From assembly GCF_002001175.1 (NCBI RefSeq), contig NZ_MUNT01000007.1, forward strand, positions 1 to 64,000: 64,000 bases of DNA, in the 5' to 3' direction. Positions 1-64,000 of this stretch are shown one piece after another. The position numbers and the translations under genes were made by a program. This stretch comes from Rhodanobacter sp. C03 (lineage in GTDB: Bacteria > Pseudomonadota > Gammaproteobacteria > Xanthomonadales > Rhodanobacteraceae). Numbering within the stretch: position 1 is the stretch's first letter; each line of letters begins with the position of its first letter. A model generated the notes under the pieces. The model did not search any database. It was not told where the DNA came from and saw nothing but the letters and a program-made list of their open reading frames with translations.

Positions 1-138
1 TCACGCCGTGTCGGCTTCTTCTTGGACTCGAAACTCAGCGAGGCAAAGGAACGCTGCTTCATCGGCGATGGGCTTCCTGGGAACGGCTGGCTATGATGCC
101 GCAGACGGGAAATAAATCAGAGTGTCCCTAATGGCAGC

Positions 139-1773
139 TTGCCCTTGTCCATTGGTAGGACGTTCCGCGTAGATGCTCAAATAGCTGACCAGCAAGGTCG
201 AACAAAAGCTCCCAATGCGGTATTCGGTGCGTATTGGGATCTCGATGTGCCCTACATGGTCGGTACGTTCGATGCCATCCGTGGATGGGTAAGCGCGGCT
301 CAGCCCGGTGTTAATGGTCTCACTGCGAGCGATACGTTGAAGCGATGCTCAGAAGGTGGCAGCGGGCCGCCTGGTACGTTGGGCATCGGGCAATTCAACT
401 TGATTTTTTATAATACATACCATTTCTTCTCAGGAATAAACATCAATATTCCAGGTAGTGGCATGCAAGAGGAGCTCATATTCCCCGGTAATTTGGTTAG
501 TGAGAATATCGGTGGCAACACGTATTTTTACAAAACAAAGAATAACTGGATGGTGAGCTGTCTGGGCTCCATTCAAAATGGGTCAGGAGAGGGATTTGTA
601 GTAAAGCTACCTGACGGCCGAACCTACAATTTTGATTGGATGGTCAGCCAACCCTATCCATATATTTTTGACGATACGTGCGGTACATCCATAAATATAC
701 TTACGTCGCCCGAGGCGTTCTCGTCTCCTGTGAGTGAGCAATGCACTGCGGGATATTCGCTCCCTAGGGCTCAGGTTTTTTTGTATGCGACAAAAGCCAC
801 TGATCGATTTGGAAATACAGTAACTTATACTTATGATCCGAGTAATCCGGGACATCTACTCCAAGTCAGTTCGAGTGACGGTGGGCTAATTAGCGTTGCG
901 TATGGATCGAATGGCCTTGCGTCTACTATAACTGCGGGATCAAGGCAGTGGACTTATGGCTACGACAGTGCATCGAATGCGATTACGTCTGTAACGTTGC
1001 CTGATGGAAGTAGTTGGTCCATGAATTACGGCCAAAATACCGTGGGAGTAACTCAATATCTGTCAAAGGCGGTATGGCTTGGCTGTCACATCAATATTGG
1101 TACCGAGACCACAGACGTGGCACCCGGACCCAATGATACGAACACCGTGACGATGACTCATCCGTCGGGTGCAGTGGGTACCTTCGAATTTCGGAAGATC
1201 CTGCATGGAACGCGTGAGGCGGAACCAACTTGTGCGATAGAGCCGTTGAGCGCTTCCGCACCATGGAATACAAGCACGTTGATTGAAGTCCCTAGTGACT
1301 ACCAAACGGCATCACTGGTGAGCAAAACCCTAACCATACCGGGCGCGTTGACGCAGCAATGGACGTATCAATATCACCCTGGCTGGGTCCCACCGCTGCA
1401 GTCAGTAACAACCGTGACTGATTCAGCTCAAACCGTGAGGAAATATACCTACGGCAGTGATCGCGCTTTGAATTTCGGAGAATTGCTTCAGGAAACGGAC
1501 AGCACCCCCTCGGGGTTGCTTCGTACCGTGACCTATCAATATCTGAATTCCGCCGTGGGACAAAACTTCGCTGACTCGGCGGGGCTCCCACTAGCGTTGA
1601 ATACGGGTTGGGAATCGGGATTCCATGATCTGAACCGCCCCTTGTACAGCACGACGATTACCCAGCAAGGCAAGTCTTTCAGCAAGACGATCGATACGGG
1701 CTGCCCATCGGCAGGGGTTTATTGCTTCGATAGCTTGGTCCGCCCCACGCGCGTGATTCGCAGTAGCCAGTGA
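139..1773 (+). CDS. RHS/YD-repeat protein, N-terminal part of a split RHS system
   Basis: This 544-residue frame contains the N-terminal region of large RHS proteins: aromatic, Gly-rich segments such as FFSGINI and IPGSG, then YD-type repeats (DRFGNTVTYTYD near residue 225). RHS proteins form a beta-shell that encloses a C-terminal toxin. The start is uncertain: TTG at 139 is the only initiator I can see in frame, an in-frame stop lies at 94-96, and there is no signal peptide and no convincing ribosome binding site. The true N-terminus may lie upstream in another frame, so the gene may be truncated or frameshifted. Its stop lies 56 bases before the ATG of the next RHS gene; that frame is also open from a GTG that overlaps the stop. 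Base composition is more AT-rich than the rest of the window, consistent with acquisition by transfer. Confidence 0.7.
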   Translation: MPLSIGRTFRVDAQIADQQGRTKAPNAVFGAYWDLDVPYMVGTFDAIRGWVSAAQPGVNGLTASDTLKRCSEGGSGPPGTLGIGQFNLIFYNTYHFFSGININIPGSGMQEELIFPGNLVSENIGGNTYFYKTKNNWMVSCLGSIQNGSGEGFVVKLPDGRTYNFDWMVSQPYPYIFDDTCGTSINILTSPEAFSSPVSEQCTAGYSLPRAQVFLYATKATDRFGNTVTYTYDPSNPGHLLQVSSSDGGLISVAYGSNGLASTITAGSRQWTYGYDSASNAITSVTLPDGSSWSMNYGQNTVGVTQYLSKAVWLGCHINIGTETTDVAPGPNDTNTVTMTHPSGAVGTFEFRKILHGTREAEPTCAIEPLSASAPWNTSTLIEVPSDYQTASLVSKTLTIPGALTQQWTYQYHPGWVPPLQSVTTVTDSAQTVRKYTYGSDRALNFGELLQETDSTPSGLLRTVTYQYLNSAVGQNFADSAGLPLALNTGWESGFHDLNRPLYSTTITQQGKSFSKTIDTGCPSAGVYCFDSLVRPTRVIRSSQ

Positions 1774-1829
1774 ATCGCCGCGTTGTGAGATTCGTGTGCA
1801 AGTCGATTGAGCAATTCCAGGGGCGGGCG

Positions 1830-4800
1830 ATGAGTCGAAAGCTAGGGGTATGTTTTGTCATTCTGTCTATCGTGGTTAATGCAAACGTGCACAGCCAGAC
1901 GGTAAGTCGTGTGGACACGATCGAATACTCGGATAATCTTTCGGCCTGGGTATTGGGACAAGTGAGTCGTACCACCACCAATGGCGTGGAGGTATCTCGC
2001 ACCTCGTACGACCCCGTTACCGCGTTGCCCATCGTGACCTACAATTTTGGGGAATTGAAGCAGTCTTTTACGTACAACGCCGATGGCACGGTCGCCTCCG
2101 TTAGCGACGGCAACAGCAACATCACTGGCCTTCAGAACTACATGCGCGGACTCCCGCAGGAGATTGATTTTCCGGCCACACCGGATCAGCCCGCGGGAAC
2201 CAAAGTCACGATCAGCGTGGACAATCTTGGTCAGGTCCAATGGGTCGTCGACGCGAGGGGTGCCAAGACGTGTTACGGCTACGATGCCATGGGCCGCGTC
2301 AATCTGATTCAGTACCCCTCCGAGACAGTCGTTGGCCAATGCGGTGGTTCGTGGAACCAGACGCAGATCTCGTTTAGCTCCAATTATCCGGCTGCCGACG
2401 GGTTGCCGGCAGGGCAATGGCGTCAGAGGGCGACGACCGGAAACCTGATGACGGAGACCTTATACGACGGTTTGTGGCGACCCGTTGTCCAGCAGAGCTA
2501 CGACGTGACCAACGTCAATGCGACGATCAGCCAGGTGGTCACCCGCTACGATTTGGACAGCAATCCCACGTTCGTCTCCTATCCGCAGCGCACGGTCGAC
2601 TCAGCAGTCACAAATACCTGGGCTGATCCGACGCAGGCGCCCAATGCCCTGGGCACGACGACCGTCTACGATGCGCTGGACCGAGTGACCTCGGCAACGC
2701 AGAGCGCGGAGTCTGGAGTCCAGGTCAAAACGACGACCAGCTATCTACCCGGATTCAAGACCCAAATCACCGATCCCAATAACAACGTCACAACGATCAG
2801 CTACCTGACGTACGACCAGCCCACAACCGACTGGCCGATGCTCATCAGCGCACCCGCGGGCGTCACCCAGACCATCGCTCGCGATGTCTTCGGCAGTCCC
2901 ACATCGATCAATCAGTCGGGCCTTTACAACGGTACCGAGAACGATTCGGTCACCAAGACGATGGTCTATGACATCTACCATCGGTTGTGCCGCACAACGG
3001 AGCCCGAAAGCGGAGATTCGTCCATTTCGTATGATGGCGCCGACAATATTCGACTGACCGCTCAAGGCTTGGCGCTGACCGAATCTGGCTGCGCGCGCGA
3101 TCAGGTGCCCAGCGCGACAACGACGGTATTCACCTACGATGCGATGAATCGGGTGAAGACGATCACGCCTCCGACGGGGGCGCAAAGCAGCCAATATACC
3201 TATGACGCCGCGGGCAATGTGACGTGGTTGAATTCCGGAAACAGTGTCTGGAATGGCGTCTACAACTATCGCAACATGTTGACCGGTGAGAGTTTGAACC
3301 AGGTGGGGCAGGTTCAGGTCTCCATGGGTTACGCCTATGACACAAACGGTCACCTGACGCTCCTTCAGTACCCAGGAGGTGAGCAGGTGAGTTATGCCCC
3401 GGATCCGCGGGGACAGCCCACCCTGGTCGCCACGAATAACACCTCCGGCGCTCCCAGCGGTTTCTATGCGAGCTCCGTGAGCTATTTCCCCAATCAGCAG
3501 GTCGCCTCCTTCCTGTTTGCCAACGGGAGTGCCTATGTCGCCGATCAAAACGCGCGGCAGTTGCTGAGCGACTTCAGCTACGCCACCGGGACCGGCGCAC
3601 TCAACGTGAGCGAAAGTTACACCTACGACTCCGACGCCAACATTGCTCATGAAGTCGATTTGGCCAATGCGGGAACGTCGCGCAGCAAATACTACGCCTA
3701 CGACGGACTCAACCGACTGACCGAAGCCGATGCGGCCGGGCTGTGGGGATCCAGCAAATACACGTACGACGCTTTGAACAACCTGCGTACGGTGATCAAA
3801 AATGGCGTGACATCGACCTACACTTATGACCCCACCAATCGCTTGAGCAGTATCAGCGGGGGTGTCACCGCCAGCTTCCAGTACGACACGCGGCGCAATG
3901 TCAGTAACAAGAACGGGGTGACTTATACCTTCGATCAGAAGGACCAGCTCACCCAGATCCAGGGCCTGGACAGTTTCTTGTACGACGGCAATGGGCGGCG
4001 GACGATCAAGACATCCAGTAGCGGCGACACCGTGTTTTCGTTTTACAACCACAGCGGTCAGCTCATGTACCAGAGCGACGCGGGGAGTAGCACGGCGACC
4101 AACTACATCTACCTGGGTACCAAGCTGATTGCCAAGAATGCCAATGAGCAGTTGGCCGCACCGGGCGCGATCACGTTTGACAGCAACCCCAACAACGGCA
4201 ACTACACGGTCAGCTGGGGAGCGACAGCAAGGGCGACGTCCTACGTGCTGGAAGAGAGTGCCAACGGCGGGGCGTGGACGGTGGTTAATTCCGGAAGTGG
4301 CACCAGCGTTGCGTTCACCAATAAGGGTAGTGGCGGCTACGTCTATCAAGTGCAGGGCTGCGACAACGCCAACCATACCTGCAGCCCTTGGACGACCTCG
4401 GCCACGCTGGGGGTGACGCCGTCGCTGCCGACGGTGACGGTACCCACAGGTACCATCAATGGCTCCTATAGCGTCAGCTGGACGGCGCCCGCAGGCGCGA
4501 CCAGTTACGCCGTGCAGGAAAGTTTGAATGGTGGTGCATGGACGACGATCGCCAGCAATACGACGGCCACCTCGATCAGCCGGCCGGGAACCACCTACGG
4601 AACTGACGCGTATCAGGTTTCGGCCAGCAACGCTTACGGTAATCGCGGCTGGACGGCTTCGGCTTTTGTATATGTCCTGCCGCCGCCCGGCACGGTGAGC
4701 TTCAGCGCTAACCCCAATAACGGCAACTACACGGTGAGTTGGGGTGCGGTGTCGGCAGCAACCTCTTACACCTTGCAGGAGAGTGTCAACGGCGGGGCAT

Positions 4801-5603
4801 GGACGATGGCATATACCGGCAGCGGCACCAGTGCAGCGATGGTTAACAAGCCCGGTGGTGGCTACGTCTATCAGGTGCAAGCCTGCGAGGGCGGTGACTG
4901 CGGGGGTTGGACGGTTTCGGCCACGCTGGGGGTCACGCCAGCACTGCCCACCGGCATCACGGTGCCGAGCAGCCTCACCTTTGCCCCCTTCACGGTGAGC
5001 TGGACCGCGCCGACCGGCGCCACCAGTTACACCGTGCAGCAGAGCTTCAACGGCGGGGCCTGGACGACGATCGCCAACGCCATCACGACATCCTCCTACA
5101 GCGTGACCAGTGCGCCCGGGGGCACGTACACCTTCCAAGTCTCCGCCAGTAACGCCTATGGCAGCCGCGGCTGGATGGCTTCCGCACCGGTATCGGTGAC
5201 ACAGGTGCCGGCTCCGCCGACGAACCTCGTAGCAAGCAGCAGTGGCGGCAAGATCGTGTTGACCTGGGATGCAATGCAGTGGGCGACCACCTATGCCATC
5301 ACCGTCTATGGCACCCACGGTTCGTTGGGCGAATACCTTTACAACGTTGCCACGAACAGCTTCAACATGCCCAGCGAGGCACCGGGCACATACTCCTTCA
5401 CAATCAGTGCCTGCAGCATTGCCGGATGCAGCGCCGCGGTCAGCAATAACGGTGGCCCATTCAACTTTCAGGGGGCGGGCGACGTGGTGTCCCCTGGCAA
5501 GGCGATTGCCAGCAAAGTACGCTCAGTTTTAGGTATGGACAGCGGCAGCAGCGAGGGGTGCAGCGCGACACAATGCACGGCCGTGGCAGGGGGCAGCCCA
5601 TGA
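1830..5603 (+). CDS. RHS-repeat protein with a signal peptide and five fibronectin-III-like repeats
   Basis: A 1257-residue protein. I chose ATG 1830 because it is preceded by a purine-rich AGGGGCGGG stretch and starts a clear signal peptide (residues 1-23, ending near VHSQ). The frame is also open upstream from a GTG at 1770 that overlaps the stop of the preceding gene. Residues from about 60 to 760 are YD/RHS repeats (YTYDPTNRL, YDALNNLRT, YDGLNRLTEAD). From about 777 to 1215 there are about five repeats of 85-90 residues with fibronectin-III-like character (NYTVSWGA, SYTLQESVNGGAWT, YQVSASNAYG). It lacks the RHS-associated core and toxin tip, which are encoded by the next gene. The stop overlaps the next start as ATGA, so the two are probably translationally coupled. 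An RHS body ending in FnIII-like repeats rather than in the core is unusual. Confidence 0.85.
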   Translation: MSRKLGVCFVILSIVVNANVHSQTVSRVDTIEYSDNLSAWVLGQVSRTTTNGVEVSRTSYDPVTALPIVTYNFGELKQSFTYNADGTVASVSDGNSNITGLQNYMRGLPQEIDFPATPDQPAGTKVTISVDNLGQVQWVVDARGAKTCYGYDAMGRVNLIQYPSETVVGQCGGSWNQTQISFSSNYPAADGLPAGQWRQRATTGNLMTETLYDGLWRPVVQQSYDVTNVNATISQVVTRYDLDSNPTFVSYPQRTVDSAVTNTWADPTQAPNALGTTTVYDALDRVTSATQSAESGVQVKTTTSYLPGFKTQITDPNNNVTTISYLTYDQPTTDWPMLISAPAGVTQTIARDVFGSPTSINQSGLYNGTENDSVTKTMVYDIYHRLCRTTEPESGDSSISYDGADNIRLTAQGLALTESGCARDQVPSATTTVFTYDAMNRVKTITPPTGAQSSQYTYDAAGNVTWLNSGNSVWNGVYNYRNMLTGESLNQVGQVQVSMGYAYDTNGHLTLLQYPGGEQVSYAPDPRGQPTLVATNNTSGAPSGFYASSVSYFPNQQVASFLFANGSAYVADQNARQLLSDFSYATGTGALNVSESYTYDSDANIAHEVDLANAGTSRSKYYAYDGLNRLTEADAAGLWGSSKYTYDALNNLRTVIKNGVTSTYTYDPTNRLSSISGGVTASFQYDTRRNVSNKNGVTYTFDQKDQLTQIQGLDSFLYDGNGRRTIKTSSSGDTVFSFYNHSGQLMYQSDAGSSTATNYIYLGTKLIAKNANEQLAAPGAITFDSNPNNGNYTVSWGATARATSYVLEESANGGAWTVVNSGSGTSVAFTNKGSGGYVYQVQGCDNANHTCSPWTTSATLGVTPSLPTVTVPTGTINGSYSVSWTAPAGATSYAVQESLNGGAWTTIASNTTATSISRPGTTYGTDAYQVSASNAYGNRGWTASAFVYVLPPPGTVSFSANPNNGNYTVSWGAVSAATSYTLQESVNGGAWTMAYTGSGTSAAMVNKPGGGYVYQVQACEGGDCGGWTVSATLGVTPALPTGITVPSSLTFAPFTVSWTAPTGATSYTVQQSFNGGAWTTIANAITTSSYSVTSAPGGTYTFQVSASNAYGSRGWMASAPVSVTQVPAPPTNLVASSSGGKIVLTWDAMQWATTYAITVYGTHGSLGEYLYNVATNSFNMPSEAPGTYSFTISACSIAGCSAAVSNNGGPFNFQGAGDVVSPGKAIASKVRSVLGMDSGSSEGCSATQCTAVAGGSP

Positions 5604-6634
5604 GCACGCGGACCAGAAAGTGGCAGCTGCGATGGGGCATGGTGATGTGCATGCTGATGGCCGGCGTGGCGCATGCCAGTGGTGGCTCGGTGACTTACGT
5701 CTACACCGATCCGCAGGGCACGCCGCTGGCGGAGGCTGACGCGAACGGCAATATCACGGCGACCTACGACTACATGCCGTATGGCAGTCAGGCGCTCGGT
5801 ACGGCGCCGAACGGGCCGGGGTATACGGGGCATGTGAACGATCCGGATACTGGGCTCGTCTATATGCAGGCACGCTATTACGATCCGAGTGTGGGGCGCT
5901 TTCTCAGTACTGATCCGGTCACGCCAACAGCAGGCAATGCGTTTAACTTCAGCCGCTACGCGTATGCCAACAACAATCCGATCGTAAATACCGATCCAGA
6001 TGGACGCCAGGATGCGGCTTTGGAAGAGCAGTCCCCGCAGCCGCCGCCCAGCTTATTGGAAAGTGTCAAAAACCGAGTAACGAATCTTGCGTATCAAATA
6101 GCCAGCGATGGGAAAACCCTTAGCGGAGCGAATCTAAATGCAACTGCGGGTGATTTCACTGGAGCCCTAGTTAGAACGGTAGCGATGGCTTCGCCTTTAG
6201 CCTTAGAGGGTGGAGCGGCGCGTTTCGCTATGGCCGGTTCAGAGACTGCCTTCTCCAGTAGCGAGCTGAGATTTTCCCAGACAACGGCCAGCCCCTTCTT
6301 TAGCTCTCAAGGAAGTTTTGCTGGCCAATCTATTGCTGATGTGGCGGGACAATTGCGAGCTGGTAGCCTATCGGCTTCTGATGTTCCAGTGCAGACAGTC
6401 TCGCTAGGGCGGAATCCATTGATTGTGAACACGCGATCCGCACTTTCTCTGATGCAATCAGGAACACCGCAAAGCGGATGGAGTCTTATCGACATGACCG
6501 GCCATGCAGGAACCGAAGCTCAAATAACTCAGCGACTATCTAACAACGGTCTTTCAACGAATGGCACCGATGTTTTGCGCATAACAGGGTCTGGATCGAA
6601 TACGAGCACCTTGGTGCCTGGACAACCTCAATGA
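5600..6634 (+). CDS. Secreted RHS core protein with a variable C-terminal (toxin-like) tip
   Basis: A 344-residue protein starting at an ATG that overlaps the previous stop. Residues 1-26 are a signal peptide. Residues 30-135 are the RHS-associated core, with the hallmarks GLVYMQARYYDPSVGRF (85-101) and RYAYANNNP followed by DPDG at 132-135, the place where RHS proteins are usually cleaved from their toxin tip. The remaining 210 residues are variable and AT-richer. The end (about 270-344) contains DVPVQ, NPLIVNTRSALSLMQSG and IDMTGHAG, which faintly recall ParB/sulfiredoxin-fold tips; that comparison is weak. By family knowledge this tip is the toxic domain and the overlapping downstream gene its immunity protein. 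Possession of its own signal peptide suggests that the core-toxin piece is exported separately from the RHS shell. Confidence 0.8.
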   Translation: MSTRTRKWQLRWGMVMCMLMAGVAHASGGSVTYVYTDPQGTPLAEADANGNITATYDYMPYGSQALGTAPNGPGYTGHVNDPDTGLVYMQARYYDPSVGRFLSTDPVTPTAGNAFNFSRYAYANNNPIVNTDPDGRQDAALEEQSPQPPPSLLESVKNRVTNLAYQIASDGKTLSGANLNATAGDFTGALVRTVAMASPLALEGGAARFAMAGSETAFSSSELRFSQTTASPFFSSQGSFAGQSIADVAGQLRAGSLSASDVPVQTVSLGRNPLIVNTRSALSLMQSGTPQSGWSLIDMTGHAGTEAQITQRLSNNGLSTNGTDVLRITGSGSNTSTLVPGQPQ

Positions 6635-7026
6635 TTGATGAATTTTGGAAATTGCCGGTGGCTGCCACTGCGCTTCTGGCCGATCCCACTTTTGTAATCT
6701 TACCCATGCGGCAATGTGAAATCTTTTTTTGCATAGAGGGATCTGACGGAGCGCCGGTAAAGATCAGCCTCATTTTTGACGGTGTGGAAGCTTTCAGATG
6801 CACTTATCTCACGTCATGCAGTGCGGAAATGTTCAGTAGTGCCTATGGAAAATTAGTGAGCCTGAAAGTGACTCCTTGGCTAATCGAGCTATTGAAAACA
6901 CATGAGAATTCTAAGCGTCCTTCAAAAGATTTTAAGCATATGATGATTTGCTTTGATGATGGTCCTTGCTATGAATTCATTTGTTTGAGTTTTTCAGTAA
7001 ACGAAGAGGTCAAAGACATTAAATGA
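6631..7026 (+). CDS. Putative immunity protein for the RHS toxin tip
   Basis: A 131-residue protein with no family I recognise. It begins at an ATG overlapping the TGA of the RHS core/toxin gene (ATGA), which implies translational coupling. It has no signal peptide and looks cytoplasmic: a mixed alpha/beta sequence with many aromatic residues and five cysteines. It is clearly more AT-rich than its surroundings, as is typical of toxin/immunity tails of RHS loci. Position, size and composition all fit an immunity protein that neutralises the tip encoded just upstream, but that is inference from context; no motif proves it. The following 80 bases hold nothing coding before the mobile-element remnants start. 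Confidence 0.6.
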   Translation: MIDEFWKLPVAATALLADPTFVILPMRQCEIFFCIEGSDGAPVKISLIFDGVEAFRCTYLTSCSAEMFSSAYGKLVSLKVTPWLIELLKTHENSKRPSKDFKHMMICFDDGPCYEFICLSFSVNEEVKDIK

Positions 7027-7113
7027 AAGCCGTTCACCGCAGTGGCTTTCAAGTTATAGGGTGCGCTGGGAATAGAAAGGGAAGTCGATGCGCGTTGCGT
7101 AAAGCTTGAGGGA

Positions 7114-7330
7114 TGTTGATTTCCGCCGAGAACTGAGCCGGGTTTTTCATCGAAAAGTGAGCCACCCGTTGGTGCTGCAGGTTAGCTTAGATCGGGGTTG
7201 AGGTTGAGGTCTTGGCCTCCTTTCTGAAGTCCGTGTCATGGTGCCTGAACCGGTAGCTGTCGCTGCCGGTTTCCATGATGCGATAGCGATGCGTGAGTCG
7301 ATCAGCGACCAAACAGGGGTCAGTGTGCAT
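7114..7330 (-). pseudogene. Remnant of an IS21-family element: one terminus and the IstB C-terminal end
   Basis: Reading from 7114 inward, the DNA starts TGTTGATTTCCGCCGAGAAC and is followed by spaced AACTGAGCC and AAGTGAGCC motifs, the arrangement seen at the ends of IS21-family elements. On the minus strand about 7190-7327 translates to VADRLTHRYRIMETGSDSY followed by RFRHHDTDF, which resembles the C-terminal end of the IstB ATPase. No other part of istB and no istA is present; the sequence merges into the tandem repeat at about 7307. This is a decayed, non-functional piece. Confidence 0.5.
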
Positions 7331-7846
7331 TTTCTGACGGAGGCGAGAGACGGCATCTGACCAGCTGGATCGGGGATAGTCCACTCTGACCCTTTTGCTT
7401 GGTAGAGCGCGAGAAATGCCCAAGCACTAGCTCTTCCGTCGCTATCTATCGACAGGGGAATGGTCAACACTGCGCCGTACTACGATGATGGATACGGCTA
7501 TACATGTGCTTCTCTGCAAGCGCCAGTTTCGCAAGTAGCGCACTGATCGCCGGCGTGGGTATGGCCACACTCGGGGACCAAACAGGGGTCAGTGTGCACT
7601 TTCTGACGGAGGCGAGAGACGGCATCTGACCAGCTGGATCGGGGGATAGTCCACTCTGACCCTTTTGCTTGGTAGAGCGCGAGAAATGCCCAAGCACAAG
7701 CTCTCCCGTCGCTATCTATCGAACAGGGGAATGGTCAACACTGCGCCGTACTACGATGATGGATACGGCTATACATGTGCTTCTCTGCAACCGCCAGTTT
7801 CGCAAGTAGCGCACTGATCGCCGGCGTGGGTATCGCCACACTCGGG
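7307..7846 (+). repeat. Tandem direct duplication, two units of about 270 bp
   Basis: Unit 1 (7307-7575) and unit 2 (7576-7846) start with GACCAAACAGGGGTCAGTGT and run nearly identically to CACACTCGGG, differing by a few substitutions and two single-base insertions in unit 2. The open frames inside are not convincing genes. Unit 1 is joined on its left to the IstB fragment, so the duplication probably arose during or after decay of the element. Confidence 0.85.
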
Positions 7847-7908
7847 CGTGTACGCGGGCATCGCAACGAATGGCTGTTTGCCTCGATCCTGTGAAACCGG
7901 GACGGAGG

Positions 7909-9254
7909 CTGAGGTTTCCCCACGTTTTCATGCGGCCACAGCCATCTGATCGAGCAGTGCCGGAGACGGCTTTCGTATTTGCTCCATGAGTTCTTCAAGC
8001 CTGGCATTCGACCATCGTCTCACTAGCGCCTCACGGCCGAGCCGCACGATCGAGTACAGCCGTCGCCTGGATCGAAACGGCATCAGCCATTGATCGATGC
8101 CTGCGGTTTCGCAAGCCATACCGACCAGCCAACTGGCGAAGGCCGCCATCGTGTGGAGTAACAGCAACACCTCGATGCGCTTGCGCTTGCGGGTCAAGCT
8201 GTCCTCAAAGGCATGACCGTAGCGGTGCGATTTGAGGTCCCGGAAGGACAGTTCGATCTGCATGCGTCGCGCATACAACGCGACCATCTGCCGGGCGCTC
8301 AAGTGACTCAGTGTCGGTGAAGCGACGAGGAGCCATGGCTCCCGCTCACGCGCCGCGTTCTGCTTGCTCTTCTTGGTGCGCGAGGGCACGCCCTGACGAT
8401 TGCGTTGCTTGCGTCCCTTCGGTGGCTTGGCATGCACTACCACGCGGCAGCGCCAGGGCTTCGCGCGCACCGTATCCATCAGCCCCAAGTCGCGTGGCGC
8501 GGCGACGGCCAACTCATAGAGCGCCCGACACGGTACCGACGCATCCGGCGTATCCACTGTATCGACAGGCTTGACCAGCGTGCGGTGGCGCAGACGGCCA
8601 AGCCAGTACCAACCCATCGCTTCGACGGCACGGAACCATGGCGCGCGAAAGCCGGCATCGGTGACCAGGATCGGCTGTACATCATCAGGAATCAGCGTCG
8701 CCAACCGTTGCATGAACTGCTTCTCTGCCGCCGGCGAACCCTGTTGTCCGTCGGGGAAGACCATGTCCAATATCGTCAGGGTGCGACCACCGACGGGAAC
8801 CGCCGCGCGTAAAAGATGCCAGCGCTGATCGGCCTTCAGATTGCACCAGTCCAGCACGATGACCGGATGCGGGCCGCGCAGCAGCCAGCGCGCCATGGCC
8901 GCATGCAGATGTTCACGCTCCGCGTGCAGATGCGGGTTGCCCAGCAGTCGATCAAGCGCCTTCAGCGGCGCACGGATACGCTCTGCCTCAGGCCATGCGC
9001 GGGCGACGTCGATCAGGGTCAGGCGTCGGCCGTGGATCAACGCTTCCACGGCGCGCAACAACACGCGACGGCGCAGCGCATGCATCGGCTGCAGTGCATC
9101 GCCCAGGCACTTTTTGCAATACTTTGGTCGCGCGCATGGTGTGGTCTCCTCTGGCTTCGTAACCCGTGAGGAATGACCGCATCATGCGCGCACCGTTCCT
9201 TCAGTCCGCACGCAAGGCGTTGATTGAGCGAGGAGATTCGTGGGGAAACCTCAG
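7909..9254 (-). mobile_element. IS4-family insertion sequence, 1346 bp, with target duplication
   Basis: The element is bounded by a perfect 16-bp inverted repeat: CTGAGGTTTCCCCACG at 7909-7924 and its complement at 9239-9254. Immediately outside, the 9-mer GGACGGAGG occurs on both sides (7900-7908 and 9255-9263), a target-site duplication of the length produced by IS10-like IS4 elements. Inside is one transposase gene on the minus strand. The target is a copy of the 83-bp dispersed repeat, whose uninterrupted version lies at 9679. Intact ends and perfect target duplication indicate a fairly recent insertion. Confidence 0.9.
7928..9085 (-). CDS. IS4-family DDE transposase, possibly frameshifted near its N-terminus
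   Basis: 385 residues from the in-frame ATG at 9085. The catalytic triad is visible as Asp79 (VIVLDWCN), Asp143 (VTDAGFR) and Glu278 (MQIELSFRDLK). Tyr271, Arg274, Glu278 and Lys285 match the Y-(2)-R-(3)-E-(6)-K signature of the IS4 family exactly. It cuts and re-joins the ends of the surrounding element. A better start seems to be the ATG at 9137, whose product begins MRATKVLQK like relatives, but that frame runs out of register with the main frame about 10 codons later; one extra base around 9105-9112 would explain this. Activity therefore depends on initiation at 9085 or on frameshifting. Confidence 0.85.
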   Translation of the reverse strand: MHALRRRVLLRAVEALIHGRRLTLIDVARAWPEAERIRAPLKALDRLLGNPHLHAEREHLHAAMARWLLRGPHPVIVLDWCNLKADQRWHLLRAAVPVGGRTLTILDMVFPDGQQGSPAAEKQFMQRLATLIPDDVQPILVTDAGFRAPWFRAVEAMGWYWLGRLRHRTLVKPVDTVDTPDASVPCRALYELAVAAPRDLGLMDTVRAKPWRCRVVVHAKPPKGRKQRNRQGVPSRTKKSKQNAAREREPWLLVASPTLSHLSARQMVALYARRMQIELSFRDLKSHRYGHAFEDSLTRKRKRIEVLLLLHTMAAFASWLVGMACETAGIDQWLMPFRSRRRLYSIVRLGREALVRRWSNARLEELMEQIRKPSPALLDQMAVAA

Positions 9255-9337
9255 GGACGGAGGAAGTTAAGCGTCGGAGCTTGCGCTTGTCCGCAGTGAG
9301 CCAAGGCATGCTGGGATACGAAGCAGTGTCAGGTTCA
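9255..9337 (+). repeat. 83-bp dispersed repeat, copy A (interrupted by the IS4 element)
   Basis: From GGACGGAGGAAGTTAAGCGT to AGTGTCAGGTTCA it matches copy B (9679-9761) with four substitutions. Its left flank (ACCGGGACGGAGG) lies on the other side of the insertion sequence, ending at 7908. On the minus strand both copies read NEPDTASY, then MPWL, KRKLRRLTSSVP, so the repeat may be the end of a formerly coding element. Confidence 0.85.
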
Positions 9338-9350
9338 CTTTGCTTGTTCC

Positions 9351-9545
9351 TCAAGCTGCCTGCGCGGGTTTCTCAGGAGCCTCCCAAGACTCTAGAAGCG
9401 CGTTGCATTCAGCGATTGTCATCTCGGCCAGGAAGGCTTCAGCGTCGGGGCGGTTGTCGAACCGCATGACGGGCTCGTTGAACTCGGTGTCGAATACAAC
9501 GAAACGATTGGCGATCGGTCGTACATCGAGCATGGCGTGATCCAT
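9351..9545 (-). CDS. Small hypothetical protein (64 aa)
   Basis: An acidic 64-residue frame lying between the two copies of the 83-bp repeat. It has a balanced composition (RFVVFDTEFNEPVMRFDN) that looks more like a real protein than a chance frame, but there is no obvious ribosome binding site before the ATG and no family is recognised. It could be cargo or a leftover of the element to which the flanking repeats belong. Confidence 0.35.
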   Translation of the reverse strand: MDHAMLDVRPIANRFVVFDTEFNEPVMRFDNRPDAEAFLAEMTIAECNALLESWEAPEKPAQAA

Positions 9546-9678
9546 GTGGTGAACGAGCGCTCCGATGTCGTCGCTCCAGCTGACTCACGAAGCGGCCATA
9601 GTCTCGCGCGTTTTGATGGGGAATGCATCTGAGAGGCGCGATTCCCCTTTCAGGGATGCATCTCATGAGCGGAAAACG

Positions 9679-9761
9679 GGACGGAGGAAGTTAAGCGTCG
9701 GAGCTTGCGCTTGTTCGCGATGAGCCAAGGCATGCTGCGATACGAAGCAGTGTCAGGTTCA
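9679..9761 (+). repeat. 83-bp dispersed repeat, copy B (intact)
   Basis: The uninterrupted counterpart of the copy at 9255. It shows the empty target site ACGGGACGGAGGAAGTTAAG, which confirms where the IS4 element went in. The 9-bp core GGGACGGAGG occurs once more at about 10474, next to the REP/MITE palindrome. Confidence 0.85.
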
Positions 9762-9765
9762 TTCA

Positions 9766-9807
9766 ACAAAGGTGTCTGAAACAAAGGTGGGGAATGAAAC
9801 AAAGGTG
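9766..9807 (+). repeat. Three spaced direct repeats ACAAAGGTG
   Basis: The nonamer ACAAAGGTG occurs at 9766-9774, 9781-9789 and 9799-9807, followed by TCAGGGACATTTTCC. The spacing (15 and 18 bases) is irregular and no partial palindromes accompany it, so it looks like debris of the adjoining repeat family rather than an iteron array. Confidence 0.5.
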
Positions 9808-9946
9808 TCAGGGACATTTTCCGCAATGCCCGTCCCACTGCGTACTCCACCTGATAGGGGCGGCGGAAGTTGTGAGGTGGCGGTTTCTGAGCTGCGTTTT
9901 TGGCCCGGACGTATACTGAACTCTGTTCCTTTCCGGGAGGTCTGCC

Positions 9947-10462
9947 ATGAAATCTTCCCTGCTTGTGCGTCTGCTGTGCACTGCCTGCATGACCCTCGCT
10001 TTCGTCACGGCGCAGGCGGCGACACCACCGGGCAACGTCGAGGTCCGTTACAAGGATCCGCAGCACTTCACCGAGGCCACGCGCAGCTCCGGGCCGCATC
10101 TGATCGACACCAGTGCATATCTGAAACCGCTCGAGGACTACATCGCCCAGCGTGCCTCGCGCATCCTGGCACCAGGCCAGCGGCTGGACATCGAGGTGAC
10201 CGATGTGGCCCGTGCTGGCGAATACGAGCCATGGCGCGGACCCCGTTTCAACGATGTGCGCATCATCAAGGACATGTATCCGCCGCGCATCGATCTGGAC
10301 TTCACCTTGTACGGTGCAGACGGCAAAGTGCTGCGCGAGGGCAGCCGCAAGCTGCGTAATCCGGCCTTTCTCAACCAGATTTCTGCTGCCGATCAGGACC
10401 CGCTGCGTTACGAGAAATCTCTGGTCAACGACTGGCTGCGCAAGGGCACCGGGAAGCTCTGA
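9947..10462 (+). CDS. DUF3016 family exported protein
   Basis: 171 residues with a signal peptide (1-24, ending AQA). The mature part matches DUF3016: VEVRYKDPQHFTE near the start, LDIEVTDVARAGEYEPWR, then VRIIKDMYPPRIDLDF and the GKVLREGSRKLRN block. Members are small periplasmic proteins of unknown function in Xanthomonadales and other gammaproteobacteria; length is normal. A good Shine-Dalgarno (GGGAGG, 7 bases before ATG) supports the start. It stands alone between repeat regions. Confidence 0.85.
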   Translation: MKSSLLVRLLCTACMTLAFVTAQAATPPGNVEVRYKDPQHFTEATRSSGPHLIDTSAYLKPLEDYIAQRASRILAPGQRLDIEVTDVARAGEYEPWRGPRFNDVRIIKDMYPPRIDLDFTLYGADGKVLREGSRKLRNPAFLNQISAADQDPLRYEKSLVNDWLRKGTGKL

Positions 10463-10527
10463 GGGTCGGTAGCGGGACGGAGGTGGTTACCTGGCGATGA
10501 CTATTCCCGCGATAAAGGTGGCAGGGT

Positions 10528-10672
10528 CGAATGGCACTTAACTTAAGCTCGTCATCCTCGCGAAGGCGAGGATCCAGCGACTTTGACGATCAGCGAAATG
10601 CCGAAGTCGCTGGATTCCTGCCTGCGCAGGAATGACGAAAAGTGAGGCTTTCGCTTAAGTAAGTGCCATTCG
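10528..10672 (+). repeat. REP doublet inside a MITE-like inverted repeat
   Basis: The outer arms CGAATGGCACTTAACTTAAGC (10528-10548) and GCTTAAGTAAGTGCCATTCG (10653-10672) are complementary apart from one inserted base. Inside are two REP-type palindromes, TCGTCATCCTCGCGAAGGCG with GGATCCAGCGACTT, and AAGTCGCTGGATTCC with CAGGAATGACGA, that also pair with each other. The whole can fold as one long hairpin of about 145 bases. REP sequences of this type are common between genes in Xanthomonadales; the extra 20-bp outer arms are less usual. Confidence 0.8.
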
Positions 10673-10708
10673 TGTCAGGGTTATTCGCGTGTCAACAGGA
10701 GCCACACC

Positions 10709-11368
10709 ATGGACCCCGACTTCTGGCACCAGCGCTGGCGCGAAGGCCGCATCGGTTTCCACCAGGACATGCCGACGCCGTTGCTGCTAGAGCACTGGCC
10801 GGCGCTGGAGCTGGTGTCCGGCAGCCAGGTGTTCGTGCCGCTGGCCGGCAAGTCGCAGGACCTGGTCTGGTTGGCGGCGCAGGGCCACCGCGTGCTGGGG
10901 GTGGAGCTGTCGCCGTTGGCGGTCGCGCAGTTCTTCGCCGAACACGGACTGACGCCGCAGGTGCATGACTCGCGCTACGGTCGCCACTACCGGGCCGGTG
11001 AGATCGAACTGATCTGCGGCGACGTTTTCAGCCTCGACGCCGACGTGCTGGCCGACTGCGCGGCGGTGTACGACCGCGCTGCGCTGATCGCGCTGCCGCC
11101 ACCGCTGCGCCGTGGCTATGTGGGTGAGCTGCATGCGCTGCTCCCGGTGGGTTGCCGCGGCCTGCTGATCACGCTGGAGTATCCGCCACACGAAAAGCAG
11201 GGGCCGCCGTTCGACGTACCGGAAGCCGAGGTGCGCGAGCTGTATGACCGTGACTGGCGTGTGGAAACCCTGGAGCGCAGCGATATCCTCGCGCAGCAGC
11301 CGGGTTTCGTCGCCGAAGGAGTGAGTGCGTTGGAGACGGTGGTGTACCAGCTGTCACGGAAGGCGTGA
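10709..11368 (+). CDS. tpm: Thiopurine S-methyltransferase family protein
   Basis: 219 residues, the usual length of bacterial TPMT. The start MDPDFWHQRWREGRIGFH is diagnostic, followed by the SAM-binding segment VFVPLAGKSQDLVWLA and VLGVELSPLAV. The enzyme transfers methyl groups from SAM to thiols, and bacterial members can methylate selenium and tellurium compounds. It is cytoplasmic. AGGAG nine bases before ATG supports the start. The gene is separated from the DUF3016 gene by the REP/MITE palindrome and is probably transcribed alone. Confidence 0.9.
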   Translation: MDPDFWHQRWREGRIGFHQDMPTPLLLEHWPALELVSGSQVFVPLAGKSQDLVWLAAQGHRVLGVELSPLAVAQFFAEHGLTPQVHDSRYGRHYRAGEIELICGDVFSLDADVLADCAAVYDRAALIALPPPLRRGYVGELHALLPVGCRGLLITLEYPPHEKQGPPFDVPEAEVRELYDRDWRVETLERSDILAQQPGFVAEGVSALETVVYQLSRKA

Positions 11369-11439
11369 AGCCTGGCGGATCGTTATCTTGAAACCGGTCG
11401 GCCCCTTTGCTGTATTCCAGCGGTCACAGGCCCAACCCG

Positions 11440-11811
11440 ATGCTCGCACTTTCCATCGTCAGTCCGAACGGCGCCAACATCGCGGCGGGGCGCAAGACGC
11501 TCGAAATCCGCACGTGGCGTCCGCCGCAGTTGCCATTGCGGGATCCGCTGATCATCGAGAACAGGATCTTTCTCACCGGCGAGGATGAAATCGATCCCGC
11601 AGGCATCGCGGTCGCCGTGGTGGATATCGAGGAAGTGCACGCCTGGCAGCCGTGGCAACTGGAGGCGGCCTGCACCAGCCAGTGGACGCCGGACCGATGG
11701 GCCTGGCATGTCAGCCGGGTGCGGCCGATCGCCGGTGCGTTCCATCTGCCGGCCCAGCGCAAGCTGTATCACGTGGTGGTCAGTGACGCGCTGCTTGCGT
11801 GCCTGAACTGA
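11440..11811 (+). CDS. ASCH domain protein
   Basis: 123 residues from ATG 11440. The N-terminal ALSIVSPNGANIAAGRKTLE and the following IRTWRP and LIIENR are characteristic of ASCH/PUA-like proteins, which bind RNA or modified nucleobases. I prefer ATG 11440 to the TTG 33 bases upstream because the conserved ASCH beta-strand starts there. The function in this organism is unknown, and there is no operon partner. The 294 bases that follow contain only a short imperfect palindrome near 11890-11925 and no gene. Confidence 0.75.
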   Translation: MLALSIVSPNGANIAAGRKTLEIRTWRPPQLPLRDPLIIENRIFLTGEDEIDPAGIAVAVVDIEEVHAWQPWQLEAACTSQWTPDRWAWHVSRVRPIAGAFHLPAQRKLYHVVVSDALLACLN

Positions 11812-12105
11812 TCGGGGATCGTGCTGATCGAGGACCGGGCCACGTTACCTCGCTTGGTGACAATGCAGCTCGCTGCATCCCAAGCAAAAGGCCTAAGTAT
11901 AAACGCCTAGGAGATAGGCCCTTTGCGGCCGACGGCTAGCGCTTGCGTGTTATGGAGGCCGCCCTGGCGTGGCGCTAGGCTCCGCCATGCGTCGCAGGTC
12001 ACACGCGCGCTTTTGAAGTGACGTTCGTCCTTCGCATCACCCGATCCGCCACGCCAACGGAGCCTTTGCTCGTGACGGGTCATGCACCCTTCCGGGAGAG
12101 CTGCC

Positions 12106-13569
12106 GTGTACGACTATTTCTTTGCTGGCAATCAATACATCCGCGTCACTCGCGACGACACGGGGCCGGGCGTGGTGGACGCCGGTTATCCGCGGACCAT
12201 TTCACCCAACTGGGGCTGGGGTTCGTTCGGCGCCAACGGCATCGACGCGGCGCTGTACAGCGGCTCGAAGTGCTATTTCTTCGCAGGCAGCGAATACATC
12301 CGGGTGACGCGCGGGGTGACCGGGCCGGGCACGATCGATCCGGGTTACCCGCGGCCGATTGCACCCAACTGGGGTTGGGGCGCGTTTGGCGCCAATGGCA
12401 TCGATGCGGCGCTGTACAGCAACTCGAAGTGCTATTTCTTTTCGGGCAAGGAATACATTCGCGTGACGCGCGGCGAGACTGGCCCGGGCACTGTGGATGC
12501 GGGCTATCCGCGGCCGATCTCGGTGTGGGGTTGGGGCTCGTTCGGTGCCAACGGCATCGATGCTGCGCTGTATAGCGGCTCGCGCTGCTATTTCTTTTCC
12601 GGCGACCAGTACATCCGGGTCACGCGCGCCGACGAAGGTGCCGGCACGGTGGATGCCGGCTACCCCAGATCCATTTCGCCGAACTGGGGCTGGGGAAGTT
12701 TTGGCAGCGGTGGCATTGGCGCGGCGCTCAACAGTGGCGGCACGTATGCGGCTATCCCGGCGCAAGGCCTGGGCAGCAATTCGAATTACTTCCTGTACAG
12801 CCCGGCCAAGCCCGTGTTGGAAGGCGCTGTCAGCAAGGAGAAGATCCGCGTGGGTTCCGGGCTCCCGGTGTTCACCTCGTGCAATCACCTGCGGGGACTC
12901 TCAGCGCACATCATCGTGGACACCGACATCACCGGCACCAACGGCTTCGGTTTCCAGATCAACGCGTACTCGGCCAGGGGTGACTACGTCGGTGCGCAGC
13001 AGTACGTGGTGCTGCTCATTCCGAACAACAGTTCGCCCAGCCTGACGTGTGTGGTGTGCAACTTTCATGAGAAGCAGGAGCCGTTGATCAACATTCAGCC
13101 CAGGCTGGCCAACCTGCCGACCAATACGCTGCCCGCCGGGTACCAGATCATCATCACCTTGTTGAACGACGCGGCCGACAACATCACCGGAGCGACCTAT
13201 GTGGTGATCGACAACCACGGCCATACCATCGGCAACAAAACCATTTCACTGAGCGATCAGCCCGCTGAGAACCTGGCACCCATCGTCGCCTTCCAGGTCA
13301 ACTTCGTGGGCGACATCAACGGCGCCACCACCACGCTCGCCTCCGGCGCGGGCACCATGACCTACACCGCCTCCAACCTGATGTCGGTGCTGAACACCGA
13401 ACCCGCATGCGTGGACTGGACGTTCCGCACGGTGGAAGCGGCCAACAGCATGTACAGCCTGCTGCCCAATACACCGAGCCAAAGCTTTACCCAGTCGTTC
13501 GGTTTGAGCGTGGACGGCAAAGTGATCCACCGTGTCGGTGGGGTCGAGCACAAGTTGATGGCCCGATAG
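12106..13569 (+). CDS. Hemopexin-repeat (photopexin-like) protein
   Basis: 487 residues from GTG 12106, preceded by GGGAG at a good distance; an ATG 24 bases upstream is an alternative. Residues 1 to about 208 are four hemopexin-type repeats of 53 residues, each with YFFxGxxYIRVTR, GPGxxDxGYP and WGWGSFGANGIDAALY. The C-terminal 280 residues are beta-rich, with no family I recognise. No signal peptide or membrane segment is visible. Hemopexin repeats are rare in bacteria; the known photopexins of Photorhabdus are suspected to scavenge haem-like ligands or to act in insect hosts. The function here is unknown; the gene is flanked by intergenic stretches of about 300 bases. Confidence 0.8.
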   Translation: MYDYFFAGNQYIRVTRDDTGPGVVDAGYPRTISPNWGWGSFGANGIDAALYSGSKCYFFAGSEYIRVTRGVTGPGTIDPGYPRPIAPNWGWGAFGANGIDAALYSNSKCYFFSGKEYIRVTRGETGPGTVDAGYPRPISVWGWGSFGANGIDAALYSGSRCYFFSGDQYIRVTRADEGAGTVDAGYPRSISPNWGWGSFGSGGIGAALNSGGTYAAIPAQGLGSNSNYFLYSPAKPVLEGAVSKEKIRVGSGLPVFTSCNHLRGLSAHIIVDTDITGTNGFGFQINAYSARGDYVGAQQYVVLLIPNNSSPSLTCVVCNFHEKQEPLINIQPRLANLPTNTLPAGYQIIITLLNDAADNITGATYVVIDNHGHTIGNKTISLSDQPAENLAPIVAFQVNFVGDINGATTTLASGAGTMTYTASNLMSVLNTEPACVDWTFRTVEAANSMYSLLPNTPSQSFTQSFGLSVDGKVIHRVGGVEHKLMAR

Positions 13570-13867
13570 TTCGCTCGAAAACATCATCGACACCGCCTTG
13601 GCGACATGTCGCCAGTTCCTTGTCGCTCGGCTCTGGAGTTCCTTCGCCGTATTCGCCAACACCCGCTCCAGCGCTGAGCGGCCTGTGAGATGAATGACGG
13701 TCGATCACGGACTCCATGATGCCGAGGTGGGGCAGATTCCTGTCGAGGCGTACGAGGCCTGCGGGAATGGTGCAGCCCAACCGCCGTCAACCTCGTCTTG
13801 ATAGGTGGGGTGTGCCGGTGACGGGGTCAGCTTCATTTATCATGGCCCCAAGTCACGGGAAGCAACC
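13570..13867. other. Intergenic stretch with no recognised feature
   Basis: Between the hemopexin-repeat gene and the GFA gene I see no coding frame with a start and ribosome binding site, no strong hairpin and no repeat. It presumably holds the promoter of the GFA-family gene. Confidence 0.4.
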
Positions 13868-14257
13868 ATGATCGAAGGCTCATGCCACTGCGGCGCAGTG
13901 CGATGGCAGCTCGACGGCCAGCCCGATGGGGCCACGGCCTGCAACTGCACGCTCTGCCGCCGCTACGGCGCGCTCTGGGCCTACGACTACGTGGACGAAG
14001 GCATTCGCGTCACGGGGCACACGCAGGCCTATGTCCGTGGCAAGGCGATCGAGTTCCACTTCTGTCCGGTCTGCGGCTGCATGTTGTGCTGGCGCGGTCT
14101 CGAGACGGACGAGGCAGGGCGTCGCCGCACCGCCGTCAATCTGCGCCTGGCCGAACCCGACGCCGTGGCGCAGATTCCCATCGATCATTTCGATGGACTG
14201 GACACCTTCGAAGACTTGCCGCGTGATGGCCGCTGCGTCGCCGACTACTGGTTCTAA
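13868..14257 (+). CDS. GFA family (glutathione-dependent formaldehyde-activating enzyme-like) zinc protein
   Basis: 129 residues. The zinc-binding cysteines lie in CHCGAVRW near the start, in ACNCTLCRRYG about residues 33-40 and in CPVCGCMLCW about residues 65-74, the pattern of the Mss4-like GFA fold. True Gfa speeds the reaction of formaldehyde with glutathione; many relatives have unknown substrates. The start at ATG 13868 puts the first zinc motif six residues in, as in relatives, and has GGGAAG upstream. Confidence 0.85.
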   Translation: MIEGSCHCGAVRWQLDGQPDGATACNCTLCRRYGALWAYDYVDEGIRVTGHTQAYVRGKAIEFHFCPVCGCMLCWRGLETDEAGRRRTAVNLRLAEPDAVAQIPIDHFDGLDTFEDLPRDGRCVADYWF

Positions 14258-14459
14258 CGGGTCAGAGTCCGTTTCGTGCATCCAGCCAGATCAAGGCGGG
14301 GCTCTCCTGCCTTTCCTTCTGCGCCGGCTGCTCGTCTGACTGCACGCCAGCGTCTGGAAGGGATGGCTTAACAGATTGATGGGACGTCCAGCAGGCAGAA
14401 CTGTCATGCCTGGGCGCGTTCGCTTATCCTCACCTGTTTCAGGAACCCGGATACCCGAT

Positions 14460-15062
14460 ATGAATATGCATCGCTCATGTTTCACCGCCGCGCTGATTGT
14501 CGCAGCCGGTCTCTCCACTGCTCCGGTGTATTCCGCGCAGGCTGTCGATCCTCTCGTTGGCACTGCCGTGCCGGGCGTGTGCATGCTTTCGCGTGAGGCG
14601 GTTTTTGCACAGGCCAAGATCGGGCAGGCGGCGAGCCAGCGGCTGAGCCAGTTGGCGGCCCAGGCCAGGTCGCAGCTGGACGCCCAGGGCAAGCCGCTGC
14701 AGGCAGAGGTGCAGAGTTTCCGGCAGAAGGCCGCGTCGTTGAGCGAAACGCAGCGCAATCAGCAGGGTGAAGCCCTGCAGATGCGGTCGCAGGCTCTGCA
14801 GGAGCAGGCGGACGAGCTCGATGAGCGTATCAAGCTGACCCGTGCCAAGGCCATGCAGACCATCGGCCAGGATGCACAGCCGATCGCCGCCGACGCCTAC
14901 AAGAGCCATCACTGCGGGCTGCTGCTGAACCGTGACGCAGTGCTGAGCGGCAACATGACCAACGACCTCACCGGCGAAGTGATCGAGGGCCTGGACCGCA
15001 AGGTCAGCACGATCGATTTCAACCTGGAGCCGCTGCCGAGCAAGACCGCCGCCAAGCCGTGA
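14460..15062 (+). CDS. OmpH/Skp-like periplasmic protein
   Basis: 200 residues from ATG 14460. A signal peptide (about 1-28, ending YSAQA) is followed by GVCMLSREAVFAQAKIGQAA, the N-terminal pattern of the OmpH/Skp family, and then by a long Gln/Ala/Glu-rich helical region (about 60-145) that would form the tentacle coiled coil of a Skp-like trimer. Skp holds unfolded outer-membrane proteins in the periplasm. It is not next to bamA or lpxD, so it is likely a paralogue rather than the housekeeping skp. Upstream in-frame codons are ignored because the signal peptide starts here. Confidence 0.75.
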   Translation: MNMHRSCFTAALIVAAGLSTAPVYSAQAVDPLVGTAVPGVCMLSREAVFAQAKIGQAASQRLSQLAAQARSQLDAQGKPLQAEVQSFRQKAASLSETQRNQQGEALQMRSQALQEQADELDERIKLTRAKAMQTIGQDAQPIAADAYKSHHCGLLLNRDAVLSGNMTNDLTGEVIEGLDRKVSTIDFNLEPLPSKTAAKP

Positions 15063-15127
15063 GGTAGACGCGGCCAGGCGAAGCCGGCGCCCTCGCGGAG
15101 CGCCGGTCGTGGTCAGCAGCGCTGCAC

Positions 15128-15349
15128 CTATTCGTCCATGCCGATCAGGCTCTCGATGTCGAGTTCGGCGGAGAACAGGCCTCGATCCATCGCTTCGTCG
15201 CGGCTCAACGAGGATACGTTCAGCGGCTTGGGTACGAGGCCGATTTTCTTGATCTCGCCGCTCCTGCTCACCTCGTAGCCGGCATGGTCGTACTTGATCT
15301 GATAGGTGTAGCGCTTGCCTTGTATACGTCGGTAGGTTGCCTTGCGCAT
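15128..15349 (-). CDS. Small conserved-looking hypothetical protein (73 aa)
   Basis: 73 residues, basic N-terminal half (YRRIQGKRYTYQIKYDHAG) and acidic C-terminus (SAELDIESLIGMDE). A purine-rich AAGAGAG precedes the ATG. No domain is recognised; there is no signal peptide. It is transcribed away from the TonB-dependent receptor gene. Composition and codon use fit a real gene. Confidence 0.55.
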   Translation of the reverse strand: MRKATYRRIQGKRYTYQIKYDHAGYEVSRSGEIKKIGLVPKPLNVSSLSRDEAMDRGLFSAELDIESLIGMDE

Positions 15350-15857
15350 CGCTCTCTTGCTCTTGCCCTGCGGCCTTCGTCAACGGTCAGCGCCAGCATC
15401 ACGGTTTGTTCGGCGCATTCACTGAAAGTTTTTGCAAGATGCTTGCCAGACTGGCCGGGAGCCTGGGTAGGTGTCGCACATCGGCAACGACAGCGTGGCT
15501 CGGGCCATGCTCCAACCGCCCACGACCCCAGCGCGCGGTCATTGCGGTCGGAATCCATACTTTCGGGAATGGGTTGATCGAGCGGCAAAACAACGCGTCC
15601 AGACGCCCTCGTATGGCTGCGCTGCGTCAGGAAGTGACCCCCGGCGCGCATGTCGCAGCTGGCGGCCTTGAGTGCCGCCGGCGCGGCCAGTCAGCCGCAC
15701 ATGCACAACCGAAAGCAGGTGCGCACGCGGCATCTTGATCCGCAAGATATCCGTGAGCGTCGTAATGACACGGCGCAGGTATGTGCTTTACATTGCTTAA
15801 CCATGGAGCTTGGCCGCTGCAAGACGAAGCCGCAATGGATCCTCAAGGGAGATAGCA
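15350..15857. promoter_or_regulatory. Divergent intergenic region upstream of the TonB-dependent receptor, with one palindrome
   Basis: The only notable sequence in these 508 bases is the palindrome ATCTTGATCCGCAAGAT (15732-15748; 6-bp arms, 5-bp spacer), about 110 bases before the receptor start. It could be a repressor operator, since such receptors are usually substrate-controlled, but no regulator gene is adjacent. No convincing coding frame is present. Confidence 0.3.
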
Positions 15858-18800
15858 ATGAAGCATCGTTGTCCGTCGTTGGCGTCTGTCACGCGTTCCA
15901 CTCCGCAGCATTTGCGTCCTTTGGCCGTTGCGTGCACGGCCGCCTTGTTCTTCGTCATGACCACCAGCGCGGTTTCGGCGCAGGAGACGTCGGACCCGGC
16001 TCAGGCGAACCCCACGACGACCGAAACGGCGCCGGCCAAACCGATACCTGCCAAGCCAGGCGCGAAGACGCCGGCTGCAGCCAGCAAGAAGCCCAAACCT
16101 GCCGCAACGGACCTGAGCACCGTCGTGGTAACCGGCATCAGCAGCAGTATCCAGAGCGCGATGAAGGTGAAGGAGGACTCCAACGACATCGTGGAAGCCT
16201 TCTCGGCCGAGGACATCGGCAAGCTGCCGGATGTCAGCATCGCCGATACCCTGGCGCGCTTGCCGGGTCTGGCGACGCAGCGCGTCGACGGCCAGGCCGA
16301 CCAGATCTCGATTCGTGGCCTGTCGCCCGACTTTGCCGGCACCACGCTCGATGGGCGCGAGCAGGCGACCGTCGGTGAGAACCGTGGCGTCGAATACGAT
16401 CAATACCCGGCCGAGTTGATCAATAGCGGGACGGTGTACAAGACGCCGGACGCCAGCCTGGTGGGCCAGGGCTTGTCCGGCACGGTGGATCTGCACACGA
16501 TCAATCCGCTGGATCTGTCCAAGCGCACCCTGGTGTTCAATCTGCGCGGCGAGCACAACAGCGACGGCAACCTCAATCCCGGCACCGGCACCGGCGTCAA
16601 CGGACACCGGGCGAGCTTTTCGTATGTCGATCAGTTCTTCAACCACACGCTGGGCCTCGCCATTGGCCTCGCCCAGGTCGATCAGCCGATCCAGGAGAAG
16701 CAGTACCAGGCCTGGTGGTGGAGCGCCGACAACGGCTCGGCCGGCATCGACCAGAATTGGGGCGGCCCGCACACACCGGGCATGCCCGACAACGTGATTT
16801 CGCAGGAAGGCATGCAGTTGCGCGCGCAGTCGCAGGACCAGAAGCGCAACGGCGTGATGACCGTGCTCGAATGGGCGCCGAACGAGTATTACTACTCCAA
16901 GCTGGACATGTACTACTCCACGTTCAACAAGAAGAAATTCACCAACGGCGCGCAGTGGTCCAGCAGCCCCTACGACAACGTCTCCTACGACAACGTGGCG
17001 ACATCACCCGGCCAGCCGTTGCCGATAGTCACCTCGGGCACGGTGAACGGCATCGCGCCGATCCTGCAGAACGAATACACCAAGGAACATGACAAGCTGT
17101 ATTCGATCGGCTGGAACAACAAGCTCTATATCGACGACTGGACGGCCATGGCCGATCTGTCGTCCTCCAGTGCCACGGTGAAGTTGCACGACGCCTATTT
17201 GTTCAGCGGCTTGCCCGATGGCGCCTTCACCAGCGTCGGCTTCAACACCCCGGCCGGCTATGGCTATCCGGATTTCTCGCCGGCGGTCGACCTGAGCAAC
17301 CCCGCGTCCGTGGTCTTTACCGATCCGGACAACTACGGCTACAACGGTCGTGAAGAGTTCGACCGTCAGATCGACAAGATCCACGCCGTGCGTCTGCAGG
17401 TGAGCCACCCGCTGGGGTGGATTTTCAGCAGCATGGATCTCGGCGTGGCCTATTCGGATCGCACCAAGACCAAGCAGGCCGATGTCAACTTCGCCTGGCT
17501 GAACGGCAACGGCTCCACGGATACGACATACCAGAACCACTACAGCACGCCGATCAATCCGGCGTTTCTGTACAGCCCGACATCGCTTGGCTATGGCGGG
17601 ATCCCGGGCATTCTCAATTACAACGTGCTGGGCGCGATGTACAACCAGTTCTACCTGACCGAGGAAAACGGGCAGGGCGACTGGAGTCGCAACTACACGG
17701 TCGAGGAAAAGGTTCCGCTCGCCTACGCCAAGTTCGACATCGACACGACGGTGGCCGGCATCCCGTTGCGCGGCAATATGGGCGTGCAGTTCGTGCATAC
17801 CGATCAATCGTCCAATGCGTTGCAGACCGATGGCAATACCGTCGTCGGCCAGATTGCCGGCGGTGCGTCGTACAACAACGTGCTGCCGAGTTTGAACCTG
17901 GCAGCCACGCTCGGCGACGGCCAATACCTGCGATTTGGCCTGGCGAAAACCATGGCGCGCGGTCGCATCGATGACGAGAAGATTTCCAGTTCCGCCTACG
18001 TGGCGAAAGTCACCGATGGTCCCGCCGCGGGGCAGGTGCTGTGGTCCGGTAGCGGCGGCAATCCCCTGTTGCGGCCATACGTCGCGGTCGGCGCCGACCT
18101 GTCGTGGGAAAAGTATTTCGGGCAGGCGAGTTACGTGGCGGCGGCGGTGTTCCACAAGAACCTGCTGAACTACATCTACACCCAGACCGTCCTCGACTAT
18201 AACTTTTCGAATTACATCAACACCACGCCGACGCTGACGCCCACCAGCAACATCGGTTCGTTCAGCACGCCGGAAAACGGCACCGGCGGCAAGATGGACG
18301 GCCTGGAGCTGTCCGGTTCGCTGGAAGGCGGATTGGTTGCGCATGCGCTGGAAGGCTTTGGCGTGCAGGCCAACTATTCGCTGACCAACAGCTCCATCCC
18401 GACCAGCTCCATTTCGGCGATTCCCGGTGGCCCGCACACGTTACCCGGCCTGTCGCGACAAGTGGCGAATCTGACCTTGTTCTACGAACGCTACGGGTTC
18501 TCCGTGCGCGTGGCCGAACGCTATCGTTCGTCGTTTACCGGCGAGGCGGTGGCCTTGTTCGATCAGCTCGGTTACACCACGATCCTGGCCAACCGCGAGA
18601 CCGATCTGCAGTTGGGCTATGCGTTCTCCAGCGGCCGCCTGGACGGGTTGTCGATCCTGTTGCAGGTCAACAACCTGGGCAACTCGGCGGATTCGACGGT
18701 GCAGGTCGCCACGCTGCCCAACAACGTGCCGCTGACCCGTCCGCTGGAATACGACACCTGGGGGCGCACCGTGTTGCTGGGCTTCAACTACAAGTTGTAA
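15858..18800 (+). CDS. TonB-dependent receptor, probably for a carbohydrate
   Basis: 980 residues. A signal peptide (1 to about 43, ending SAVSAQ) is followed by a Pro/Ala/Lys-rich linker and a TonB box-like STVVVTG. Then comes the plug (NDIVEAFSAEDIGKLPD, SIADTLARLPG, ISIRGL, GTTLDGRE) and a large barrel ending in a C-terminal aromatic strand (VLLGFNYKL). The IGKLPDVSIADTLARLPG plug signature is typical of the sugar-type receptors of Xanthomonadales. It imports an oligosaccharide across the outer membrane with TonB energy. GGGAGA before ATG 15858 supports the start. A strong terminator follows the gene, then GH3 and GH30 genes, which suggests a beta-glucan as ligand; that is inferred from the neighbours. 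Confidence 0.9.
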   Translation: MKHRCPSLASVTRSTPQHLRPLAVACTAALFFVMTTSAVSAQETSDPAQANPTTTETAPAKPIPAKPGAKTPAAASKKPKPAATDLSTVVVTGISSSIQSAMKVKEDSNDIVEAFSAEDIGKLPDVSIADTLARLPGLATQRVDGQADQISIRGLSPDFAGTTLDGREQATVGENRGVEYDQYPAELINSGTVYKTPDASLVGQGLSGTVDLHTINPLDLSKRTLVFNLRGEHNSDGNLNPGTGTGVNGHRASFSYVDQFFNHTLGLAIGLAQVDQPIQEKQYQAWWWSADNGSAGIDQNWGGPHTPGMPDNVISQEGMQLRAQSQDQKRNGVMTVLEWAPNEYYYSKLDMYYSTFNKKKFTNGAQWSSSPYDNVSYDNVATSPGQPLPIVTSGTVNGIAPILQNEYTKEHDKLYSIGWNNKLYIDDWTAMADLSSSSATVKLHDAYLFSGLPDGAFTSVGFNTPAGYGYPDFSPAVDLSNPASVVFTDPDNYGYNGREEFDRQIDKIHAVRLQVSHPLGWIFSSMDLGVAYSDRTKTKQADVNFAWLNGNGSTDTTYQNHYSTPINPAFLYSPTSLGYGGIPGILNYNVLGAMYNQFYLTEENGQGDWSRNYTVEEKVPLAYAKFDIDTTVAGIPLRGNMGVQFVHTDQSSNALQTDGNTVVGQIAGGASYNNVLPSLNLAATLGDGQYLRFGLAKTMARGRIDDEKISSSAYVAKVTDGPAAGQVLWSGSGGNPLLRPYVAVGADLSWEKYFGQASYVAAAVFHKNLLNYIYTQTVLDYNFSNYINTTPTLTPTSNIGSFSTPENGTGGKMDGLELSGSLEGGLVAHALEGFGVQANYSLTNSSIPTSSISAIPGGPHTLPGLSRQVANLTLFYERYGFSVRVAERYRSSFTGEAVALFDQLGYTTILANRETDLQLGYAFSSGRLDGLSILLQVNNLGNSADSTVQVATLPNNVPLTRPLEYDTWGRTVLLGFNYKL

Positions 18801-18807
18801 CCCACAA

Positions 18808-18833
18808 GGCGCCGCACTGCGGCGCCTTTTTTT
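18808..18833 (+). terminator. Intrinsic terminator of the TonB-dependent receptor gene
   Basis: A perfect 8-bp GC stem (GGCGCCGC/GCGGCGCC) with a 3-base loop is followed by seven T residues, eight bases after the stop codon. Confidence 0.93.
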
Positions 18834-18994
18834 CGCCAGGGTGATCTTGTGCGTGCTGCGTCACCTGCCGGCAGGCTTGTGCCGCAGTAGGATGGGCGTC
18901 ATGGCAGTGGCAGTCCGCGCAGTCCGCATGCCTCGGCGGAAACCCCGTGCCTGCAATAATGTCAGGCACATGCTCCAAACAATCGAGGCTTCCG

Positions 18995-21613
18995 ATGGTC
19001 CGTACCCGATGCTTGTGGTTGGTATGCGCAGTGCTGGCGACAGTCAACTGCGTGGGCGCTGCACTGGCCGCTGATGCGGCAGCGGCGAAAGACGGCCGAT
19101 CTTCGATGGCGACCTCTGCCGGCGATCACTTACCGGCGCCGACCCACTATACGGACTGGCCGGCGATCGAGAGCCGCCTTCCCGCCGATCCCGCGCTGGA
19201 ATCGCGCATGCGGAAAATCGTGGCGAGCATGAACCTCGCCCAGAAAATCGGTCAGATGACGCAGGCCGAGATCAAGTCGATCACGCCGGCCGAGGTGACG
19301 AAATTTTATATAGGTTCGGTACTCAATGGCGGCGGCTCCTGGCCGGGTGGAAACAAGCACGCCGGGATCGCGGATTGGCTGACGCTGTCCGACCGTTACT
19401 ACGATGCGTCGATGGCGACCGACGCGGCGATCAAGCTGCCGATCATCTGGGGCATCGACGCCGTGCATGGGGACAACAACGTCTTCGGGGCCACGCTGTT
19501 CCCGCATAACATCGGCCTGGGTGCGGCGCACGACCCGGCCTTGATGAAGGAGATCGGCGCGGCCACCGCCAAGGCAGTACGCGCCACCGGCGTCGAATGG
19601 GCGTTCGCGCCGACCCTCGCCGTGGCACAGAATGCCCGTTGGGGCCGCAGCTACGAAAGTTTTTCCACCGACGGTCCGCTGGTGCGCGCGTATGCGCGTG
19701 CGTACGTGGCCGGACTGCAAGGCGGCTTTGGCGACCACAACGTGATGGCGACAGCCAAGCATTTCATCGGCGACGGCGCGACCCAGAACGGAAAAGACCA
19801 GGGCGATGCCAAGGTCAGCCAGAACGACATGATCAACGTGCACGGCTCGGGATACTTCGGCGCGCTTGAGGCCGGGGTGCAGAGCGTGATGGCGTCCTAC
19901 AACAGCTGGGATGATGTCGCCGCCGGCATCAACTACGGAAAGATGTCGGGCGCGCACGCTTTGTTGACGGGTGCGCTGAAGGACAAGATGGGCTTCGACG
20001 GCTTTGTCGTTTCCGACTGGAACGCCATCGGCCAGTTGCCGGGATGTACCAATGCCAGCTGCCCGCAAGCGATCAATGCGGGCATCGACATGGTGATGGT
20101 GCCCGATGACTGGAAGGCCTTCATCGCGAATACCACCCGCCAGGTCGAGGCTGGCCAGATCCCGATGGCGCGTATCGATGATGCGGTCAGCCGGATCGTT
20201 CGTGCCAAGTTGCGCATGGGTCTGTTCGGCACGCGGCCTTCGCAACGGGCAGGTGCTGGCGACGCCGGGTTGTTGCAGAGTCGCGAGCTGGCGCGGCGCG
20301 CCGTTCGCGAGTCGCTGGTCCTGTTGAAGAACAATCACGACGTGCTGCCGTTGAAGCCAGGGTCGAAGATTCTGGTGGTGGGCAAGAGTGCCGACAGCCT
20401 GCCCAACCAGTCCGGTGGCTGGTCGTCGACCTGGCAGGGTACCGGCAACAGCAATGCCGACTTTCCCAATGGCGACACGATCCTGGCTGGGCTGCGCCAT
20501 GCCGATGGTGCGGCGAATGTCACTTACAGCGAAACGGCGCAGGGCGTGGATCTGAAGTCCTTCGATGCCATCGTGGCGGTGATTGGCGAGACGCCGTACG
20601 CGGAGACCATGGGCGACATCATGCCGTCGGCCACCCTGCGGCATAGCGATCGCTATCCGGAGGATCTGGCCGTCTTGCAGACGGTGGCCAGGAGTCACAA
20701 GCCCGTGGTTGCCGTGTTCGTGGCGGGACGTCCGCTCTACGTCAACAACCTGCTCAATCTCTCCGACGCGTTCGTGACTGCATGGCTGCCCGGCACCGAA
20801 GGCGCTGGCGTGGCAGACGTGTTGTTTGCAGGCCGCTCCGGCGCGGGTCACTACAATTTCAGCGGGACACTCGCCATGCCGTGGCCTGGCGTCCCTTGTC
20901 CCGACGCGAGCGATGGCAGTGCCAAGCCGACACGCTGGCTGTTCACGCCCGGCTACGGCCTGCGCTATCCCAGCAAGCATGCAATAGGTGCGCTGCCCAC
21001 CGATTCCGCCGTCAACTCTTGCGCCGAAGCGTCGATGCTGTCGGTGTTCCACACGCTGGCCGTGCCGCCGTTTTCGCTCTATCTGGCCGATGCGAACCCG
21101 CAGCAGCCGGCGCATGACATCGGTGCCGATCTGAATGCCGTCATCGAGTGGCCGGCAAGCCATCCGGTGCTGCGTTTGCGCACGGTGCAAGTCAACACCC
21201 AGCAGGACGCCAAGTCCGTTGCGTGGCTCGGCGCCGGCCGATTCTTTGCGCAGAGTCCGCAACCTGGCAACCTGATGCCACTGGTAGCCACCCATGCGGC
21301 GTTGCAGTTCGATGTGGTGATCGCCACGCCCGCCACAGGGCCGGTGAAGGTGTACATGGGCTGTGGCGACCATTGCACGACCAGTGTCGACCTGACGCAC
21401 ACCTTCGCCGGCTATGCGAACGGCGTTCGCCACAGCGTATCGATTCCGCTGGCGTGTTTCGCCAGGAACGGTGTCGACTTCTCGCATATCGATGTGCCGT
21501 TCGGCGTGCTGGCATCGGCGCCGTTTTCCGCCGCTTTTGCCGACGTGAAAATCATCGCCGGTACGCAGGCTGGACGCGCCGACTTGCCATGCGCAAGCCT
21601 GGGCGTTCCGTGA
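18995..21613 (+). CDS. Glycoside hydrolase family 3, exported beta-glucosidase / glucan glucohydrolase
   Basis: 872 residues from ATG 18995, with a signal peptide (1-26, ending ALAAD). It has the full GH3 layout: TIM barrel (about 60-400) with KHFIGDG and the nucleophile Asp341 in VVSDW, the alpha/beta sandwich (about 430-620) with LVLLKNN and GETPYAETMGD, and an additional C-terminal beta-rich domain (about 680-870) as in ExoP-type glucan glucohydrolases. It should remove glucose from beta-1,3/1,4-glucan chains in the periplasm or outside. It follows the receptor after a terminator and precedes a GH30 gene by 53 bases. Upstream in-frame codons are not used because the signal peptide starts here. 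Confidence 0.9.
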   Translation: MVRTRCLWLVCAVLATVNCVGAALAADAAAAKDGRSSMATSAGDHLPAPTHYTDWPAIESRLPADPALESRMRKIVASMNLAQKIGQMTQAEIKSITPAEVTKFYIGSVLNGGGSWPGGNKHAGIADWLTLSDRYYDASMATDAAIKLPIIWGIDAVHGDNNVFGATLFPHNIGLGAAHDPALMKEIGAATAKAVRATGVEWAFAPTLAVAQNARWGRSYESFSTDGPLVRAYARAYVAGLQGGFGDHNVMATAKHFIGDGATQNGKDQGDAKVSQNDMINVHGSGYFGALEAGVQSVMASYNSWDDVAAGINYGKMSGAHALLTGALKDKMGFDGFVVSDWNAIGQLPGCTNASCPQAINAGIDMVMVPDDWKAFIANTTRQVEAGQIPMARIDDAVSRIVRAKLRMGLFGTRPSQRAGAGDAGLLQSRELARRAVRESLVLLKNNHDVLPLKPGSKILVVGKSADSLPNQSGGWSSTWQGTGNSNADFPNGDTILAGLRHADGAANVTYSETAQGVDLKSFDAIVAVIGETPYAETMGDIMPSATLRHSDRYPEDLAVLQTVARSHKPVVAVFVAGRPLYVNNLLNLSDAFVTAWLPGTEGAGVADVLFAGRSGAGHYNFSGTLAMPWPGVPCPDASDGSAKPTRWLFTPGYGLRYPSKHAIGALPTDSAVNSCAEASMLSVFHTLAVPPFSLYLADANPQQPAHDIGADLNAVIEWPASHPVLRLRTVQVNTQQDAKSVAWLGAGRFFAQSPQPGNLMPLVATHAALQFDVVIATPATGPVKVYMGCGDHCTTSVDLTHTFAGYANGVRHSVSIPLACFARNGVDFSHIDVPFGVLASAPFSAAFADVKIIAGTQAGRADLPCASLGVP

Positions 21614-21666
21614 GCATGGGGTCATCGCGATGAACTGCGGTATAGGCGATATGCGTTGTGTGCACC

Positions 21667-23208
21667 ATGGATGAGCGCAAAGGCGTTTCCATCTGGATGG
21701 CCATCTCATCCATCGCCTTGATTACCCTGCTCGCACTGACCTCTCTACATGTATCGCGCCGCCAGCATCCCACGGCAGGGCACAGAGTTACCCCACCCCG
21801 TCCGATCATGCCCACCGTCCAGCTGTGGTTGAGCACGGCTGATCGCCGACTGCGTCTGGCGCAGCAGCCCGATATCGAGATGAGCCCACGCGAGTCGGCA
21901 GCCGCCGATGTGGTCATCGATATCAACAAGAAATATCAATCCATCGTCGGCTTCGGGGCCGCGCTGACGGATTCGTCGGCATGGTTGCTTCAGGACAAGA
22001 TGAGCGGGCAGCAGCGCAGTGCGCTGTTGCTGGAAATGTTTGGCCCACCGCCAAACCTCAATTTCAACATGATGCGCCTGACCATCGGCGCCTCGGATTT
22101 TTCGCTGCAGCAGTACACCCTGGATGATCTTCCCTTCGGCCAGGTCGATCCACCCTTGCAGCATTTCAATGTCGCCGCCAATTTGCTTGAGGTGATACCG
22201 ACCGTACGCGAGATCCTGTCCGTCAATCCCCAGTTGCGCATCATCGCGTCGTCATGGAGCGCACCGGCGTGGATGAAGGACAGCGAAAACCTGATTGGCG
22301 GAGCCTTGCTGCCGCAGTACGAGAGCACATTCGCGGACTATCTCGTCAAGTATCTCGACACCTACCGCGGCTACGGCATCCCCATTTTCGCCTTGACCTT
22401 GCAGAATGAGCCGGGCTTCGTACCGGTGACCTACCCGGGCATGGAATTGCCTGCGGCCACCCGGGCACGCATCGTCGCGCAGTATCTCGGTCCGGCGTTG
22501 GCAAGCCGCAGGCCAACAACGCGCATTCTTGAGTGGGACCACAACTGGGACGAGCCGGAGCAACCCTTGAGCGTGCTGGCCGACCCTGCCGCGGCGCGTT
22601 ATATCGACGGCGTTGCCTGGCACTGCTACAGCGGCAGCCCGTACGCGCAGGGCAAGGTGCATCGTGCGTATCCCAAGAAGGACGCCTATATCACCGAGTG
22701 TTCCGGTGGCGACTGGGAGTCCAGCAAGAACGGTGAATTGCTCTGGTTTTCGCGCGACCTGCTGCTCGCCGGGCTCAGGCAGTGGGCGCGCGGTGTGGTG
22801 TACTGGAACCTGGCACTCGACGAGCAACATGGTCCGCATTTCGGTGGGTGTGACGCCTGCAAAGGCGTGGTCATGATTGACTCACATACGGGTGAGGTGA
22901 GCCGCAACGATGAATACTACGCGTTCGCCCACTTCAGTCGATTTGTCTTGCCCGGCGCCGTCCGGGTGGGATCCAGTGAGACCGACAAGGGCATCGACAA
23001 TGTGGCATTCCGGAATGCTGCTGACGGATCGATCGTGCTGGTAATGGTCAACAGCAATACGAGTGCACGCCGCGTTTCCGTGGCACAGGACCGAACCGGC
23101 TTCCAATATACGTTGCCACCACAGAGCGTGGCGACTTTTGAATGGAACCCGGATCAGGCAGGCGCATGGATACGACGGGTTATCGGCTGGTTGAAAAATG
23201 CCCGCTAA
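21667..23208 (+). CDS. Glycoside hydrolase family 30 (glucosylceramidase / beta-1,6-glucanase type)
   Basis: 513 residues from ATG 21667 (a GTG lies 9 bases upstream). The N-terminus has a hydrophobic segment (about 9-28) that could be an uncleaved anchor or a signal peptide. IVGFGAALTDSSAWLL near residue 95 is the GH30 N-terminal signature; Glu248 in LQNEPGF is the expected acid/base and Glu344 in ITECSGG the expected nucleophile, and both are intact. The C-terminal part is the small beta domain. Family members hydrolyse glucosylceramide or beta-1,6-glucan; together with the GH3 enzyme a fungal or algal beta-glucan is a reasonable substrate. It is probably co-transcribed with the GH3 gene. 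Confidence 0.9.
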   Translation: MDERKGVSIWMAISSIALITLLALTSLHVSRRQHPTAGHRVTPPRPIMPTVQLWLSTADRRLRLAQQPDIEMSPRESAAADVVIDINKKYQSIVGFGAALTDSSAWLLQDKMSGQQRSALLLEMFGPPPNLNFNMMRLTIGASDFSLQQYTLDDLPFGQVDPPLQHFNVAANLLEVIPTVREILSVNPQLRIIASSWSAPAWMKDSENLIGGALLPQYESTFADYLVKYLDTYRGYGIPIFALTLQNEPGFVPVTYPGMELPAATRARIVAQYLGPALASRRPTTRILEWDHNWDEPEQPLSVLADPAAARYIDGVAWHCYSGSPYAQGKVHRAYPKKDAYITECSGGDWESSKNGELLWFSRDLLLAGLRQWARGVVYWNLALDEQHGPHFGGCDACKGVVMIDSHTGEVSRNDEYYAFAHFSRFVLPGAVRVGSSETDKGIDNVAFRNAADGSIVLVMVNSNTSARRVSVAQDRTGFQYTLPPQSVATFEWNPDQAGAWIRRVIGWLKNAR

Positions 23209-23230
23209 GGATGGCTTGAAATCTTTGCCC

Positions 23231-23266
23231 GTCATCCCAGCGGTTGTTGAAAACCGCTGGGATGAC
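23231..23266 (+). terminator. Perfect 15-bp hairpin after the GH30 gene
   Basis: GTCATCCCAGCGGTT (23231-23245) pairs perfectly with AACCGCTGGGATGAC (23252-23266), loop of 6. It resembles the REP sequences seen elsewhere in the window and has no T-run, so it may act as an mRNA end-stabiliser rather than as a classical terminator. Confidence 0.75.
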
Positions 23267-23368
23267 GAGTTATTCAGACTATCGCCAATGAGCGGACGTT
23301 CAGTGAGTGCAAACTGATCGAGTAATGCAGTGTTTTGACAGGCAGCTTTTCTCCATCGACGGGATCGC

Positions 23369-24778
23369 ATGATGTATCCAACCTCCAGTCTGCTTCGAAA
23401 CGTAGTGGCTACGGCGATGCTCCTTGTTGGCAGCATCGCGCTTCCATTGTGCGCACATGCGACACAGGCCACGCAGGGTCCGAAGGTCATTGTGATCAGT
23501 CTCGACGCCTTCGCTGCGGCCAGCCTGCATGAGCCCGAGCTGCCGGCGCCAACGCTGCAGGCGTTGATGCAGCGCGGTGCCTATGCGGCTTCCATGCAGC
23601 CGATCAACCCCACCATCACCTGGCCCAACCACACCGCCATGGTCACCGGCGTCGATGCGAGTCTGCATCATGTGCTGGTCAACGGGCTCATCGTCGATCA
23701 GCGCGCCGCTACGCCACCCAGGATCGAGATGTGGGTGCCGAAGTCGCGGCTGGTTGCCGTCCCTACCGTCTACGATGCCGCGCACCAGGCGGGACTCACC
23801 ACGGCGCAGGTGGACTGGGTCGCCATCGAAGACACACCGAGCATCGATTGGCAATTCGCCGAACGTCCGGATCCCGACGGCGCCATCGAGCAGGATCTCG
23901 TGCAGCAAGGCGTCGTCACCCATGACCAGCTCGTGCATTTCGGCAAGCCATCCCAGGCGTGGCGCGACCGCATGTATACCCGCGCGGCGATCGACATCAT
24001 CCAGCAGCATCACCCCGACCTGCTGTTGCTGCATCTGTTGTCGCTCGACAGCATCGAGCACGATACGGGCTTCGGCAACGACTCGGGGCGCAATACCATC
24101 GCCTTCCTCGATGACCGCGTAAAGGAAGTTATCGACGCGGTGCGCGCCGTCGGCGAGCTCGACCGCACGACCTTCATCATCGTCTCCGATCACGGTCAGC
24201 AGAGCGTTCACCAGCTATTGCACCCCAACGTCCTGCTCAAGCAAGCCGGCCTGAAGGCAGCCTCGGCGACCCACCCCAGCTTCAGCATCGTTGACGGAGG
24301 TTACGCCCTGGTCTTCCAGCAGCACGCCACGGAAGCCTCGACCAAGGAGTTGAAATCGCTCTTCGCGGGCAAGCCCGGCATCCGCTCGGTACTGACTCCC
24401 GCCGAGGCGGCGAAGGTAGGCTGGCCGACGCCGGCACAGAGTGATCAGGCGCCCGATCTGCTGCTCTACGCAGCCGATGGCTACGCCTTCCGTGAAGGCG
24501 ACATGGGAGACTATGTGACACCGACCAAGGAAGTCGGCGATCACGGCTACCCCAACTCGGACCCGCTCATGCAGGGCATTTTCATTGCGGCGGGTTTCGG
24601 CATACGGCCCAAGGGTGAAATCCCGGCCTTCCTCAATATCGACATCGCGCCGACGATCGCACAGCTCCTGCACATTTCGCTCGGCACGATCCAGGGCAAG
24701 CCGCTGACGGAGATTCTGGAATCGCCTGGCCACGTGGTCGAACAGGCGGGTCTGATGCCAGCGAAGCCGGGCGAGTGA
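23369..24778 (+). CDS. Exported nucleotide pyrophosphatase/phosphodiesterase (NPP/alkaline phosphatase superfamily)
   Basis: 469 residues with a signal peptide (about 1-33). The two-zinc active site of the NPP family is recognisable: VIVISLDAF (first Asp), the nucleophile Thr84 in TITWPNHTAM, LLLHLLSLDSIEHDTG (Asp and His), IIVSDHGQ (Asp and His) and GDHGYPNSDP (last His). It should hydrolyse phosphodiester or pyrophosphate bonds of nucleotides or phospholipid head groups in the periplasm; the substrate cannot be told from sequence. It follows the GH30 gene after a hairpin and may help release phosphate. Confidence 0.88.
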   Translation: MMYPTSSLLRNVVATAMLLVGSIALPLCAHATQATQGPKVIVISLDAFAAASLHEPELPAPTLQALMQRGAYAASMQPINPTITWPNHTAMVTGVDASLHHVLVNGLIVDQRAATPPRIEMWVPKSRLVAVPTVYDAAHQAGLTTAQVDWVAIEDTPSIDWQFAERPDPDGAIEQDLVQQGVVTHDQLVHFGKPSQAWRDRMYTRAAIDIIQQHHPDLLLLHLLSLDSIEHDTGFGNDSGRNTIAFLDDRVKEVIDAVRAVGELDRTTFIIVSDHGQQSVHQLLHPNVLLKQAGLKAASATHPSFSIVDGGYALVFQQHATEASTKELKSLFAGKPGIRSVLTPAEAAKVGWPTPAQSDQAPDLLLYAADGYAFREGDMGDYVTPTKEVGDHGYPNSDPLMQGIFIAAGFGIRPKGEIPAFLNIDIAPTIAQLLHISLGTIQGKPLTEILESPGHVVEQAGLMPAKPGE

Positions 24779-24869
24779 CCGGGAGGTCGACGCATCGCGG
24801 CCGTCGCCGTTTCAGTACGGTGCTAAAGTGTTTCGCTTCTCCTGATGCCACAGCGAAGCGAGCGCCGCG

Positions 24870-25814
24870 ATGATGACCCAAGATTCCTATCCCATCGGTA
24901 CGCCCGGACGCCCCTGGGGCGAAGCGGAAGTGGCGACGTGGCGATCGCGGCAGAGCATCCAGCGCAGTTACGCAGCGGACGTGTTGCGCGTGATCGAGAC
25001 ACTGCGCGCACGCTTCGACGTGTCGGAGTACGGCCAGCTGGATTACGCGCCTGACCGCTACCCGCTGTTCGCGATCAAGAGCCGCGACTGGCGCGATGAA
25101 CTTCCCATCATGTTGGTGACCGGCGGCGTGCATGGCTATGAAACCAGCGGCGTGCACGGCGCGCTGCAATTCGTCGACCAGCATGCGGCGGACTATGCGG
25201 GGCGGGCCAACCTGATCGTCGCGCCATGCGTCAGCCCATGGGCCTACGAGCGGATTCATCGCTGGAACGCGGATGCGCTCGACCCGAACCGCTCGTTCCG
25301 CGAGAACAGCCCAGCGCAGGAATCGGCGGCGCTCATGCAGCTGGTCGCACCGTTCCGCGATCGTGTGCTGATGCATATCGATCTGCATGAAACCACCGAC
25401 ACTGATGAGTCCGAATTTCGCCCCGCGCTGGCCGCCCGAGATGGCGTCGATTACAAAGCGGGTGAAATCCCCGACGGCTTCTATCTGGTCGATGACAGCG
25501 CGCATCCGCAACCGGCGTTCCAGCAAGCGGTGATCGCGGCGGTGGCGAAAGTCACCCACATCGCTCCGGCCGATCGCCACGGCGAGATCATCGGGTCGCT
25601 GGTGGTTGCGCCGGGCGTCATCGAGTACCCGCTCGCAAAGCTCGGTCTCTGTGCCGGCATCACCAGCGCGCCGTACAAGACCACCACCGAGGTCTATCCC
25701 GACAGCCCACGCGCCACGCCCGAACAATGCAACGCCGCGCAGGTGGCAGCGGTTTGTGCAGCGATCGATTTCGCGCTGGCACATCCGGCAGGGGCCTCCG
25801 TCGAACGGTCTTGA
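24870..25814 (+). CDS. M14-type zinc carboxypeptidase-like protein
   Basis: 314 residues, no signal peptide, so cytoplasmic. The M14 core is visible: TGGVHGYET gives the zinc pair His88 and Glu91, NADALDPNRSF matches the substrate-binding Asn-Arg segment of this superfamily, and HIDLHET (169-175) supplies the third histidine. Members remove C-terminal amino acids or deacylate small substrates; the family version here is close to the M14-like proteins that act on short peptides. Two adjacent ATG codons at 24870 and 24873 are possible starts. It is 91 bases from the phosphodiesterase gene on the same strand. Confidence 0.8.
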   Translation: MMTQDSYPIGTPGRPWGEAEVATWRSRQSIQRSYAADVLRVIETLRARFDVSEYGQLDYAPDRYPLFAIKSRDWRDELPIMLVTGGVHGYETSGVHGALQFVDQHAADYAGRANLIVAPCVSPWAYERIHRWNADALDPNRSFRENSPAQESAALMQLVAPFRDRVLMHIDLHETTDTDESEFRPALAARDGVDYKAGEIPDGFYLVDDSAHPQPAFQQAVIAAVAKVTHIAPADRHGEIIGSLVVAPGVIEYPLAKLGLCAGITSAPYKTTTEVYPDSPRATPEQCNAAQVAAVCAAIDFALAHPAGASVERS

Positions 25815-25915
25815 AGCAGAAACTGCAGCATCAGACTGCACTTTCCTCTGCTATAAAGCGACCTTGCACTTAGCCAAGTCAACTCGCAAGCCAACCAGCC
25901 AGGGAAAGGAACCAC

Positions 25916-26794
25916 ATGTCCAAGATCCACATGCAGTGCATGTCAGCAGTCACCAGCCTACTGCTGGCGGTCGTCATGGCATTTCCAGCAAGTGCGCAGA
26001 CTCCGACTACATCGGCTACCCAGACGGCACCTCCTCATGGCATTGGAATCCTTCCCCTCCCGGTGTTGCCGCCGGCGCCGCCCGATAAAAACCTTTACAC
26101 CACGTACTCCTTTGGCAATTCGACATCCATAAACTGGTTGGTCTGCGGTAGCACGAGTCAGAGCGAAGGCTGCTATGGCTCTGGAAACCTGGGGCGCTTT
26201 GGCCACGCCGGCGCCATCATCGAAGGCAACGAGGTCTTCAACAACACGACGGTCACACGCAACATCTATGTGGTGGATGATGCGGCGGGCGGCGGGACAG
26301 GGGTGACGCTCTATGTCTACCAGAAGACCGACGTCGTGACATCTTCATATGACACAACGACCGTAACGCTGACCAATACGATCGCCCTTCCGCTTACTGG
26401 CGGAGCCAATGCAACGACCTATATGGCCGCCAATAACGGCTACCTCTTCATCGGAACCAACCTCGGTTCGTCCGCTGTCGAGGTTTCAAAAGCCGCTTTG
26501 TCCTTCGGGCAGATCGGAGGATTCTCCCCACCGCTGAATGTATCGTCCATTACGGCCAACAAATATGGTTACGTGACAGTGAACTTCGGGGGAAGCAGTG
26601 GTTTCAGCGGTTTCTACACTTTTGGTCCCAGTGGCGGCTCTGTTGAAGATGGTGGCGGAAACGAAAATGCAGTCGATACGATGAACGCCATTTCTACCGC
26701 CAACCTTGAGGGCAATGGCAGCAGCGAGATTTCCGCATCAAGGATGCAGGTTCGATTCAAGAAAGCAGTGCCACAGGGCACGACTGGGAACTGA
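25916..26794 (+). CDS. Exported protein of unknown function
   Basis: 292 residues with a signal peptide (about 1-28, ending ASAQ), a Pro-rich linker (about 35-57), then a Gly/Ser/Thr/Asn-rich beta-type region with two cysteines close together (VCGSTSQSEGCYG). No domain is recognised. A strong Shine-Dalgarno (GGGAAAGGAA) precedes the ATG, and a clear terminator follows, so it is a single-gene transcript. It looks like a secreted or surface beta-structured protein. Confidence 0.65.
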   Translation: MSKIHMQCMSAVTSLLLAVVMAFPASAQTPTTSATQTAPPHGIGILPLPVLPPAPPDKNLYTTYSFGNSTSINWLVCGSTSQSEGCYGSGNLGRFGHAGAIIEGNEVFNNTTVTRNIYVVDDAAGGGTGVTLYVYQKTDVVTSSYDTTTVTLTNTIALPLTGGANATTYMAANNGYLFIGTNLGSSAVEVSKAALSFGQIGGFSPPLNVSSITANKYGYVTVNFGGSSGFSGFYTFGPSGGSVEDGGGNENAVDTMNAISTANLEGNGSSEISASRMQVRFKKAVPQGTTGN

Positions 26795-26830
26795 ACCGTT
26801 CCATCGGGTCATATCGTTCGTTCTGAAAAG

Positions 26831-26868
26831 CAATGGCGCCGCAATCATGCGGCGCCATTGCCGTTTTT
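26831..26868 (+). terminator. Intrinsic terminator
   Basis: CAATGGCGCCGCA pairs perfectly with TGCGGCGCCATTG over a 4-base loop and is followed by CCGTTTTT. It ends the transcript of the exported-protein gene 37 bases upstream. Confidence 0.92.
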
Positions 26869-27057
26869 CTGACCAAAACAGGGAAACAGGCAAGATGAAA
26901 GGTAACCGGGTGGGAGGACGCTATCGAAAAGCTGCCGGGAAGTTGAGGGCCGCAGGATCCGTGTGGTATTGCTGGAGTATCCGGCTTAAGCATGCATGCG
27001 GGCGAAAATGGAAAATAGCTGGAGGAGTCCCCTTTATCACCGCGGAAGGAAACACCC

Positions 27058-27360
27058 ATGTCATCCGGATGGCTCATCTTCGGCACGATCGCCCAGTTGA
27101 TGCTGGCTTATTTCCTCTTCATGGTCGTCGTTTTTTCCGCCGCCGGGATGGGCAACACAGCTAGCCTCGGCAGGCTTCAGCTGGCCATTCTGAATCTTTC
27201 GATGTACGTGCTTCCCGCCTTGTGCGTCTTGAGTGCGGGCATCGTCCTGTATCTGTACAAACATGGTGCAAGCGCCGCATCGTACTGGTGGTATGCGTTG
27301 CCGCTGGCGGCGACGGCCTTGTACCTGATCTACGTCATCAGCTTTAGCAGCAGGTCATAG
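27058..27360 (+). CDS. Small inner-membrane protein, three predicted helices
   Basis: 100 residues with hydrophobic segments at about 5-29, 40-67 and 75-96. No family recognised. GGAAGGAAAC before the ATG is a good ribosome binding site. It is separated from its neighbours by a terminator upstream and 53 bases downstream. Confidence 0.6.
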   Translation: MSSGWLIFGTIAQLMLAYFLFMVVVFSAAGMGNTASLGRLQLAILNLSMYVLPALCVLSAGIVLYLYKHGASAASYWWYALPLAATALYLIYVISFSSRS

Positions 27361-27413
27361 CGACGAATCGAGTGAGTACCCTTAGAGCAAGAAGCTAACC
27401 AGACGTTGATCCC

Positions 27414-27932
27414 ATGAAAGTCAGGCTACTCGATCCATCCGACGCACGGGCCTACCAAAGGCTCCGGCTGCTGGCGCTGCAGGAAACTCCGACGGCTTTC
27501 AGTGCAAGTTATGGCGACGAGGCTGGCCGATCCATGGATGAAGTGGCGGCACGGATCACTCCGGCTGCCGATGGATCCATCTGTGTCTTGGGCATCTTCG
27601 AACGGGATGAGCTGGCTGGGTTTGTGGTCGTCATCCATCCGCAACGAGAGAAGCTGTGTCATGCGGTTGAACTGGCCGGCATGTACGTAGCCCCAACATT
27701 TCGCCGTCGCGGATTCGGCCGTACGCTGCTGAAGGTCACCGTGGCTCATGTCCAATCTATTGCTGGCGTTCGTCAGATCAAGTTGGGCGTCAACGCTACG
27801 AATACGGGGGCGAAGGCGCTGTATCAGTCGATCGGTTTTGCAAGCTATGGCGTGGAGCCGGATGCACTGCGGGTCGACGGCACGTTTTATGGCGAGGAAC
27901 ACTATGTGCTTCGGATCGATCCGCTCGCCTGA
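27414..27932 (+). CDS. GNAT family N-acetyltransferase
   Basis: 172 residues. The acetyl-CoA binding motif A is VELAGMYVAPTFRRRGFGRT (about 88-107; R-x-x-G-x-G/A type) and the C-terminal NTGAKALYQSIGFASYG is motif B. The N-terminal LRLLALQETPTAFSASY is typical of a common GNAT subgroup. It transfers an acetyl group to an amine of a small molecule or protein; the substrate is unknown. Confidence 0.85.
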   Translation: MKVRLLDPSDARAYQRLRLLALQETPTAFSASYGDEAGRSMDEVAARITPAADGSICVLGIFERDELAGFVVVIHPQREKLCHAVELAGMYVAPTFRRRGFGRTLLKVTVAHVQSIAGVRQIKLGVNATNTGAKALYQSIGFASYGVEPDALRVDGTFYGEEHYVLRIDPLA

Positions 27933-28138
27933 CAAGCTGCCCGTGGGAGAAGAGCAGGGACATCGGCATGGTGATGTGACTCTGCCGATGCAGCAGGAAG
28001 TCGCGTACCTCACGCTCGGGGATATGGTTGCAGTGGCGGCCTACGCTGGCTCGCTCAAGCCTGGACGACAGGCGTTCACGCGAAAACCTGGCAAAGGGGA
28101 CGGCAACCAGTCCGCCCCCTGCTTTTCATGCTGTATGC

Positions 28139-29188
28139 CTAATAGCTATCGTGATCCGCGCGCATGATGGCGATACCATTCGTGGTGGCGCTGTTGATGG
28201 TCGCCAGTCCCTTCAAGGTAAAGTTGCCGTCCTCGTCGACGTTGAAAATGGAGACATGCGAGACGCTGCCGTTGGCGTCGACAACGGCAGCAAGGTCGCT
28301 GCGGTAAGTGATGTCGGTCGGGTCGCCATTGAAGCTTGCAACCACCGCTGCGTCCTGGATGATTTTTTCGCCGTAGACGACATAGCGTGACACCGACTTG
28401 CTCGGCGAATTCGAGGAGAACAGGAAGGGGCCGTCCAGTGTGACCCAGCATGGCGCGGATTGGGTGCCCGAGCCTGTGATGGTCAGCACGGCGTTGTTTC
28501 GAACCAGGCTGATCTCGTTGGCGTGGGCAATCGTCACATAGGCATCATTGCCGCGGGTGGCCAGGCCGAACGGCGCATTGACGTTGGCGGGGATGTTGGC
28601 AACCAGCCCGGTCGAACCGATGACCGCACCCTGTCCATCCAGGTTGACCGTTTCAATCGCGTTGCTTTTTTCGCTGATGACCAGCTGACCCTGCAGCGTT
28701 CCCAACTGGGCGGCGGAGCCATCACCGATGACCAGTTTCGCCTCACCATCGGCGGCCGATTCCACGCCGTGGCGATCGATCCGGTGCGATTCGATATACG
28801 ACGCGGTCAGGATGTACAGGTGGTCGTTGCCGAAAGCGACGCTGACGGGATTGGTGAGGGCTGGTACAAGCTTCTCGTAGCGCAGGCCGGTGTGAGCAGG
28901 GTCCTTGTCGAATATCGACACGTTGCCCGAGCCGAAATTCACCACGGCGAGTCGTGCATGGTCCTGGGCAATGCCGCCGGCGTTGCCGCTGACGCCTCCC
29001 GCGCCACCGGTGGGAAGCTGTTCGAGCAGGGTGCCCACCGTGTTGTAGATCATCAGCTTGTTGTTCGCCGTATTCGACGCGGTCACGATCATCGCCTGAT
29101 CATCCCTCGACGATGAAGTGCCCTGGGCTGCCACCGCGCCGGCAATCATCAACGAAAGCAAAGTCATGCCACAGACTATCTTTTTCAT
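28139..29188 (-). CDS. Exported beta-propeller (lactonase-like) protein
   Basis: 349 residues from the ATG at 29188, with a signal peptide (1-21, ending AVAAQ). The mature part is built of repeated beta-strand blocks (AGGIAQDHARLAVVNFGSGN, NPVSVAFGNDHLYIL, APFGLATRGNDAYVTIAHA), the appearance of a 7-bladed propeller of the YncE/lactonase type. It is periplasmic or secreted and of unknown substrate. A decayed relative lies at about 32436-32524 on the same strand. The 205 bases after its stop hold no gene. Confidence 0.7.
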   Translation of the reverse strand: MKKIVCGMTLLSLMIAGAVAAQGTSSSRDDQAMIVTASNTANNKLMIYNTVGTLLEQLPTGGAGGVSGNAGGIAQDHARLAVVNFGSGNVSIFDKDPAHTGLRYEKLVPALTNPVSVAFGNDHLYILTASYIESHRIDRHGVESAADGEAKLVIGDGSAAQLGTLQGQLVISEKSNAIETVNLDGQGAVIGSTGLVANIPANVNAPFGLATRGNDAYVTIAHANEISLVRNNAVLTITGSGTQSAPCWVTLDGPFLFSSNSPSKSVSRYVVYGEKIIQDAAVVASFNGDPTDITYRSDLAAVVDANGSVSHVSIFNVDEDGNFTLKGLATINSATTNGIAIMRADHDSY

Positions 29189-29393
29189 GTACGTATCCTC
29201 GACGGTAACGATTCGGAATGACGACCTGGTTTGAAGTCGCCCTGCAATACTTCCAGCCGACCGGAATTGCGCCGGTCTTCTAATCATTCGTCGGGCTACG
29301 GGGAAAGTTACGCGCTGCTTTTGCTTCATTGAAGCCCGAGGCAGTCCAGCTTGATTTAAGCTGGCTGCCTGTCGTCATGCGATCGGAGGGGGC

Positions 29394-30161
29394 ATGTTCG
29401 GACTATTTCGCAAAGGGACCTTGCTGGGTGACGAACTTACCGAGTGGCAGTTTGATGTTTTCGCATGGCTGCTCAGGCATACCGGGGGCTTTGATGCGTT
29501 CAAGCATCACCGCCTTATCCAGCCGACGCCGCAATTTTTCGAACGGCAGGGCGCGCAAGGACAAGCGTTTGCCGAGACGATCTTTGCTCAGGTGCGCGGA
29601 CACGCCGGCATGGCGGACTGGCCGTGCACGCTGCAAGCGCAGGAAGACGACCCCAACCCACTAGTCGCTCCGACGTTACTGGTTCAGGGCGCGCCATCTT
29701 CGCCGGGTGGAACCTTTCGCGCCACGGAGGATGGCGCACTGATCACCTACCATCCGTGCAAAGTCAACGAGCCGATGTCATTGATTGCCACGTTCGCGCA
29801 TGAGCTAGCCCACTACCGCACGGCGCGCTTCCCCGAGCCACCACCTGGCGGCTGGGATGTATGGGAGCCAGCCACCGACCTGACGGCAGTGTTCCTCGGT
29901 TTCGGTCTTTTCCTCGCCAACTCGCGGTTTCATTTTGCCCAGCACTCCGACGGGCAGACGATGGGTTGGCGATCGCAGTGGCAGGGTTATCTGTCCGAGC
30001 CGGAGATACTGCACATGCATGCGATTTTCGCAACGCTTCTCGAACTGCCGATGGTCGAGACACTCAAACATCTCAAGCCGGCTTTGCGCGGAACCTACAG
30101 GCGTTTGCACAAAGATGTGGGGCAGGCAGCCAGTGAGCTGGACAAACTGCGAGCCATATAA
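29394..30161 (+). CDS. Putative zinc metalloprotein with HExxH motif, uncharacterised
   Basis: 255 residues, no signal peptide. The segment IATFAHELAHYRT carries HELAH at 136-140, the zinc-binding signature of zincin peptidases, and is followed by WEPATDLTAVFLGFGLFLAN, where an acidic residue could be the third ligand. I do not recognise a named peptidase family. GGAGG ten bases before the ATG supports the start. It could be a peptidase or only a metal-binding protein; there are no linked partners. Confidence 0.65.
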   Translation: MFGLFRKGTLLGDELTEWQFDVFAWLLRHTGGFDAFKHHRLIQPTPQFFERQGAQGQAFAETIFAQVRGHAGMADWPCTLQAQEDDPNPLVAPTLLVQGAPSSPGGTFRATEDGALITYHPCKVNEPMSLIATFAHELAHYRTARFPEPPPGGWDVWEPATDLTAVFLGFGLFLANSRFHFAQHSDGQTMGWRSQWQGYLSEPEILHMHAIFATLLELPMVETLKHLKPALRGTYRRLHKDVGQAASELDKLRAI

Positions 30162-30254
30162 CTGCGAGCGAGCTAGAGAAGGAATGGATCTTCGTGCACT
30201 TTCTCCGAATCCCGTACACACTTCCTTGCCGCCTGATCCCAGAAAGCTCGCCTG

Positions 30255-30776
30255 ATGCTTCGAGACGTTACATCCGCTGATTTTCCCGCGATCCTCGCTC
30301 TCAACGAGGCCTTCGTGAGCGTGCTCAGTCCGCTCGACGACGTGCGTCTGGCGCATCTGCATGCGCAGGCGGCGCTGCATCGCGTGATCGAACAGGACGG
30401 CCGGATCGAGGCGTTCCTGCTCGCGTTCCGCGAAGGGGCGGACTACGACAGTTCGAACTACCGGTGGTTTGCGCAACGCCATGCGCGCTTTCTGTATGTG
30501 GATCGCATCGTGGTGGCCGCTGACACGCAGGCGCAGGGCGCCGGCAGCCGGCTCTATCGCGACGTGTATGCACTGGCGTCGCGGGATGATGTGCCGTTGA
30601 TCACCTGCGAGTTTGATATCGAGCCGCCGAATCCGGCGTCCGAACGATTCCACGCCAGGCTGGGGTTTCGTGAAGTGGGTCGTCAGCAGCTGGACGACGG
30701 CCGCAAGACCGTCTCGTTGCAGGCATTGGATGTTGCTACGGGCAACACGCCGCTGGGAAAGATCGACGTCGGCTGA
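30255..30776 (+). CDS. GNAT family N-acetyltransferase
   Basis: 173 residues. LYVDRIVVAADTQAQGAGSR (about 76-95) is the acetyl-CoA pyrophosphate-binding motif and PASERFHARLGFREVGRQ the C-terminal motif. The internal DSSNYRWFAQRH block is shared with a set of predicted acetyltransferases of unknown substrate. It lies 93 bases after the zincin-like gene on the same strand and may share its transcript. Confidence 0.82.
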   Translation: MLRDVTSADFPAILALNEAFVSVLSPLDDVRLAHLHAQAALHRVIEQDGRIEAFLLAFREGADYDSSNYRWFAQRHARFLYVDRIVVAADTQAQGAGSRLYRDVYALASRDDVPLITCEFDIEPPNPASERFHARLGFREVGRQQLDDGRKTVSLQALDVATGNTPLGKIDVG

Positions 30777-30976
30777 GGCAAGCATCTCAGGGCGCACACG
30801 GCATCTTCTGTCCGGTTGTCCGGTCTCGCCAGATCCGCTGTCCGCGGACAACTAGGCGACATGCTCCGCACTGATTTCTTCTTCGAAAATTCAACGACAT
30901 AAGTCTTTCGAATGAGTTGGCACAGCGCTTGCTCTACAGACAGCACAGGGCAGATTGCCAATCACGGAGACACATC

Positions 30977-31138
30977 ATGAAATTCGAATCACAGATCCTG
31001 GGCGCACTGTTCGTTGCCTGCTTCGGCATCTGCGCGCTGGTCATGGGCGCCATGCTGAAAACCACGCCGGCCTCGGTGCAACTGGCAAGCGCGGACAAGG
31101 TGGCTGCCGTCGCCATGGTCGCGTCGGCCCACCGCTGA
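30977..31138 (+). CDS. Small single-pass membrane protein (53 aa)
   Basis: 53 residues from ATG 30977 (CGGAGA upstream). A hydrophobic segment (about 7-26) starts after a short charged N-terminus; the rest is Ala/Val-rich. No family recognised. Its strong ribosome binding site and normal composition favour a real gene. The following 270 bases up to the beta-helix gene hold no recognisable gene. Confidence 0.5.
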   Translation: MKFESQILGALFVACFGICALVMGAMLKTTPASVQLASADKVAAVAMVASAHR

Positions 31139-31410
31139 TGCCGTCTGCTCGCGCACCAGCGATTGCTGCTGCTCGGCGACGATGGGGCCGGTCAGTGCTC
31201 AGACGGCGCCGAGCAGCACCTGGCCGATATGTCCGGATTCGGCGGTCAGCACTGGACCTCCAATGCTCCGCACTGTCGACTGGTGTATTGCCGTATTCTT
31301 GACATGCATCTGGAGTAACAATGCGGGTACAGGGGACGTATTGGGGTGTCTCGCTGGCTGTCAGAAATGGCGCGGGACAATACAGCTGTTCGACTCAAAG
31401 GGGTGACAAC

Positions 31411-32301
31411 ATGAAACGGTTATTGAAGCTAATGCTTGCCGTCGGCGTTCTGTCGTTCGCATTCATCACGTCCGCGCACGCGCAAGCAACACGAACCTGG
31501 GTGTCTGGCGTAGGTGATGACGCGAACCCATGTAGCCGCACTGCACCATGCAAGACATTCGCCGGAGCCATATCAAAGACCGCAACCCAGGGCGAAATCG
31601 ACGTGCTCGACCCGGGTGGCTTTGGTGCACTGACTATCACGAAGGCCATCACGATCGATGGTGGTGGGCAAATGGCTGGTGTGCTGGTCTCCGGCACCAA
31701 CGGCATAACCATCAATGCCGGAGCCACTGATACGGTCGTCCTGCGCGGTATCGCGTTCAGGGGCGTTGGAACGGGCGTGGATGGTGTGCAGATCCTCGGT
31801 GCCGGCAATGTGGTCATCGATCACTGCACGTTCCAGGGATTCATCCACAACAACATCGAGGTCAGCCTTGCTTCCAGCGGTTATGTGCTGGTGCAGGACT
31901 CGACGATCGTCGGTGGTGACAAAGGCGTCGTCATTACTGCAACCAGCGGCCCTGGGCCGGTCTCGGCGCTCTTGAAAAACGTCACTGTTCAGGGAACGCG
32001 CATTGCGCTGCAGACACTGCGTGGCCATATCGACGCCACCCATTCAACCATCCAGAACAACCTCGGTTACGGTGCGCAAGCCACCGTGGGCTCGATTGGC
32101 CTGGAGAACAGCATTTTCTCCGGCAACGGCATCGCCATTGAGGCCGAGTCCGGTGGCCAGGTGAATCTCTCCAACGTCGACATGTTCAACAACACGGTGG
32201 GCATTGGCGCGGGTGGTGGCATTGTGGCATCCGCACTCAACAATCGTCAGTTCAACAGCACCACACCCGGCGCACCGAATGCGACGATGCTGACTCAATA
32301 G
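31411..32301 (+). CDS. Exported right-handed beta-helix protein
   Basis: 296 residues from ATG 31411, with AAGGGGTG upstream and a signal peptide (1 to about 24, ending AHAQA). The start of the mature part, TWVSGVGDDANPCSRTAPCK followed by TFAGAI, is the typical opening of exported parallel beta-helix proteins; after it come short repeated turns (ITINAGATDTVVLRG, GVQILGAGNVVIDHCTFQG, VLVQDSTIVGG, SIGLENSIFSGNG). The fold is that of pectate lyases and adhesin passengers, but no lyase catalytic set is evident. Role unknown: it may bind or cleave polysaccharide. A terminator follows. Confidence 0.78.
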   Translation: MKRLLKLMLAVGVLSFAFITSAHAQATRTWVSGVGDDANPCSRTAPCKTFAGAISKTATQGEIDVLDPGGFGALTITKAITIDGGGQMAGVLVSGTNGITINAGATDTVVLRGIAFRGVGTGVDGVQILGAGNVVIDHCTFQGFIHNNIEVSLASSGYVLVQDSTIVGGDKGVVITATSGPGPVSALLKNVTVQGTRIALQTLRGHIDATHSTIQNNLGYGAQATVGSIGLENSIFSGNGIAIEAESGGQVNLSNVDMFNNTVGIGAGGGIVASALNNRQFNSTTPGAPNATMLTQ

Positions 32302-32327
32302 TTTTCAGCTAGCTGCTTCGTTCGTCC

Positions 32328-32362
32328 AGCGCCCGCCGCAAAGTGCCGCAGCGGGCGCTTTT
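32328..32362 (+). terminator. Intrinsic terminator of the beta-helix gene
   Basis: AGCGCCCGC (32328-32336) pairs with GCGGGCGCT (32351-32359) and is followed by TTTT; it lies 27 bases after the stop codon. Confidence 0.85.
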
Positions 32363-32435
32363 CAGTTGGATCGCCCGGTCTTGATGAGGGTATCGAGCAG
32401 GCTATCGGCCAGACGACCGATATGTTCGGGCTCGG

Positions 32436-32530
32436 TCATCTCAAGTCCTGGTCGGATACGGGCACGTTGCTCGAGCCGAAGTTGACCGGAGCGAGTCGCT
32501 CACGATCCTGGCCGATCCCACTGACGCTTC
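32436..32530 (-). pseudogene. Fragment of a beta-propeller gene related to the one at 28139
   Basis: On the minus strand this stretch translates to SGIGQDRERLAPVNFGSSNV, which aligns with AGGIAQDHARLAVVNFGSGN of the intact propeller protein 3.5 kb away, then ends at a stop. Nothing else of the gene is left; the flanks do not align. The 384 bases between the beta-helix gene and the gene at 32686 otherwise hold only the terminator. Confidence 0.55.
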
Positions 32531-32685
32531 GAAAGTTGCGCTCGGTTTATCGGTTCATCGAGAAAGACGATTGGTGAACGCGGTTGCCGAGTGATGTCGG
32601 AATCAGCTTGCTGTCTCGCAGGCAGGCGTTGTCGCTCCGACAAAGGCCTATGCTTGCAACCCGATCACGCCAAGAGGCTTCGGCC

Positions 32686-32907
32686 ATGAGCAACGTCTCC
32701 GGCAAGACCAGCAATGGGTTCACCTACGAAGGGGACCACCAGCCGGCGAGCGCCGGCCGCGTCAGCTGGACGGCGACCTTTCGCCATAACGGTGATTACG
32801 CCGGCATGCGGCACGGCTGCGTCCATGGGATGCTCGGCATACCCACGGCGGCCGTGGATGACGCAGTGAAAGTCGATATCGAGTCGACATGGACAGATCC
32901 CGCCTGA
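32686..32907 (+). CDS. Small hypothetical protein (73 aa)
   Basis: 73 residues from ATG 32686 (GAGGC upstream). The sequence contains GFTYEGDHQPA, VSWTATFRHNGDYAG and a short hydrophobic VHGMLGIPTAAV segment, and ends acidic. No domain recognised and no signal peptide. It looks like a small conserved cytoplasmic protein. Confidence 0.5.
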   Translation: MSNVSGKTSNGFTYEGDHQPASAGRVSWTATFRHNGDYAGMRHGCVHGMLGIPTAAVDDAVKVDIESTWTDPA

Positions 32908-33012
32908 CGGAATTGCCGGGCCCATGTGCAGAACAAGACGGCGACCCTTCGTTCAAAATGACCGGGCTGAGTAGCTGCATCGCCCGAAATCAACCAGCTG
33001 ACCCCGGAGACC

Positions 33013-33525
33013 ATGTGCATGTACAAGCTTGCCGCGTCGATCGTGATGGTTTCCGCGCTCATGGCGTGGGGCGCTTCCGTAGCAGCTTCCCCGCCGTCCA
33101 CCAACACGCCGCCCGTGGACTCGCTGTTCGATAAGATTTCGGCGCTCGATGCCGCCGTCTTCGACGCATTCAACCATTGCAGTGAACCGGGCCAGCTCGA
33201 ACGGCACGCGAGCTATTTCGCACCGGATGTCGAGTTCTATCATGACCAGGGAGGCGTGACCTGGACGCGGGACGCGATGATCGCGAACACGAAAAAGAAT
33301 GTATGCAATCACTTTCGCCGGGAGCTGATCCCCGGCACCCTGAAGGTTTACCCGATCAAGGATTTCGGCGCCATCGAGCAGGGCGTGCATCGCTTCTGCC
33401 AGTTCAAGACGGGCGACTGCGAAGGCATGGCCGACTTTGTCATCGTATGGCGCCATCAGGGCGACCAGTGGCAGATCACGCGAGTCCTCAGTTATGGCCA
33501 TCGACCCAACAAGCAACCTGGCTAG
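33013..33525 (+). CDS. Exported NTF2/SnoaL-like protein (DUF4440 type)
   Basis: 170 residues (168 from a second ATG at 33019). A signal peptide (about 1-25, ending SVAA) is followed by an NTF2-like cone fold: ALDAAVFDAFNHC, FAPDVEFYHDQGG and ITRVLSYGHRP are the typical first-helix, strand and last-strand blocks of DUF4440. Such exported small-pocket proteins have mostly unknown ligands. Three cysteines in the C-terminal half may form a disulfide. Transcribed alone. Confidence 0.75.
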   Translation: MCMYKLAASIVMVSALMAWGASVAASPPSTNTPPVDSLFDKISALDAAVFDAFNHCSEPGQLERHASYFAPDVEFYHDQGGVTWTRDAMIANTKKNVCNHFRRELIPGTLKVYPIKDFGAIEQGVHRFCQFKTGDCEGMADFVIVWRHQGDQWQITRVLSYGHRPNKQPG

Positions 33526-33851
33526 ATCGCGCAATACCCCCGATAGATCAAGGCTGTTAAAGCCTGCATAACAGGGTCCGAGCCGCGATCGAAACCCACT
33601 TCTACGACGCTCATTTCGCAAGATGTTTCGCTCGGCGAGGCATCGCTTTTGCGCCGACAGTCATGCAAATATCGCGTTGCTGTCCGGGGCGGGGGCGAGG
33701 CGTGAGGCATACCTTGGCCGGTATCCATTGCATACACGCTGCACCCAAACAGCGTGCGTGAGATGACCAAGATTGAGGGCATCTTCTGCGAATCACCGTT
33801 ACGGTCGAAATCCCGGAAACTCGGGCCAAGTTCAATGACAGGGGAAGTATT
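33526..33851. other. Intergenic stretch with no recognised feature
   Basis: 326 bases between the NTF2-like gene and the lipoprotein gene. Only short chance frames and no strong hairpin or repeat are visible; the promoter of the lipoprotein gene should be here. Confidence 0.4.
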
Positions 33852-34391
33852 GTGAAGAAAACACCGATCGCCCTCTTGGGCGTCATCCTTGCTGTATCCG
33901 GTTGTTCGACTATGACACCGGCGCGGTACTCCGTATCCGTCGACAACAATATGGCTTTGAAGAGTTATCAAGGTTCGACGATGGACATCGTTTCCATCGG
34001 AGCACCCGAGAAGTACGACTCAAGTTGTCGAATGATGGGGCCGATCCAGGCGTCTGATGGCCAGACGATTCCTCAGTTCGTCAACAAAGCTTTCAATGAT
34101 GAGTTCAAGTTTGCAGGGGTCTATGGGGATGGCGGCGCCAAGCTTACCGGCCGTCTGGACAAGATAGCCTTCTCATCCTCGGCCGGGCTGACAAATGGCT
34201 GGTGGGATTTGGCTTTGACGCTGAGTTCGGCCAATGGCCAATCGATGTCTGTAGAGAACAAGTACGACTTCAAGAGCGGGTTCGACGCGATTACCGCCTG
34301 CAACCAGACTGCCCAGGCATTGGGCCCAGCGGTGCAGGACCTCATCAAGAAGACGGTTACCGATCCACGGTTCAAATCCCTTTTGCGCTGA
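33852..34391 (+). CDS. Lipoprotein of unknown function
   Basis: 179 residues starting at GTG 33852 behind GGGGAAG. The N-terminus is a lipoprotein signal with lipobox AVSGC (Cys18), so the mature protein is attached to the membrane through that cysteine. The rest (SIGAPEKYDSSCRM, TIPQFVNKAFNDEF, TGRLDKIAFSSSAG, NKYDFKSGFDAITAC) resembles small envelope lipoproteins, with a pattern of about 160 residues and no named domain I can assign. It ends just before a strong bidirectional hairpin. Confidence 0.7.
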   Translation: MKKTPIALLGVILAVSGCSTMTPARYSVSVDNNMALKSYQGSTMDIVSIGAPEKYDSSCRMMGPIQASDGQTIPQFVNKAFNDEFKFAGVYGDGGAKLTGRLDKIAFSSSAGLTNGWWDLALTLSSANGQSMSVENKYDFKSGFDAITACNQTAQALGPAVQDLIKKTVTDPRFKSLLR

Positions 34392-34426
34392 TCGGTTTAA
34401 CCTTGAAAGAGGCAGCTGTATAGATC

Positions 34427-34466
34427 ATCCAGTCAAGGGCGGCAGTGATGCCGCCCTTGACTGGAT
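34427..34466. terminator. Bidirectional hairpin between convergent genes
   Basis: A perfect 18-bp stem (34427-34444 with 34449-34466; arms start ATCCAGTCAAGGGCGG) with a 4-base loop separates the lipoprotein gene and the convergent yegD-like gene. There is no long T-run, but position and stem strength suit a terminator for both. Confidence 0.8.
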
Positions 34467-34534
34467 GAGATCGGGTGGCGGTTACGCCACGCCACTTTGC
34501 GCCTGGGATAAGCGCGCTCGAAAGTCCAGTGGCA

Positions 34535-35929
34535 CTAACGGGCGGCCTCGTATGCCGCCACGGCCAACCCGGACACCACGCCCAGCGACGGATCGCCTTG
34601 CACCAGCGGGATCTCCGGGAAGCAGGCCTGCACGCGCGCCTTGACCTGCGGTGAGCGCGAGGTGCCGCCGGTGAGGAAGACGCTGGCGGGGAGTTCGTCG
34701 AGGTCGTTGCGCACGGTTGCCAGGGTGCGTTCCAACTGGCCGAGAAACGAGGCGATGGCGCTGTGGAAGTCCTCGCTGTCGAGTTCGACCGCCAAGCCAT
34801 GCTCGATGAAATCCAGTTCGGTGCGATGGCGCGACGAGGTGCTCAGGGTGATCTTGCTGCGCTCGGCCGCCTGGTTGAGGCGGGTAGTGGCGCCGGGTTC
34901 CTGCAGGGCGCGCAGGCGTGCGCCGTACGGTTCGTCGATGAGGCGATAGTTCTGCTGGCGGAACTCGCGCTGCTTGGGCAGGTTGTGCACGCTGGCGGCA
35001 TCCACGAATCGGTGCGCGGGCATGCTGATCTGATCTTTGCCCAGCTGCGGCATGAAGCTGTGCAGGCTGACGCTCACGTCGAGGTCGGTGCCGCCCTTGG
35101 GCAGGCCCCAGCTGCGCGCGATCCGCGCGGCTTCGCCGCCACCGAGCTGGGCGTGCGCCACGTCGGTGGTGCCGCCACCGATGTCGACGATCAGCGCGTA
35201 CTGCCGCTGTTGCAGGCTCTGGTGGTAGTGCATCGCGGCGGCGGCCGGCTCTTCCAGAAACGACACGTGATCGAAACCAGCCACTGCGGCCGCCTCGCGC
35301 AGGATCTCGATCGCCTGAGCCGATCCCTGCGCACCCATCGAGCTGCGGAATTCCACCGGCCGTCCGATCACCGCGCCACGCACCGGCACGCCGAACTGGC
35401 GGCTGGCGCTGAGGCGGATGTGTTCGAGGATATGCGTGGCGATATGCACGATGACCTTGCGCACCTGCGGGTCGAGCCGGTAGCCGAACATCGACTTGGG
35501 CGACTCGATCAGGTTGCCGCCGCCACTTTCCAGATAGCCTTCCACCGCTTCCTCGCCGAACAGCGCGTGCTGGAAGCTGGCGACCGAGGCGCTGGCGGCG
35601 CGGGTCTGTTCCTCCAACCACTGCCGCCGCACCACGCGCAGCGCTTCGCGGCGCAGCTCATCTTCACTGCGTGATGCCGGTGCCTGACCGCGCGCGGCGG
35701 CGGCCGTGGCCTGCTGGCGCTGCTGGATTCTGGCCAGCCGCAGCTGGGTCTCCAGTTGCGCTTCCAGCGCGGGAGTCAGGGCAAAGTCATTGGGGTCCGG
35801 CACCAGCTCGGGGAAATACACCGCCGTGCGGAACTGCTCGGCGTCGCCGAAACGCACCAGACACAGCTCGCCCTCGATGATGGCCGCGGCGGCCGAGTAA
35901 CTGGTGCCGAAATCGATACCGATGTGCAT
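34535..35929 (-). CDS. yegD: Hsp70-family ATPase of the YegD type
   Basis: 464 residues. IGIDFGTSYSAAA is the phosphate-1 loop of the actin/Hsp70 ATPase, FLEEPAAAAMHY and LIVDIGGGTTDVA are the connect and phosphate-2 motifs, and SVFLTGGTSRSP is the adenosine motif. The protein ends after the nucleotide-binding domain and has no substrate-binding domain, as in YegD. An inserted Ala/Gln/Arg-rich helical stretch (about 60-100) is also seen in this subgroup. Cytoplasmic; partner proteins are unknown. Confidence 0.85.
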   Translation of the reverse strand: MHIGIDFGTSYSAAAAIIEGELCLVRFGDAEQFRTAVYFPELVPDPNDFALTPALEAQLETQLRLARIQQRQQATAAAARGQAPASRSEDELRREALRVVRRQWLEEQTRAASASVASFQHALFGEEAVEGYLESGGGNLIESPKSMFGYRLDPQVRKVIVHIATHILEHIRLSASRQFGVPVRGAVIGRPVEFRSSMGAQGSAQAIEILREAAAVAGFDHVSFLEEPAAAAMHYHQSLQQRQYALIVDIGGGTTDVAHAQLGGGEAARIARSWGLPKGGTDLDVSVSLHSFMPQLGKDQISMPAHRFVDAASVHNLPKQREFRQQNYRLIDEPYGARLRALQEPGATTRLNQAAERSKITLSTSSRHRTELDFIEHGLAVELDSEDFHSAIASFLGQLERTLATVRNDLDELPASVFLTGGTSRSPQVKARVQACFPEIPLVQGDPSLGVVSGLAVAAYEAAR

Positions 35930-36051
35930 GGGTCACGCTGTCACTGGATGGCAACCCGGCAGTATGACGGCTGCGCCGACGCTGGCCTAGGCATCATGCA
36001 GGAATAAACCATCGCACGATGGCGGTGGCGCATCAGGTGCAACGAGCAACT

Positions 36052-36774
36052 TCAGAGGGCAGCGGAATCCCGCGACGCGCTGAGGATATCGCCGCCGGCC
36101 TTGATCTGAACCAGCGCCGCTGTCGAAAGACCCCTGAACGAGGAGGGCGGCACGGCGAACGAATGCGGGCTGCCATCCCAGTTGCCCAGATGCACCAGTT
36201 CGCGCACCACATTGCGGTGTGGCAGCGTGCGGCCACCGTTCTCGCCGCCGCCGATGGCCACGTTGATCGTGCGCGGGTCGTAACGCACCAGCCACACGTC
36301 ACAGTCGGCAGCCGGTTTTCCCGCGCCTACAACGAGCTGGCCATGCTCCCAGGACAATGGCGGCCCCTGCGCGGTTGTTGCATCGGCGATGACCTGGTCG
36401 AGTTGCGCACGATCGGAGCCGACCAGATCGCTGTGACCGTTCACGTAAACCTGCGGCGTCCACACGTTGCCGTGCCTGTGATGCCGTGCATACGCCCATT
36501 GCCGTTCCGTATACGCCTGTTTGGCGAACGTATCTTTCCAGCCGATGCTGTCCCAGTAGGTGACGCCGTAGGACAACGCGAGAATGCCCGGCTGTCCCGC
36601 GATGGCATTGAGATTGGCCTCGGCCGGCGGGCACGACGAGCAGCCCTGACTCTGGAACAGTTCGACCACCACGAGTGGGGCGGTCGTTGGCAGTTCCTGC
36701 GCGTAGCCCAGTTCACAGCAGGCCAGCAGCGACAGTGCCCCGAGCAGGAGTTTCAACAATGGACGGGTCATCAT
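36052..36774 (-). CDS. DUF1223 exported thioredoxin-like protein
   Basis: 240 residues with a signal peptide (about 1-25). VVVELFQSQGCSSCPPAEAN (about 34-53) is the hallmark of DUF1223; CSSC is the thioredoxin-like redox motif. TPQVYVNGHSDLVGSD follows at the usual position. Members are periplasmic and of unknown redox role. Two adjacent ATG codons at 36774 and 36771 are possible starts. It is divergent from the membrane-protein gene at 37011. Confidence 0.88.
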   Translation of the reverse strand: MMTRPLLKLLLGALSLLACCELGYAQELPTTAPLVVVELFQSQGCSSCPPAEANLNAIAGQPGILALSYGVTYWDSIGWKDTFAKQAYTERQWAYARHHRHGNVWTPQVYVNGHSDLVGSDRAQLDQVIADATTAQGPPLSWEHGQLVVGAGKPAADCDVWLVRYDPRTINVAIGGGENGGRTLPHRNVVRELVHLGNWDGSPHSFAVPPSSFRGLSTAALVQIKAGGDILSASRDSAAL

Positions 36775-37010
36775 GGTGATCGTGCTCCGGTCGACACATC
36801 GGGCAGGCGAATCAAAGCTGGGTGTCGGTACTCTTTCTTCGTCATGGCGTGGAGAAAGTTACCTTGTGCTGGCGTTATCGACGGGTTGGGACGAGTCACG
36901 GCTCAAGCCGTTAACGCAGTCATGGACACTCATCGGCAGCCGCGGGTAATAATCGGCGCTGCGCTGCTTTTGCGTGGTGGGCGTATCGTAAATCACACAG
37001 GGGGAAGGGA

Positions 37011-37391
37011 ATGAATACCTACAATCCGTACGAGGCGCCGAAAGCCGACGTGTCGGCACCGATGATGGACGAGGCTGGCATCGAACAGGTCGCCAGCGCG
37101 CAGAAGTTGATCATCTACGCGATCCTCGCCTATTTCGCCGCCGCTGCCATACGGGCCATGTTGGGCCCGCTGGGTCTGCTGGTTGCATTGGGTGCGCTGC
37201 TCATGGGGCTGGTCGGCACCTATCGTCTTTGTTCAGGCCTTGGGTTTTCGATGGGATCGCGAATCATCCTGATGGTGCTGATGTGCGTGCCGCTGGTGAG
37301 CCTGGTCGTGCTGCTGGTGCTGAACGCCAAGGCGACCAGGAAGCTGCAGGCGGCCGGCTATCGAGTGGGCTTGCTGGGGGCGTCGCGCTGA
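37011..37391 (+). CDS. Small inner-membrane protein with N-terminal NPYEAP motif
   Basis: 126 residues. The N-terminus NPYEAPKADV is a recurrent cytosolic motif of small membrane proteins in Xanthomonadales. Hydrophobic segments lie at about 32-48, 52-73 and 84-105. GGGGGAAGGGA directly before ATG is a strong ribosome binding site. Function unknown. Confidence 0.7.
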   Translation: MNTYNPYEAPKADVSAPMMDEAGIEQVASAQKLIIYAILAYFAAAAIRAMLGPLGLLVALGALLMGLVGTYRLCSGLGFSMGSRIILMVLMCVPLVSLVVLLVLNAKATRKLQAAGYRVGLLGASR

Positions 37392-37482
37392 AGCGCCAAA
37401 GGGAGCGAGGGTGATCCAGCCGAATTATTGACGGATCTCACGGGTTCACTACCAAGGTGGAGGGCCAGATACTTTGCGCATC

Positions 37483-37980
37483 ATGAAACGTCAGCTTGGG
37501 TTGCTGCCGATGTTGCCGTTGCTGGCGGCATGGGCTCATGCCGCGGCGCCTTCCTTCGCAGGTACGCTATGCCATGCGCCGGAGACGACGTATTTCAGCT
37601 GTGAAACGTCGCGACACAAGACAATCAGTCTGTGCGGCCACTTGCCGGCGAGCCTGCAGTATCGCTATGGCACAGCGGCGCGGATGGATCTGCAGTTTCC
37701 GGAGCAGGCATCGAAGGGTGCGGAACTGTTGCGCTATGCGCATTACAGCCGTTTCCAGACCGGTCGTGCTGAAGTCACGTTCAGCCATCTGAATGCCGAC
37801 TATGCGGTGTTTGACTACACCGAGAGCGGCAAGCGTCGGGCCGGTGTGCATGTCACGACGACCAGTGGCAGCGAGCTCGAGATTCGCTGCGTCGGGCCGA
37901 TTGGCGGCCAGCTGATTCCGCTCGGCAAAAGCCTGGGCTGCGATAGCGACAGTGCGCTCAACGGCGGTGCGTGCCCATGA
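37483..37980 (+). CDS. Exported protein of unknown function
   Basis: 165 residues from ATG 37483 (a TTG lies nine bases upstream). A signal peptide (about 1-21, ending AHAAA) is followed by a Cys-containing domain (GTLCHAPETTYFSCET, ISLCG, EIRCVGP) that probably forms disulfides. No family recognised. It ends 44 bases before the convergent META/DUF4377 gene. Confidence 0.65.
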   Translation: MKRQLGLLPMLPLLAAWAHAAAPSFAGTLCHAPETTYFSCETSRHKTISLCGHLPASLQYRYGTAARMDLQFPEQASKGAELLRYAHYSRFQTGRAEVTFSHLNADYAVFDYTESGKRRAGVHVTTTSGSELEIRCVGPIGGQLIPLGKSLGCDSDSALNGGACP

Positions 37981-38024
37981 ATGGCGCATGGGCTGGCGCG
38001 CGCAGCCTTGGCGACCTCAACGAG

Positions 38025-38870
38025 TCATGGATGTGTTGGCGCGACGTTTCCAGCGTTCGAATTTGAGGCTTTGACCATTTCGGTTTCGACCACCATGTCG
38101 AGTACGTAAGCAGTGGACGGTGCATCGGCCGGCGGTTGCTTCATCGTGTAACGTTTCACCCGCAGCACGTTGCGGGTGTCCGGTTGCTGGACATAGCCTT
38201 CGATGGTCTGCTGCAAGGGTTGCCATGGGCCGGGCTGGCCGCTGCGCAGGCCGTGCGCGTCGTAGTGAATTTCGCGCACCCGCAGGCAGGTCTGGTTCGG
38301 AATCAGCGGGTGCTGGCAAGGTATCGTGCCCGGTTCGACTTCCAGGAACACGGTTTCGCCGGCGTTGCCGTAGCGCGTCTCCGCGGTGACTACACCGCTG
38401 AATGTGAGCAGATGGCCGTCGTCGGCGACCAGCGTGAGCTGTGGTGTATTGCCAGTCATCGACAGGGTCAGCATCGGCTTGCTGCGCAGCACGGTGGTGA
38501 TGACGCTCTGGCGCTGCATCAGCGTCTGGTCGTGGCAGGCCATCATGGTATGCATCATCGGCGCGACCTGAAGATGGCCGTCGACGATCAGGTAGCTGCC
38601 GCCGATACCGTTGCAAGCGTTCTGCACGTGGATCCGGCCCTCGGCAAAGTCGAGCTGCAGCGGTTTGTCCGGCAGGCCAAACAGCGCATCGAGGCGCTTG
38701 CCGCTGCTGTCCACGGCATCGTGCAGTTGCCAGTCATAGCGGGCGAGAGTGTCGGGCGACACCTGTGCATTCGAGCTATTCGCAGTGGGCGTCGTCGCGC
38801 GAGTAGTCGATGCCGGTACGGCCATGCAGGCGGTGAGGGCGAGCGGGAACAGCAGCAGGCAGATTTTCAT
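38025..38870 (-). CDS. META and DUF4377 domain lipoprotein
   Basis: 281 residues from the ATG at 38870. The lipobox LTAC (Cys about residue 15) follows a short signal. Residues about 45-150 are a META domain (YDWQLHDAVDSSGKRLDAL, FAEGRIHVQNACNGIGGSY, as in HslJ). Residues about 180-265 are DUF4377 (FLEVEPGTIPCQHP, TCLRVREIHYDAHG, GYVQQPDTRNVLRVKRY). Both domains occur in envelope stress-associated lipoproteins; HslJ-like META proteins are linked to novobiocin resistance. Upstream in-frame codons are not used because the lipoprotein signal starts here. A hairpin terminator on the same strand lies 79 bases before the start. Confidence 0.85.
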   Translation of the reverse strand: MKICLLLFPLALTACMAVPASTTRATTPTANSSNAQVSPDTLARYDWQLHDAVDSSGKRLDALFGLPDKPLQLDFAEGRIHVQNACNGIGGSYLIVDGHLQVAPMMHTMMACHDQTLMQRQSVITTVLRSKPMLTLSMTGNTPQLTLVADDGHLLTFSGVVTAETRYGNAGETVFLEVEPGTIPCQHPLIPNQTCLRVREIHYDAHGLRSGQPGPWQPLQQTIEGYVQQPDTRNVLRVKRYTMKQPPADAPSTAYVLDMVVETEMVKASNSNAGNVAPTHP

Positions 38871-38948
38871 GGTGAGGCCTCCTCCAATCGCCGATTCAAT
38901 CATCCCCGGCGTGAACAGGGCTTGATCGCGCGATGGGCAGGCTGCCAC

Positions 38949-38982
38949 AAAAAAGCCGCGTCGGGCATGCGCCTGACGCGGC
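38949..38982 (-). terminator. Intrinsic terminator on the minus strand
   Basis: On the minus strand GCCGCGTC pairs with GACGCGGC over a 12-base loop that can itself pair in part, followed by six T residues. It may end the trmO transcript, which would run antisense to the DUF3309 gene, or act as an attenuator in the leader of the META/DUF4377 gene. Confidence 0.75.
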
Positions 38983-39195
38983 AAAGGGTTTGAACCGACC
39001 ACTGCCAGTGCATCGGGCGCCGTCAGCGGAGGATTCCGCGGCGGCCAGCACAAGTTAGCGGCCGGCTGTCTCAGGGACTGGGATCGCGCTGCGCGGATGC
39101 CGTCTTTCGCTCATCACACGGTCTAGACGAGTCCAGCAGGCACGATGCACTCCATGTTTGCCACTGCGGCACAACATCCAACGGAGAACGTGCCC

Positions 39196-39351
39196 ATGTT
39201 GATCACCATCCTGATTGTCGTGCTTGTCCTGGCGCTCGTCGGCGGCCTGCCGACCTGGCAGCATTCCCGTTCGTGGGGTTACGGGCCGAGCGGTGGCATC
39301 GGCCTGATCCTGGTCATCCTGCTGGTGCTTTTTCTGCTCGGCCGGCTGTGA
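39196..39351 (+). CDS. DUF3309 family small membrane protein
   Basis: 51 residues from ATG 39196. The pattern ILIVVLVLALVGGLPTW, then SWGYGPSGGIGLILV and a final LLGRL, is that of DUF3309: two short membrane helices joined by the conserved PTW-x6-WGYGPSGG loop. Function unknown. The longer frame starting at 39145 lacks the family N-terminus and is not used. Confidence 0.88.
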   Translation: MLITILIVVLVLALVGGLPTWQHSRSWGYGPSGGIGLILVILLVLFLLGRL

Positions 39352-39382
39352 GGCCGGCTCTGAGGCGATAACGAGCGCGCGC

Positions 39383-39919
39383 TCACTTTGCTGGTGTGCC
39401 GCGCGGCTTGCGCGGCCCCGGCGCGGAGTGCCGTCCCAGGGTTGCATCGATGCCATCGATCCAGCCGGCGCGTGCATCGGGAAAGGCATCGGCGTAGGGC
39501 ACGTACGGCTTGATGTCGAGGATCGGGGTGCCGTCGAGCAGGTCCATGCCGCGCACGCGTAGTGCATGTTCCTCCACGCCGACCAGTTCGACCGCGGACA
39601 GGCCGATCGCGTTCGGCCGATGCGGCGAGCGGGTTGCCAGCACGCTGCGTTTGCCGCCACCGCGCGGCGGCCGCACTTCGGCCTTCCAGCCTTCGCTGCG
39701 ATGGAACACGAACACCAGCCAGATGCGTTCGAAGCCGGCCAGATCGCGAAAAGCGATGGCTGGAAAGTCCGCCGTGAACTCGATGATGGCCTCGGCCACC
39801 GCGCCGGTCTCGGTGCCTTCCACCACGGTGGGCTGGTGTGGCGCGTCGATGCGCCGCGCATACGGCGAGCGCACGAAGGCGATCGGGTGGCAGGAGAACG
39901 CGCTGGAGGTATCGTTCAT
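39383..39919 (-). CDS. trmO: tRNA (N6-threonylcarbamoyladenosine37-N6)-methyltransferase TrmO
   Basis: 178 residues, covering the conserved TsaA/TrmO barrel (HPIAFVRSPYARRIDAPHQP at the start, FERIWLVFVFH, TRSPHRPNAIGLSAVELVGV, LDIKPYVPYAD). TrmO methylates t6A37 of certain tRNAs with SAM. Escherichia coli TrmO has a further C-terminal domain; this shorter form lacks it, as many bacterial members do. It is divergent from the YCII gene. Confidence 0.88.
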   Translation of the reverse strand: MNDTSSAFSCHPIAFVRSPYARRIDAPHQPTVVEGTETGAVAEAIIEFTADFPAIAFRDLAGFERIWLVFVFHRSEGWKAEVRPPRGGGKRSVLATRSPHRPNAIGLSAVELVGVEEHALRVRGMDLLDGTPILDIKPYVPYADAFPDARAGWIDGIDATLGRHSAPGPRKPRGTPAK

Positions 39920-40006
39920 GGTGGTCAGCGTGGCGGGATGGCGGCATTATCCATCCTCCGCACTCCTTCCCATGGCTTTATCCACCTTCTCCCTGTCGAG
40001 GACGCC

Positions 40007-40381
40007 ATGAAATACCTGGTGATGATCTATTGCGACGACACCTTGCTGGACGCGTTGCCGGACGGCGAGTTCGACACGATGATGCACGGCTGCTTCATGC
40101 ATGCCGACGAATTGCAGGCGCAAGGCCATCTGCACGACGCGCAGCAGCTGGAGGCGCCAGCCACGGCGCGGACGCTGCGTGTACGCAACGACCGCGTCAG
40201 CGTGGTCGACGGCCCGTTCGCCGAGACCAAGGAATACCTCGGCGGATTCAACCTGATCGAGGCCGACAGCATGGACGAGGCGGTGCGGATCGCTTCGGAG
40301 TTTCCGTGGTCGCGCACCGGTGCGATCGAGATCCGCCCGGTCCGCGACATGGCGGCGGTACGGCGACGGGTGGGCGCGTGA
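40007..40381 (+). CDS. YCII-related DGPF domain protein
   Basis: 124 residues from ATG 40007. MKYLVMIYCDD at the start, then VVDGPFAETKEYLGGFNLIE (about 67-86), is the DGPF/YCII-related family. Such proteins are often encoded with ECF sigma factors of the SigJ type, but none is next to it here. The function is unknown. The longer frame extending to 39566 is antisense to trmO and is rejected. Confidence 0.85.
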   Translation: MKYLVMIYCDDTLLDALPDGEFDTMMHGCFMHADELQAQGHLHDAQQLEAPATARTLRVRNDRVSVVDGPFAETKEYLGGFNLIEADSMDEAVRIASEFPWSRTGAIEIRPVRDMAAVRRRVGA

Positions 40382-40448
40382 TGGCTGGCGCTTCCCCCAC
40401 GGCGGCGGACGCGCCACCATGCGACTCCTGCCTGTCCGTGATCCACCC

Positions 40449-40982
40449 ATGAATTCATTCGACGACGACCATGATGCCGAGCGCGAATTCGACGATGTCG
40501 ATGAAGACTCGGTCGAGGCGAAGGTCTGGCAGCTGCTGCTGCTGATCAATCCCGGCGACGAGGAAACTGCGCTGCTGCAGTTCAACGACTACCGCGAGGC
40601 GGTGGCCGAGGTCGATGCCGACGAGGTCGAACCGATCGAGGTGATCGGCCGGGTGATCGACTGGCGCTCCGGTTTCATCGTGGGCACGCATGACCTGCGC
40701 TCTCTGGTGCAGGCGATCGACGAACTGTCCTCGCGCTGGAACCTGTCGGTGGACTGGAACGGCGACCCGGACGACGACGAGTTCTTCGACGACCTGGATG
40801 CGGCCGAGCTGTTCTCGATCGCCTACGACCGCCTGGCCGAGTTCGGCTACACGCTGTGGGCGTGGGAAACCGACGGCGACACCTATGCCGGCTGGATGAC
40901 GTTGACCCGCGACGGCGAGCCGCTGCGCGAGCTGGCCACTACGCTGGGCATCAACCTGCGGCTGGGCAGCGAAGTGAGCTGA
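40449..40982 (+). CDS. DUF6630 family protein
   Basis: 177 residues, very acidic. KVWQLLLLINPGDEETALLQ, IDWRSGFIVGTHDLRSL, WNLSVDWNGD and YTLWAWETDGDTYAGW are consistent with the DUF6630 family of cytoplasmic proteins. No signal peptide or catalytic motif. It lies 67 bases after the YCII gene and 67 before the HAD gene, so the three may be co-transcribed. Confidence 0.7.
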   Translation: MNSFDDDHDAEREFDDVDEDSVEAKVWQLLLLINPGDEETALLQFNDYREAVAEVDADEVEPIEVIGRVIDWRSGFIVGTHDLRSLVQAIDELSSRWNLSVDWNGDPDDDEFFDDLDAAELFSIAYDRLAEFGYTLWAWETDGDTYAGWMTLTRDGEPLRELATTLGINLRLGSEVS

Positions 40983-41049
40983 GCGGCGCTGGCAGGTGGG
41001 GGACGGCACAGCGCCGTCTGCGACGAGCACAAGAGCTGGATGGAATCCC

Positions 41050-41763
41050 ATGCTGCAACTGATCGGTTTCGATGGCGACGACACGCTGTGGCACAGCGAG
41101 GGCTATTACCGGCAGGCGAACGAGGAGTTCGCCACGATCGTCGGGCGTTACGTGGACCTGGCCGACCAGCAGGTGCACGACAGCATGCTGGTAACCGAGC
41201 AGCGCAACCTCAGGCTGTTCGGCTACGGTGCCAAGGGCATGGCGCTGTCGATGGTGGAGACTGCAATCACGGTCACCGATGGCCGTATAACGGCGAGTGA
41301 TATCCATCGGTTGATCGAGCTGGGCAAGGACGTGCTGCAGCATCCGGTGGAATTGCTGCCGGGCATCCGCGAGGCGGTCGAGGCGGTGGCGATGCATCAC
41401 GCGGTGGTGTTGATCACCAAGGGTGACCTGTTCCATCAGGAAAAGAAGGTCGCGCAATCAGGCCTGGCCGAGCTGTTCCGCCGCATCGAGATCGTGTCGG
41501 AGAAGAACGCCGACACCTACCGGCGCGTGTTGGCCGAGTTCAAGCTGCAGCCGGCGCAGTTCGCCATGGTCGGCAATTCGCTGCGCTCGGATATCGAGCC
41601 GGTGGTGCGCCTGGGTGGCTGGGGCATCCACATGCCCTATCACGTGACTTGGGCGCATGAGTTGGAGCATGGTCTCGGCGACGACAACCCGCATGTGATC
41701 ACGGTGGAGACGCCATCGGCCATTCCCGCAGCGGTGGCGCAGTTGCGTGAGCGGGCGGCTTGA
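41050..41763 (+). CDS. HAD-superfamily hydrolase
   Basis: 237 residues from ATG 41050. Motif I is IGFDGDDTLW (nucleophile Asp8, acid Asp10), motif II VVLITKGD, motif III the Lys of SEKNADTYR, and motif IV MVGNSLRSDIEP. A helical cap lies between motifs I and II. It should dephosphorylate a small metabolite; the substrate is unknown. Confidence 0.85.
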   Translation: MLQLIGFDGDDTLWHSEGYYRQANEEFATIVGRYVDLADQQVHDSMLVTEQRNLRLFGYGAKGMALSMVETAITVTDGRITASDIHRLIELGKDVLQHPVELLPGIREAVEAVAMHHAVVLITKGDLFHQEKKVAQSGLAELFRRIEIVSEKNADTYRRVLAEFKLQPAQFAMVGNSLRSDIEPVVRLGGWGIHMPYHVTWAHELEHGLGDDNPHVITVETPSAIPAAVAQLRERAA

Positions 41764-41786
41764 ATCTCGCGCTGCGCGTTCACTGC

Positions 41787-42728
41787 TTACTGAGGTGATT
41801 TGGTGCCGGGAAACGTGATCCTGGAGTCGTGCAACCACTCCGGATTGACTTCGTACATCTCGCGGATGATTTCCTTGATCGTGTCGATGTATTCGGATGG
41901 ATCGTTGACCCGATAGATCATGATCAGTGGCGAGATCGCGTCTTCGTCGTCGATGTCGCGGTAGTGGATGTCGTGGCGCAGTGCCTGGGCCGAGGCCGGT
42001 ACCACGCACAGGCCGACTTCGGCGGCGACCAGTCCCAGTGCGGTCTGCAGCTCGCGCACCTCCTGCACTTCGGCCGGGCGCACGCCGCGGTCGGCGAGCA
42101 GCGACAGCACGGAGTCGGCGAAGCTGGGGCGAGGTTCCTTCGGATAGACGATCAGGTTTTGCTGCGCGAGCGCGTCGATCGGTACCGGGCCTTCGCCTTC
42201 GAACAGCGGGTGGCTGCAAGGTATCGCCAGCATCAATCGCTCCTCGCGCATGATCACGCGTTCCACCGCCGGGTCCGGCACGCGGATGCGGCCGAAGCCG
42301 ACATCGATGCGGCGGTTCTTCAATGCCTCGGTCTGTTGCGCGGAGAGCAGTTCCACCAGCTGCACGTCCAGCTCCGGATAGTGCTGGCGCAGCCGCCGCA
42401 CGACCAGCGGCAAGCCGCCGTAGAGGGTGGAGGACACGAAGCCGATCGACAGCACGCTGCGCTCGGATTTGCCCAGGCGCCGCGTTGCCAGCTTGGTCTG
42501 TTCGATGCGGCCGAGGATCTGCAGCGCTTGCTCGTAGAAGTAGCGCCCGGCGTCGGTGAGTTTGAGCGGACGACTGGTGCGCACCAGCAGTTGTACGCCG
42601 ATGTCTTCTTCCAACTGCTGGATCTGTCGGCTCAGCGGTGGCTGCGCAATGTGCAGCAGTTCGGCCGCGCGGGTGAAATTGCGCTCGCGCGCCACGGCGA
42701 CGAAGTAACGGAGTTGGCGGAGGTCCAC
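41787..42728 (-). CDS. catR: LysR-type regulator of the benzoate/catechol genes (CatR/BenM type)
   Basis: 313 residues. The N-terminus MDLRQLRYFVAVARERNFTR and the HTH (AAELLHIAQPPLSRQIQQLE) match CatR/CatM/BenM closely; residues about 90-300 are the effector domain. These proteins sense cis,cis-muconate (and benzoate for BenM) and activate the divergent catabolic genes while repressing themselves. It is divergent from catB with 152 bases between them, and the operator in that gap has the exact CatM/BenM consensus. Whether it is better named catR or benM cannot be told from sequence. Confidence 0.88.
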   Translation of the reverse strand: MDLRQLRYFVAVARERNFTRAAELLHIAQPPLSRQIQQLEEDIGVQLLVRTSRPLKLTDAGRYFYEQALQILGRIEQTKLATRRLGKSERSVLSIGFVSSTLYGGLPLVVRRLRQHYPELDVQLVELLSAQQTEALKNRRIDVGFGRIRVPDPAVERVIMREERLMLAIPCSHPLFEGEGPVPIDALAQQNLIVYPKEPRPSFADSVLSLLADRGVRPAEVQEVRELQTALGLVAAEVGLCVVPASAQALRHDIHYRDIDDEDAISPLIMIYRVNDPSEYIDTIKEIIREMYEVNPEWLHDSRITFPGTKSPQ

Positions 42729-42808
42729 GGAGATGCCTGCTGCGAATGGCTATCCAGGGTATGTTGCAGAGCAGCCAAGTCATGAAAACCAAGGCTTGCG
42801 CCCGGACT

Positions 42809-42823
42809 ATACCGCATAGGTAT
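42809..42823 (+). promoter_or_regulatory. CatM/BenM-type operator ATAC-N7-GTAT
   Basis: ATACCGCATAGGTAT fits the published ATAC-N7-GTAT recognition site of CatM and BenM perfectly and is a T-N11-A LysR box. It lies 58 bases before the catB start and 80 bases from the regulator start, where an activator site is expected. Confidence 0.85.
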
Positions 42824-42880
42824 CAAGCGAGACTGCAACGGTCTTGGACTGCGTACGCCGATTGCACGAAGAATCGGCCC

Positions 42881-44074
42881 ATGGACATCACCCACACACA
42901 CGTTCCGAATCAGGCACCGCGCATCGAGCGCGTGGAGACCCTGCTGCTGGATATCCCGACCATCCGTCCGCACCGCATGTCGGTGGCGACGATGCATGCA
43001 CAGACCCTGATGATCGTGCGGCTGTGGTCTTCCGACAGCATCGTCGGCATCGGCGAAGGCACCACCATCGGCGGCATGTCGTACGGGCCGGAAAGCCCCG
43101 AGGGCATCAAGCTCACCATCGACACCTACATGGCGCCGCTGCTGAAGGACGGCGATCCGACCCGCGTGCGCGCCCTCATGGCGAAGCTCGGCAAGCTGGT
43201 GAAGGGCAACCACTTCGCCAAGTGCGCGGTGGAAACGGCACTGCTGGATGCGCAGGGCAAGCGGGTAGGTTTGCCGCTGTCCGAATTCTTCGGTGGCCGG
43301 ATGCGCGATCGCCTGCCGGTGGCCTGGACCCTGGCCTCGGGCGACACCGCCCGCGACATCGCCGAGGCCGAGCAGATGCTGGCCGGGCGTCGCCACAACG
43401 TGTTCAAGCTGAAGATCGGCATGCGTGCGGTGCGCGACGATGTCGCACACGTGGCGGCGATCAAGCGCGCCGTCGGCGATCGCGCCAGCGTGCGTGTCGA
43501 CGTCAACATGGCCTGGAGCGAGACCGACGCGGTACACGGCCTGCCGGCACTGGCCGACGTCGGTTGCGATCTGGTCGAACAGCCGACGGCCCATGCGGCC
43601 TCGCTGGCACGGCTGACCCGGCGCTTTCCGATTGCGGTGATGGCCGACGAGTCGGTGCAGGATCCCGAGACCGCCTTCCAGTTGGCCAGTGCACGCGCGG
43701 TCGACGTGTTCGCGGTGAAGACCGAGCAGGCCGGCGGTCTGTTCGCGGCACAACGCGTCGGCACGATCGCCGATGCTGCCGGCATCGAGCTGTACGGCGG
43801 CACGATGCTGGAGGGCTCGATCGGCACGGCATCGGCGGCACATGTATTCAGCACCTTTCCGAAGTTGCAGTGGGGTACCGAATTGTTCGGGCCGCTGCTG
43901 CTGACCGAGGAGATTCTGGTTGAGCCGCTGGTCTACAGCGACTTCCAGCTCACCGTTCCCACCGGTCCCGGTCTCGGCGTCACGCTGGACGAGGACCGCC
44001 TGCAGTTCTTTCGTCGCGACGCCGCGCACCGCCTTGTCAGCGTGCCCGCCGGTGCCGTTACCACAGGAGTCTGA
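42881..44074 (+). CDS. catB: Muconate cycloisomerase
   Basis: 397 residues from ATG 42881. It belongs to the enolase superfamily: the catalytic KLK (Lys176, Lys178) in NVFKLKIG, the metal ligand Asp207 in VDVNMAW, and MADESVQ and TEQAGGL further on. IRPHRMSVATMHAQ near the start is typical of CatB. It converts cis,cis-muconate to muconolactone. The extended frame to 42746 overlaps the regulatory gap and is not used. It is the first gene of the operon, and catC starts two bases after its stop. Confidence 0.93.
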   Translation: MDITHTHVPNQAPRIERVETLLLDIPTIRPHRMSVATMHAQTLMIVRLWSSDSIVGIGEGTTIGGMSYGPESPEGIKLTIDTYMAPLLKDGDPTRVRALMAKLGKLVKGNHFAKCAVETALLDAQGKRVGLPLSEFFGGRMRDRLPVAWTLASGDTARDIAEAEQMLAGRRHNVFKLKIGMRAVRDDVAHVAAIKRAVGDRASVRVDVNMAWSETDAVHGLPALADVGCDLVEQPTAHAASLARLTRRFPIAVMADESVQDPETAFQLASARAVDVFAVKTEQAGGLFAAQRVGTIADAAGIELYGGTMLEGSIGTASAAHVFSTFPKLQWGTELFGPLLLTEEILVEPLVYSDFQLTVPTGPGLGVTLDEDRLQFFRRDAAHRLVSVPAGAVTTGV

Positions 44075-44076
44075 TC

Positions 44077-44367
44077 ATGCTTTTTCATGTCCGCATGGAC
44101 GTGTGTATCCCGCACGACGTACCCGCCGAAACCGCGATGAAGTTGAAGGCTGACGAGAAAACGCGTTTCCAGCAGCTGCAACGCAGCGGCCAGTGGCGTC
44201 ACATCTGGCGCATCGTCGGGCAGTACTCGAACGTCAGCGTGTTCGACGTGGCCAGCGGCAGCGAACTGCATGACCTGCTGCTGTCGCTGCCGCTGTTCCC
44301 CTACATGGAGATCACCGTGATGCCGCTGTGCCGGCATCCGTCGTCGCTGCACGACGACGACCGCTGA
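44077..44367 (+). CDS. catC: Muconolactone delta-isomerase
   Basis: 96 residues, the standard CatC length. MLFHVRMDVCIPHDVP, EKTRFQQLQRSGQWRHIWRI and LHDLLLSLPLFPYMEITVMP are conserved CatC segments. The small decameric enzyme isomerises muconolactone to 3-oxoadipate enol-lactone. It starts two bases after catB stops. Confidence 0.95.
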   Translation: MLFHVRMDVCIPHDVPAETAMKLKADEKTRFQQLQRSGQWRHIWRIVGQYSNVSVFDVASGSELHDLLLSLPLFPYMEITVMPLCRHPSSLHDDDR

Positions 44368-44423
44368 ATCCCCAGTACACAGACCGCCATCCAGTTATCG
44401 ACGAACGAGAGAGAGCCGACATC

Positions 44424-45350
44424 ATGAACGTCAAGACCGTCCAAACCTCCGAGGTCCAGGATTTCCTGCAAGTTGCCAGCGGCCTGAAGTCCGCGAAGGG
44501 TAGTGCCCGCGCCAAGCAGATCGTGCATCGTGTGATGAGCGACGTGTTCCAGGCGATCGAGGATCTCGACATCACTCCGGACGAGTTCTGGAGCGCGGTG
44601 AACTACTTCAACCAGCTCGGTGCCTCCGGTGAGGCGGGCCTGCTTGCCGCCGGCCTCGGCTTCGAGCGCTATCTCGATATCCGCATGGACGCCGCCGATG
44701 TCGCCGCCGGCATCGATGGCGGCACGCCGCGCACGATCGAGGGTCCGCTGTACGTGGCCGGTGCGCCGATCTCCGATGGCGTCGCCCGCCTCGACGCCGA
44801 TGCCGACGAGGGTGAGGTTCTGATCATGCATGGCACCGTGCGCGACGTTGCCGGCAAGCCGCTGGCCGGTGCCATCGTCGATGTGTGGCATGCCAACAGC
44901 AAGGGCATGTACTCCCACTTCGATTCATCGCAAAGCGCATTCAACCTGCGTCGTCGCATCCGCACCGATGCGCAGGGTCGCTACGAGTTCCGCAGTACGG
45001 TACCCAGCGGTTATGGCTGCCCGCCGAATGGCCCGACCCAGGCGCTGCTGGACACGATCGGCCGTCACGGCCAGCGTCCGGCGCATATCCACTTCTTCGT
45101 TTCCGCCGATCAGCATCGGCACCTCACCACCCAGATCAATATCGACGGTGACGCGTACCTGCACGACGATTTCGCGTTCGCTACCCGCGACGACCTGATT
45201 CCGGCGGTCGCGCAGATCACCGCGCCGGAAGCGATCAAGGCCCGCGGCCTGGATGCACCGTATGCCGACATCGCGTTCGATTTCACGCTGACCCATCTCA
45301 CCGACGTGGTGGCCGAGCAGATCGTTCAGCGCCAGCGCGCGGCGGCCTGA
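44424..45350 (+). CDS. catA: Catechol 1,2-dioxygenase
   Basis: 308 residues. The intradiol dioxygenase fold is clear: an N-terminal helical dimerisation domain (1 to about 100), GPLYVAGAP, then [29 protein letters not shown] and [11 protein letters not shown]. The non-haem Fe(III) ligands should be Tyr163, Tyr197, His221 and His223. It cleaves catechol to cis,cis-muconate. It lies 56 bases after catC, with GAGAGAGCC before its ATG. Confidence 0.95.
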
Positions 45351-45429
45351 TTCCAGCGGCAGCAACGGCAGGTCCAACCCTTATCGCGCCGGTCGCCTGC
45401 GACCGGGCGGACAGAGACGAGTTCAAGCC

Positions 45430-46785
45430 ATGACCAAGCCCACCATCGAGACGTTGCAATCAGCTTTGGTAGAAGACGCGGAAGCGGGCATCTATCGGGT
45501 TCGCCGCAACGTCTTCACCGATCCGGAGATCTTCGAACTGGAGATGCAGCATATCTTCGAGGGCAACTGGATCTACCTGGCGCATGAAAGCCAGATCCCC
45601 GAGCCCAACGATTATTTCAGCACCTGGATCGGTCGCCAGCCAGTGGTGATCACCCGCGACAAGCACGGCGAGCTGCACGCGCTGATCAATGCTTGTGCGC
45701 ACCGCGGCGCGATGTTGTGCCGGCGCCACCGTGGCAACAAGGGCAGCTTCACCTGCCCGTTCCATGGCTGGACCTTCAGCAACAACGGCAAGCTGCTCAA
45801 GGCCAAGGACGCCAAGACCGGCGCCTATCCGCCGGGTTTCAACACCGACGGCTCGCACGACCTGAAGAAGGTGGCGAAGTTCGCCTCGTACCGCGGTTTC
45901 CTGTTCGGCAGCCTCAACGCCGACGTGCTGTCACTGGAAGAGCACCTGGGCGAGACGCGGGTGATCATCGACCAGATCGTGGATCAGGCGCTCGACGGCA
46001 TCGAGGTTCTGCGTGGCAGTTCCAGCTACACCTACGACGGCAACTGGAAGCTGCAGATCGAGAACGGCGCCGACGGCTACCACGTCAGTTCGGTGCACTG
46101 GAACTACGCGGCCACGATGGGTCGCCGCAATTACGAGGACGGCGGCACCCAGGCCGTGGACGCCAACAGCTGGTCGAAAGCGGTCGGCGGCGTGTACGGC
46201 TTCGAACATGGCCACATGCTGCTGTGGACCAAGCTGCTCAATCCGGAAGTACGACCGGTGTATGCACACCGCGAGGCGCTGGCGCAGAAGCTGGGGCAGG
46301 ACAACGCCGACTTCATCGTCAACCAGACGCGCAACCTGTGCGTGTATCCGAACGTCTACCTGATGGACCAGTTCTCGACGCAGATCCGCGTGGTACGCCC
46401 GATCGCGATCGACAAGACCGAGGTCACCATCTACTGCTTCGCGCCCAAGGGCGAGAGTGCGGAGATGCGCGCACTGCGCATCCGCCAGTACGAGGATTTC
46501 TTCAACGTCAGCGGCATGGGCACGCCCGATGACCTGGAAGAGTTCCGTTCCTGCCAGCAGGGCTACCAGGGCATCGCGGCGCCGTGGAACGACCTCAGCC
46601 GCGGTGCCGGCGGTCACTGGATCGACGGCGCCGACGACAACGCCAAGGCCATGGGCATGAGCCCGCTGATCAGCGGCATCCATCCCGAGGATGAAGGCTT
46701 GTACCTGAAGCAGCACGGCTACTGGGCGCAGGTGATAGCGCGTGCGTTGGCCACGGAACAGGGTGATGCGGAGGTGCCGGCATGA
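45430..46785 (+). CDS. benA: Benzoate 1,2-dioxygenase, large (alpha) subunit
   Basis: 451 residues. The Rieske [2Fe-2S] site is Cys89-x-His91 and Cys109-x2-His112 ([17 protein letters not shown]); the mononuclear iron site includes His218 and His223 ([10 protein letters not shown]). Sequence and length match BenA/XylX rather than other ring-hydroxylating oxygenases. With BenB and BenC it converts benzoate to the cis-diol of benzoate. It is 79 bases after catA, on the same strand and probably in the same operon. Confidence 0.94.
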
Positions 46786-47270
46786 GCCTGACGCATGAGC
46801 AGATCGCCGCGTTCCTGTACCGCGAGGCGCGCCTGCTGGACGACCGTGATTTCGATGCCTGGCTGCCGTGCTATTCGCCCAGGGCGGAGTTCTGGATGCC
46901 GGCCTGGGATGACGACGACAGCCTGGTCGAAAACCCGCAGACCGAGATCTCGCTGATCTACTACCCCAATCGCGAGGGCCTGGAAGACCGCGTGTTCCGG
47001 ATCAAGACCGAGCGCTCCAGCGCGAGCCTGCCGGAGCCGCGCACCAGCCACAACATCAGCAACATCGAGGTGTTGTCGCAGGCCGACGACCGCATCGAGC
47101 TGCGCTTCAACTGGCACACGCTCAGCCACCGCTACAAGACCACCGACAGTTATTTCGGCACCTCGTTCTACACGCTCGATACCAGCGGCGACGTACCCGT
47201 GATCGCGCGCAAGAAGGTGGTGCTGAAGAACGACTACATCCACCAGGTGATCGATGTTTATCACATCTGA
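46782..47270 (+). CDS. benB: Benzoate 1,2-dioxygenase, small (beta) subunit
   Basis: 162 residues. [20 protein letters not shown] and [19 protein letters not shown] are conserved BenB segments of the NTF2-like beta subunit. It forms the alpha3beta3 oxygenase with BenA. The start overlaps the benA stop (ATGA), indicating translational coupling and equal synthesis. Confidence 0.94.
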
Positions 47271-47318
47271 TCATGCCGAATTTGAGCTGGCCGCTTTCCG
47301 CATCTGCGAGGTAACCCC

Positions 47319-48350
47319 ATGAGCCATCGCATCGCCCTGAGTTTCGAGGACGGCGTCACCCGTTTCATCGAGTGCCGCGACAGCGAGACCGTGCTGGATG
47401 CCGCGTACCGGCAGCGCATCAACCTGCCGATGGACTGTTCCGATGGCGTCTGCGGCACGTGCAAGTGCCGCGCCGAGCAGGGCAGCTACGACCTCGGCGA
47501 CGACTACATCGAGGACGCGCTGACGGAAGACGAGGCCGCCGAAGGCCTGGTGCTGACCTGCCAGATGGTGCCGTCGACGGACTGCGTGATTGCCGTGCCG
47601 CTGCCGTCGACCGCGTGCAAGACCGGAACATCGCAGTTCGATGCCACGCTGGTGCGAATCACTCCGCATCAGGACGCGGCGCTGGAAGTGGAGTTCGAGG
47701 TCGACGAAGGCGCCGAGGCGCCGGTGTTCCTGCCGGGCCAGTACGTCAACATCGCCGTGCCCGGCAGCGAACAGACGCGTTCGTACTCCTTCAGTTCGGC
47801 GCCGGGCGCGCGCCGGCTGTCGTTCCTGATCAAGCAGGTGCCCGGTGGTTTGATGACCGGTTACCTGACCGAGGCGGCCATTGGCCAAACCCTGTCGTTG
47901 ACCGGCCCACTGGGCAGCTTCTATCTGCGCGAGGTGAAGCGGCCGTTGCTGCTGCTCGCCGGTGGCACCGGGCTGGCGCCGTTCCTGTCGATGCTCGAAG
48001 TATTGGCGACGCAGGGCAGCACGCAACCGGTGCAACTGCTGTACGCGGTCACCCGCGACGAAGACCTGGTGCTGGTGGAACAGCTGCAAGCCTATGCGCA
48101 GCGCCTGCCGAACTTCGCGTTCGCCACGATCGTGGCGGCCGAGGCATCCACGCATGCACGCAAGGGCTTCGTCACCCATCACCTGCCGGCCGACGCGCTG
48201 CATGGCGGCGAGGTCGATGTATACCTGTGCGGGCCGCCGCCGATGGTCGACGCGGTGCGTCGCCACCTCGGTGAACTCGGCGTCACCCCGGCCAGCTTTC
48301 ACTACGAGAAGTTCACCCCGAGCACGGCCGGACTGAAGGAGGTCGCGTGA
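47319..48350 (+). CDS. benC: Benzoate dioxygenase electron-transfer component
   Basis: 343 residues. An N-terminal plant-type [2Fe-2S] ferredoxin (Cys40, Cys45, Cys48 in CSDGVCGTCKC and Cys81) is fused to an FAD domain (RSYSFSSAPG) and an NADH domain (LLLAGGTGLAPFLSMLEVLA, VYLCGPPPMVDAV). It passes electrons from NADH to the BenAB oxygenase. It starts 48 bases after benB, and its stop overlaps the benD start. Confidence 0.94.
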   Translation: MSHRIALSFEDGVTRFIECRDSETVLDAAYRQRINLPMDCSDGVCGTCKCRAEQGSYDLGDDYIEDALTEDEAAEGLVLTCQMVPSTDCVIAVPLPSTACKTGTSQFDATLVRITPHQDAALEVEFEVDEGAEAPVFLPGQYVNIAVPGSEQTRSYSFSSAPGARRLSFLIKQVPGGLMTGYLTEAAIGQTLSLTGPLGSFYLREVKRPLLLLAGGTGLAPFLSMLEVLATQGSTQPVQLLYAVTRDEDLVLVEQLQAYAQRLPNFAFATIVAAEASTHARKGFVTHHLPADALHGGEVDVYLCGPPPMVDAVRRHLGELGVTPASFHYEKFTPSTAGLKEVA

Positions 48351-49135
48351 TGGCCCGCGCTGACCGCTTCACCGGCAAGTCGGTGGTGGTCACCGGCGCG
48401 GCCCAGGGCATCGGCCGCGAAGTGGCGCTGGACATCGCCCGCGAGGGCGGGCGGCTGGTGCTGGCCGACCGCGCCGACTTCCTCGACGAGGTGGTCGCCG
48501 AGGTCCGCGCGCTCGGCGCCGACGGCGCAGGCATCCACGCCGACCTGGAAACCTGGGCCGGCGCGCAGGCGGTGATGGAGTTGGCCATCGCCCGTTACGG
48601 CCGCATCGACGTGCTGGTCAACAACGTCGGTGGCACCATCTGGGCACGTCCGTTCGAGCATTACGGTCCGGAGCAGATCGAGGCAGAAATTCGCCGTTCG
48701 CTGTTTCCCACCCTGTGGTGCTGCCGCGCCGCGCTGCCGCAGATGCTGGAGCAGGGCGCCGGCGCGATCGTCAACGTGTCCTCCATCGCTACCCGCAGCA
48801 TTCATCGCGTGCCATATGCCGCGGCCAAGGGTGGCGTCAATGCGCTTACCGCTTCGCTGGCGTTCGAGTGCGGCACCCGCGGTGTGCGCGTCAATGCGGT
48901 CGCTCCGGGCGGCACCGAGGCGCCGCCGCGCAAGATGCCGCGCAACCACGAGCCACCCACCGCGCAGGAAGCGCAGTGGTACCAGGCCATCGTCGAGCAG
49001 ACCACCGACACCACGCTGATGAAACGCTACGGCACTTTGGCCGAGCAAGCCGCGGCGATCCTGTTCCTGGCCTCGGACGAGTCTTCCTACATCACCGGAA
49101 CCGTGCTGCCCGTTGGCGGCGGCGACCAGGGTTGA
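48350..49135 (+). CDS. benD: cis-1,6-Dihydroxycyclohexa-2,4-diene-1-carboxylate dehydrogenase
   Basis: 261 residues, SDR family: VVVTGAAQGIGREV (NAD-binding, about 12-25), NNVGGT, Ser near 144 and the YAAAK catalytic pair Tyr156/Lys160. FEHYGPEQIEAEIRRSLFPT is characteristic of BenD/XylL. It oxidises and decarboxylates the diol to catechol. ATG 48350 overlaps the benC stop (TGATG); a GTG directly before it is an alternative start. Confidence 0.93.
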   Translation: MARADRFTGKSVVVTGAAQGIGREVALDIAREGGRLVLADRADFLDEVVAEVRALGADGAGIHADLETWAGAQAVMELAIARYGRIDVLVNNVGGTIWARPFEHYGPEQIEAEIRRSLFPTLWCCRAALPQMLEQGAGAIVNVSSIATRSIHRVPYAAAKGGVNALTASLAFECGTRGVRVNAVAPGGTEAPPRKMPRNHEPPTAQEAQWYQAIVEQTTDTTLMKRYGTLAEQAAAILFLASDESSYITGTVLPVGGGDQG

Positions 49136-49174
49136 GCGCAAGCCGGCCCCCACTTAGCGACATGAAGGTTACCC

Positions 49175-50038
49175 ATGGCTGATATCTGTTCACTGCGAGA
49201 AGCCGTCTCCGGCCTGATCCACGATGGCGACACCGTGGCGATGGAAGGCTTCACTCACCTGATTCCGCATGCGGCCGGTCATGAAGTGATCCGTCAGGGC
49301 AAGCGCGACCTCGCGCTGGTGCGGATGACCCCGGACCTGATCTACGACCAGCTGATCGGCGCCGGCTGCGCGACGTCGCTGCGCTTTTCCTGGGGCGGCA
49401 ATCCTGGCGTCGGCTCGCTGCACCGCCTGCGCGATGCGGTCGAGAAGGGCTGGCCGCACAAGCTCGCGATCCGCGAGCACAGCCACGCCGACATGGCCAA
49501 CGCCTATGTCGCCGGCGCCTCCGGGCTGCCGTTCGCGGTGCTGCGCGGCTACATTGGCTCGGATCTGCCCAAGGTCAACGACAGCATCCGCTTCATCGAT
49601 TGCCCGTACACCGGCGAGAAGCTGGCCACCACGCCGGCGGTACGACCCGACATCACCGTGATCCACGCCCAGCAGGCCGACCGTCAGGGCAACGTGTTGC
49701 TGTGGGGCATCCTCGGCGTGCAGAAGGAGGCCGCGCTGGCGGCGAAGAAGGTGATCGTCACGGTCGAGGAAATCGTCGACAAGCTGGACGCTCCCGCCAA
49801 CGCCTGCATTTTGCCCAAGTGGGTGGTCAGTGCGGTATGCCACGTGCCGCGCGGTGCCACGCCGTCTTATGCGCACGGCTACTACGAGCGCGACAACCGT
49901 TTCTACCTGGCGTGGGACGCGATCGCGCGCAACCGCGAGGCGTTCACCGCCTGGATCCAGCGCCACATCCTGGACACCGAAGACTTCGAGGGTTTCCTGC
50001 GTGTCCATGCCGAAAGCCAGCAGGAGATGAGCGCGTGA
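49175..50038 (+). CDS. catI: 3-Oxoadipate CoA-transferase, subunit A (CatI type)
   Basis: 287 residues. The class I CoA-transferase alpha subunit signatures MEGFTHLIPHAAGHEVIRQG and RFSWGGNPGVGSLHRLRDAV match CatI rather than the shorter PcaI subunits. It moves CoA from succinyl-CoA to 3-oxoadipate together with CatJ. It follows benD by 39 bases and overlaps catJ. Confidence 0.9.
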   Translation: MADICSLREAVSGLIHDGDTVAMEGFTHLIPHAAGHEVIRQGKRDLALVRMTPDLIYDQLIGAGCATSLRFSWGGNPGVGSLHRLRDAVEKGWPHKLAIREHSHADMANAYVAGASGLPFAVLRGYIGSDLPKVNDSIRFIDCPYTGEKLATTPAVRPDITVIHAQQADRQGNVLLWGILGVQKEAALAAKKVIVTVEEIVDKLDAPANACILPKWVVSAVCHVPRGATPSYAHGYYERDNRFYLAWDAIARNREAFTAWIQRHILDTEDFEGFLRVHAESQQEMSA

Positions 50039-50816
50039 GCATTTACACAACCAATGAAATGATGACCGTTGCCGCTGCCCGCCGCCTGCCCGATGGTGCG
50101 GTGTGCTTCGTCGGCATCGGCCTGCCGTCCACCGCGGCCAACCTGGCGCGGCTGACCAGCGCGCCGAACGTGGTACTGATCTACGAATCCGGCCCGATCG
50201 GTGCCAAGCCGACCGTGCTGCCGTTGTCGATCGGCGATGGCGAGCTGGCCGAGACCGCCGACACCGTGGTCTCCACCCCGGAAATCTTCCGCTACTGGCT
50301 ACAGGGCGGACGCGTGGACGTGGGCTTTCTCGGCGCGGCGCAGATCGATCGTTTCGCCAACCTCAACACCACCGTGATCGGTCCCTACGACGCCCCGAAG
50401 ACGCGCCTGCCCGGCGCCGGCGGCGCGCCGGAAATCGCCGGTTCGGCCAAGGAGGTGTTCATCATCATGCGTCAGTCGAAGCGCGCCTTCGACGACAAGC
50501 TCGACTTCGTCACCAGCGTCGGCCACATGGACGGCGGCGAAGCGCGCCAGCGCGCCGGCCTGCCCGGCAAAGGCCCGCAGGTCGTGGTCACCGACCTGTG
50601 CGTGATGGAACCGGACCCGGTAACGCGCGAGCTGACCGTGGTGTCGATCCATCCGGGTATCAGCCGCGAACAGATCACCGAGGCCACCGGCTGGCCGATC
50701 AAGTTCGCCGCCAACGTGGTTGAAACCCCGATGCCACAAGTCGCCGAACTGGAGACGCTGCGCGCGCTGCAGGCCCGCACCGATGCCGCCCACGGCAAGC
50801 AGGAAGGGAGTGAATC

Positions 50817-50820
<4 letters not shown>
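50035..50820 (+). CDS. catJ: 3-Oxoadipate CoA-transferase, subunit B (CatJ type)
   Basis: 261 residues from GTG 50035, which overlaps the catI stop (GTGA) with AGGAG nine bases upstream. [14 protein letters not shown] and [11 protein letters not shown] carry the oxyanion glycines and the catalytic Glu of the beta subunit; [20 protein letters not shown] is the C-terminal signature. It forms the CoA-transferase with CatI. The longer frame starting at 49600 is within catI and is rejected. Confidence 0.9.
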
Positions 50821-52025
<1,205 letters not shown>

Positions 52026-52033
52026 GCGTCGTG

Positions 52034-52828
52034 ATGGAACCGGCACCCAGTTTCGTCACCGTCAATGGCGTGCGCCTGCACTACCGCATCGATGGTCGCG
52101 CCGATGCACCGTGGCTACTGTTCTGCAACTCGCTCGGCACTGACCTGACGATGTGGGATCGACAGATCGCAGTCCTGGGCGAGCGTTTTCATATCCTGCG
52201 CTACGACCGTCGCGGGCATGGCTGCTCGGCTATCCCGGCGGGTCCGTATTCGATCGAGATGCTAGGCCGCGACGTGCTCGGCCTGCTCGATGCGCTCGGC
52301 ATCGAGCGAACCCACTTCTGCGGACTGTCGATTGGTGGCCTGGTCGGCCAGTGGCTGGCGCTGCACGTACCGCAGCGACTGGATCGGCTGGCGCTGTGCA
52401 GCACCGCGGCGAAGATCGGCAGCGCGGAGGGCTGGCGTGCACGCATCGACCAGGTGCGCGAACACGGCATGGCATCGATCGCGGAAGGCACCGTATCACG
52501 CTGGTTCACGCCGGCGTTCGCAGCGGCGGAACCCACTGTCGTGACCGACATCCTGGGGCGCCTGCAGCGGACCTCGGTCGAGGGTTACGCCGGCTGCTGC
52601 GCGGCCTTGATCGATGCCGATTTCCGGGGCGAACTCGATCGCATCGGCGTGCCGACCATGGCGCTTGCCGGTCACGATGACCCGGTTACGACGCCGGCCG
52701 ATCTGCGTTGGATTGCCGCTGGCGTGGTCATGGGCAGCTACGCCGAAGTCGATGGTCGCCATATCTGCAACCTGGAATCGGCGGCGGCTTTCAACAGCAC
52801 ACTGGGCCGGTTCCTGACGGCGGTCTAG
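52034..52828 (+). CDS. pcaD: 3-Oxoadipate enol-lactonase
   Basis: 264 residues from ATG 52034, 8 bases after pcaF. Alpha/beta hydrolase: the nucleophile is Ser99 in FCGLSIGGLVGQ, LRYDRRGHGCS lies before it, and the catalytic His is in DGRHICNLESA. NSLGTDLTMWD is typical of PcaD. It hydrolyses 3-oxoadipate enol-lactone to 3-oxoadipate, the step between CatC and CatIJ. It is the last gene of the operon. Confidence 0.92.
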   Translation: MEPAPSFVTVNGVRLHYRIDGRADAPWLLFCNSLGTDLTMWDRQIAVLGERFHILRYDRRGHGCSAIPAGPYSIEMLGRDVLGLLDALGIERTHFCGLSIGGLVGQWLALHVPQRLDRLALCSTAAKIGSAEGWRARIDQVREHGMASIAEGTVSRWFTPAFAAAEPTVVTDILGRLQRTSVEGYAGCCAALIDADFRGELDRIGVPTMALAGHDDPVTTPADLRWIAAGVVMGSYAEVDGRHICNLESAAAFNSTLGRFLTAV

Positions 52829-52925
52829 CCGGTCGCGGCGGAACCGTGTGGATGGCATAACCGGCATGCGATTTCCTGCCCGGCGGTGGACAATGGCCAA
52901 TCCCTTCCGCGTCGGAGTATCGCCC

Positions 52926-53888
52926 ATGTTCGCCTTGATCTTCGATCACTTCGGTGGTCCCGACGTCCTGCACTGGGCCGAGCAGCCCGATCCGGTGCCG
53001 GCTCCCGGTCAGGCGCTGGTACGGATGAAGAGCGTCGGGCTGAATTTCGCCGACGTCTACCGACGCAACGGCAACTATCACCTGAGCGGCACGGCGCCTT
53101 GGATCCTCGGCTACGAGGGCGCGGGCTTGATCGAGCAGCCGGCTGCGGGCGATGCGTTGTTTCCGGTGGGCACGCGCGTCGGCTTTGCCGACATGCCGCA
53201 TGCGAATGCCGAGCTGGTCGCGGTGGATCTCGACAAGCTGATCCCGCTGCCGGATGACATCACGTTCGATACCGCCGCGGCGACCTTGCTGCAGGGTCTG
53301 ACCGCGCAATATCTGGTGACCGACAGCTATCGCGTGCGGCGCGGCGATGTGGCGGTGGTGCACGCGGCGGCCGGCGGCGTGGGCCAGCTGCTGGTGCAGA
53401 TGCTGAAGGCGCTGGGCGCGAGCGTGCTGGGCGTGGCCTCCAGCGCGACGAAGCGCGCGGCCGTGCTGGCGGCCGGCGCGGATGCCGCGTGTGGTTACGA
53501 CGAGTTGCTCGCGCAGACACAGCAACTGAGCGCGGGCCGTGGCGCTGACGTGGTCTACGATTCGGTCGGGCGCACCCTCGGCGACAGCCTCGCCGCAGCG
53601 CGCATCGGCGGCACCGTGGTGTTCTACGGGATGGCAGCGGGCGATCCCGATCCGGTCGATCCGCGCCTGCTGATGGATCGCTCGCTGACGCTGACCGGTG
53701 GCGACTTGTGGAACGTACTGACCAGCGCGTCGATCCGGCGCGAGCGGGCGGTCGCGTTGTTCGCGCAGATCCGCGCCGGCCAGCTGCAGCCAAATATCGC
53801 CGCGCGTTTCCCGCTCAGCGACGGCGCGCAGGCACACGCCTATCTGGAAAGCCGCGAGGCAATCGGCAAGGTGCTGCTGACGCTGTGA
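52926..53888 (+). CDS. NADPH:quinone oxidoreductase (zeta-crystallin type)
   Basis: 320 residues from ATG 52926. MDR superfamily without the structural zinc: VGLNFADVYRRNGNY, LGYEGAGLIE, and the NADPH-binding VVHAAAGGVGQLLVQMLKAL with the AxxGxxG-type turn. It reduces quinones by one electron. It is 97 bases after pcaD on the same strand; a link to aromatic breakdown is possible but not shown. Confidence 0.87.
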   Translation: MFALIFDHFGGPDVLHWAEQPDPVPAPGQALVRMKSVGLNFADVYRRNGNYHLSGTAPWILGYEGAGLIEQPAAGDALFPVGTRVGFADMPHANAELVAVDLDKLIPLPDDITFDTAAATLLQGLTAQYLVTDSYRVRRGDVAVVHAAAGGVGQLLVQMLKALGASVLGVASSATKRAAVLAAGADAACGYDELLAQTQQLSAGRGADVVYDSVGRTLGDSLAAARIGGTVVFYGMAAGDPDPVDPRLLMDRSLTLTGGDLWNVLTSASIRRERAVALFAQIRAGQLQPNIAARFPLSDGAQAHAYLESREAIGKVLLTL

Positions 53889-53898
53889 GTTGACGCGG

Positions 53899-53923
53899 CC
53901 CGGCGCGCTCGACAGGCGCCGGG
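53899..53923. terminator. Hairpin between convergent genes
   Basis: CCCGGCG pairs with CGCCGGG over an 11-base loop, directly after the quinone oxidoreductase stop and before the convergent gene at 53931. No T-run; a weak candidate. Confidence 0.45.
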
Positions 53924-53930
53924 TGCAGGA

Positions 53931-54209
53931 TTATTCCGGCTCGTTGGTCGGCTTGTCGTCATCGAAGCCGGTGTAGTCGTCCGGGAAAATCGGTGTGCCG
54001 TCGTCTTCCAGCCCCAGCATGTCGGCCAGCGCCTTGGCGGCGGCGGTTTCGGCGATGCCCTTGTCGCGGAAGCTGCGGTTTTCGCAGATCGCGAAGTACA
54101 TCGGAAAGCCACTCTTGCGCGGGGTCACCGCGAGATAGGCGGTATAGCGCGAGCCTTCGAGCGTGGCGCCGGAGCGGGCAAGGTAGTTGTCGAACTCGCG
54201 CTCGGCCAT
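53931..54209 (-). CDS. Small hypothetical protein (92 aa)
   Basis: 92 residues from the ATG at 54209. REFDNYLARSGATLEGSRYTA and ICENRSFRDKGIAETAAAKA suggest a compact alpha/beta fold, with an acidic C-terminal tail (DDYTGFDDDKP). No named domain. Upstream in-frame codons lie in the KirBac gene region and look non-coding. It is 58 bases after that gene on the same strand. Confidence 0.6.
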   Translation of the reverse strand: MAEREFDNYLARSGATLEGSRYTAYLAVTPRKSGFPMYFAICENRSFRDKGIAETAAAKALADMLGLEDDGTPIFPDDYTGFDDDKPTNEPE

Positions 54210-54267
54210 CGGTGGTGATCCGCTAGAGGGAAGGCACAGTGTATCGCCTGGCAAGCATGACGCAGCA

Positions 54268-55164
54268 TCAGCCGGACGGGCTTTCGTCCGTGTCCAGTGG
54301 CAGCACTTCATGAAAGACGCTGTAGTCGATGATATTGATGCCGGCATCGTCGACGTGGACGAGATCGGTGTAGCGATGGTTCCAGCGCAGATCCTGATGA
54401 CTCCATCGCTGGCGCGCCAGCATGGATTGCGAGGTCGTCTCGTCGATGCCTTCGAGGCTCAGCAGGAAGGCGGACTGGGTACTCTCCAGGGTTTCCGGCG
54501 TTTCGCCATAGAGCGGGCTGTTTTCGTCGATCACATGCATCAGGCTCCAGCTCAGCACGAAGATTGGATGGCGATCGCGTACCAGTTGCAGGTCGTGGAT
54601 CTTGCGTAGCTTGAAACCCTCCGGCGAAGTTTCCAGACGCAGCAGATGCAATTGGGCGGAGGCTTCGGCGATCACGTTTTGTCGGGTGTTGGCCGCGCGA
54701 ACCATCAAGGTCTGCTTGCCGTCGATCATGCGCACGATCGGATGGTCGGTGAAGATGATCTTCGCGCGCGGGCGCGAGAAGCGCGAAAAGATCAGTCCGG
54801 TAACCACCGCGATGCACGCCATGCCGGTGAAGATTTCCACCGTGGCCACGATATGCGCGTAGACGGTCTGCGGATGCATGTCGCCGTAACCGACCGTGGC
54901 CAGGGTCTCCACGCTGAAGAAGAACGCGCCGGCAAAGCCATGCGGATACTGGTTCGCGATGGGTTGCGTGCCGAGCTGATAGAACCCGGCAAAAAGAGTA
55001 TTGAGCAGCAGGAAAGCCGCCGCGGCCAGACTGAAGAAAGCCGGCCAGCTTATGATCAGCGCGCGATGATAGACGTCATCCCAGATGCGCCGCGACAGCC
55101 CCTGGCTGACGAACGGTCGCCCGCCGATGTCGATGATCCGTGGTCGATTCAGGAAGTGCAGCAT
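54268..55164 (-). CDS. Inward-rectifier potassium channel (KirBac type)
   Basis: 298 residues from the ATG at 55164. An amphipathic slide helix (about 24-34), TM1 (about 36-63), the pore with selectivity filter TVGYG (90-94) in FSVETLATVGYGDMHP, TM2 (about 102-127), and a long C-terminal Kir-type beta domain (IIFTDHPIVRMIDGKQTLMV, HVIDENSPLYGET). KirBac channels are tetramers that conduct K+ inward and are gated by lipids and pH. The frame is open for another 114 codons, but those overlap the CPXCG gene on the other strand. Confidence 0.9.
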   Translation of the reverse strand: MLHFLNRPRIIDIGGRPFVSQGLSRRIWDDVYHRALIISWPAFFSLAAAAFLLLNTLFAGFYQLGTQPIANQYPHGFAGAFFFSVETLATVGYGDMHPQTVYAHIVATVEIFTGMACIAVVTGLIFSRFSRPRAKIIFTDHPIVRMIDGKQTLMVRAANTRQNVIAEASAQLHLLRLETSPEGFKLRKIHDLQLVRDRHPIFVLSWSLMHVIDENSPLYGETPETLESTQSAFLLSLEGIDETTSQSMLARQRWSHQDLRWNHRYTDLVHVDDAGINIIDYSVFHEVLPLDTDESPSG

Positions 55165-55302
55165 CTGCCTGGAGTTCTTCGCAAGGATGGATGCCGCCCA
55201 CGCTGGGGGCGGCAGGGCACGACGATTGTAGCGCGCGTCCCCCGGCATCCGGCGTAGCCAGTCTGTGGCAAGCTGCGCTACCCCTGTCCCGGTAATGCAC
55301 TC

Positions 55303-55491
55303 ATGCTTACGCCCTTCGATATCGCGTGTCCGTATTGCGGCGAAGCCATCGAGATCCTGGTCGATGCCTCGGCCGGCGACCAGCACTACATCGAGGACTG
55401 CCAGGTCTGTTGCCGACCGATCACGCTGAGCATCCGGATCGATGCGGATGGCGATGCACAGGTGAGTGCGTCGTCCGAAAACGACGCCTGA
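55303..55491 (+). CDS. CPXCG-motif cysteine-rich protein
   Basis: 62 residues. IACPYCGEAIEI carries the CPxCG knuckle and DCQVCCRPI the second Cys pair, as in the small CPXCG proteins of gammaproteobacteria. Probably binds one zinc. Function unknown. Divergent from the potassium channel. Confidence 0.85.
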   Translation: MLTPFDIACPYCGEAIEILVDASAGDQHYIEDCQVCCRPITLSIRIDADGDAQVSASSENDA

Positions 55492-55537
55492 TGGGAACGA
55501 CGGCACTCATGCGAGGGCGTTATCCGGTGTTGCTGCG

Positions 55538-56026
55538 ATGAGTCGCCTTGATCATCCGGTGCCGCGCATCGTGCTGGACACCAATGTGTGTCTGGACTTG
55601 TTCGTGTTCGACGATTCGCTTTGCTCACACGTGCTGGCGGCACTGCGCAGCGGGGCGGTGCAGGCGGTGACACGCGACGACTGTCGCGAGGAATGGCAGC
55701 GGGTGCTGCACTACCCGCAACTGCCGATCGACGATCGGCAACGTCCGGGGTTGCGCGATGCTTTCGACAAGTTGATCCAGCTACTGCCGCCCGAGGCATC
55801 GACGCTGGGTGAGGACGATCTTCCGCTGCCGCGTTGCGCCGATCCGGACGACCAGAAATTTCTGGAACTGGCGCTGGCGTCGGGGGCGCGCTGGCTGCTC
55901 AGCAAGGACAAGGAACTGCTGAAGCTGGATCGCCGCACGCGCAGCGCCGGACTGTTCGCGATCCGGCTGCCGCAGTTGTGGTCGATTGCCGAGGTTCGAT
56001 CGCACGGAATACTCAGGCCCGGATGA
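55538..56026 (+). CDS. PIN-domain protein (putative toxin ribonuclease)
   Basis: 162 residues from ATG 55538. RIVLDTNVCLDLFVFDD (first Asp), a central Asp/Glu pair (DDCREEWQ) and DPDDQKFLELALASGARWLL followed by SKDKELL are the PIN acidic set of the COG1569-type predicted toxins. It should be a metal-dependent RNase. No antitoxin gene is adjacent; the gene 46 bases upstream encodes the CPXCG protein. It may be a solitary or chromosomal housekeeping member. Confidence 0.82.
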   Translation: MSRLDHPVPRIVLDTNVCLDLFVFDDSLCSHVLAALRSGAVQAVTRDDCREEWQRVLHYPQLPIDDRQRPGLRDAFDKLIQLLPPEASTLGEDDLPLPRCADPDDQKFLELALASGARWLLSKDKELLKLDRRTRSAGLFAIRLPQLWSIAEVRSHGILRPG

Positions 56027-56035
56027 CCAGTCGCT

Positions 56036-56689
56036 TCACTCGCGCCGCAGTTCACTTGCTTCGGTAATCGCGATGCCCTGCGCAAGCAGCGCGACGCGGG
56101 TCGCCGCATCCGTATCCGGCGTCACCGGGCGGCTGAGATCCCATGGCAGATGGGCGCGAAAGCCGAGTTCGACGGCATCCTGCGCGGTCCACAGCACGCA
56201 GACGTCGCGCGCCAATCCACAGACGAAGACTTCATCCACGCCGCGCTCGCGCAGCCAGCCGGCCAGCCCGGTACTGGGGCGCGCGCCAGCCGGCCCGTGG
56301 TTCTCGCGAAAGCCGCTATAGGAATCCACGCCGGGATCGCTACCCTTGCGGAGCACCGCATCCAGCGGCGACCAGTCGATGGCCGGATGCAGCTCGGCAC
56401 CGGGCGTGCCCTGTACGCAGTGATCCGGCCACAGCGTTTGCGACTGGCCGTACAGGTCGATCTGTTCGAACGGGGCACGGCCTGGATGCGAGCTGGCGAA
56501 TGAGACATGCCCGCGCGGATGCCAGTCCTGGGTCGCCACGACATGGCGAAAGACGCGCGAGCGCAGCAACCGGTCGATGCTTGGCACGATCGCATCGCCC
56601 TCATGGCAGGCCAAGGCACCGCAAGGCATGAAGTCCGGCTGCACGTCGACGACGATCAGGGCGGCACGGGGAGAAATGAGCTGGCTCAT
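56036..56689 (-). CDS. pncA: Nicotinamidase
   Basis: 217 residues. The catalytic triad is Asp15 (VVDVQPDF), Lys115 (VLRKGSD) and Cys164 (LARDVCV); metal ligands Asp55, His57 (TQDWHPRGH) and His90 (WPDHCVQG) are present. It hydrolyses nicotinamide to nicotinate for NAD salvage and also acts on pyrazinamide. Convergent with the PIN gene, whose stop is 9 bases away. Confidence 0.93.
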   Translation of the reverse strand: MSQLISPRAALIVVDVQPDFMPCGALACHEGDAIVPSIDRLLRSRVFRHVVATQDWHPRGHVSFASSHPGRAPFEQIDLYGQSQTLWPDHCVQGTPGAELHPAIDWSPLDAVLRKGSDPGVDSYSGFRENHGPAGARPSTGLAGWLRERGVDEVFVCGLARDVCVLWTAQDAVELGFRAHLPWDLSRPVTPDTDAATRVALLAQGIAITEASELRRE

Positions 56690-56804
56690 GCGAGGAGTTC
56701 AAGCGGCAGGTGACATGAGAGTCTAGCGCGGCCACGTCGTCGGTCGGCACGCGTGCGACTGCAGGCATAATGTCCGGGCAATCTCAGACGGAAGCTGCGG
56801 CACC

Positions 56805-57191
56805 ATGCATTACAACCAGGACTGGATGGGCTACGGCATCGTCGGTGGCATCGAGGCCGGAGTGATTTCCGCGTTGGCGGGGTTGCTGCTGTTCGGCTTA
56901 TTCCACTGGCTGGGGCGGCGCAACGGCTGGAGCTACGGTCCACAGATCGGCTGGTCGTTTCTGCTGGCCACGATACTCACGGTGAGCGGCGACCTGTCGG
57001 ATCTGTTTTATTTCAACTACGCGCGTCTGCAGTCGCTGCAACTGCTCAAGGCAAAACTCGCGCTCGTGCATGATCCGGACAGCATGGGGCTGCGCGTGCT
57101 GTGCGAGTTGCTGGGTGTGACGGTGGGCATCTACATCGGCTGGGTGCTGTGCGAAGGGAGCCGGCGCCGAGGATCCAGCGAGCACAAGTAG
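56805..57191 (+). CDS. Membrane protein of unknown function
   Basis: 128 residues with hydrophobic segments at about 10-36, 47-66 and 100-118. GIVGGIEAGVISALAG and SYGPQIGWSFLLAT are Gly-rich helices. No family recognised. The TonB_C-like gene starts 55 bases downstream on the same strand. Confidence 0.6.
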   Translation: MHYNQDWMGYGIVGGIEAGVISALAGLLLFGLFHWLGRRNGWSYGPQIGWSFLLATILTVSGDLSDLFYFNYARLQSLQLLKAKLALVHDPDSMGLRVLCELLGVTVGIYIGWVLCEGSRRRGSSEHK

Positions 57192-57246
57192 CGGTTATGG
57201 CGGTATCGTGACCGGCAGTTATCGGGCGATACGACAGGGGGTCGAT

Positions 57247-57981
57247 ATGATGCCGTTGAGAGCATGGGTGCTGCTGGTCGCGATGTTGCTGCCGCCGCTG
57301 GTCTGCGCGGAGGACAAGGTTGCCACCACGCCACCGATCAAGGTGCAGGTGCAGGTCGATGCGCAAGGCCATCTGGGCGATATCACGCCCATGCAGAAGT
57401 TGGACGAGCCGTATGCAAGCCTGGTTCAACGCACGCTGGCGGGCTGGAGCTTTTATCCGGCACGGGTGCAAGGAAAGCCCGTAATCACGACCACCTGGCT
57501 AACCATCGAACTGAAAGCGCAGCCGCGGGGCAACGGTGACTTTGATGTGCAGGTGGTTTATCTCGGCAATGGGCCGCGTTTCGAAATGCTCAATCCGGCT
57601 TACCCTGGATCAATGGTGCGGGAGAGAACCGAGGCAAAAATCACGGTTCTGGCGACGATCGAAGCAGACGGCAGTGTGGCTGATGTGCACTTCGGACAAG
57701 CGCTGACGACGGATGGAGTTTCAGCCAAAGACTTCGAAATCAACGCGATCGCGGCGGTCAAAAAAGCAAAAGTACATTCCATCATCGTCGATGGCGAGCC
57801 GGTGGCTACACACCTCAGTATTCCGATCCAATTTGCGTTGGGAGCGCGCACCATTCCCATGGACCTGAAACCTGCCAAAGGCTCATCCAAAAGCCTTGTA
57901 GCTGAAAAGGATGCGTTGCCTGGCGACACGATGGTCGCATTGGACAGCCCAGTCAGTCCGCGCAGTACCCCTGAAGGCTAA
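57247..57981 (+). CDS. Exported protein with two TonB_C-like domains
   Basis: 244 residues from ATG 57247 (ATG 57250 also possible). A signal peptide (about 1-22, ending VCAED) is followed by two stretches resembling the TonB C-terminal domain: about 32-85 (VDAQGHLGDI, LAGWSFYPARVQGKPV) and about 135-200 (ATIEADGSVADVHF, AVKKAKVHSIIVDGEPV). It lacks the Pro-rich region and N-terminal anchor of a genuine energy transducer, so it is probably a soluble periplasmic relative of unknown function. Confidence 0.65.
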   Translation: MMPLRAWVLLVAMLLPPLVCAEDKVATTPPIKVQVQVDAQGHLGDITPMQKLDEPYASLVQRTLAGWSFYPARVQGKPVITTTWLTIELKAQPRGNGDFDVQVVYLGNGPRFEMLNPAYPGSMVRERTEAKITVLATIEADGSVADVHFGQALTTDGVSAKDFEINAIAAVKKAKVHSIIVDGEPVATHLSIPIQFALGARTIPMDLKPAKGSSKSLVAEKDALPGDTMVALDSPVSPRSTPEG

Positions 57982-58010
57982 GCCATCAGCTATCGCTCCA
58001 GAAGGCGAAC

Positions 58011-58030
58011 ACGGGCGGCCGGGCGCCCGT
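58011..58030. terminator. Hairpin between convergent genes
   Basis: ACGGGCG and CGCCCGT pair over a 6-base loop between the TonB_C-like gene and the convergent esterase gene, touching the stop of the latter. No T-run. Confidence 0.45.
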
Positions 58031-58824
58031 CAATGGTCGGCACGCACCTTGCCAAGCCGATGCGAAAGCATCCATGGCCACAGTTCGGTGGTGGCATATG
58101 CCATCGGCCATGAGCCATGCCCGACGCCGGGAAATTCGGTGTAGCGCACGTCGTCGCCACGCGCCTGCAAGGCCGCGTGCATGCGGTGTGATTCCTCCGG
58201 CGGGACCACGTCGTCGATGGCGCCGTTGAAGATCCATACCGGCAGCTTGCCGATGTGCGCGGCGACCCAGGCATACGGGTCGGCCACTCCGGCCGGGATG
58301 CCTTCAATGTGCAGCGGATCACCGTCGTCGGGATGGCCGATGCCGCCGCAGATGATCGCGGCGGCGGCGAACATGCCCGGATGGTCCAGCGCGATCTGCC
58401 ATGCGCCGTAGCCACCCATCGACAGGCCGGTGAGATAGAGCCGGCGGCGATCGCCGTGGTAAGCCGTGATGCTGTCGTCCAGTGCCTTCAGCGCCATCTG
58501 TGCGGTCTCGCCGTTCCATGCGCTGTCGTCCGGTGCCTGCGGGATCACCACCACCGCGCGGAAGTCCTTGCCATGATCCTTCAGCCACGGCGGGAGGCCC
58601 TGACTTAGCTGACTTTGATTGTCGTCGCCGCGCTCGCCGCTGCCGTGCAGAAACAGCACGACTGGCCATGTCTGTCTAGCCGTCCAGCCGTCCGGGACGA
58701 ACACCTGGTAGCGATAGGTCTTGCCGTGCAGGCTCACGGAACGCTCGACGAAGGGCGACGATGCATTGGCGTGGCAGACCACACTGGCGACCAGCAGGCA
58801 AAGCAGCAGGATCAGTCGTTGCAT
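58030..58824 (-). CDS. Exported alpha/beta hydrolase (carboxylesterase/predicted peptidase)
   Basis: 264 residues with a signal peptide (about 1-21). YQVFVPDGW, VVLFLHGSGERGDDN (oxyanion His-Gly), the nucleophile elbow LTGLSMGGYGAWQIAL, WIFNGAIDDVVPP with the Asp, and FPGVGHGSW with the His form a complete triad. It belongs to the dienelactone/PHB-depolymerase-like esterases (COG4099). Periplasmic or secreted; substrate unknown. Confidence 0.85.
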   Translation of the reverse strand: MQRLILLLCLLVASVVCHANASSPFVERSVSLHGKTYRYQVFVPDGWTARQTWPVVLFLHGSGERGDDNQSQLSQGLPPWLKDHGKDFRAVVVIPQAPDDSAWNGETAQMALKALDDSITAYHGDRRRLYLTGLSMGGYGAWQIALDHPGMFAAAAIICGGIGHPDDGDPLHIEGIPAGVADPYAWVAAHIGKLPVWIFNGAIDDVVPPEESHRMHAALQARGDDVRYTEFPGVGHGSWPMAYATTELWPWMLSHRLGKVRADH

Positions 58825-58903
58825 GCGGAGATTCCTCGGCGGATGCTTCCCTACAGCGTATTCCCGTTCATGATGTGCGGCCAGCGTATGCGCAGATTAT
58901 CGC

Positions 58904-60295
58904 CTACAGCAGCGGATCGAACAGCCGCGCCACGTGCATCGCCACCCGGCGCAGGTAGGGCGCGTCGAGGTATTCGCGTTCGTCGATGGCATGGGCGCGG
59001 CTGAAGTCGGTCGTCAGCATCGTCTCCACCTCGCCGGCAAACGCCGGGTCGACCACCAGTGCGCTGATCTCGAAATTGAGCCGGAACGAACGGCTGTCCA
59101 GGTTCATGCTGCCGATTGCGGCGCTGTCGTGGTCGATCAGTAGCGCCTTCTGGTGCAGGAAGCCGGGCTGGTAGCGGAACACGCGGATGCCGGTGCGCAC
59201 GGCGTGATAGGCGTGGAGGGTGGAAGCGAGAAACACGGTGCGGTGATCCGGTCGCGCCGGAATCAGCACGCGTACGTCGACCCCGCGCAGCACCGCCAGT
59301 TGCAGCGCGGCGCGTACCGAGTGGTCCGGCACGAAGTACGGCGTGCTCAGCCATACGCGTTCGCGTGCGGCATTGATCGTCGCGGTGAAGAATAGCGAGC
59401 CGGTTTCCAGTTCGTCGGCCGGTCCGCTGGCCACGATCAGCGCGCTGGCTTCGCCCGTGCCGGGTGCTGGCGCCAGCATCGGCGGCAGGCTGCCGGTGAT
59501 CCACTGCCAATCTTCGGCAAAACGCTGTTGCAGATCGGCTACCGCCGGCCCGCGCAGTTCCAGCTGGGTATCCCGCCATGGCGCCAGCGGTGGCTTCAGG
59601 CCGAGGTATTCGTCGCCCACGTTGAGGCCGCCGACGAAGGCGCACACGCCATCCACCACCACGATCTTGCGGTGGTTGCGGAAATTCAGCTGGAACCGGT
59701 TGCGCCAGCGGTGGGTGGCGAACCGGTGAATCGCCACGCCGCCGGCGCGCAGGGTGTCGACGTACTGCTGCGGCAGCGCGTGGCTGCCGATGCCGTCGAA
59801 CAGCACGCAGACGCGCACGCCGGCGGCCGCGCGTTGCAGCAACAGCTGCTGCAGGCGCCGGCCGAGTTCGTCGTCGTGGATGATGAAGAACTGCACCAGC
59901 AGATAATTTTCCGCCGCCGCCATCGCCGCCAGCATGGCATCGAAGGCAGCCACGCCATCGATCAGCAGGCGCAGCCGGTGGCCGCCGCGGAACGGTCGCC
60001 CCTGCAACGCGCTGATCGCGGCGAAGCGGGCGCAGCCCGGATCGATCGCGTGTCCGTTGGTACTGGTCGGCGCCAGCGCGGCCGGCCGCAGCTTGTGCCC
60101 GCTGCGATAGCCGAGGAAGCGACTGGAACCGAGGTACAGGTAGGGCAGCAAGGTGACATACGGCAGCAGCAACAGGCCGAGCGCCCAGCCGATCGCGCCC
60201 TGCGGGGTGCGCGTGTGCATCACTGCATGCATCGCCGCGACAATGCCCAGCAGGTGCAGCAGCACGATACCGGCGGTGAGCATGCTGACGGTCAT
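58904..60295 (-). CDS. cls: Cardiolipin synthase
   Basis: 463 residues. Two N-terminal membrane helices (about 5-25 and 35-55) are followed by two phospholipase D HKD motifs: His208-x-Lys210 to Asp215 (NHRKIVVVDG) and His381-x-Lys383 to Asp388 (FLHQKALLID). It condenses phosphatidylglycerol to cardiolipin at the inner membrane. It is 19 bases downstream of the FAD-protein gene on the same strand. Confidence 0.92.
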   Translation of the reverse strand: MTVSMLTAGIVLLHLLGIVAAMHAVMHTRTPQGAIGWALGLLLLPYVTLLPYLYLGSSRFLGYRSGHKLRPAALAPTSTNGHAIDPGCARFAAISALQGRPFRGGHRLRLLIDGVAAFDAMLAAMAAAENYLLVQFFIIHDDELGRRLQQLLLQRAAAGVRVCVLFDGIGSHALPQQYVDTLRAGGVAIHRFATHRWRNRFQLNFRNHRKIVVVDGVCAFVGGLNVGDEYLGLKPPLAPWRDTQLELRGPAVADLQQRFAEDWQWITGSLPPMLAPAPGTGEASALIVASGPADELETGSLFFTATINAARERVWLSTPYFVPDHSVRAALQLAVLRGVDVRVLIPARPDHRTVFLASTLHAYHAVRTGIRVFRYQPGFLHQKALLIDHDSAAIGSMNLDSRSFRLNFEISALVVDPAFAGEVETMLTTDFSRAHAIDEREYLDAPYLRRVAMHVARLFDPLL

Positions 60296-60314
60296 GGCAG
60301 GCTAGGCAAGCCGG

Positions 60315-61682
60315 CTAGTCGCCCAGGAGCTGATCGGCGAGGTTGCGGGCCTGCTGGCGGATCTCCGGCATGGCAGTGGACTCCCACAGCGTACCGCGCA
60401 ACAGGCTGCCGATGGCAAACAGGCGCGGCCAGCTGGCGTTGCCGTGGAGCAGGCGGCCGGCGCCATCGGCCTGCGCACCGAGACCGAGCGGATCCGCGGT
60501 GATGTGTGCGTTGGTCAGCAACTGGCGTACCAATCGATGGCGGGTGCGGCGCACATCGGTATCCAGGCCGACGGTCTGGATCACCAGGTCGGCGTGCAGC
60601 GTACGCGTCTTGTCTGCGTGGCTCAGGGTGAGCTGCAGGGCATCGTCGACCAGTTGCACGGATTGCAGGCGGCCGGATTGACGTTGCAGCTGACCGCTTT
60701 GTTCCAGCGCGGTGATCGACGTGAGTATCTGCGGCGGCATGCGGTGCCTGACGCGTTCCCACGCCCAGCGCGCATGGCGCAGGAAACGCGCGCGTTGCTC
60801 CAGCGGCAGCTCGCGCCACAAGCCGGACGTATGCGGGCGCAGGCTGTCGATGACAGGGCGCCAGTCCGTTTCTTGCGCGCAGGCCTCGCGCAGCAGGTGC
60901 AGCCAGCGGTGGATCTCCGGGGCGTCGCGCATCGAATCGATCAGCTCGGCGCTGTCATCGGCCGGCGCAACGGCCTTGTGCAGGTGCGCCTCGGGCAGCA
61001 GGCCGTGGCGGGAGACCGCGGTGAACTCGGTCTGCGGCCATTGCGCGGCCAGCTCCAGCAGCACGTCGACCGCGGTCAGGCCCAGCCCGATCACCACCAC
61101 CCTGCGCGGTGGGGGATTGAACTCGGCGGCGCTGGCCAGCAACGGCCATGGATCCACCACATATCGCCCGCTGTCCAGCGCGGCGGCGCTGACCCCGCCG
61201 AGTGGCTGCGGCGGCAACGCGCCCAGCGCCAGTACGGCGGCATCGGCTCGATGGCTTTCGTCGCCGTGGATCAGGGTGACGCCGTCGCTTTCCGGTACCA
61301 CGGCGTCGACGCTGAACGGGATGATGTTGACGTCATGCCCGTGCGCCTTGCCCTGTTGCAGCGCGCGGGCGACTTCCGCCTCGAGATAATCGCCGTAGCG
61401 GCGCCGTGGCAGGAAATCGGTGCCGCTGATCGATGGATCGTCACGCTGCACGAAATCCAGAAAGCCGCGCGGTTTACCGGCGAACATGCTCATCGACGCG
61501 GCGCGCACATTCAGCAGATGGCGCTCCGAACCGGTGCCATAAGCGACGCCACGCGCCGGCATTTCGGCACCGCCGGTGTACCAGTCCAGATGCAGTGGCT
61601 GCGGTGGCTGGCGCTCAAGCAGTTCGCCGAGCAAAGTAGCTGCCGCGGCACCGCCGCCGATGATGGCGACCCGTCGAAACAT
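60315..61682 (-). CDS. FAD/NAD(P)-binding protein (HI0933/NAD_binding_9-like)
   Basis: 455 residues. The N-terminal VAIIGGGAAAATLLGELLER is the FAD Rossmann motif; GVAYGTGSERHLLNVRA is the NAD_binding_9 hallmark, and RVVVIGLGLTAVDVLLELA a second dinucleotide fold. Members often occur with amine or sulfur metabolism genes, but the reaction is not established. The cysteine-dioxygenase-like gene ends 30 bases upstream, so cls, this gene and that one form a likely operon. Confidence 0.85.
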   Translation of the reverse strand: MFRRVAIIGGGAAAATLLGELLERQPPQPLHLDWYTGGAEMPARGVAYGTGSERHLLNVRAASMSMFAGKPRGFLDFVQRDDPSISGTDFLPRRRYGDYLEAEVARALQQGKAHGHDVNIIPFSVDAVVPESDGVTLIHGDESHRADAAVLALGALPPQPLGGVSAAALDSGRYVVDPWPLLASAAEFNPPPRRVVVIGLGLTAVDVLLELAAQWPQTEFTAVSRHGLLPEAHLHKAVAPADDSAELIDSMRDAPEIHRWLHLLREACAQETDWRPVIDSLRPHTSGLWRELPLEQRARFLRHARWAWERVRHRMPPQILTSITALEQSGQLQRQSGRLQSVQLVDDALQLTLSHADKTRTLHADLVIQTVGLDTDVRRTRHRLVRQLLTNAHITADPLGLGAQADGAGRLLHGNASWPRLFAIGSLLRGTLWESTAMPEIRQQARNLADQLLGD

Positions 61683-61712
61683 GGAATTCCCTGTGCGTGT
61701 GGTGGCGTGCGG

Positions 61713-62291
61713 TCAACCGCGCAGGCGGCCGGTGATCCTGCTGTGCTGTGGCTGCGCGATCCAGCGACCGGAAGACTCAACCTGCTCGTAGGCGAAGAAT
61801 TGGGCCAGCTCACCACCGTAGACGTGCAGGGTCAGCGCGGTATCGTGTTGTGACAGGTTGCGGCAGCGATGGACGTGGTTTTCGTCGCCCTCGAACCAGG
61901 TGCCATCGCCCGGACCGAGCCAGTCGCGGCCCAGCATGCGCAGGTCGCCCGAGGTGGGGTCGCGTGCGTAGGACTGCACTTCCAGCGCGCCGGCGAGCGT
62001 CACTTCCAAGCCCCACAGGCCGGCATGGTCATGCACCGGGGTGAGGTGATTCGGTGGCCACGCCATCACCAGCACGCTGAGTGCGGGTTTGCTGCGCTCG
62101 GCCAGCAACCAACGCTCAAAGCCGCGCTGGCGCGCACGCAAGGGAGCCAGGCGATTGGCCAGGGTCGGGGCATTCTGGTGCACCACGCGGCCGAGCTCTC
62201 GTGCCATCGAGGCCAGATCCGGTTGTCCGCTGCTGCTGTATTCGAGCGCGATGTTGCGCAGGGTTTTCAGGGTGCGGCTGTGCTTGCCCAT
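61713..62291 (-). CDS. Cysteine-dioxygenase-type thiol dioxygenase
   Basis: 192 residues, cupin fold. The iron ligands are His87 and His89 (PVHDHAGLWG) and one of His139/His141 (NHVHRC). Length and motif fit bacterial cysteine dioxygenase or 3-mercaptopropionate dioxygenase. It oxidises a thiol to its sulfinate with O2. It is the first gene of the minus-strand trio with the FAD protein and cls. Confidence 0.87.
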   Translation of the reverse strand: MGKHSRTLKTLRNIALEYSSSGQPDLASMARELGRVVHQNAPTLANRLAPLRARQRGFERWLLAERSKPALSVLVMAWPPNHLTPVHDHAGLWGLEVTLAGALEVQSYARDPTSGDLRMLGRDWLGPGDGTWFEGDENHVHRCRNLSQHDTALTLHVYGGELAQFFAYEQVESSGRWIAQPQHSRITGRLRG

Positions 62292-62539
62292 GCATGAAGC
62301 TCGACAGGGTAACTGGCTGTCAGTGGAGCATGCGAGTCGTTAAAGACGCGTAAGCCGGTGGCGGCCTTTTGCCATGACTTCTGCACCATGCGCCGGGCGC
62401 GCGTGGCATCCATGCTGGGACCGCGCCGGCGGCTCTGGATTGCTTTCATGGTGGTGGTTCAGGGCGGCCGCGCGCGCAGTCGCCGAACGTCGTCGAAGAT
62501 GGACGTACAGCACACGGATTCGGGCATCACAGTTGCCGT

Positions 62540-62579
62540 GGAAGGGCCCGGTCGGCATGTATCGCCGGCCGGGCCTTCC
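62540..62579. terminator. Long hairpin after tonB
   Basis: GGAAGGGCCCGGTCGGC (62540-62556) pairs with GCCGGCCGGGCCTTCC (62564-62579) with one bulge, just after the tonB stop on the minus strand. No T-run. The 295 bases between it and the dioxygenase gene contain no gene. Confidence 0.65.
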
Positions 62580-62586
62580 GCTTTAT

Positions 62587-63264
62587 CTACTCCGAACGCA
62601 AGGCGAAGCTCACCGGCACGCGTGCCCACGCGCGCACCGCCCGGCCGTTCACCACCGCCGGTTGGAAGCGCCAGCCGGCCAGCACCTGCTCACGCGCACT
62701 GCGATCGAGCAGGGCATAGCCGCTGCCGTGTTCCACCTGGACATCCACCGGTTTGCCGGTTTCATCCACCAACACGCGTAGCAGAACGGTGCCCTGCATG
62801 CGCTGGCGCAAGGCCTGGACTGGAAACTGCAGCGGCGCCGCGCGATAGGCCAGGCTGGCCTCGACCGGTGCGGCAGTCACCGCAGTGGTGCCGGGCACGG
62901 CGCTGGCGGGCGCCAGGGTCGGCGCGCTGACCGGTGGCGCGGCGATCTGTCCGTCGGCGCTGGGGACCACCAGCGGCGGTGCGCTCAGCGGCAGCGGTCG
63001 CAGATGCGTCTGTGGCAGGGTTGGTGGCTTCGGCAGCGGTTTCAGTTCGACTGCTGGCGGTGGTGGCGGCACCGCAGGGGGATCGATCAAGTGGATCAAC
63101 GGCACCGGCGCCAGCTGCCGGACCAGTACCAGCTGCGCTGGAGTGATCGGCCGCGAGGCGATCATGAGGACGGTAAGGTTGAGTGCGATCGCGGTACTGA
63201 GCGCGGCGATGCGTGCAGGGTTGGGATGGGGGCGATGAGCAACAGCCAGGCTTGCGGACGACAT
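62587..63264 (-). CDS. tonB: TonB energy transducer
   Basis: 225 residues from the ATG at 63264, which has AGGAGG at ideal distance; the frame continues upstream but has no site. An N-terminal membrane anchor (about 20-36), a Pro-rich periplasmic spacer (about 55-90, PPAVPPPPPAVELKPLPKPP) and the TonB C-terminal domain (about 140-222, RMQGTVLLRVLVDETGKPVD, AGWRFQPAVVNGRAV). It transmits the proton motive force to TonB-dependent receptors such as the one at 15858. No exbB or exbD is next to it. A terminator lies in the leader. Confidence 0.87.
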   Translation of the reverse strand: MSSASLAVAHRPHPNPARIAALSTAIALNLTVLMIASRPITPAQLVLVRQLAPVPLIHLIDPPAVPPPPPAVELKPLPKPPTLPQTHLRPLPLSAPPLVVPSADGQIAAPPVSAPTLAPASAVPGTTAVTAAPVEASLAYRAAPLQFPVQALRQRMQGTVLLRVLVDETGKPVDVQVEHGSGYALLDRSAREQVLAGWRFQPAVVNGRAVRAWARVPVSFALRSE

Positions 63265-63454
63265 AAGCGACCTCCTGACGGCAGTTTGGGATGTTGCGGT
63301 CGTCACGCTGCACACAGGCAGGGGGATCGTGCGGCCGCGACTGCAGCGTATGCCTGTCGCGCGTCATGGCGCAAGTGGACGGCTGGACGGCCATTTCAGC
63401 GGGTCGCGATGCCCGTTTTGATACCGGGGAGGCTGGAAAGCGATTCCCCTGTGC

Positions 63455-63481
63455 AAAAAAAGCCCCGCGGAGAGGCGGGGC
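63455..63481 (-). terminator. Intrinsic terminator in the tonB leader (minus strand)
   Basis: On the minus strand GCCCCGC pairs with GCGGGGC over a 6-base loop, followed by seven T residues. It lies 190 bases upstream of the tonB start and no minus-strand gene is visible to its right, so it may be an attenuator or end a short RNA. The rest of 63265-63661 has no gene. Confidence 0.8.
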
Positions 63482-63661
63482 AGAACGCGGATGACAGGGG
63501 GATGGATGTTTCATCCGCATGCACAAGCTTCGGCGCACGCGCATAGGATCGATGTGCAATTCAGGTGAAGGAGGATTTAACACCGGCTCCTGCCCATCGT
63601 CGGGCGTGGCCTGCAACAATCAGGCAGCAGCAACGGGCCGACTGGGTCGGAGTGGCGACGG

Positions 63662-64000
63662 ATGAATCTGATCAAATGGGCAACGCTGGCGGGACTGGCG
63701 TGTGCCGGGCTGCTGGCGGGTTCGCCGGCCCGGGCCGGCGATCTTTCCTGCAAGATGAGCTTCCAGCTGTCGGGCTGGTCGGTGTTCTACAAGACCGCCA
63801 GCGGCAGCGGTACGGTTCGCTGCAGCAACGGTCAGAGCCTGCAGGTAAAACTGCGCACCAAGGGTGGCGGCCTCACCTTCGGCAAGACCCAAATCAGCGA
63901 CGGCATCGGCAAATTCAGCGGGATCAGCGACGTGCATGACGTGCTGGGTCATTACGCCAATGCCGAGGCGCATGCCGGCACGCAGGACAATGCGGCCACG
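63662..64000 (+). CDS. Exported protein, partial (runs off the window)
   Basis: 113 codons from ATG 63662 without a stop. A signal peptide (about 1-25, ending SPARAG) is followed by DLSCKMSFQLSGWSVFYKTA, CSNGQSLQVKLRTKGGG and GIGKFSGISDVHDVLGHYA, a regular beta-rich pattern with two cysteines that may form a disulfide. I do not recognise a named family. GGAGTGG upstream is a modest ribosome binding site. The C-terminus is unknown. Confidence 0.65.
   Translation, partial: MNLIKWATLAGLACAGLLAGSPARAGDLSCKMSFQLSGWSVFYKTASGSGTVRCSNGQSLQVKLRTKGGGLTFGKTQISDGIGKFSGISDVHDVLGHYANAEAHAGTQDNAAT

What the first reader, a model, noticed from the sequence alone, without database searches (positions are those of the whole stretch)
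1830..6634. RHS toxin protein divided into separately exported pieces
The RHS body (1830-5603) and the RHS core plus toxin tip (5600-6634) are encoded by different genes, each with its own signal peptide, joined by an ATGA overlap. RHS proteins normally are a single chain in which the shell encloses the tip. A frameshift cannot explain the split simply, because the second piece begins with a complete signal peptide. A cage assembled in the periplasm from two coupled polypeptides would be a new RHS architecture.
Basis: partly seen in the sequence, partly recalled or inferred. Interest (0 to 1): 0.75.

Follow-up and report, generated by a model that had tools for sequence, protein, structure and literature searches.

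The report
Toxin cage exported in separate pieces
Here a bacterial toxin cage that is usually one long protein is encoded as three neighbouring genes; at least two carry their own export signal and relatives keep the same breaks, so the cage may be put together outside the cytoplasm from interchangeable parts.

Summary
Observation confirmed, and larger than reported. The window's RHS protein is cut into three genes: N-piece (ORF1, to 1773), shell with FN3-like repeats (ORF2, 1830-5603), core plus toxin tip (ORF3, 5600-6634), then a probable immunity gene (6631-7026). Each joint is a stop followed by a new signal-peptide-like start. In relatives near the query the core cut is the rule: 82 of 94 core copies are separate genes with such a start. 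Of 59 with 6 kb upstream, 27 lie within 700 nt of a core-less shell, 26 near none. One-chain relatives run through both joints; one carries the window's own tip and immunity gene (69% and 71%). The N-piece cut recurs at the same place in 7 further loci. Among 67 shells the one-chain and split states interchange at least 7 times. This is not plain decay, although the window's ORF1 has lost its start at a repeat on the contig edge. Best reading: an exported RHS cage assembled from two or three chains with exchangeable 'seal plus toxin' cartridges, like TcB/TcC but cut elsewhere and Sec-exported. Assembly is inferred; no structure or experiment was obtained. A two-chain RHS cage as such is known (TcB-TcC).

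The parts
1..130 (-). End of a repeated element at the contig edge that cuts into ORF1; the reverse strand reads MKQRSFASLSFESKKKPTRR, like the start of an IS5-type transposase (recalled, no call); CTAA at 128-131
   Evidence: 99-100% identical copies at the starts of contigs C5, C14 and C20
97..1773 (+). ORF1, N-terminal piece of the RHS shell, 5' end missing (starts at the equivalent of residue 110 of the relative in L132)
   Evidence: 52.6% identity over 553 aa to the complete N-piece of L132, which has a signal peptide; PF05593 RHS_repeat
1770..1898 (+). Joint J1: GTGA overlap at 1770, then ATG 1830 and a signal-peptide-like segment to about 1898
   Evidence: One chain runs through here in L190, L136, L187, L137, L050; cut at the same place in 7 further loci
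1830..5603 (+). ORF2, main shell piece: YD/RHS repeats to about 4130, then FN3-like repeats to about 5460, no RHS core
   Evidence: (residues 433-738 align to 715-1015 of RhsP, PDB 8h8a; FN3 hits 3mpc, 4u3h)
5600..5677 (+). Joint J2: ATGA overlap and signal-peptide-like segment ending AHA
   Evidence: in 63 of 82 split copies the AxA ends just before the core
5600..6634 (+). ORF3: signal peptide, RHS core (about 5678-6010), variable toxin tip (6011-6631)
   Evidence: TIGR03696 E 2.5e-22; core matches the C-terminal part of solved RHS cages, e.g. 8h8a 1030-1151
6631..7026 (+). ORF4, probable immunity gene, ATGA overlap with ORF3, no signal peptide seen
   Evidence: 70.6% relative directly behind the 69.5% relative of the tip in L146; no Pfam or NCBIfam hit

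Best explanation
This is an exported RHS polymorphic-toxin cage that is made as three chains (two in most relatives) and put together after Sec export. Shown by sequence: one ancestral type of RHS chain is interrupted at two fixed joints, J1 inside the shell and J2 between shell and core, each time by a stop and a new signal-peptide-like start; the pieces are kept as neighbouring genes in relatives; the core-tip piece also occurs alone, many to one shell. Inferred: after export the core, which in known RHS structures spirals into one end of the cage and seals it, docks on the open end of the shell where it sits in one-chain relatives, and brings its toxin tip. FN3-like repeats at the end of the shell mark the joint in most cases. 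Because the tip rides on its own small gene, one shell could be loaded with several toxins. ORF4 would protect the maker.
For: (1) Joint J2: 82 of 94 core copies in 77 named loci plus own copies are separate ORFs with a signal-peptide-like start, 3 one-chain, 4 without such a start, 5 at contig edges. (2) All four joint states exist: of 72 shells, J1 whole/J2 cut 40, both whole 9, both cut 4 (window, L132, L200, L201), J1 cut/J2 whole 4 (L159, L167, L202, L203), 15 others at edges, short or unclear. (3) The two states interchange at least 7 times on the shell tree (67 rows), so cut and whole forms seem to do the same job. (4) The window's tip and immunity gene have 69.5% and 70.6% relatives in G146, there at the end of a one-chain RHS of 1617 aa (L146). 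(5) Intermediate: L189 is one chain shell-FN3-core; L191 looks alike. FN3 follows the shell in 44 of 45 cut shells against 0 of 17 'fused', plus L189. (6) The two ORFs match consecutive parts of one solved cage, RhsP 8h8a. (7) 44 of 51 family genomes with a close core also have a close shell; 2 of 96 others do. (8) Bodies: 26 of 28 have a signal-peptide-like start. (9) Precedent: TcB-TcC shell and orphan YenC3 in trans (PMC11067744, passages).
Against: Signal peptides rest on a home-made rule that also fires on 90 of 255 non-RHS ORFs; under a stricter rule 57 of 82 against 38 of 255. 26 of 59 split cores with 6 kb upstream have no shell in reach and 7 of 51 genomes with a close core show no close shell (at least two of these, G063 and G067, have shells running into contig ends). 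The window's ORF1 has no start in this assembly. Shell and core distances correlate (Mantel r 0.48 against 0.69 within the shell), but species kinship alone could give that. Co-occurrence is not corrected for kinship.
Confidence: 0.6

Rival explanations
1. The core-tip is an independent small exported toxin; the core is only an export or folding leader and never joins the shell. Body and core-tip are neighbours by descent.
For: 26 of 59 split cores with 6 kb upstream have no shell in reach; G136 and others have cores without a close shell; the core keeps both aspartates of the autoprotease in 71 of 82, so it may work alone.
Against: The core is only the last turns of a larger cage and matches the C-terminal end of solved cages; repeated swaps with the one-chain form; same tip on both forms; close cores go with close shells in 44 of 51 genomes; tight selection on core residues.
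Confidence: 0.22
2. Standby cassettes: the separate core-tip genes are a store for recombination into a one-chain RHS; the signal peptide lets a cassette be read after landing behind any shell.
For: Tandem cassettes with pieces of the FN3 end (L039, L043, L147); mosaic ORF2; broken copies in arrays (L154, L158); orphan Rhs tips as a store are a known idea (PMC11067744, passages).
Against: Most shells in the sample have no core of their own (40 of 72 whole at J1 and cut at J2), so landing would not give a one-chain protein; a signal peptide would not be needed inside a chain.
Confidence: 0.13
3. Decay: stops and spurious starts in a dying RHS gene.
For: The window's ORF1 lost its 5' end; broken copies exist (L111/L144, L136, L154, L158).
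Against: Same joints in many genera and families; dN/dS far below 1; L132 keeps all three pieces open with 44-58% identity.
Confidence: 0.03

Closest known systems
TcB-TcC cocoon of Tc (ABC) toxins
   Same: One RHS cage from two polypeptides; core and variable toxin at the C-terminal chain; orphan TcC genes join the shell in trans (PMC11067744, passages).
   Different: TcC brings about 680 residues of shell before its variable region (passage), here the core piece brings about 110; here each chain starts with a signal-peptide-like segment, whereas YenTc is released by a lysis cassette (PMC10847046, passages); FN3 repeats at the joint; no propeller or TcA seen by Pfam in ORF1-ORF4.
T6SS Rhs effectors (RhsA, RhsP, Tse5)
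   Same: RHS repeats, core that seals the cage, variable tip, immunity gene.
   Different: Those are one gene with an N-terminal delivery part and a PxxxxDPxG(L/W/F) cleavage site (PMC8765631, passages); here Sec-like starts, R or K after DPxG, and split Rhs in 5 genomes without the T6SS sheath gene.
Sec-exported RHS polymorphic toxins (WapA type; bacterial teneurin-like proteins)
   Same: Signal peptide, RHS shell, variable toxin; Sec export of RHS toxins is listed in PMC3482391 (passages) and PMC13018210 (passages).
   Different: One chain there; no multi-chain form met in the passages seen.

Membership tests
RHS/YD polymorphic toxins | RHS repeats | tested here: met
   PF05593 over cut-off in ORF1 and ORF2
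RHS/YD polymorphic toxins | RHS-associated core followed by a variable tip | tested here: met
   TIGR03696 in ORF3; tips differ, only one relative of this tip among the loci searched
RHS/YD polymorphic toxins | Immunity gene behind the tip | tested here: inconclusive
   ORF4 travels with the tip in L146; activity not tested
RHS/YD polymorphic toxins | Autoprotease: two aspartates and PxxxxDPxG(L/W/F) | tested here: inconclusive
   Both aspartates in 71 of 82 split cores; residue after DPxG is R 37, K 13, L 1 of 77
TcB-TcC | RHS cage split into two chains | tested here: inconclusive
   Separate genes shown; joint cage not shown
TcB-TcC | TcB with SpvB and propeller domains | tested here: not met
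   No such Pfam hit in ORF1 (5' end missing) or ORF2
TcB-TcC | TcA partner | not tested
   No search for TcA was made
T6SS Rhs effector | PAAR or other T6SS delivery domain at the N-terminus | tested here: not met
   None in ORF1-ORF3; 26 of 28 full bodies start with a signal-peptide-like segment; the window's own N-terminus is missing

The most novel reading that the evidence does not exclude
A new way of building an RHS cage: up to three chains, each sent through Sec on its own, meet in the periplasm; the N-piece closes one end, the middle piece is the wall with an FN3 tail, and a small core-plus-toxin cartridge closes the other end. One shell serves several cartridges from scattered genes, so a cell changes its toxin by changing a small gene, and the joints can be opened and closed in evolution.
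Probability: 0.42. Interest if true: 0.85.

Novelty: new variant of a known kind. Interest (0 to 1): 0.7.

Why it matters
RHS cages are thought to fold as one chain around their toxin, with Tc toxins the known two-chain case. Fixed joints at which Gammaproteobacteria repeatedly break and rejoin the chain, each time with an export signal, would show that cage walls and seal can meet after crossing a membrane, would explain how one cell keeps many toxin tips for few shells, and would make loading of an exported cage testable with two small purified proteins. It also means that genes now filed as separate 'RHS core' and 'YD repeat' proteins, and easily taken for broken genes, may be parts of one machine.

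Tried and rejected
Frameshift or decay at 5600: rejected, because the boundary and signal peptide recur. One single origin of the split: not supported; the label needs 9 changes, at least 7 forced by well-supported branches. Loss of the cleavage-site leucine as a mark of the split: rejected, since one-chain relatives of the same lineage also have R. T6SS as necessary carrier: disfavoured, since the sheath gene is absent from 6 of 21 genomes, 5 of which have shell and separate core-length frames (for G361 and G078 judged by frame length only). Toxin type of the tip: no Pfam or NCBIfam hit; unresolved. Orphan counts: my first count (28 of 59) used a 700-nt limit; one search gives 26 without a shell in reach, 3 at 0.7-1.5 kb and 3 at 1.5-6.5 kb. 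Literature: nine searches listed no paper on RHS toxins split into separately exported pieces; I saw listings and, for six papers, passages only.

Full report
What is there. Window 1-64000 is the start of contig C17 of a 3.86-Mb genome; its relatives are Rhodanobacteraceae. Four open frames follow each other on the + strand: ORF1 (frame 97-1770, stop to 1773), ORF2 (1830-5603), ORF3 (5600-6634) and ORF4 (6631-7026), with overlaps GTGA at 1770, ATGA at 5600 and ATGA at 6631. ORF1 and ORF2 carry RHS repeats, ORF2 also FN3-like repeats, ORF3 the RHS core. ORF2 and ORF3 match neighbouring stretches of one solved cage, RhsP 8h8a: 715-1015 and 1030-1151 (profile search of the shell).

The second joint. 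ORF1 is the N-terminal part of the same shell. In L132 (G012, genus-mates of Oleiagrimonas by the loci shared with named records, an inference) the same three genes lie in the same order, each with a signal-peptide-like start; identities are 52.6%, 43.5% and 57.5% for the aligned parts of N-piece, shell and core. One-chain relatives (L190, L136, L187, L137, L050) run through this joint with only a few residues between the ends of ORF1 and the mature start of ORF2. The window is a mosaic: ORF1 and the first 300 or so residues of ORF2 are 51-59% identical to L132, the rest of ORF2 58-76% to L050 of Rhodanobacter B04, except the last 140-residue window (46%). In 299 genomes of the order only 5 have an N-piece this close at E 1e-60; beside G000 and G012 these are G175 (two places), G321 and G346, all with frames of 614-647 aa.

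How general. From one scan of named genomes the 77 loci kept are the best of at least 554 matches, so the sample leans towards the query, which included the signal peptide. In them and the own copies, after removing duplicates, 94 cores were classed: 82 split with a signal-peptide-like start, 3 one-chain, 4 without such a start, 5 at edges. In 63 of 82 the AxA lies at the same place just before the core; start codons ATG 74, GTG 8. The rule is lenient: it fires on 90 of 255 non-RHS ORFs of the same loci; a stricter one on 57 of 82 against 38 of 255. For J1 the strict rule accepts 6 of 8. Of 59 split cores with at least 6 kb upstream, 27 have a core-less shell within 700 nt, 3 at 0.7-1.5 kb, 3 at 1.5-6.5 kb, 26 none.

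Wider range. 96 of 147 family genomes have a core match at 1e-10 and 178 of 299 order genomes; these include one-chain forms. Stretches fetched from a second family of the order (f2) show paired split loci (L161, L166, L169, L170, L171), split cores alone (L154-L158, L164, L165, L168) and one-chain loci (L159, L162, L167). In the class, 24 of 369 genomes match at 1e-18, 20 of them outside the order; I fetched the 11 with short frames or contig ends, and 9 show a separate core with a signal-peptide-like start by eye, 2 lie at contig ends; of the 9 not fetched 8 have frames of 699-2307 aa, as one-chain forms would, and one 451 aa. In several of these outside loci a core-less shell without FN3 match precedes the core (L204, L205, L208, L210, L212, L213).

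Joint states. Of 72 shells: J1 whole/J2 cut 40; both whole 9; both cut 4; J1 cut/J2 whole 4; the other 15 at contig edges, short, or without a core found. Downstream cores of the 47 J2-cut shells have a signal-peptide-like start in 44. FN3 matches lie in 41 of 47 J2-cut and 1 of 15 J2-whole shells; in the earlier set of 67, in 44 of 45 cut and behind the shell in L189 alone of 19 one-chain rows (L188 has FN3 before the shell). L189 (G098) is one chain of 2191 aa, shell-FN3-core, with no signal peptide between; L191 (G085) looks alike but its shell match is short. On a tree of 67 shells the split label needs 9 changes, at least 7 forced by starred branches, against 16.6 for shuffled labels. Recombination of the 3' part can also move the label.

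Function. The window's tip and ORF4 have 69.5% and 70.6% relatives side by side in L146 (G146), where the tip ends a one-chain RHS of 1617 aa. So one toxin-immunity pair is carried by both forms. Core dN/dS is low in all classes (medians 0.084 orphan-orphan, 0.111 body-body, 0.2 fragment-fragment; dS is near saturation in most). Close cores and close shells go together: 44 of 51 genomes with core at 1e-35 have a shell at 1e-80, 2 of 96 others do (kinship not corrected). In 20 near-complete genomes cores outnumber shells in several, e.g. G143 and G021. The T6SS sheath gene is present in 15 of 21 genomes, the own one included, and absent from 6, of which 5 have shell and separate core-length frames. 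In solved cages the core spirals into one end and seals it (PMC8765631, passages). I therefore think that the exported core-tip docks on the open end of the exported shell. This step is inferred.

State of the window copy. The first 130 bases recur at the starts of C5, C14 and C20. ORF1 begins right behind them, at the equivalent of residue 110 of L132, so its signal peptide is missing from this assembly; no 5' fragment was found at the readable contig ends. ORF2, ORF3 and ORF4 are open. Whether this copy works is unknown.

Compared with the known. TcB and TcC form one shell from two chains, and an orphan TcC joins in trans (PMC11067744, abstract and passages). That is the closest working likeness. 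The cut, the export route and the FN3 tail differ, and TcB domains were not found in ORF1 and ORF2. So I call it a new variant of RHS toxins that may work like TcB-TcC, not a Tc toxin. Nine searches of the held library listed no description of it; subscription papers and preprints are mostly not held.

Noticed in passing
window 7928-9085 (-): IS4-family transposase gene (NF033591, E 4e-91) shortly behind the RHS locus.
   Followed up: no
L007 6475-7413 (G000:C11): Third core-tip of the genome, orphan, right behind two S53-like protease genes (name recalled); the start before its core shows no clear signal peptide.
   Followed up: partly
Split and one-chain relatives, core end: The residue after DPxG is mostly R or K in this lineage, while the longer one-chain RHS of the same genomes often have L; cleavage may differ.
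   Followed up: partly
L147 (G060), L154 and L158 (Xanthomonadaceae-like f2): Tandem arrays of core-tip genes, in L147 with FN3 pieces between them; some members are broken.
   Followed up: no
G000:C17:284815-285720: T6SS sheath gene (VipB) on the same contig, about 280 kb from the RHS locus.
   Followed up: no
L188 (G008): One chain of 3445 aa with FN3-like repeats before the RHS shell and a core at the end.
   Followed up: no
L136 (G072), L144 and L111: Shell genes interrupted by in-frame stops or frame changes without new signal peptides, as true decay would look.
   Followed up: partly
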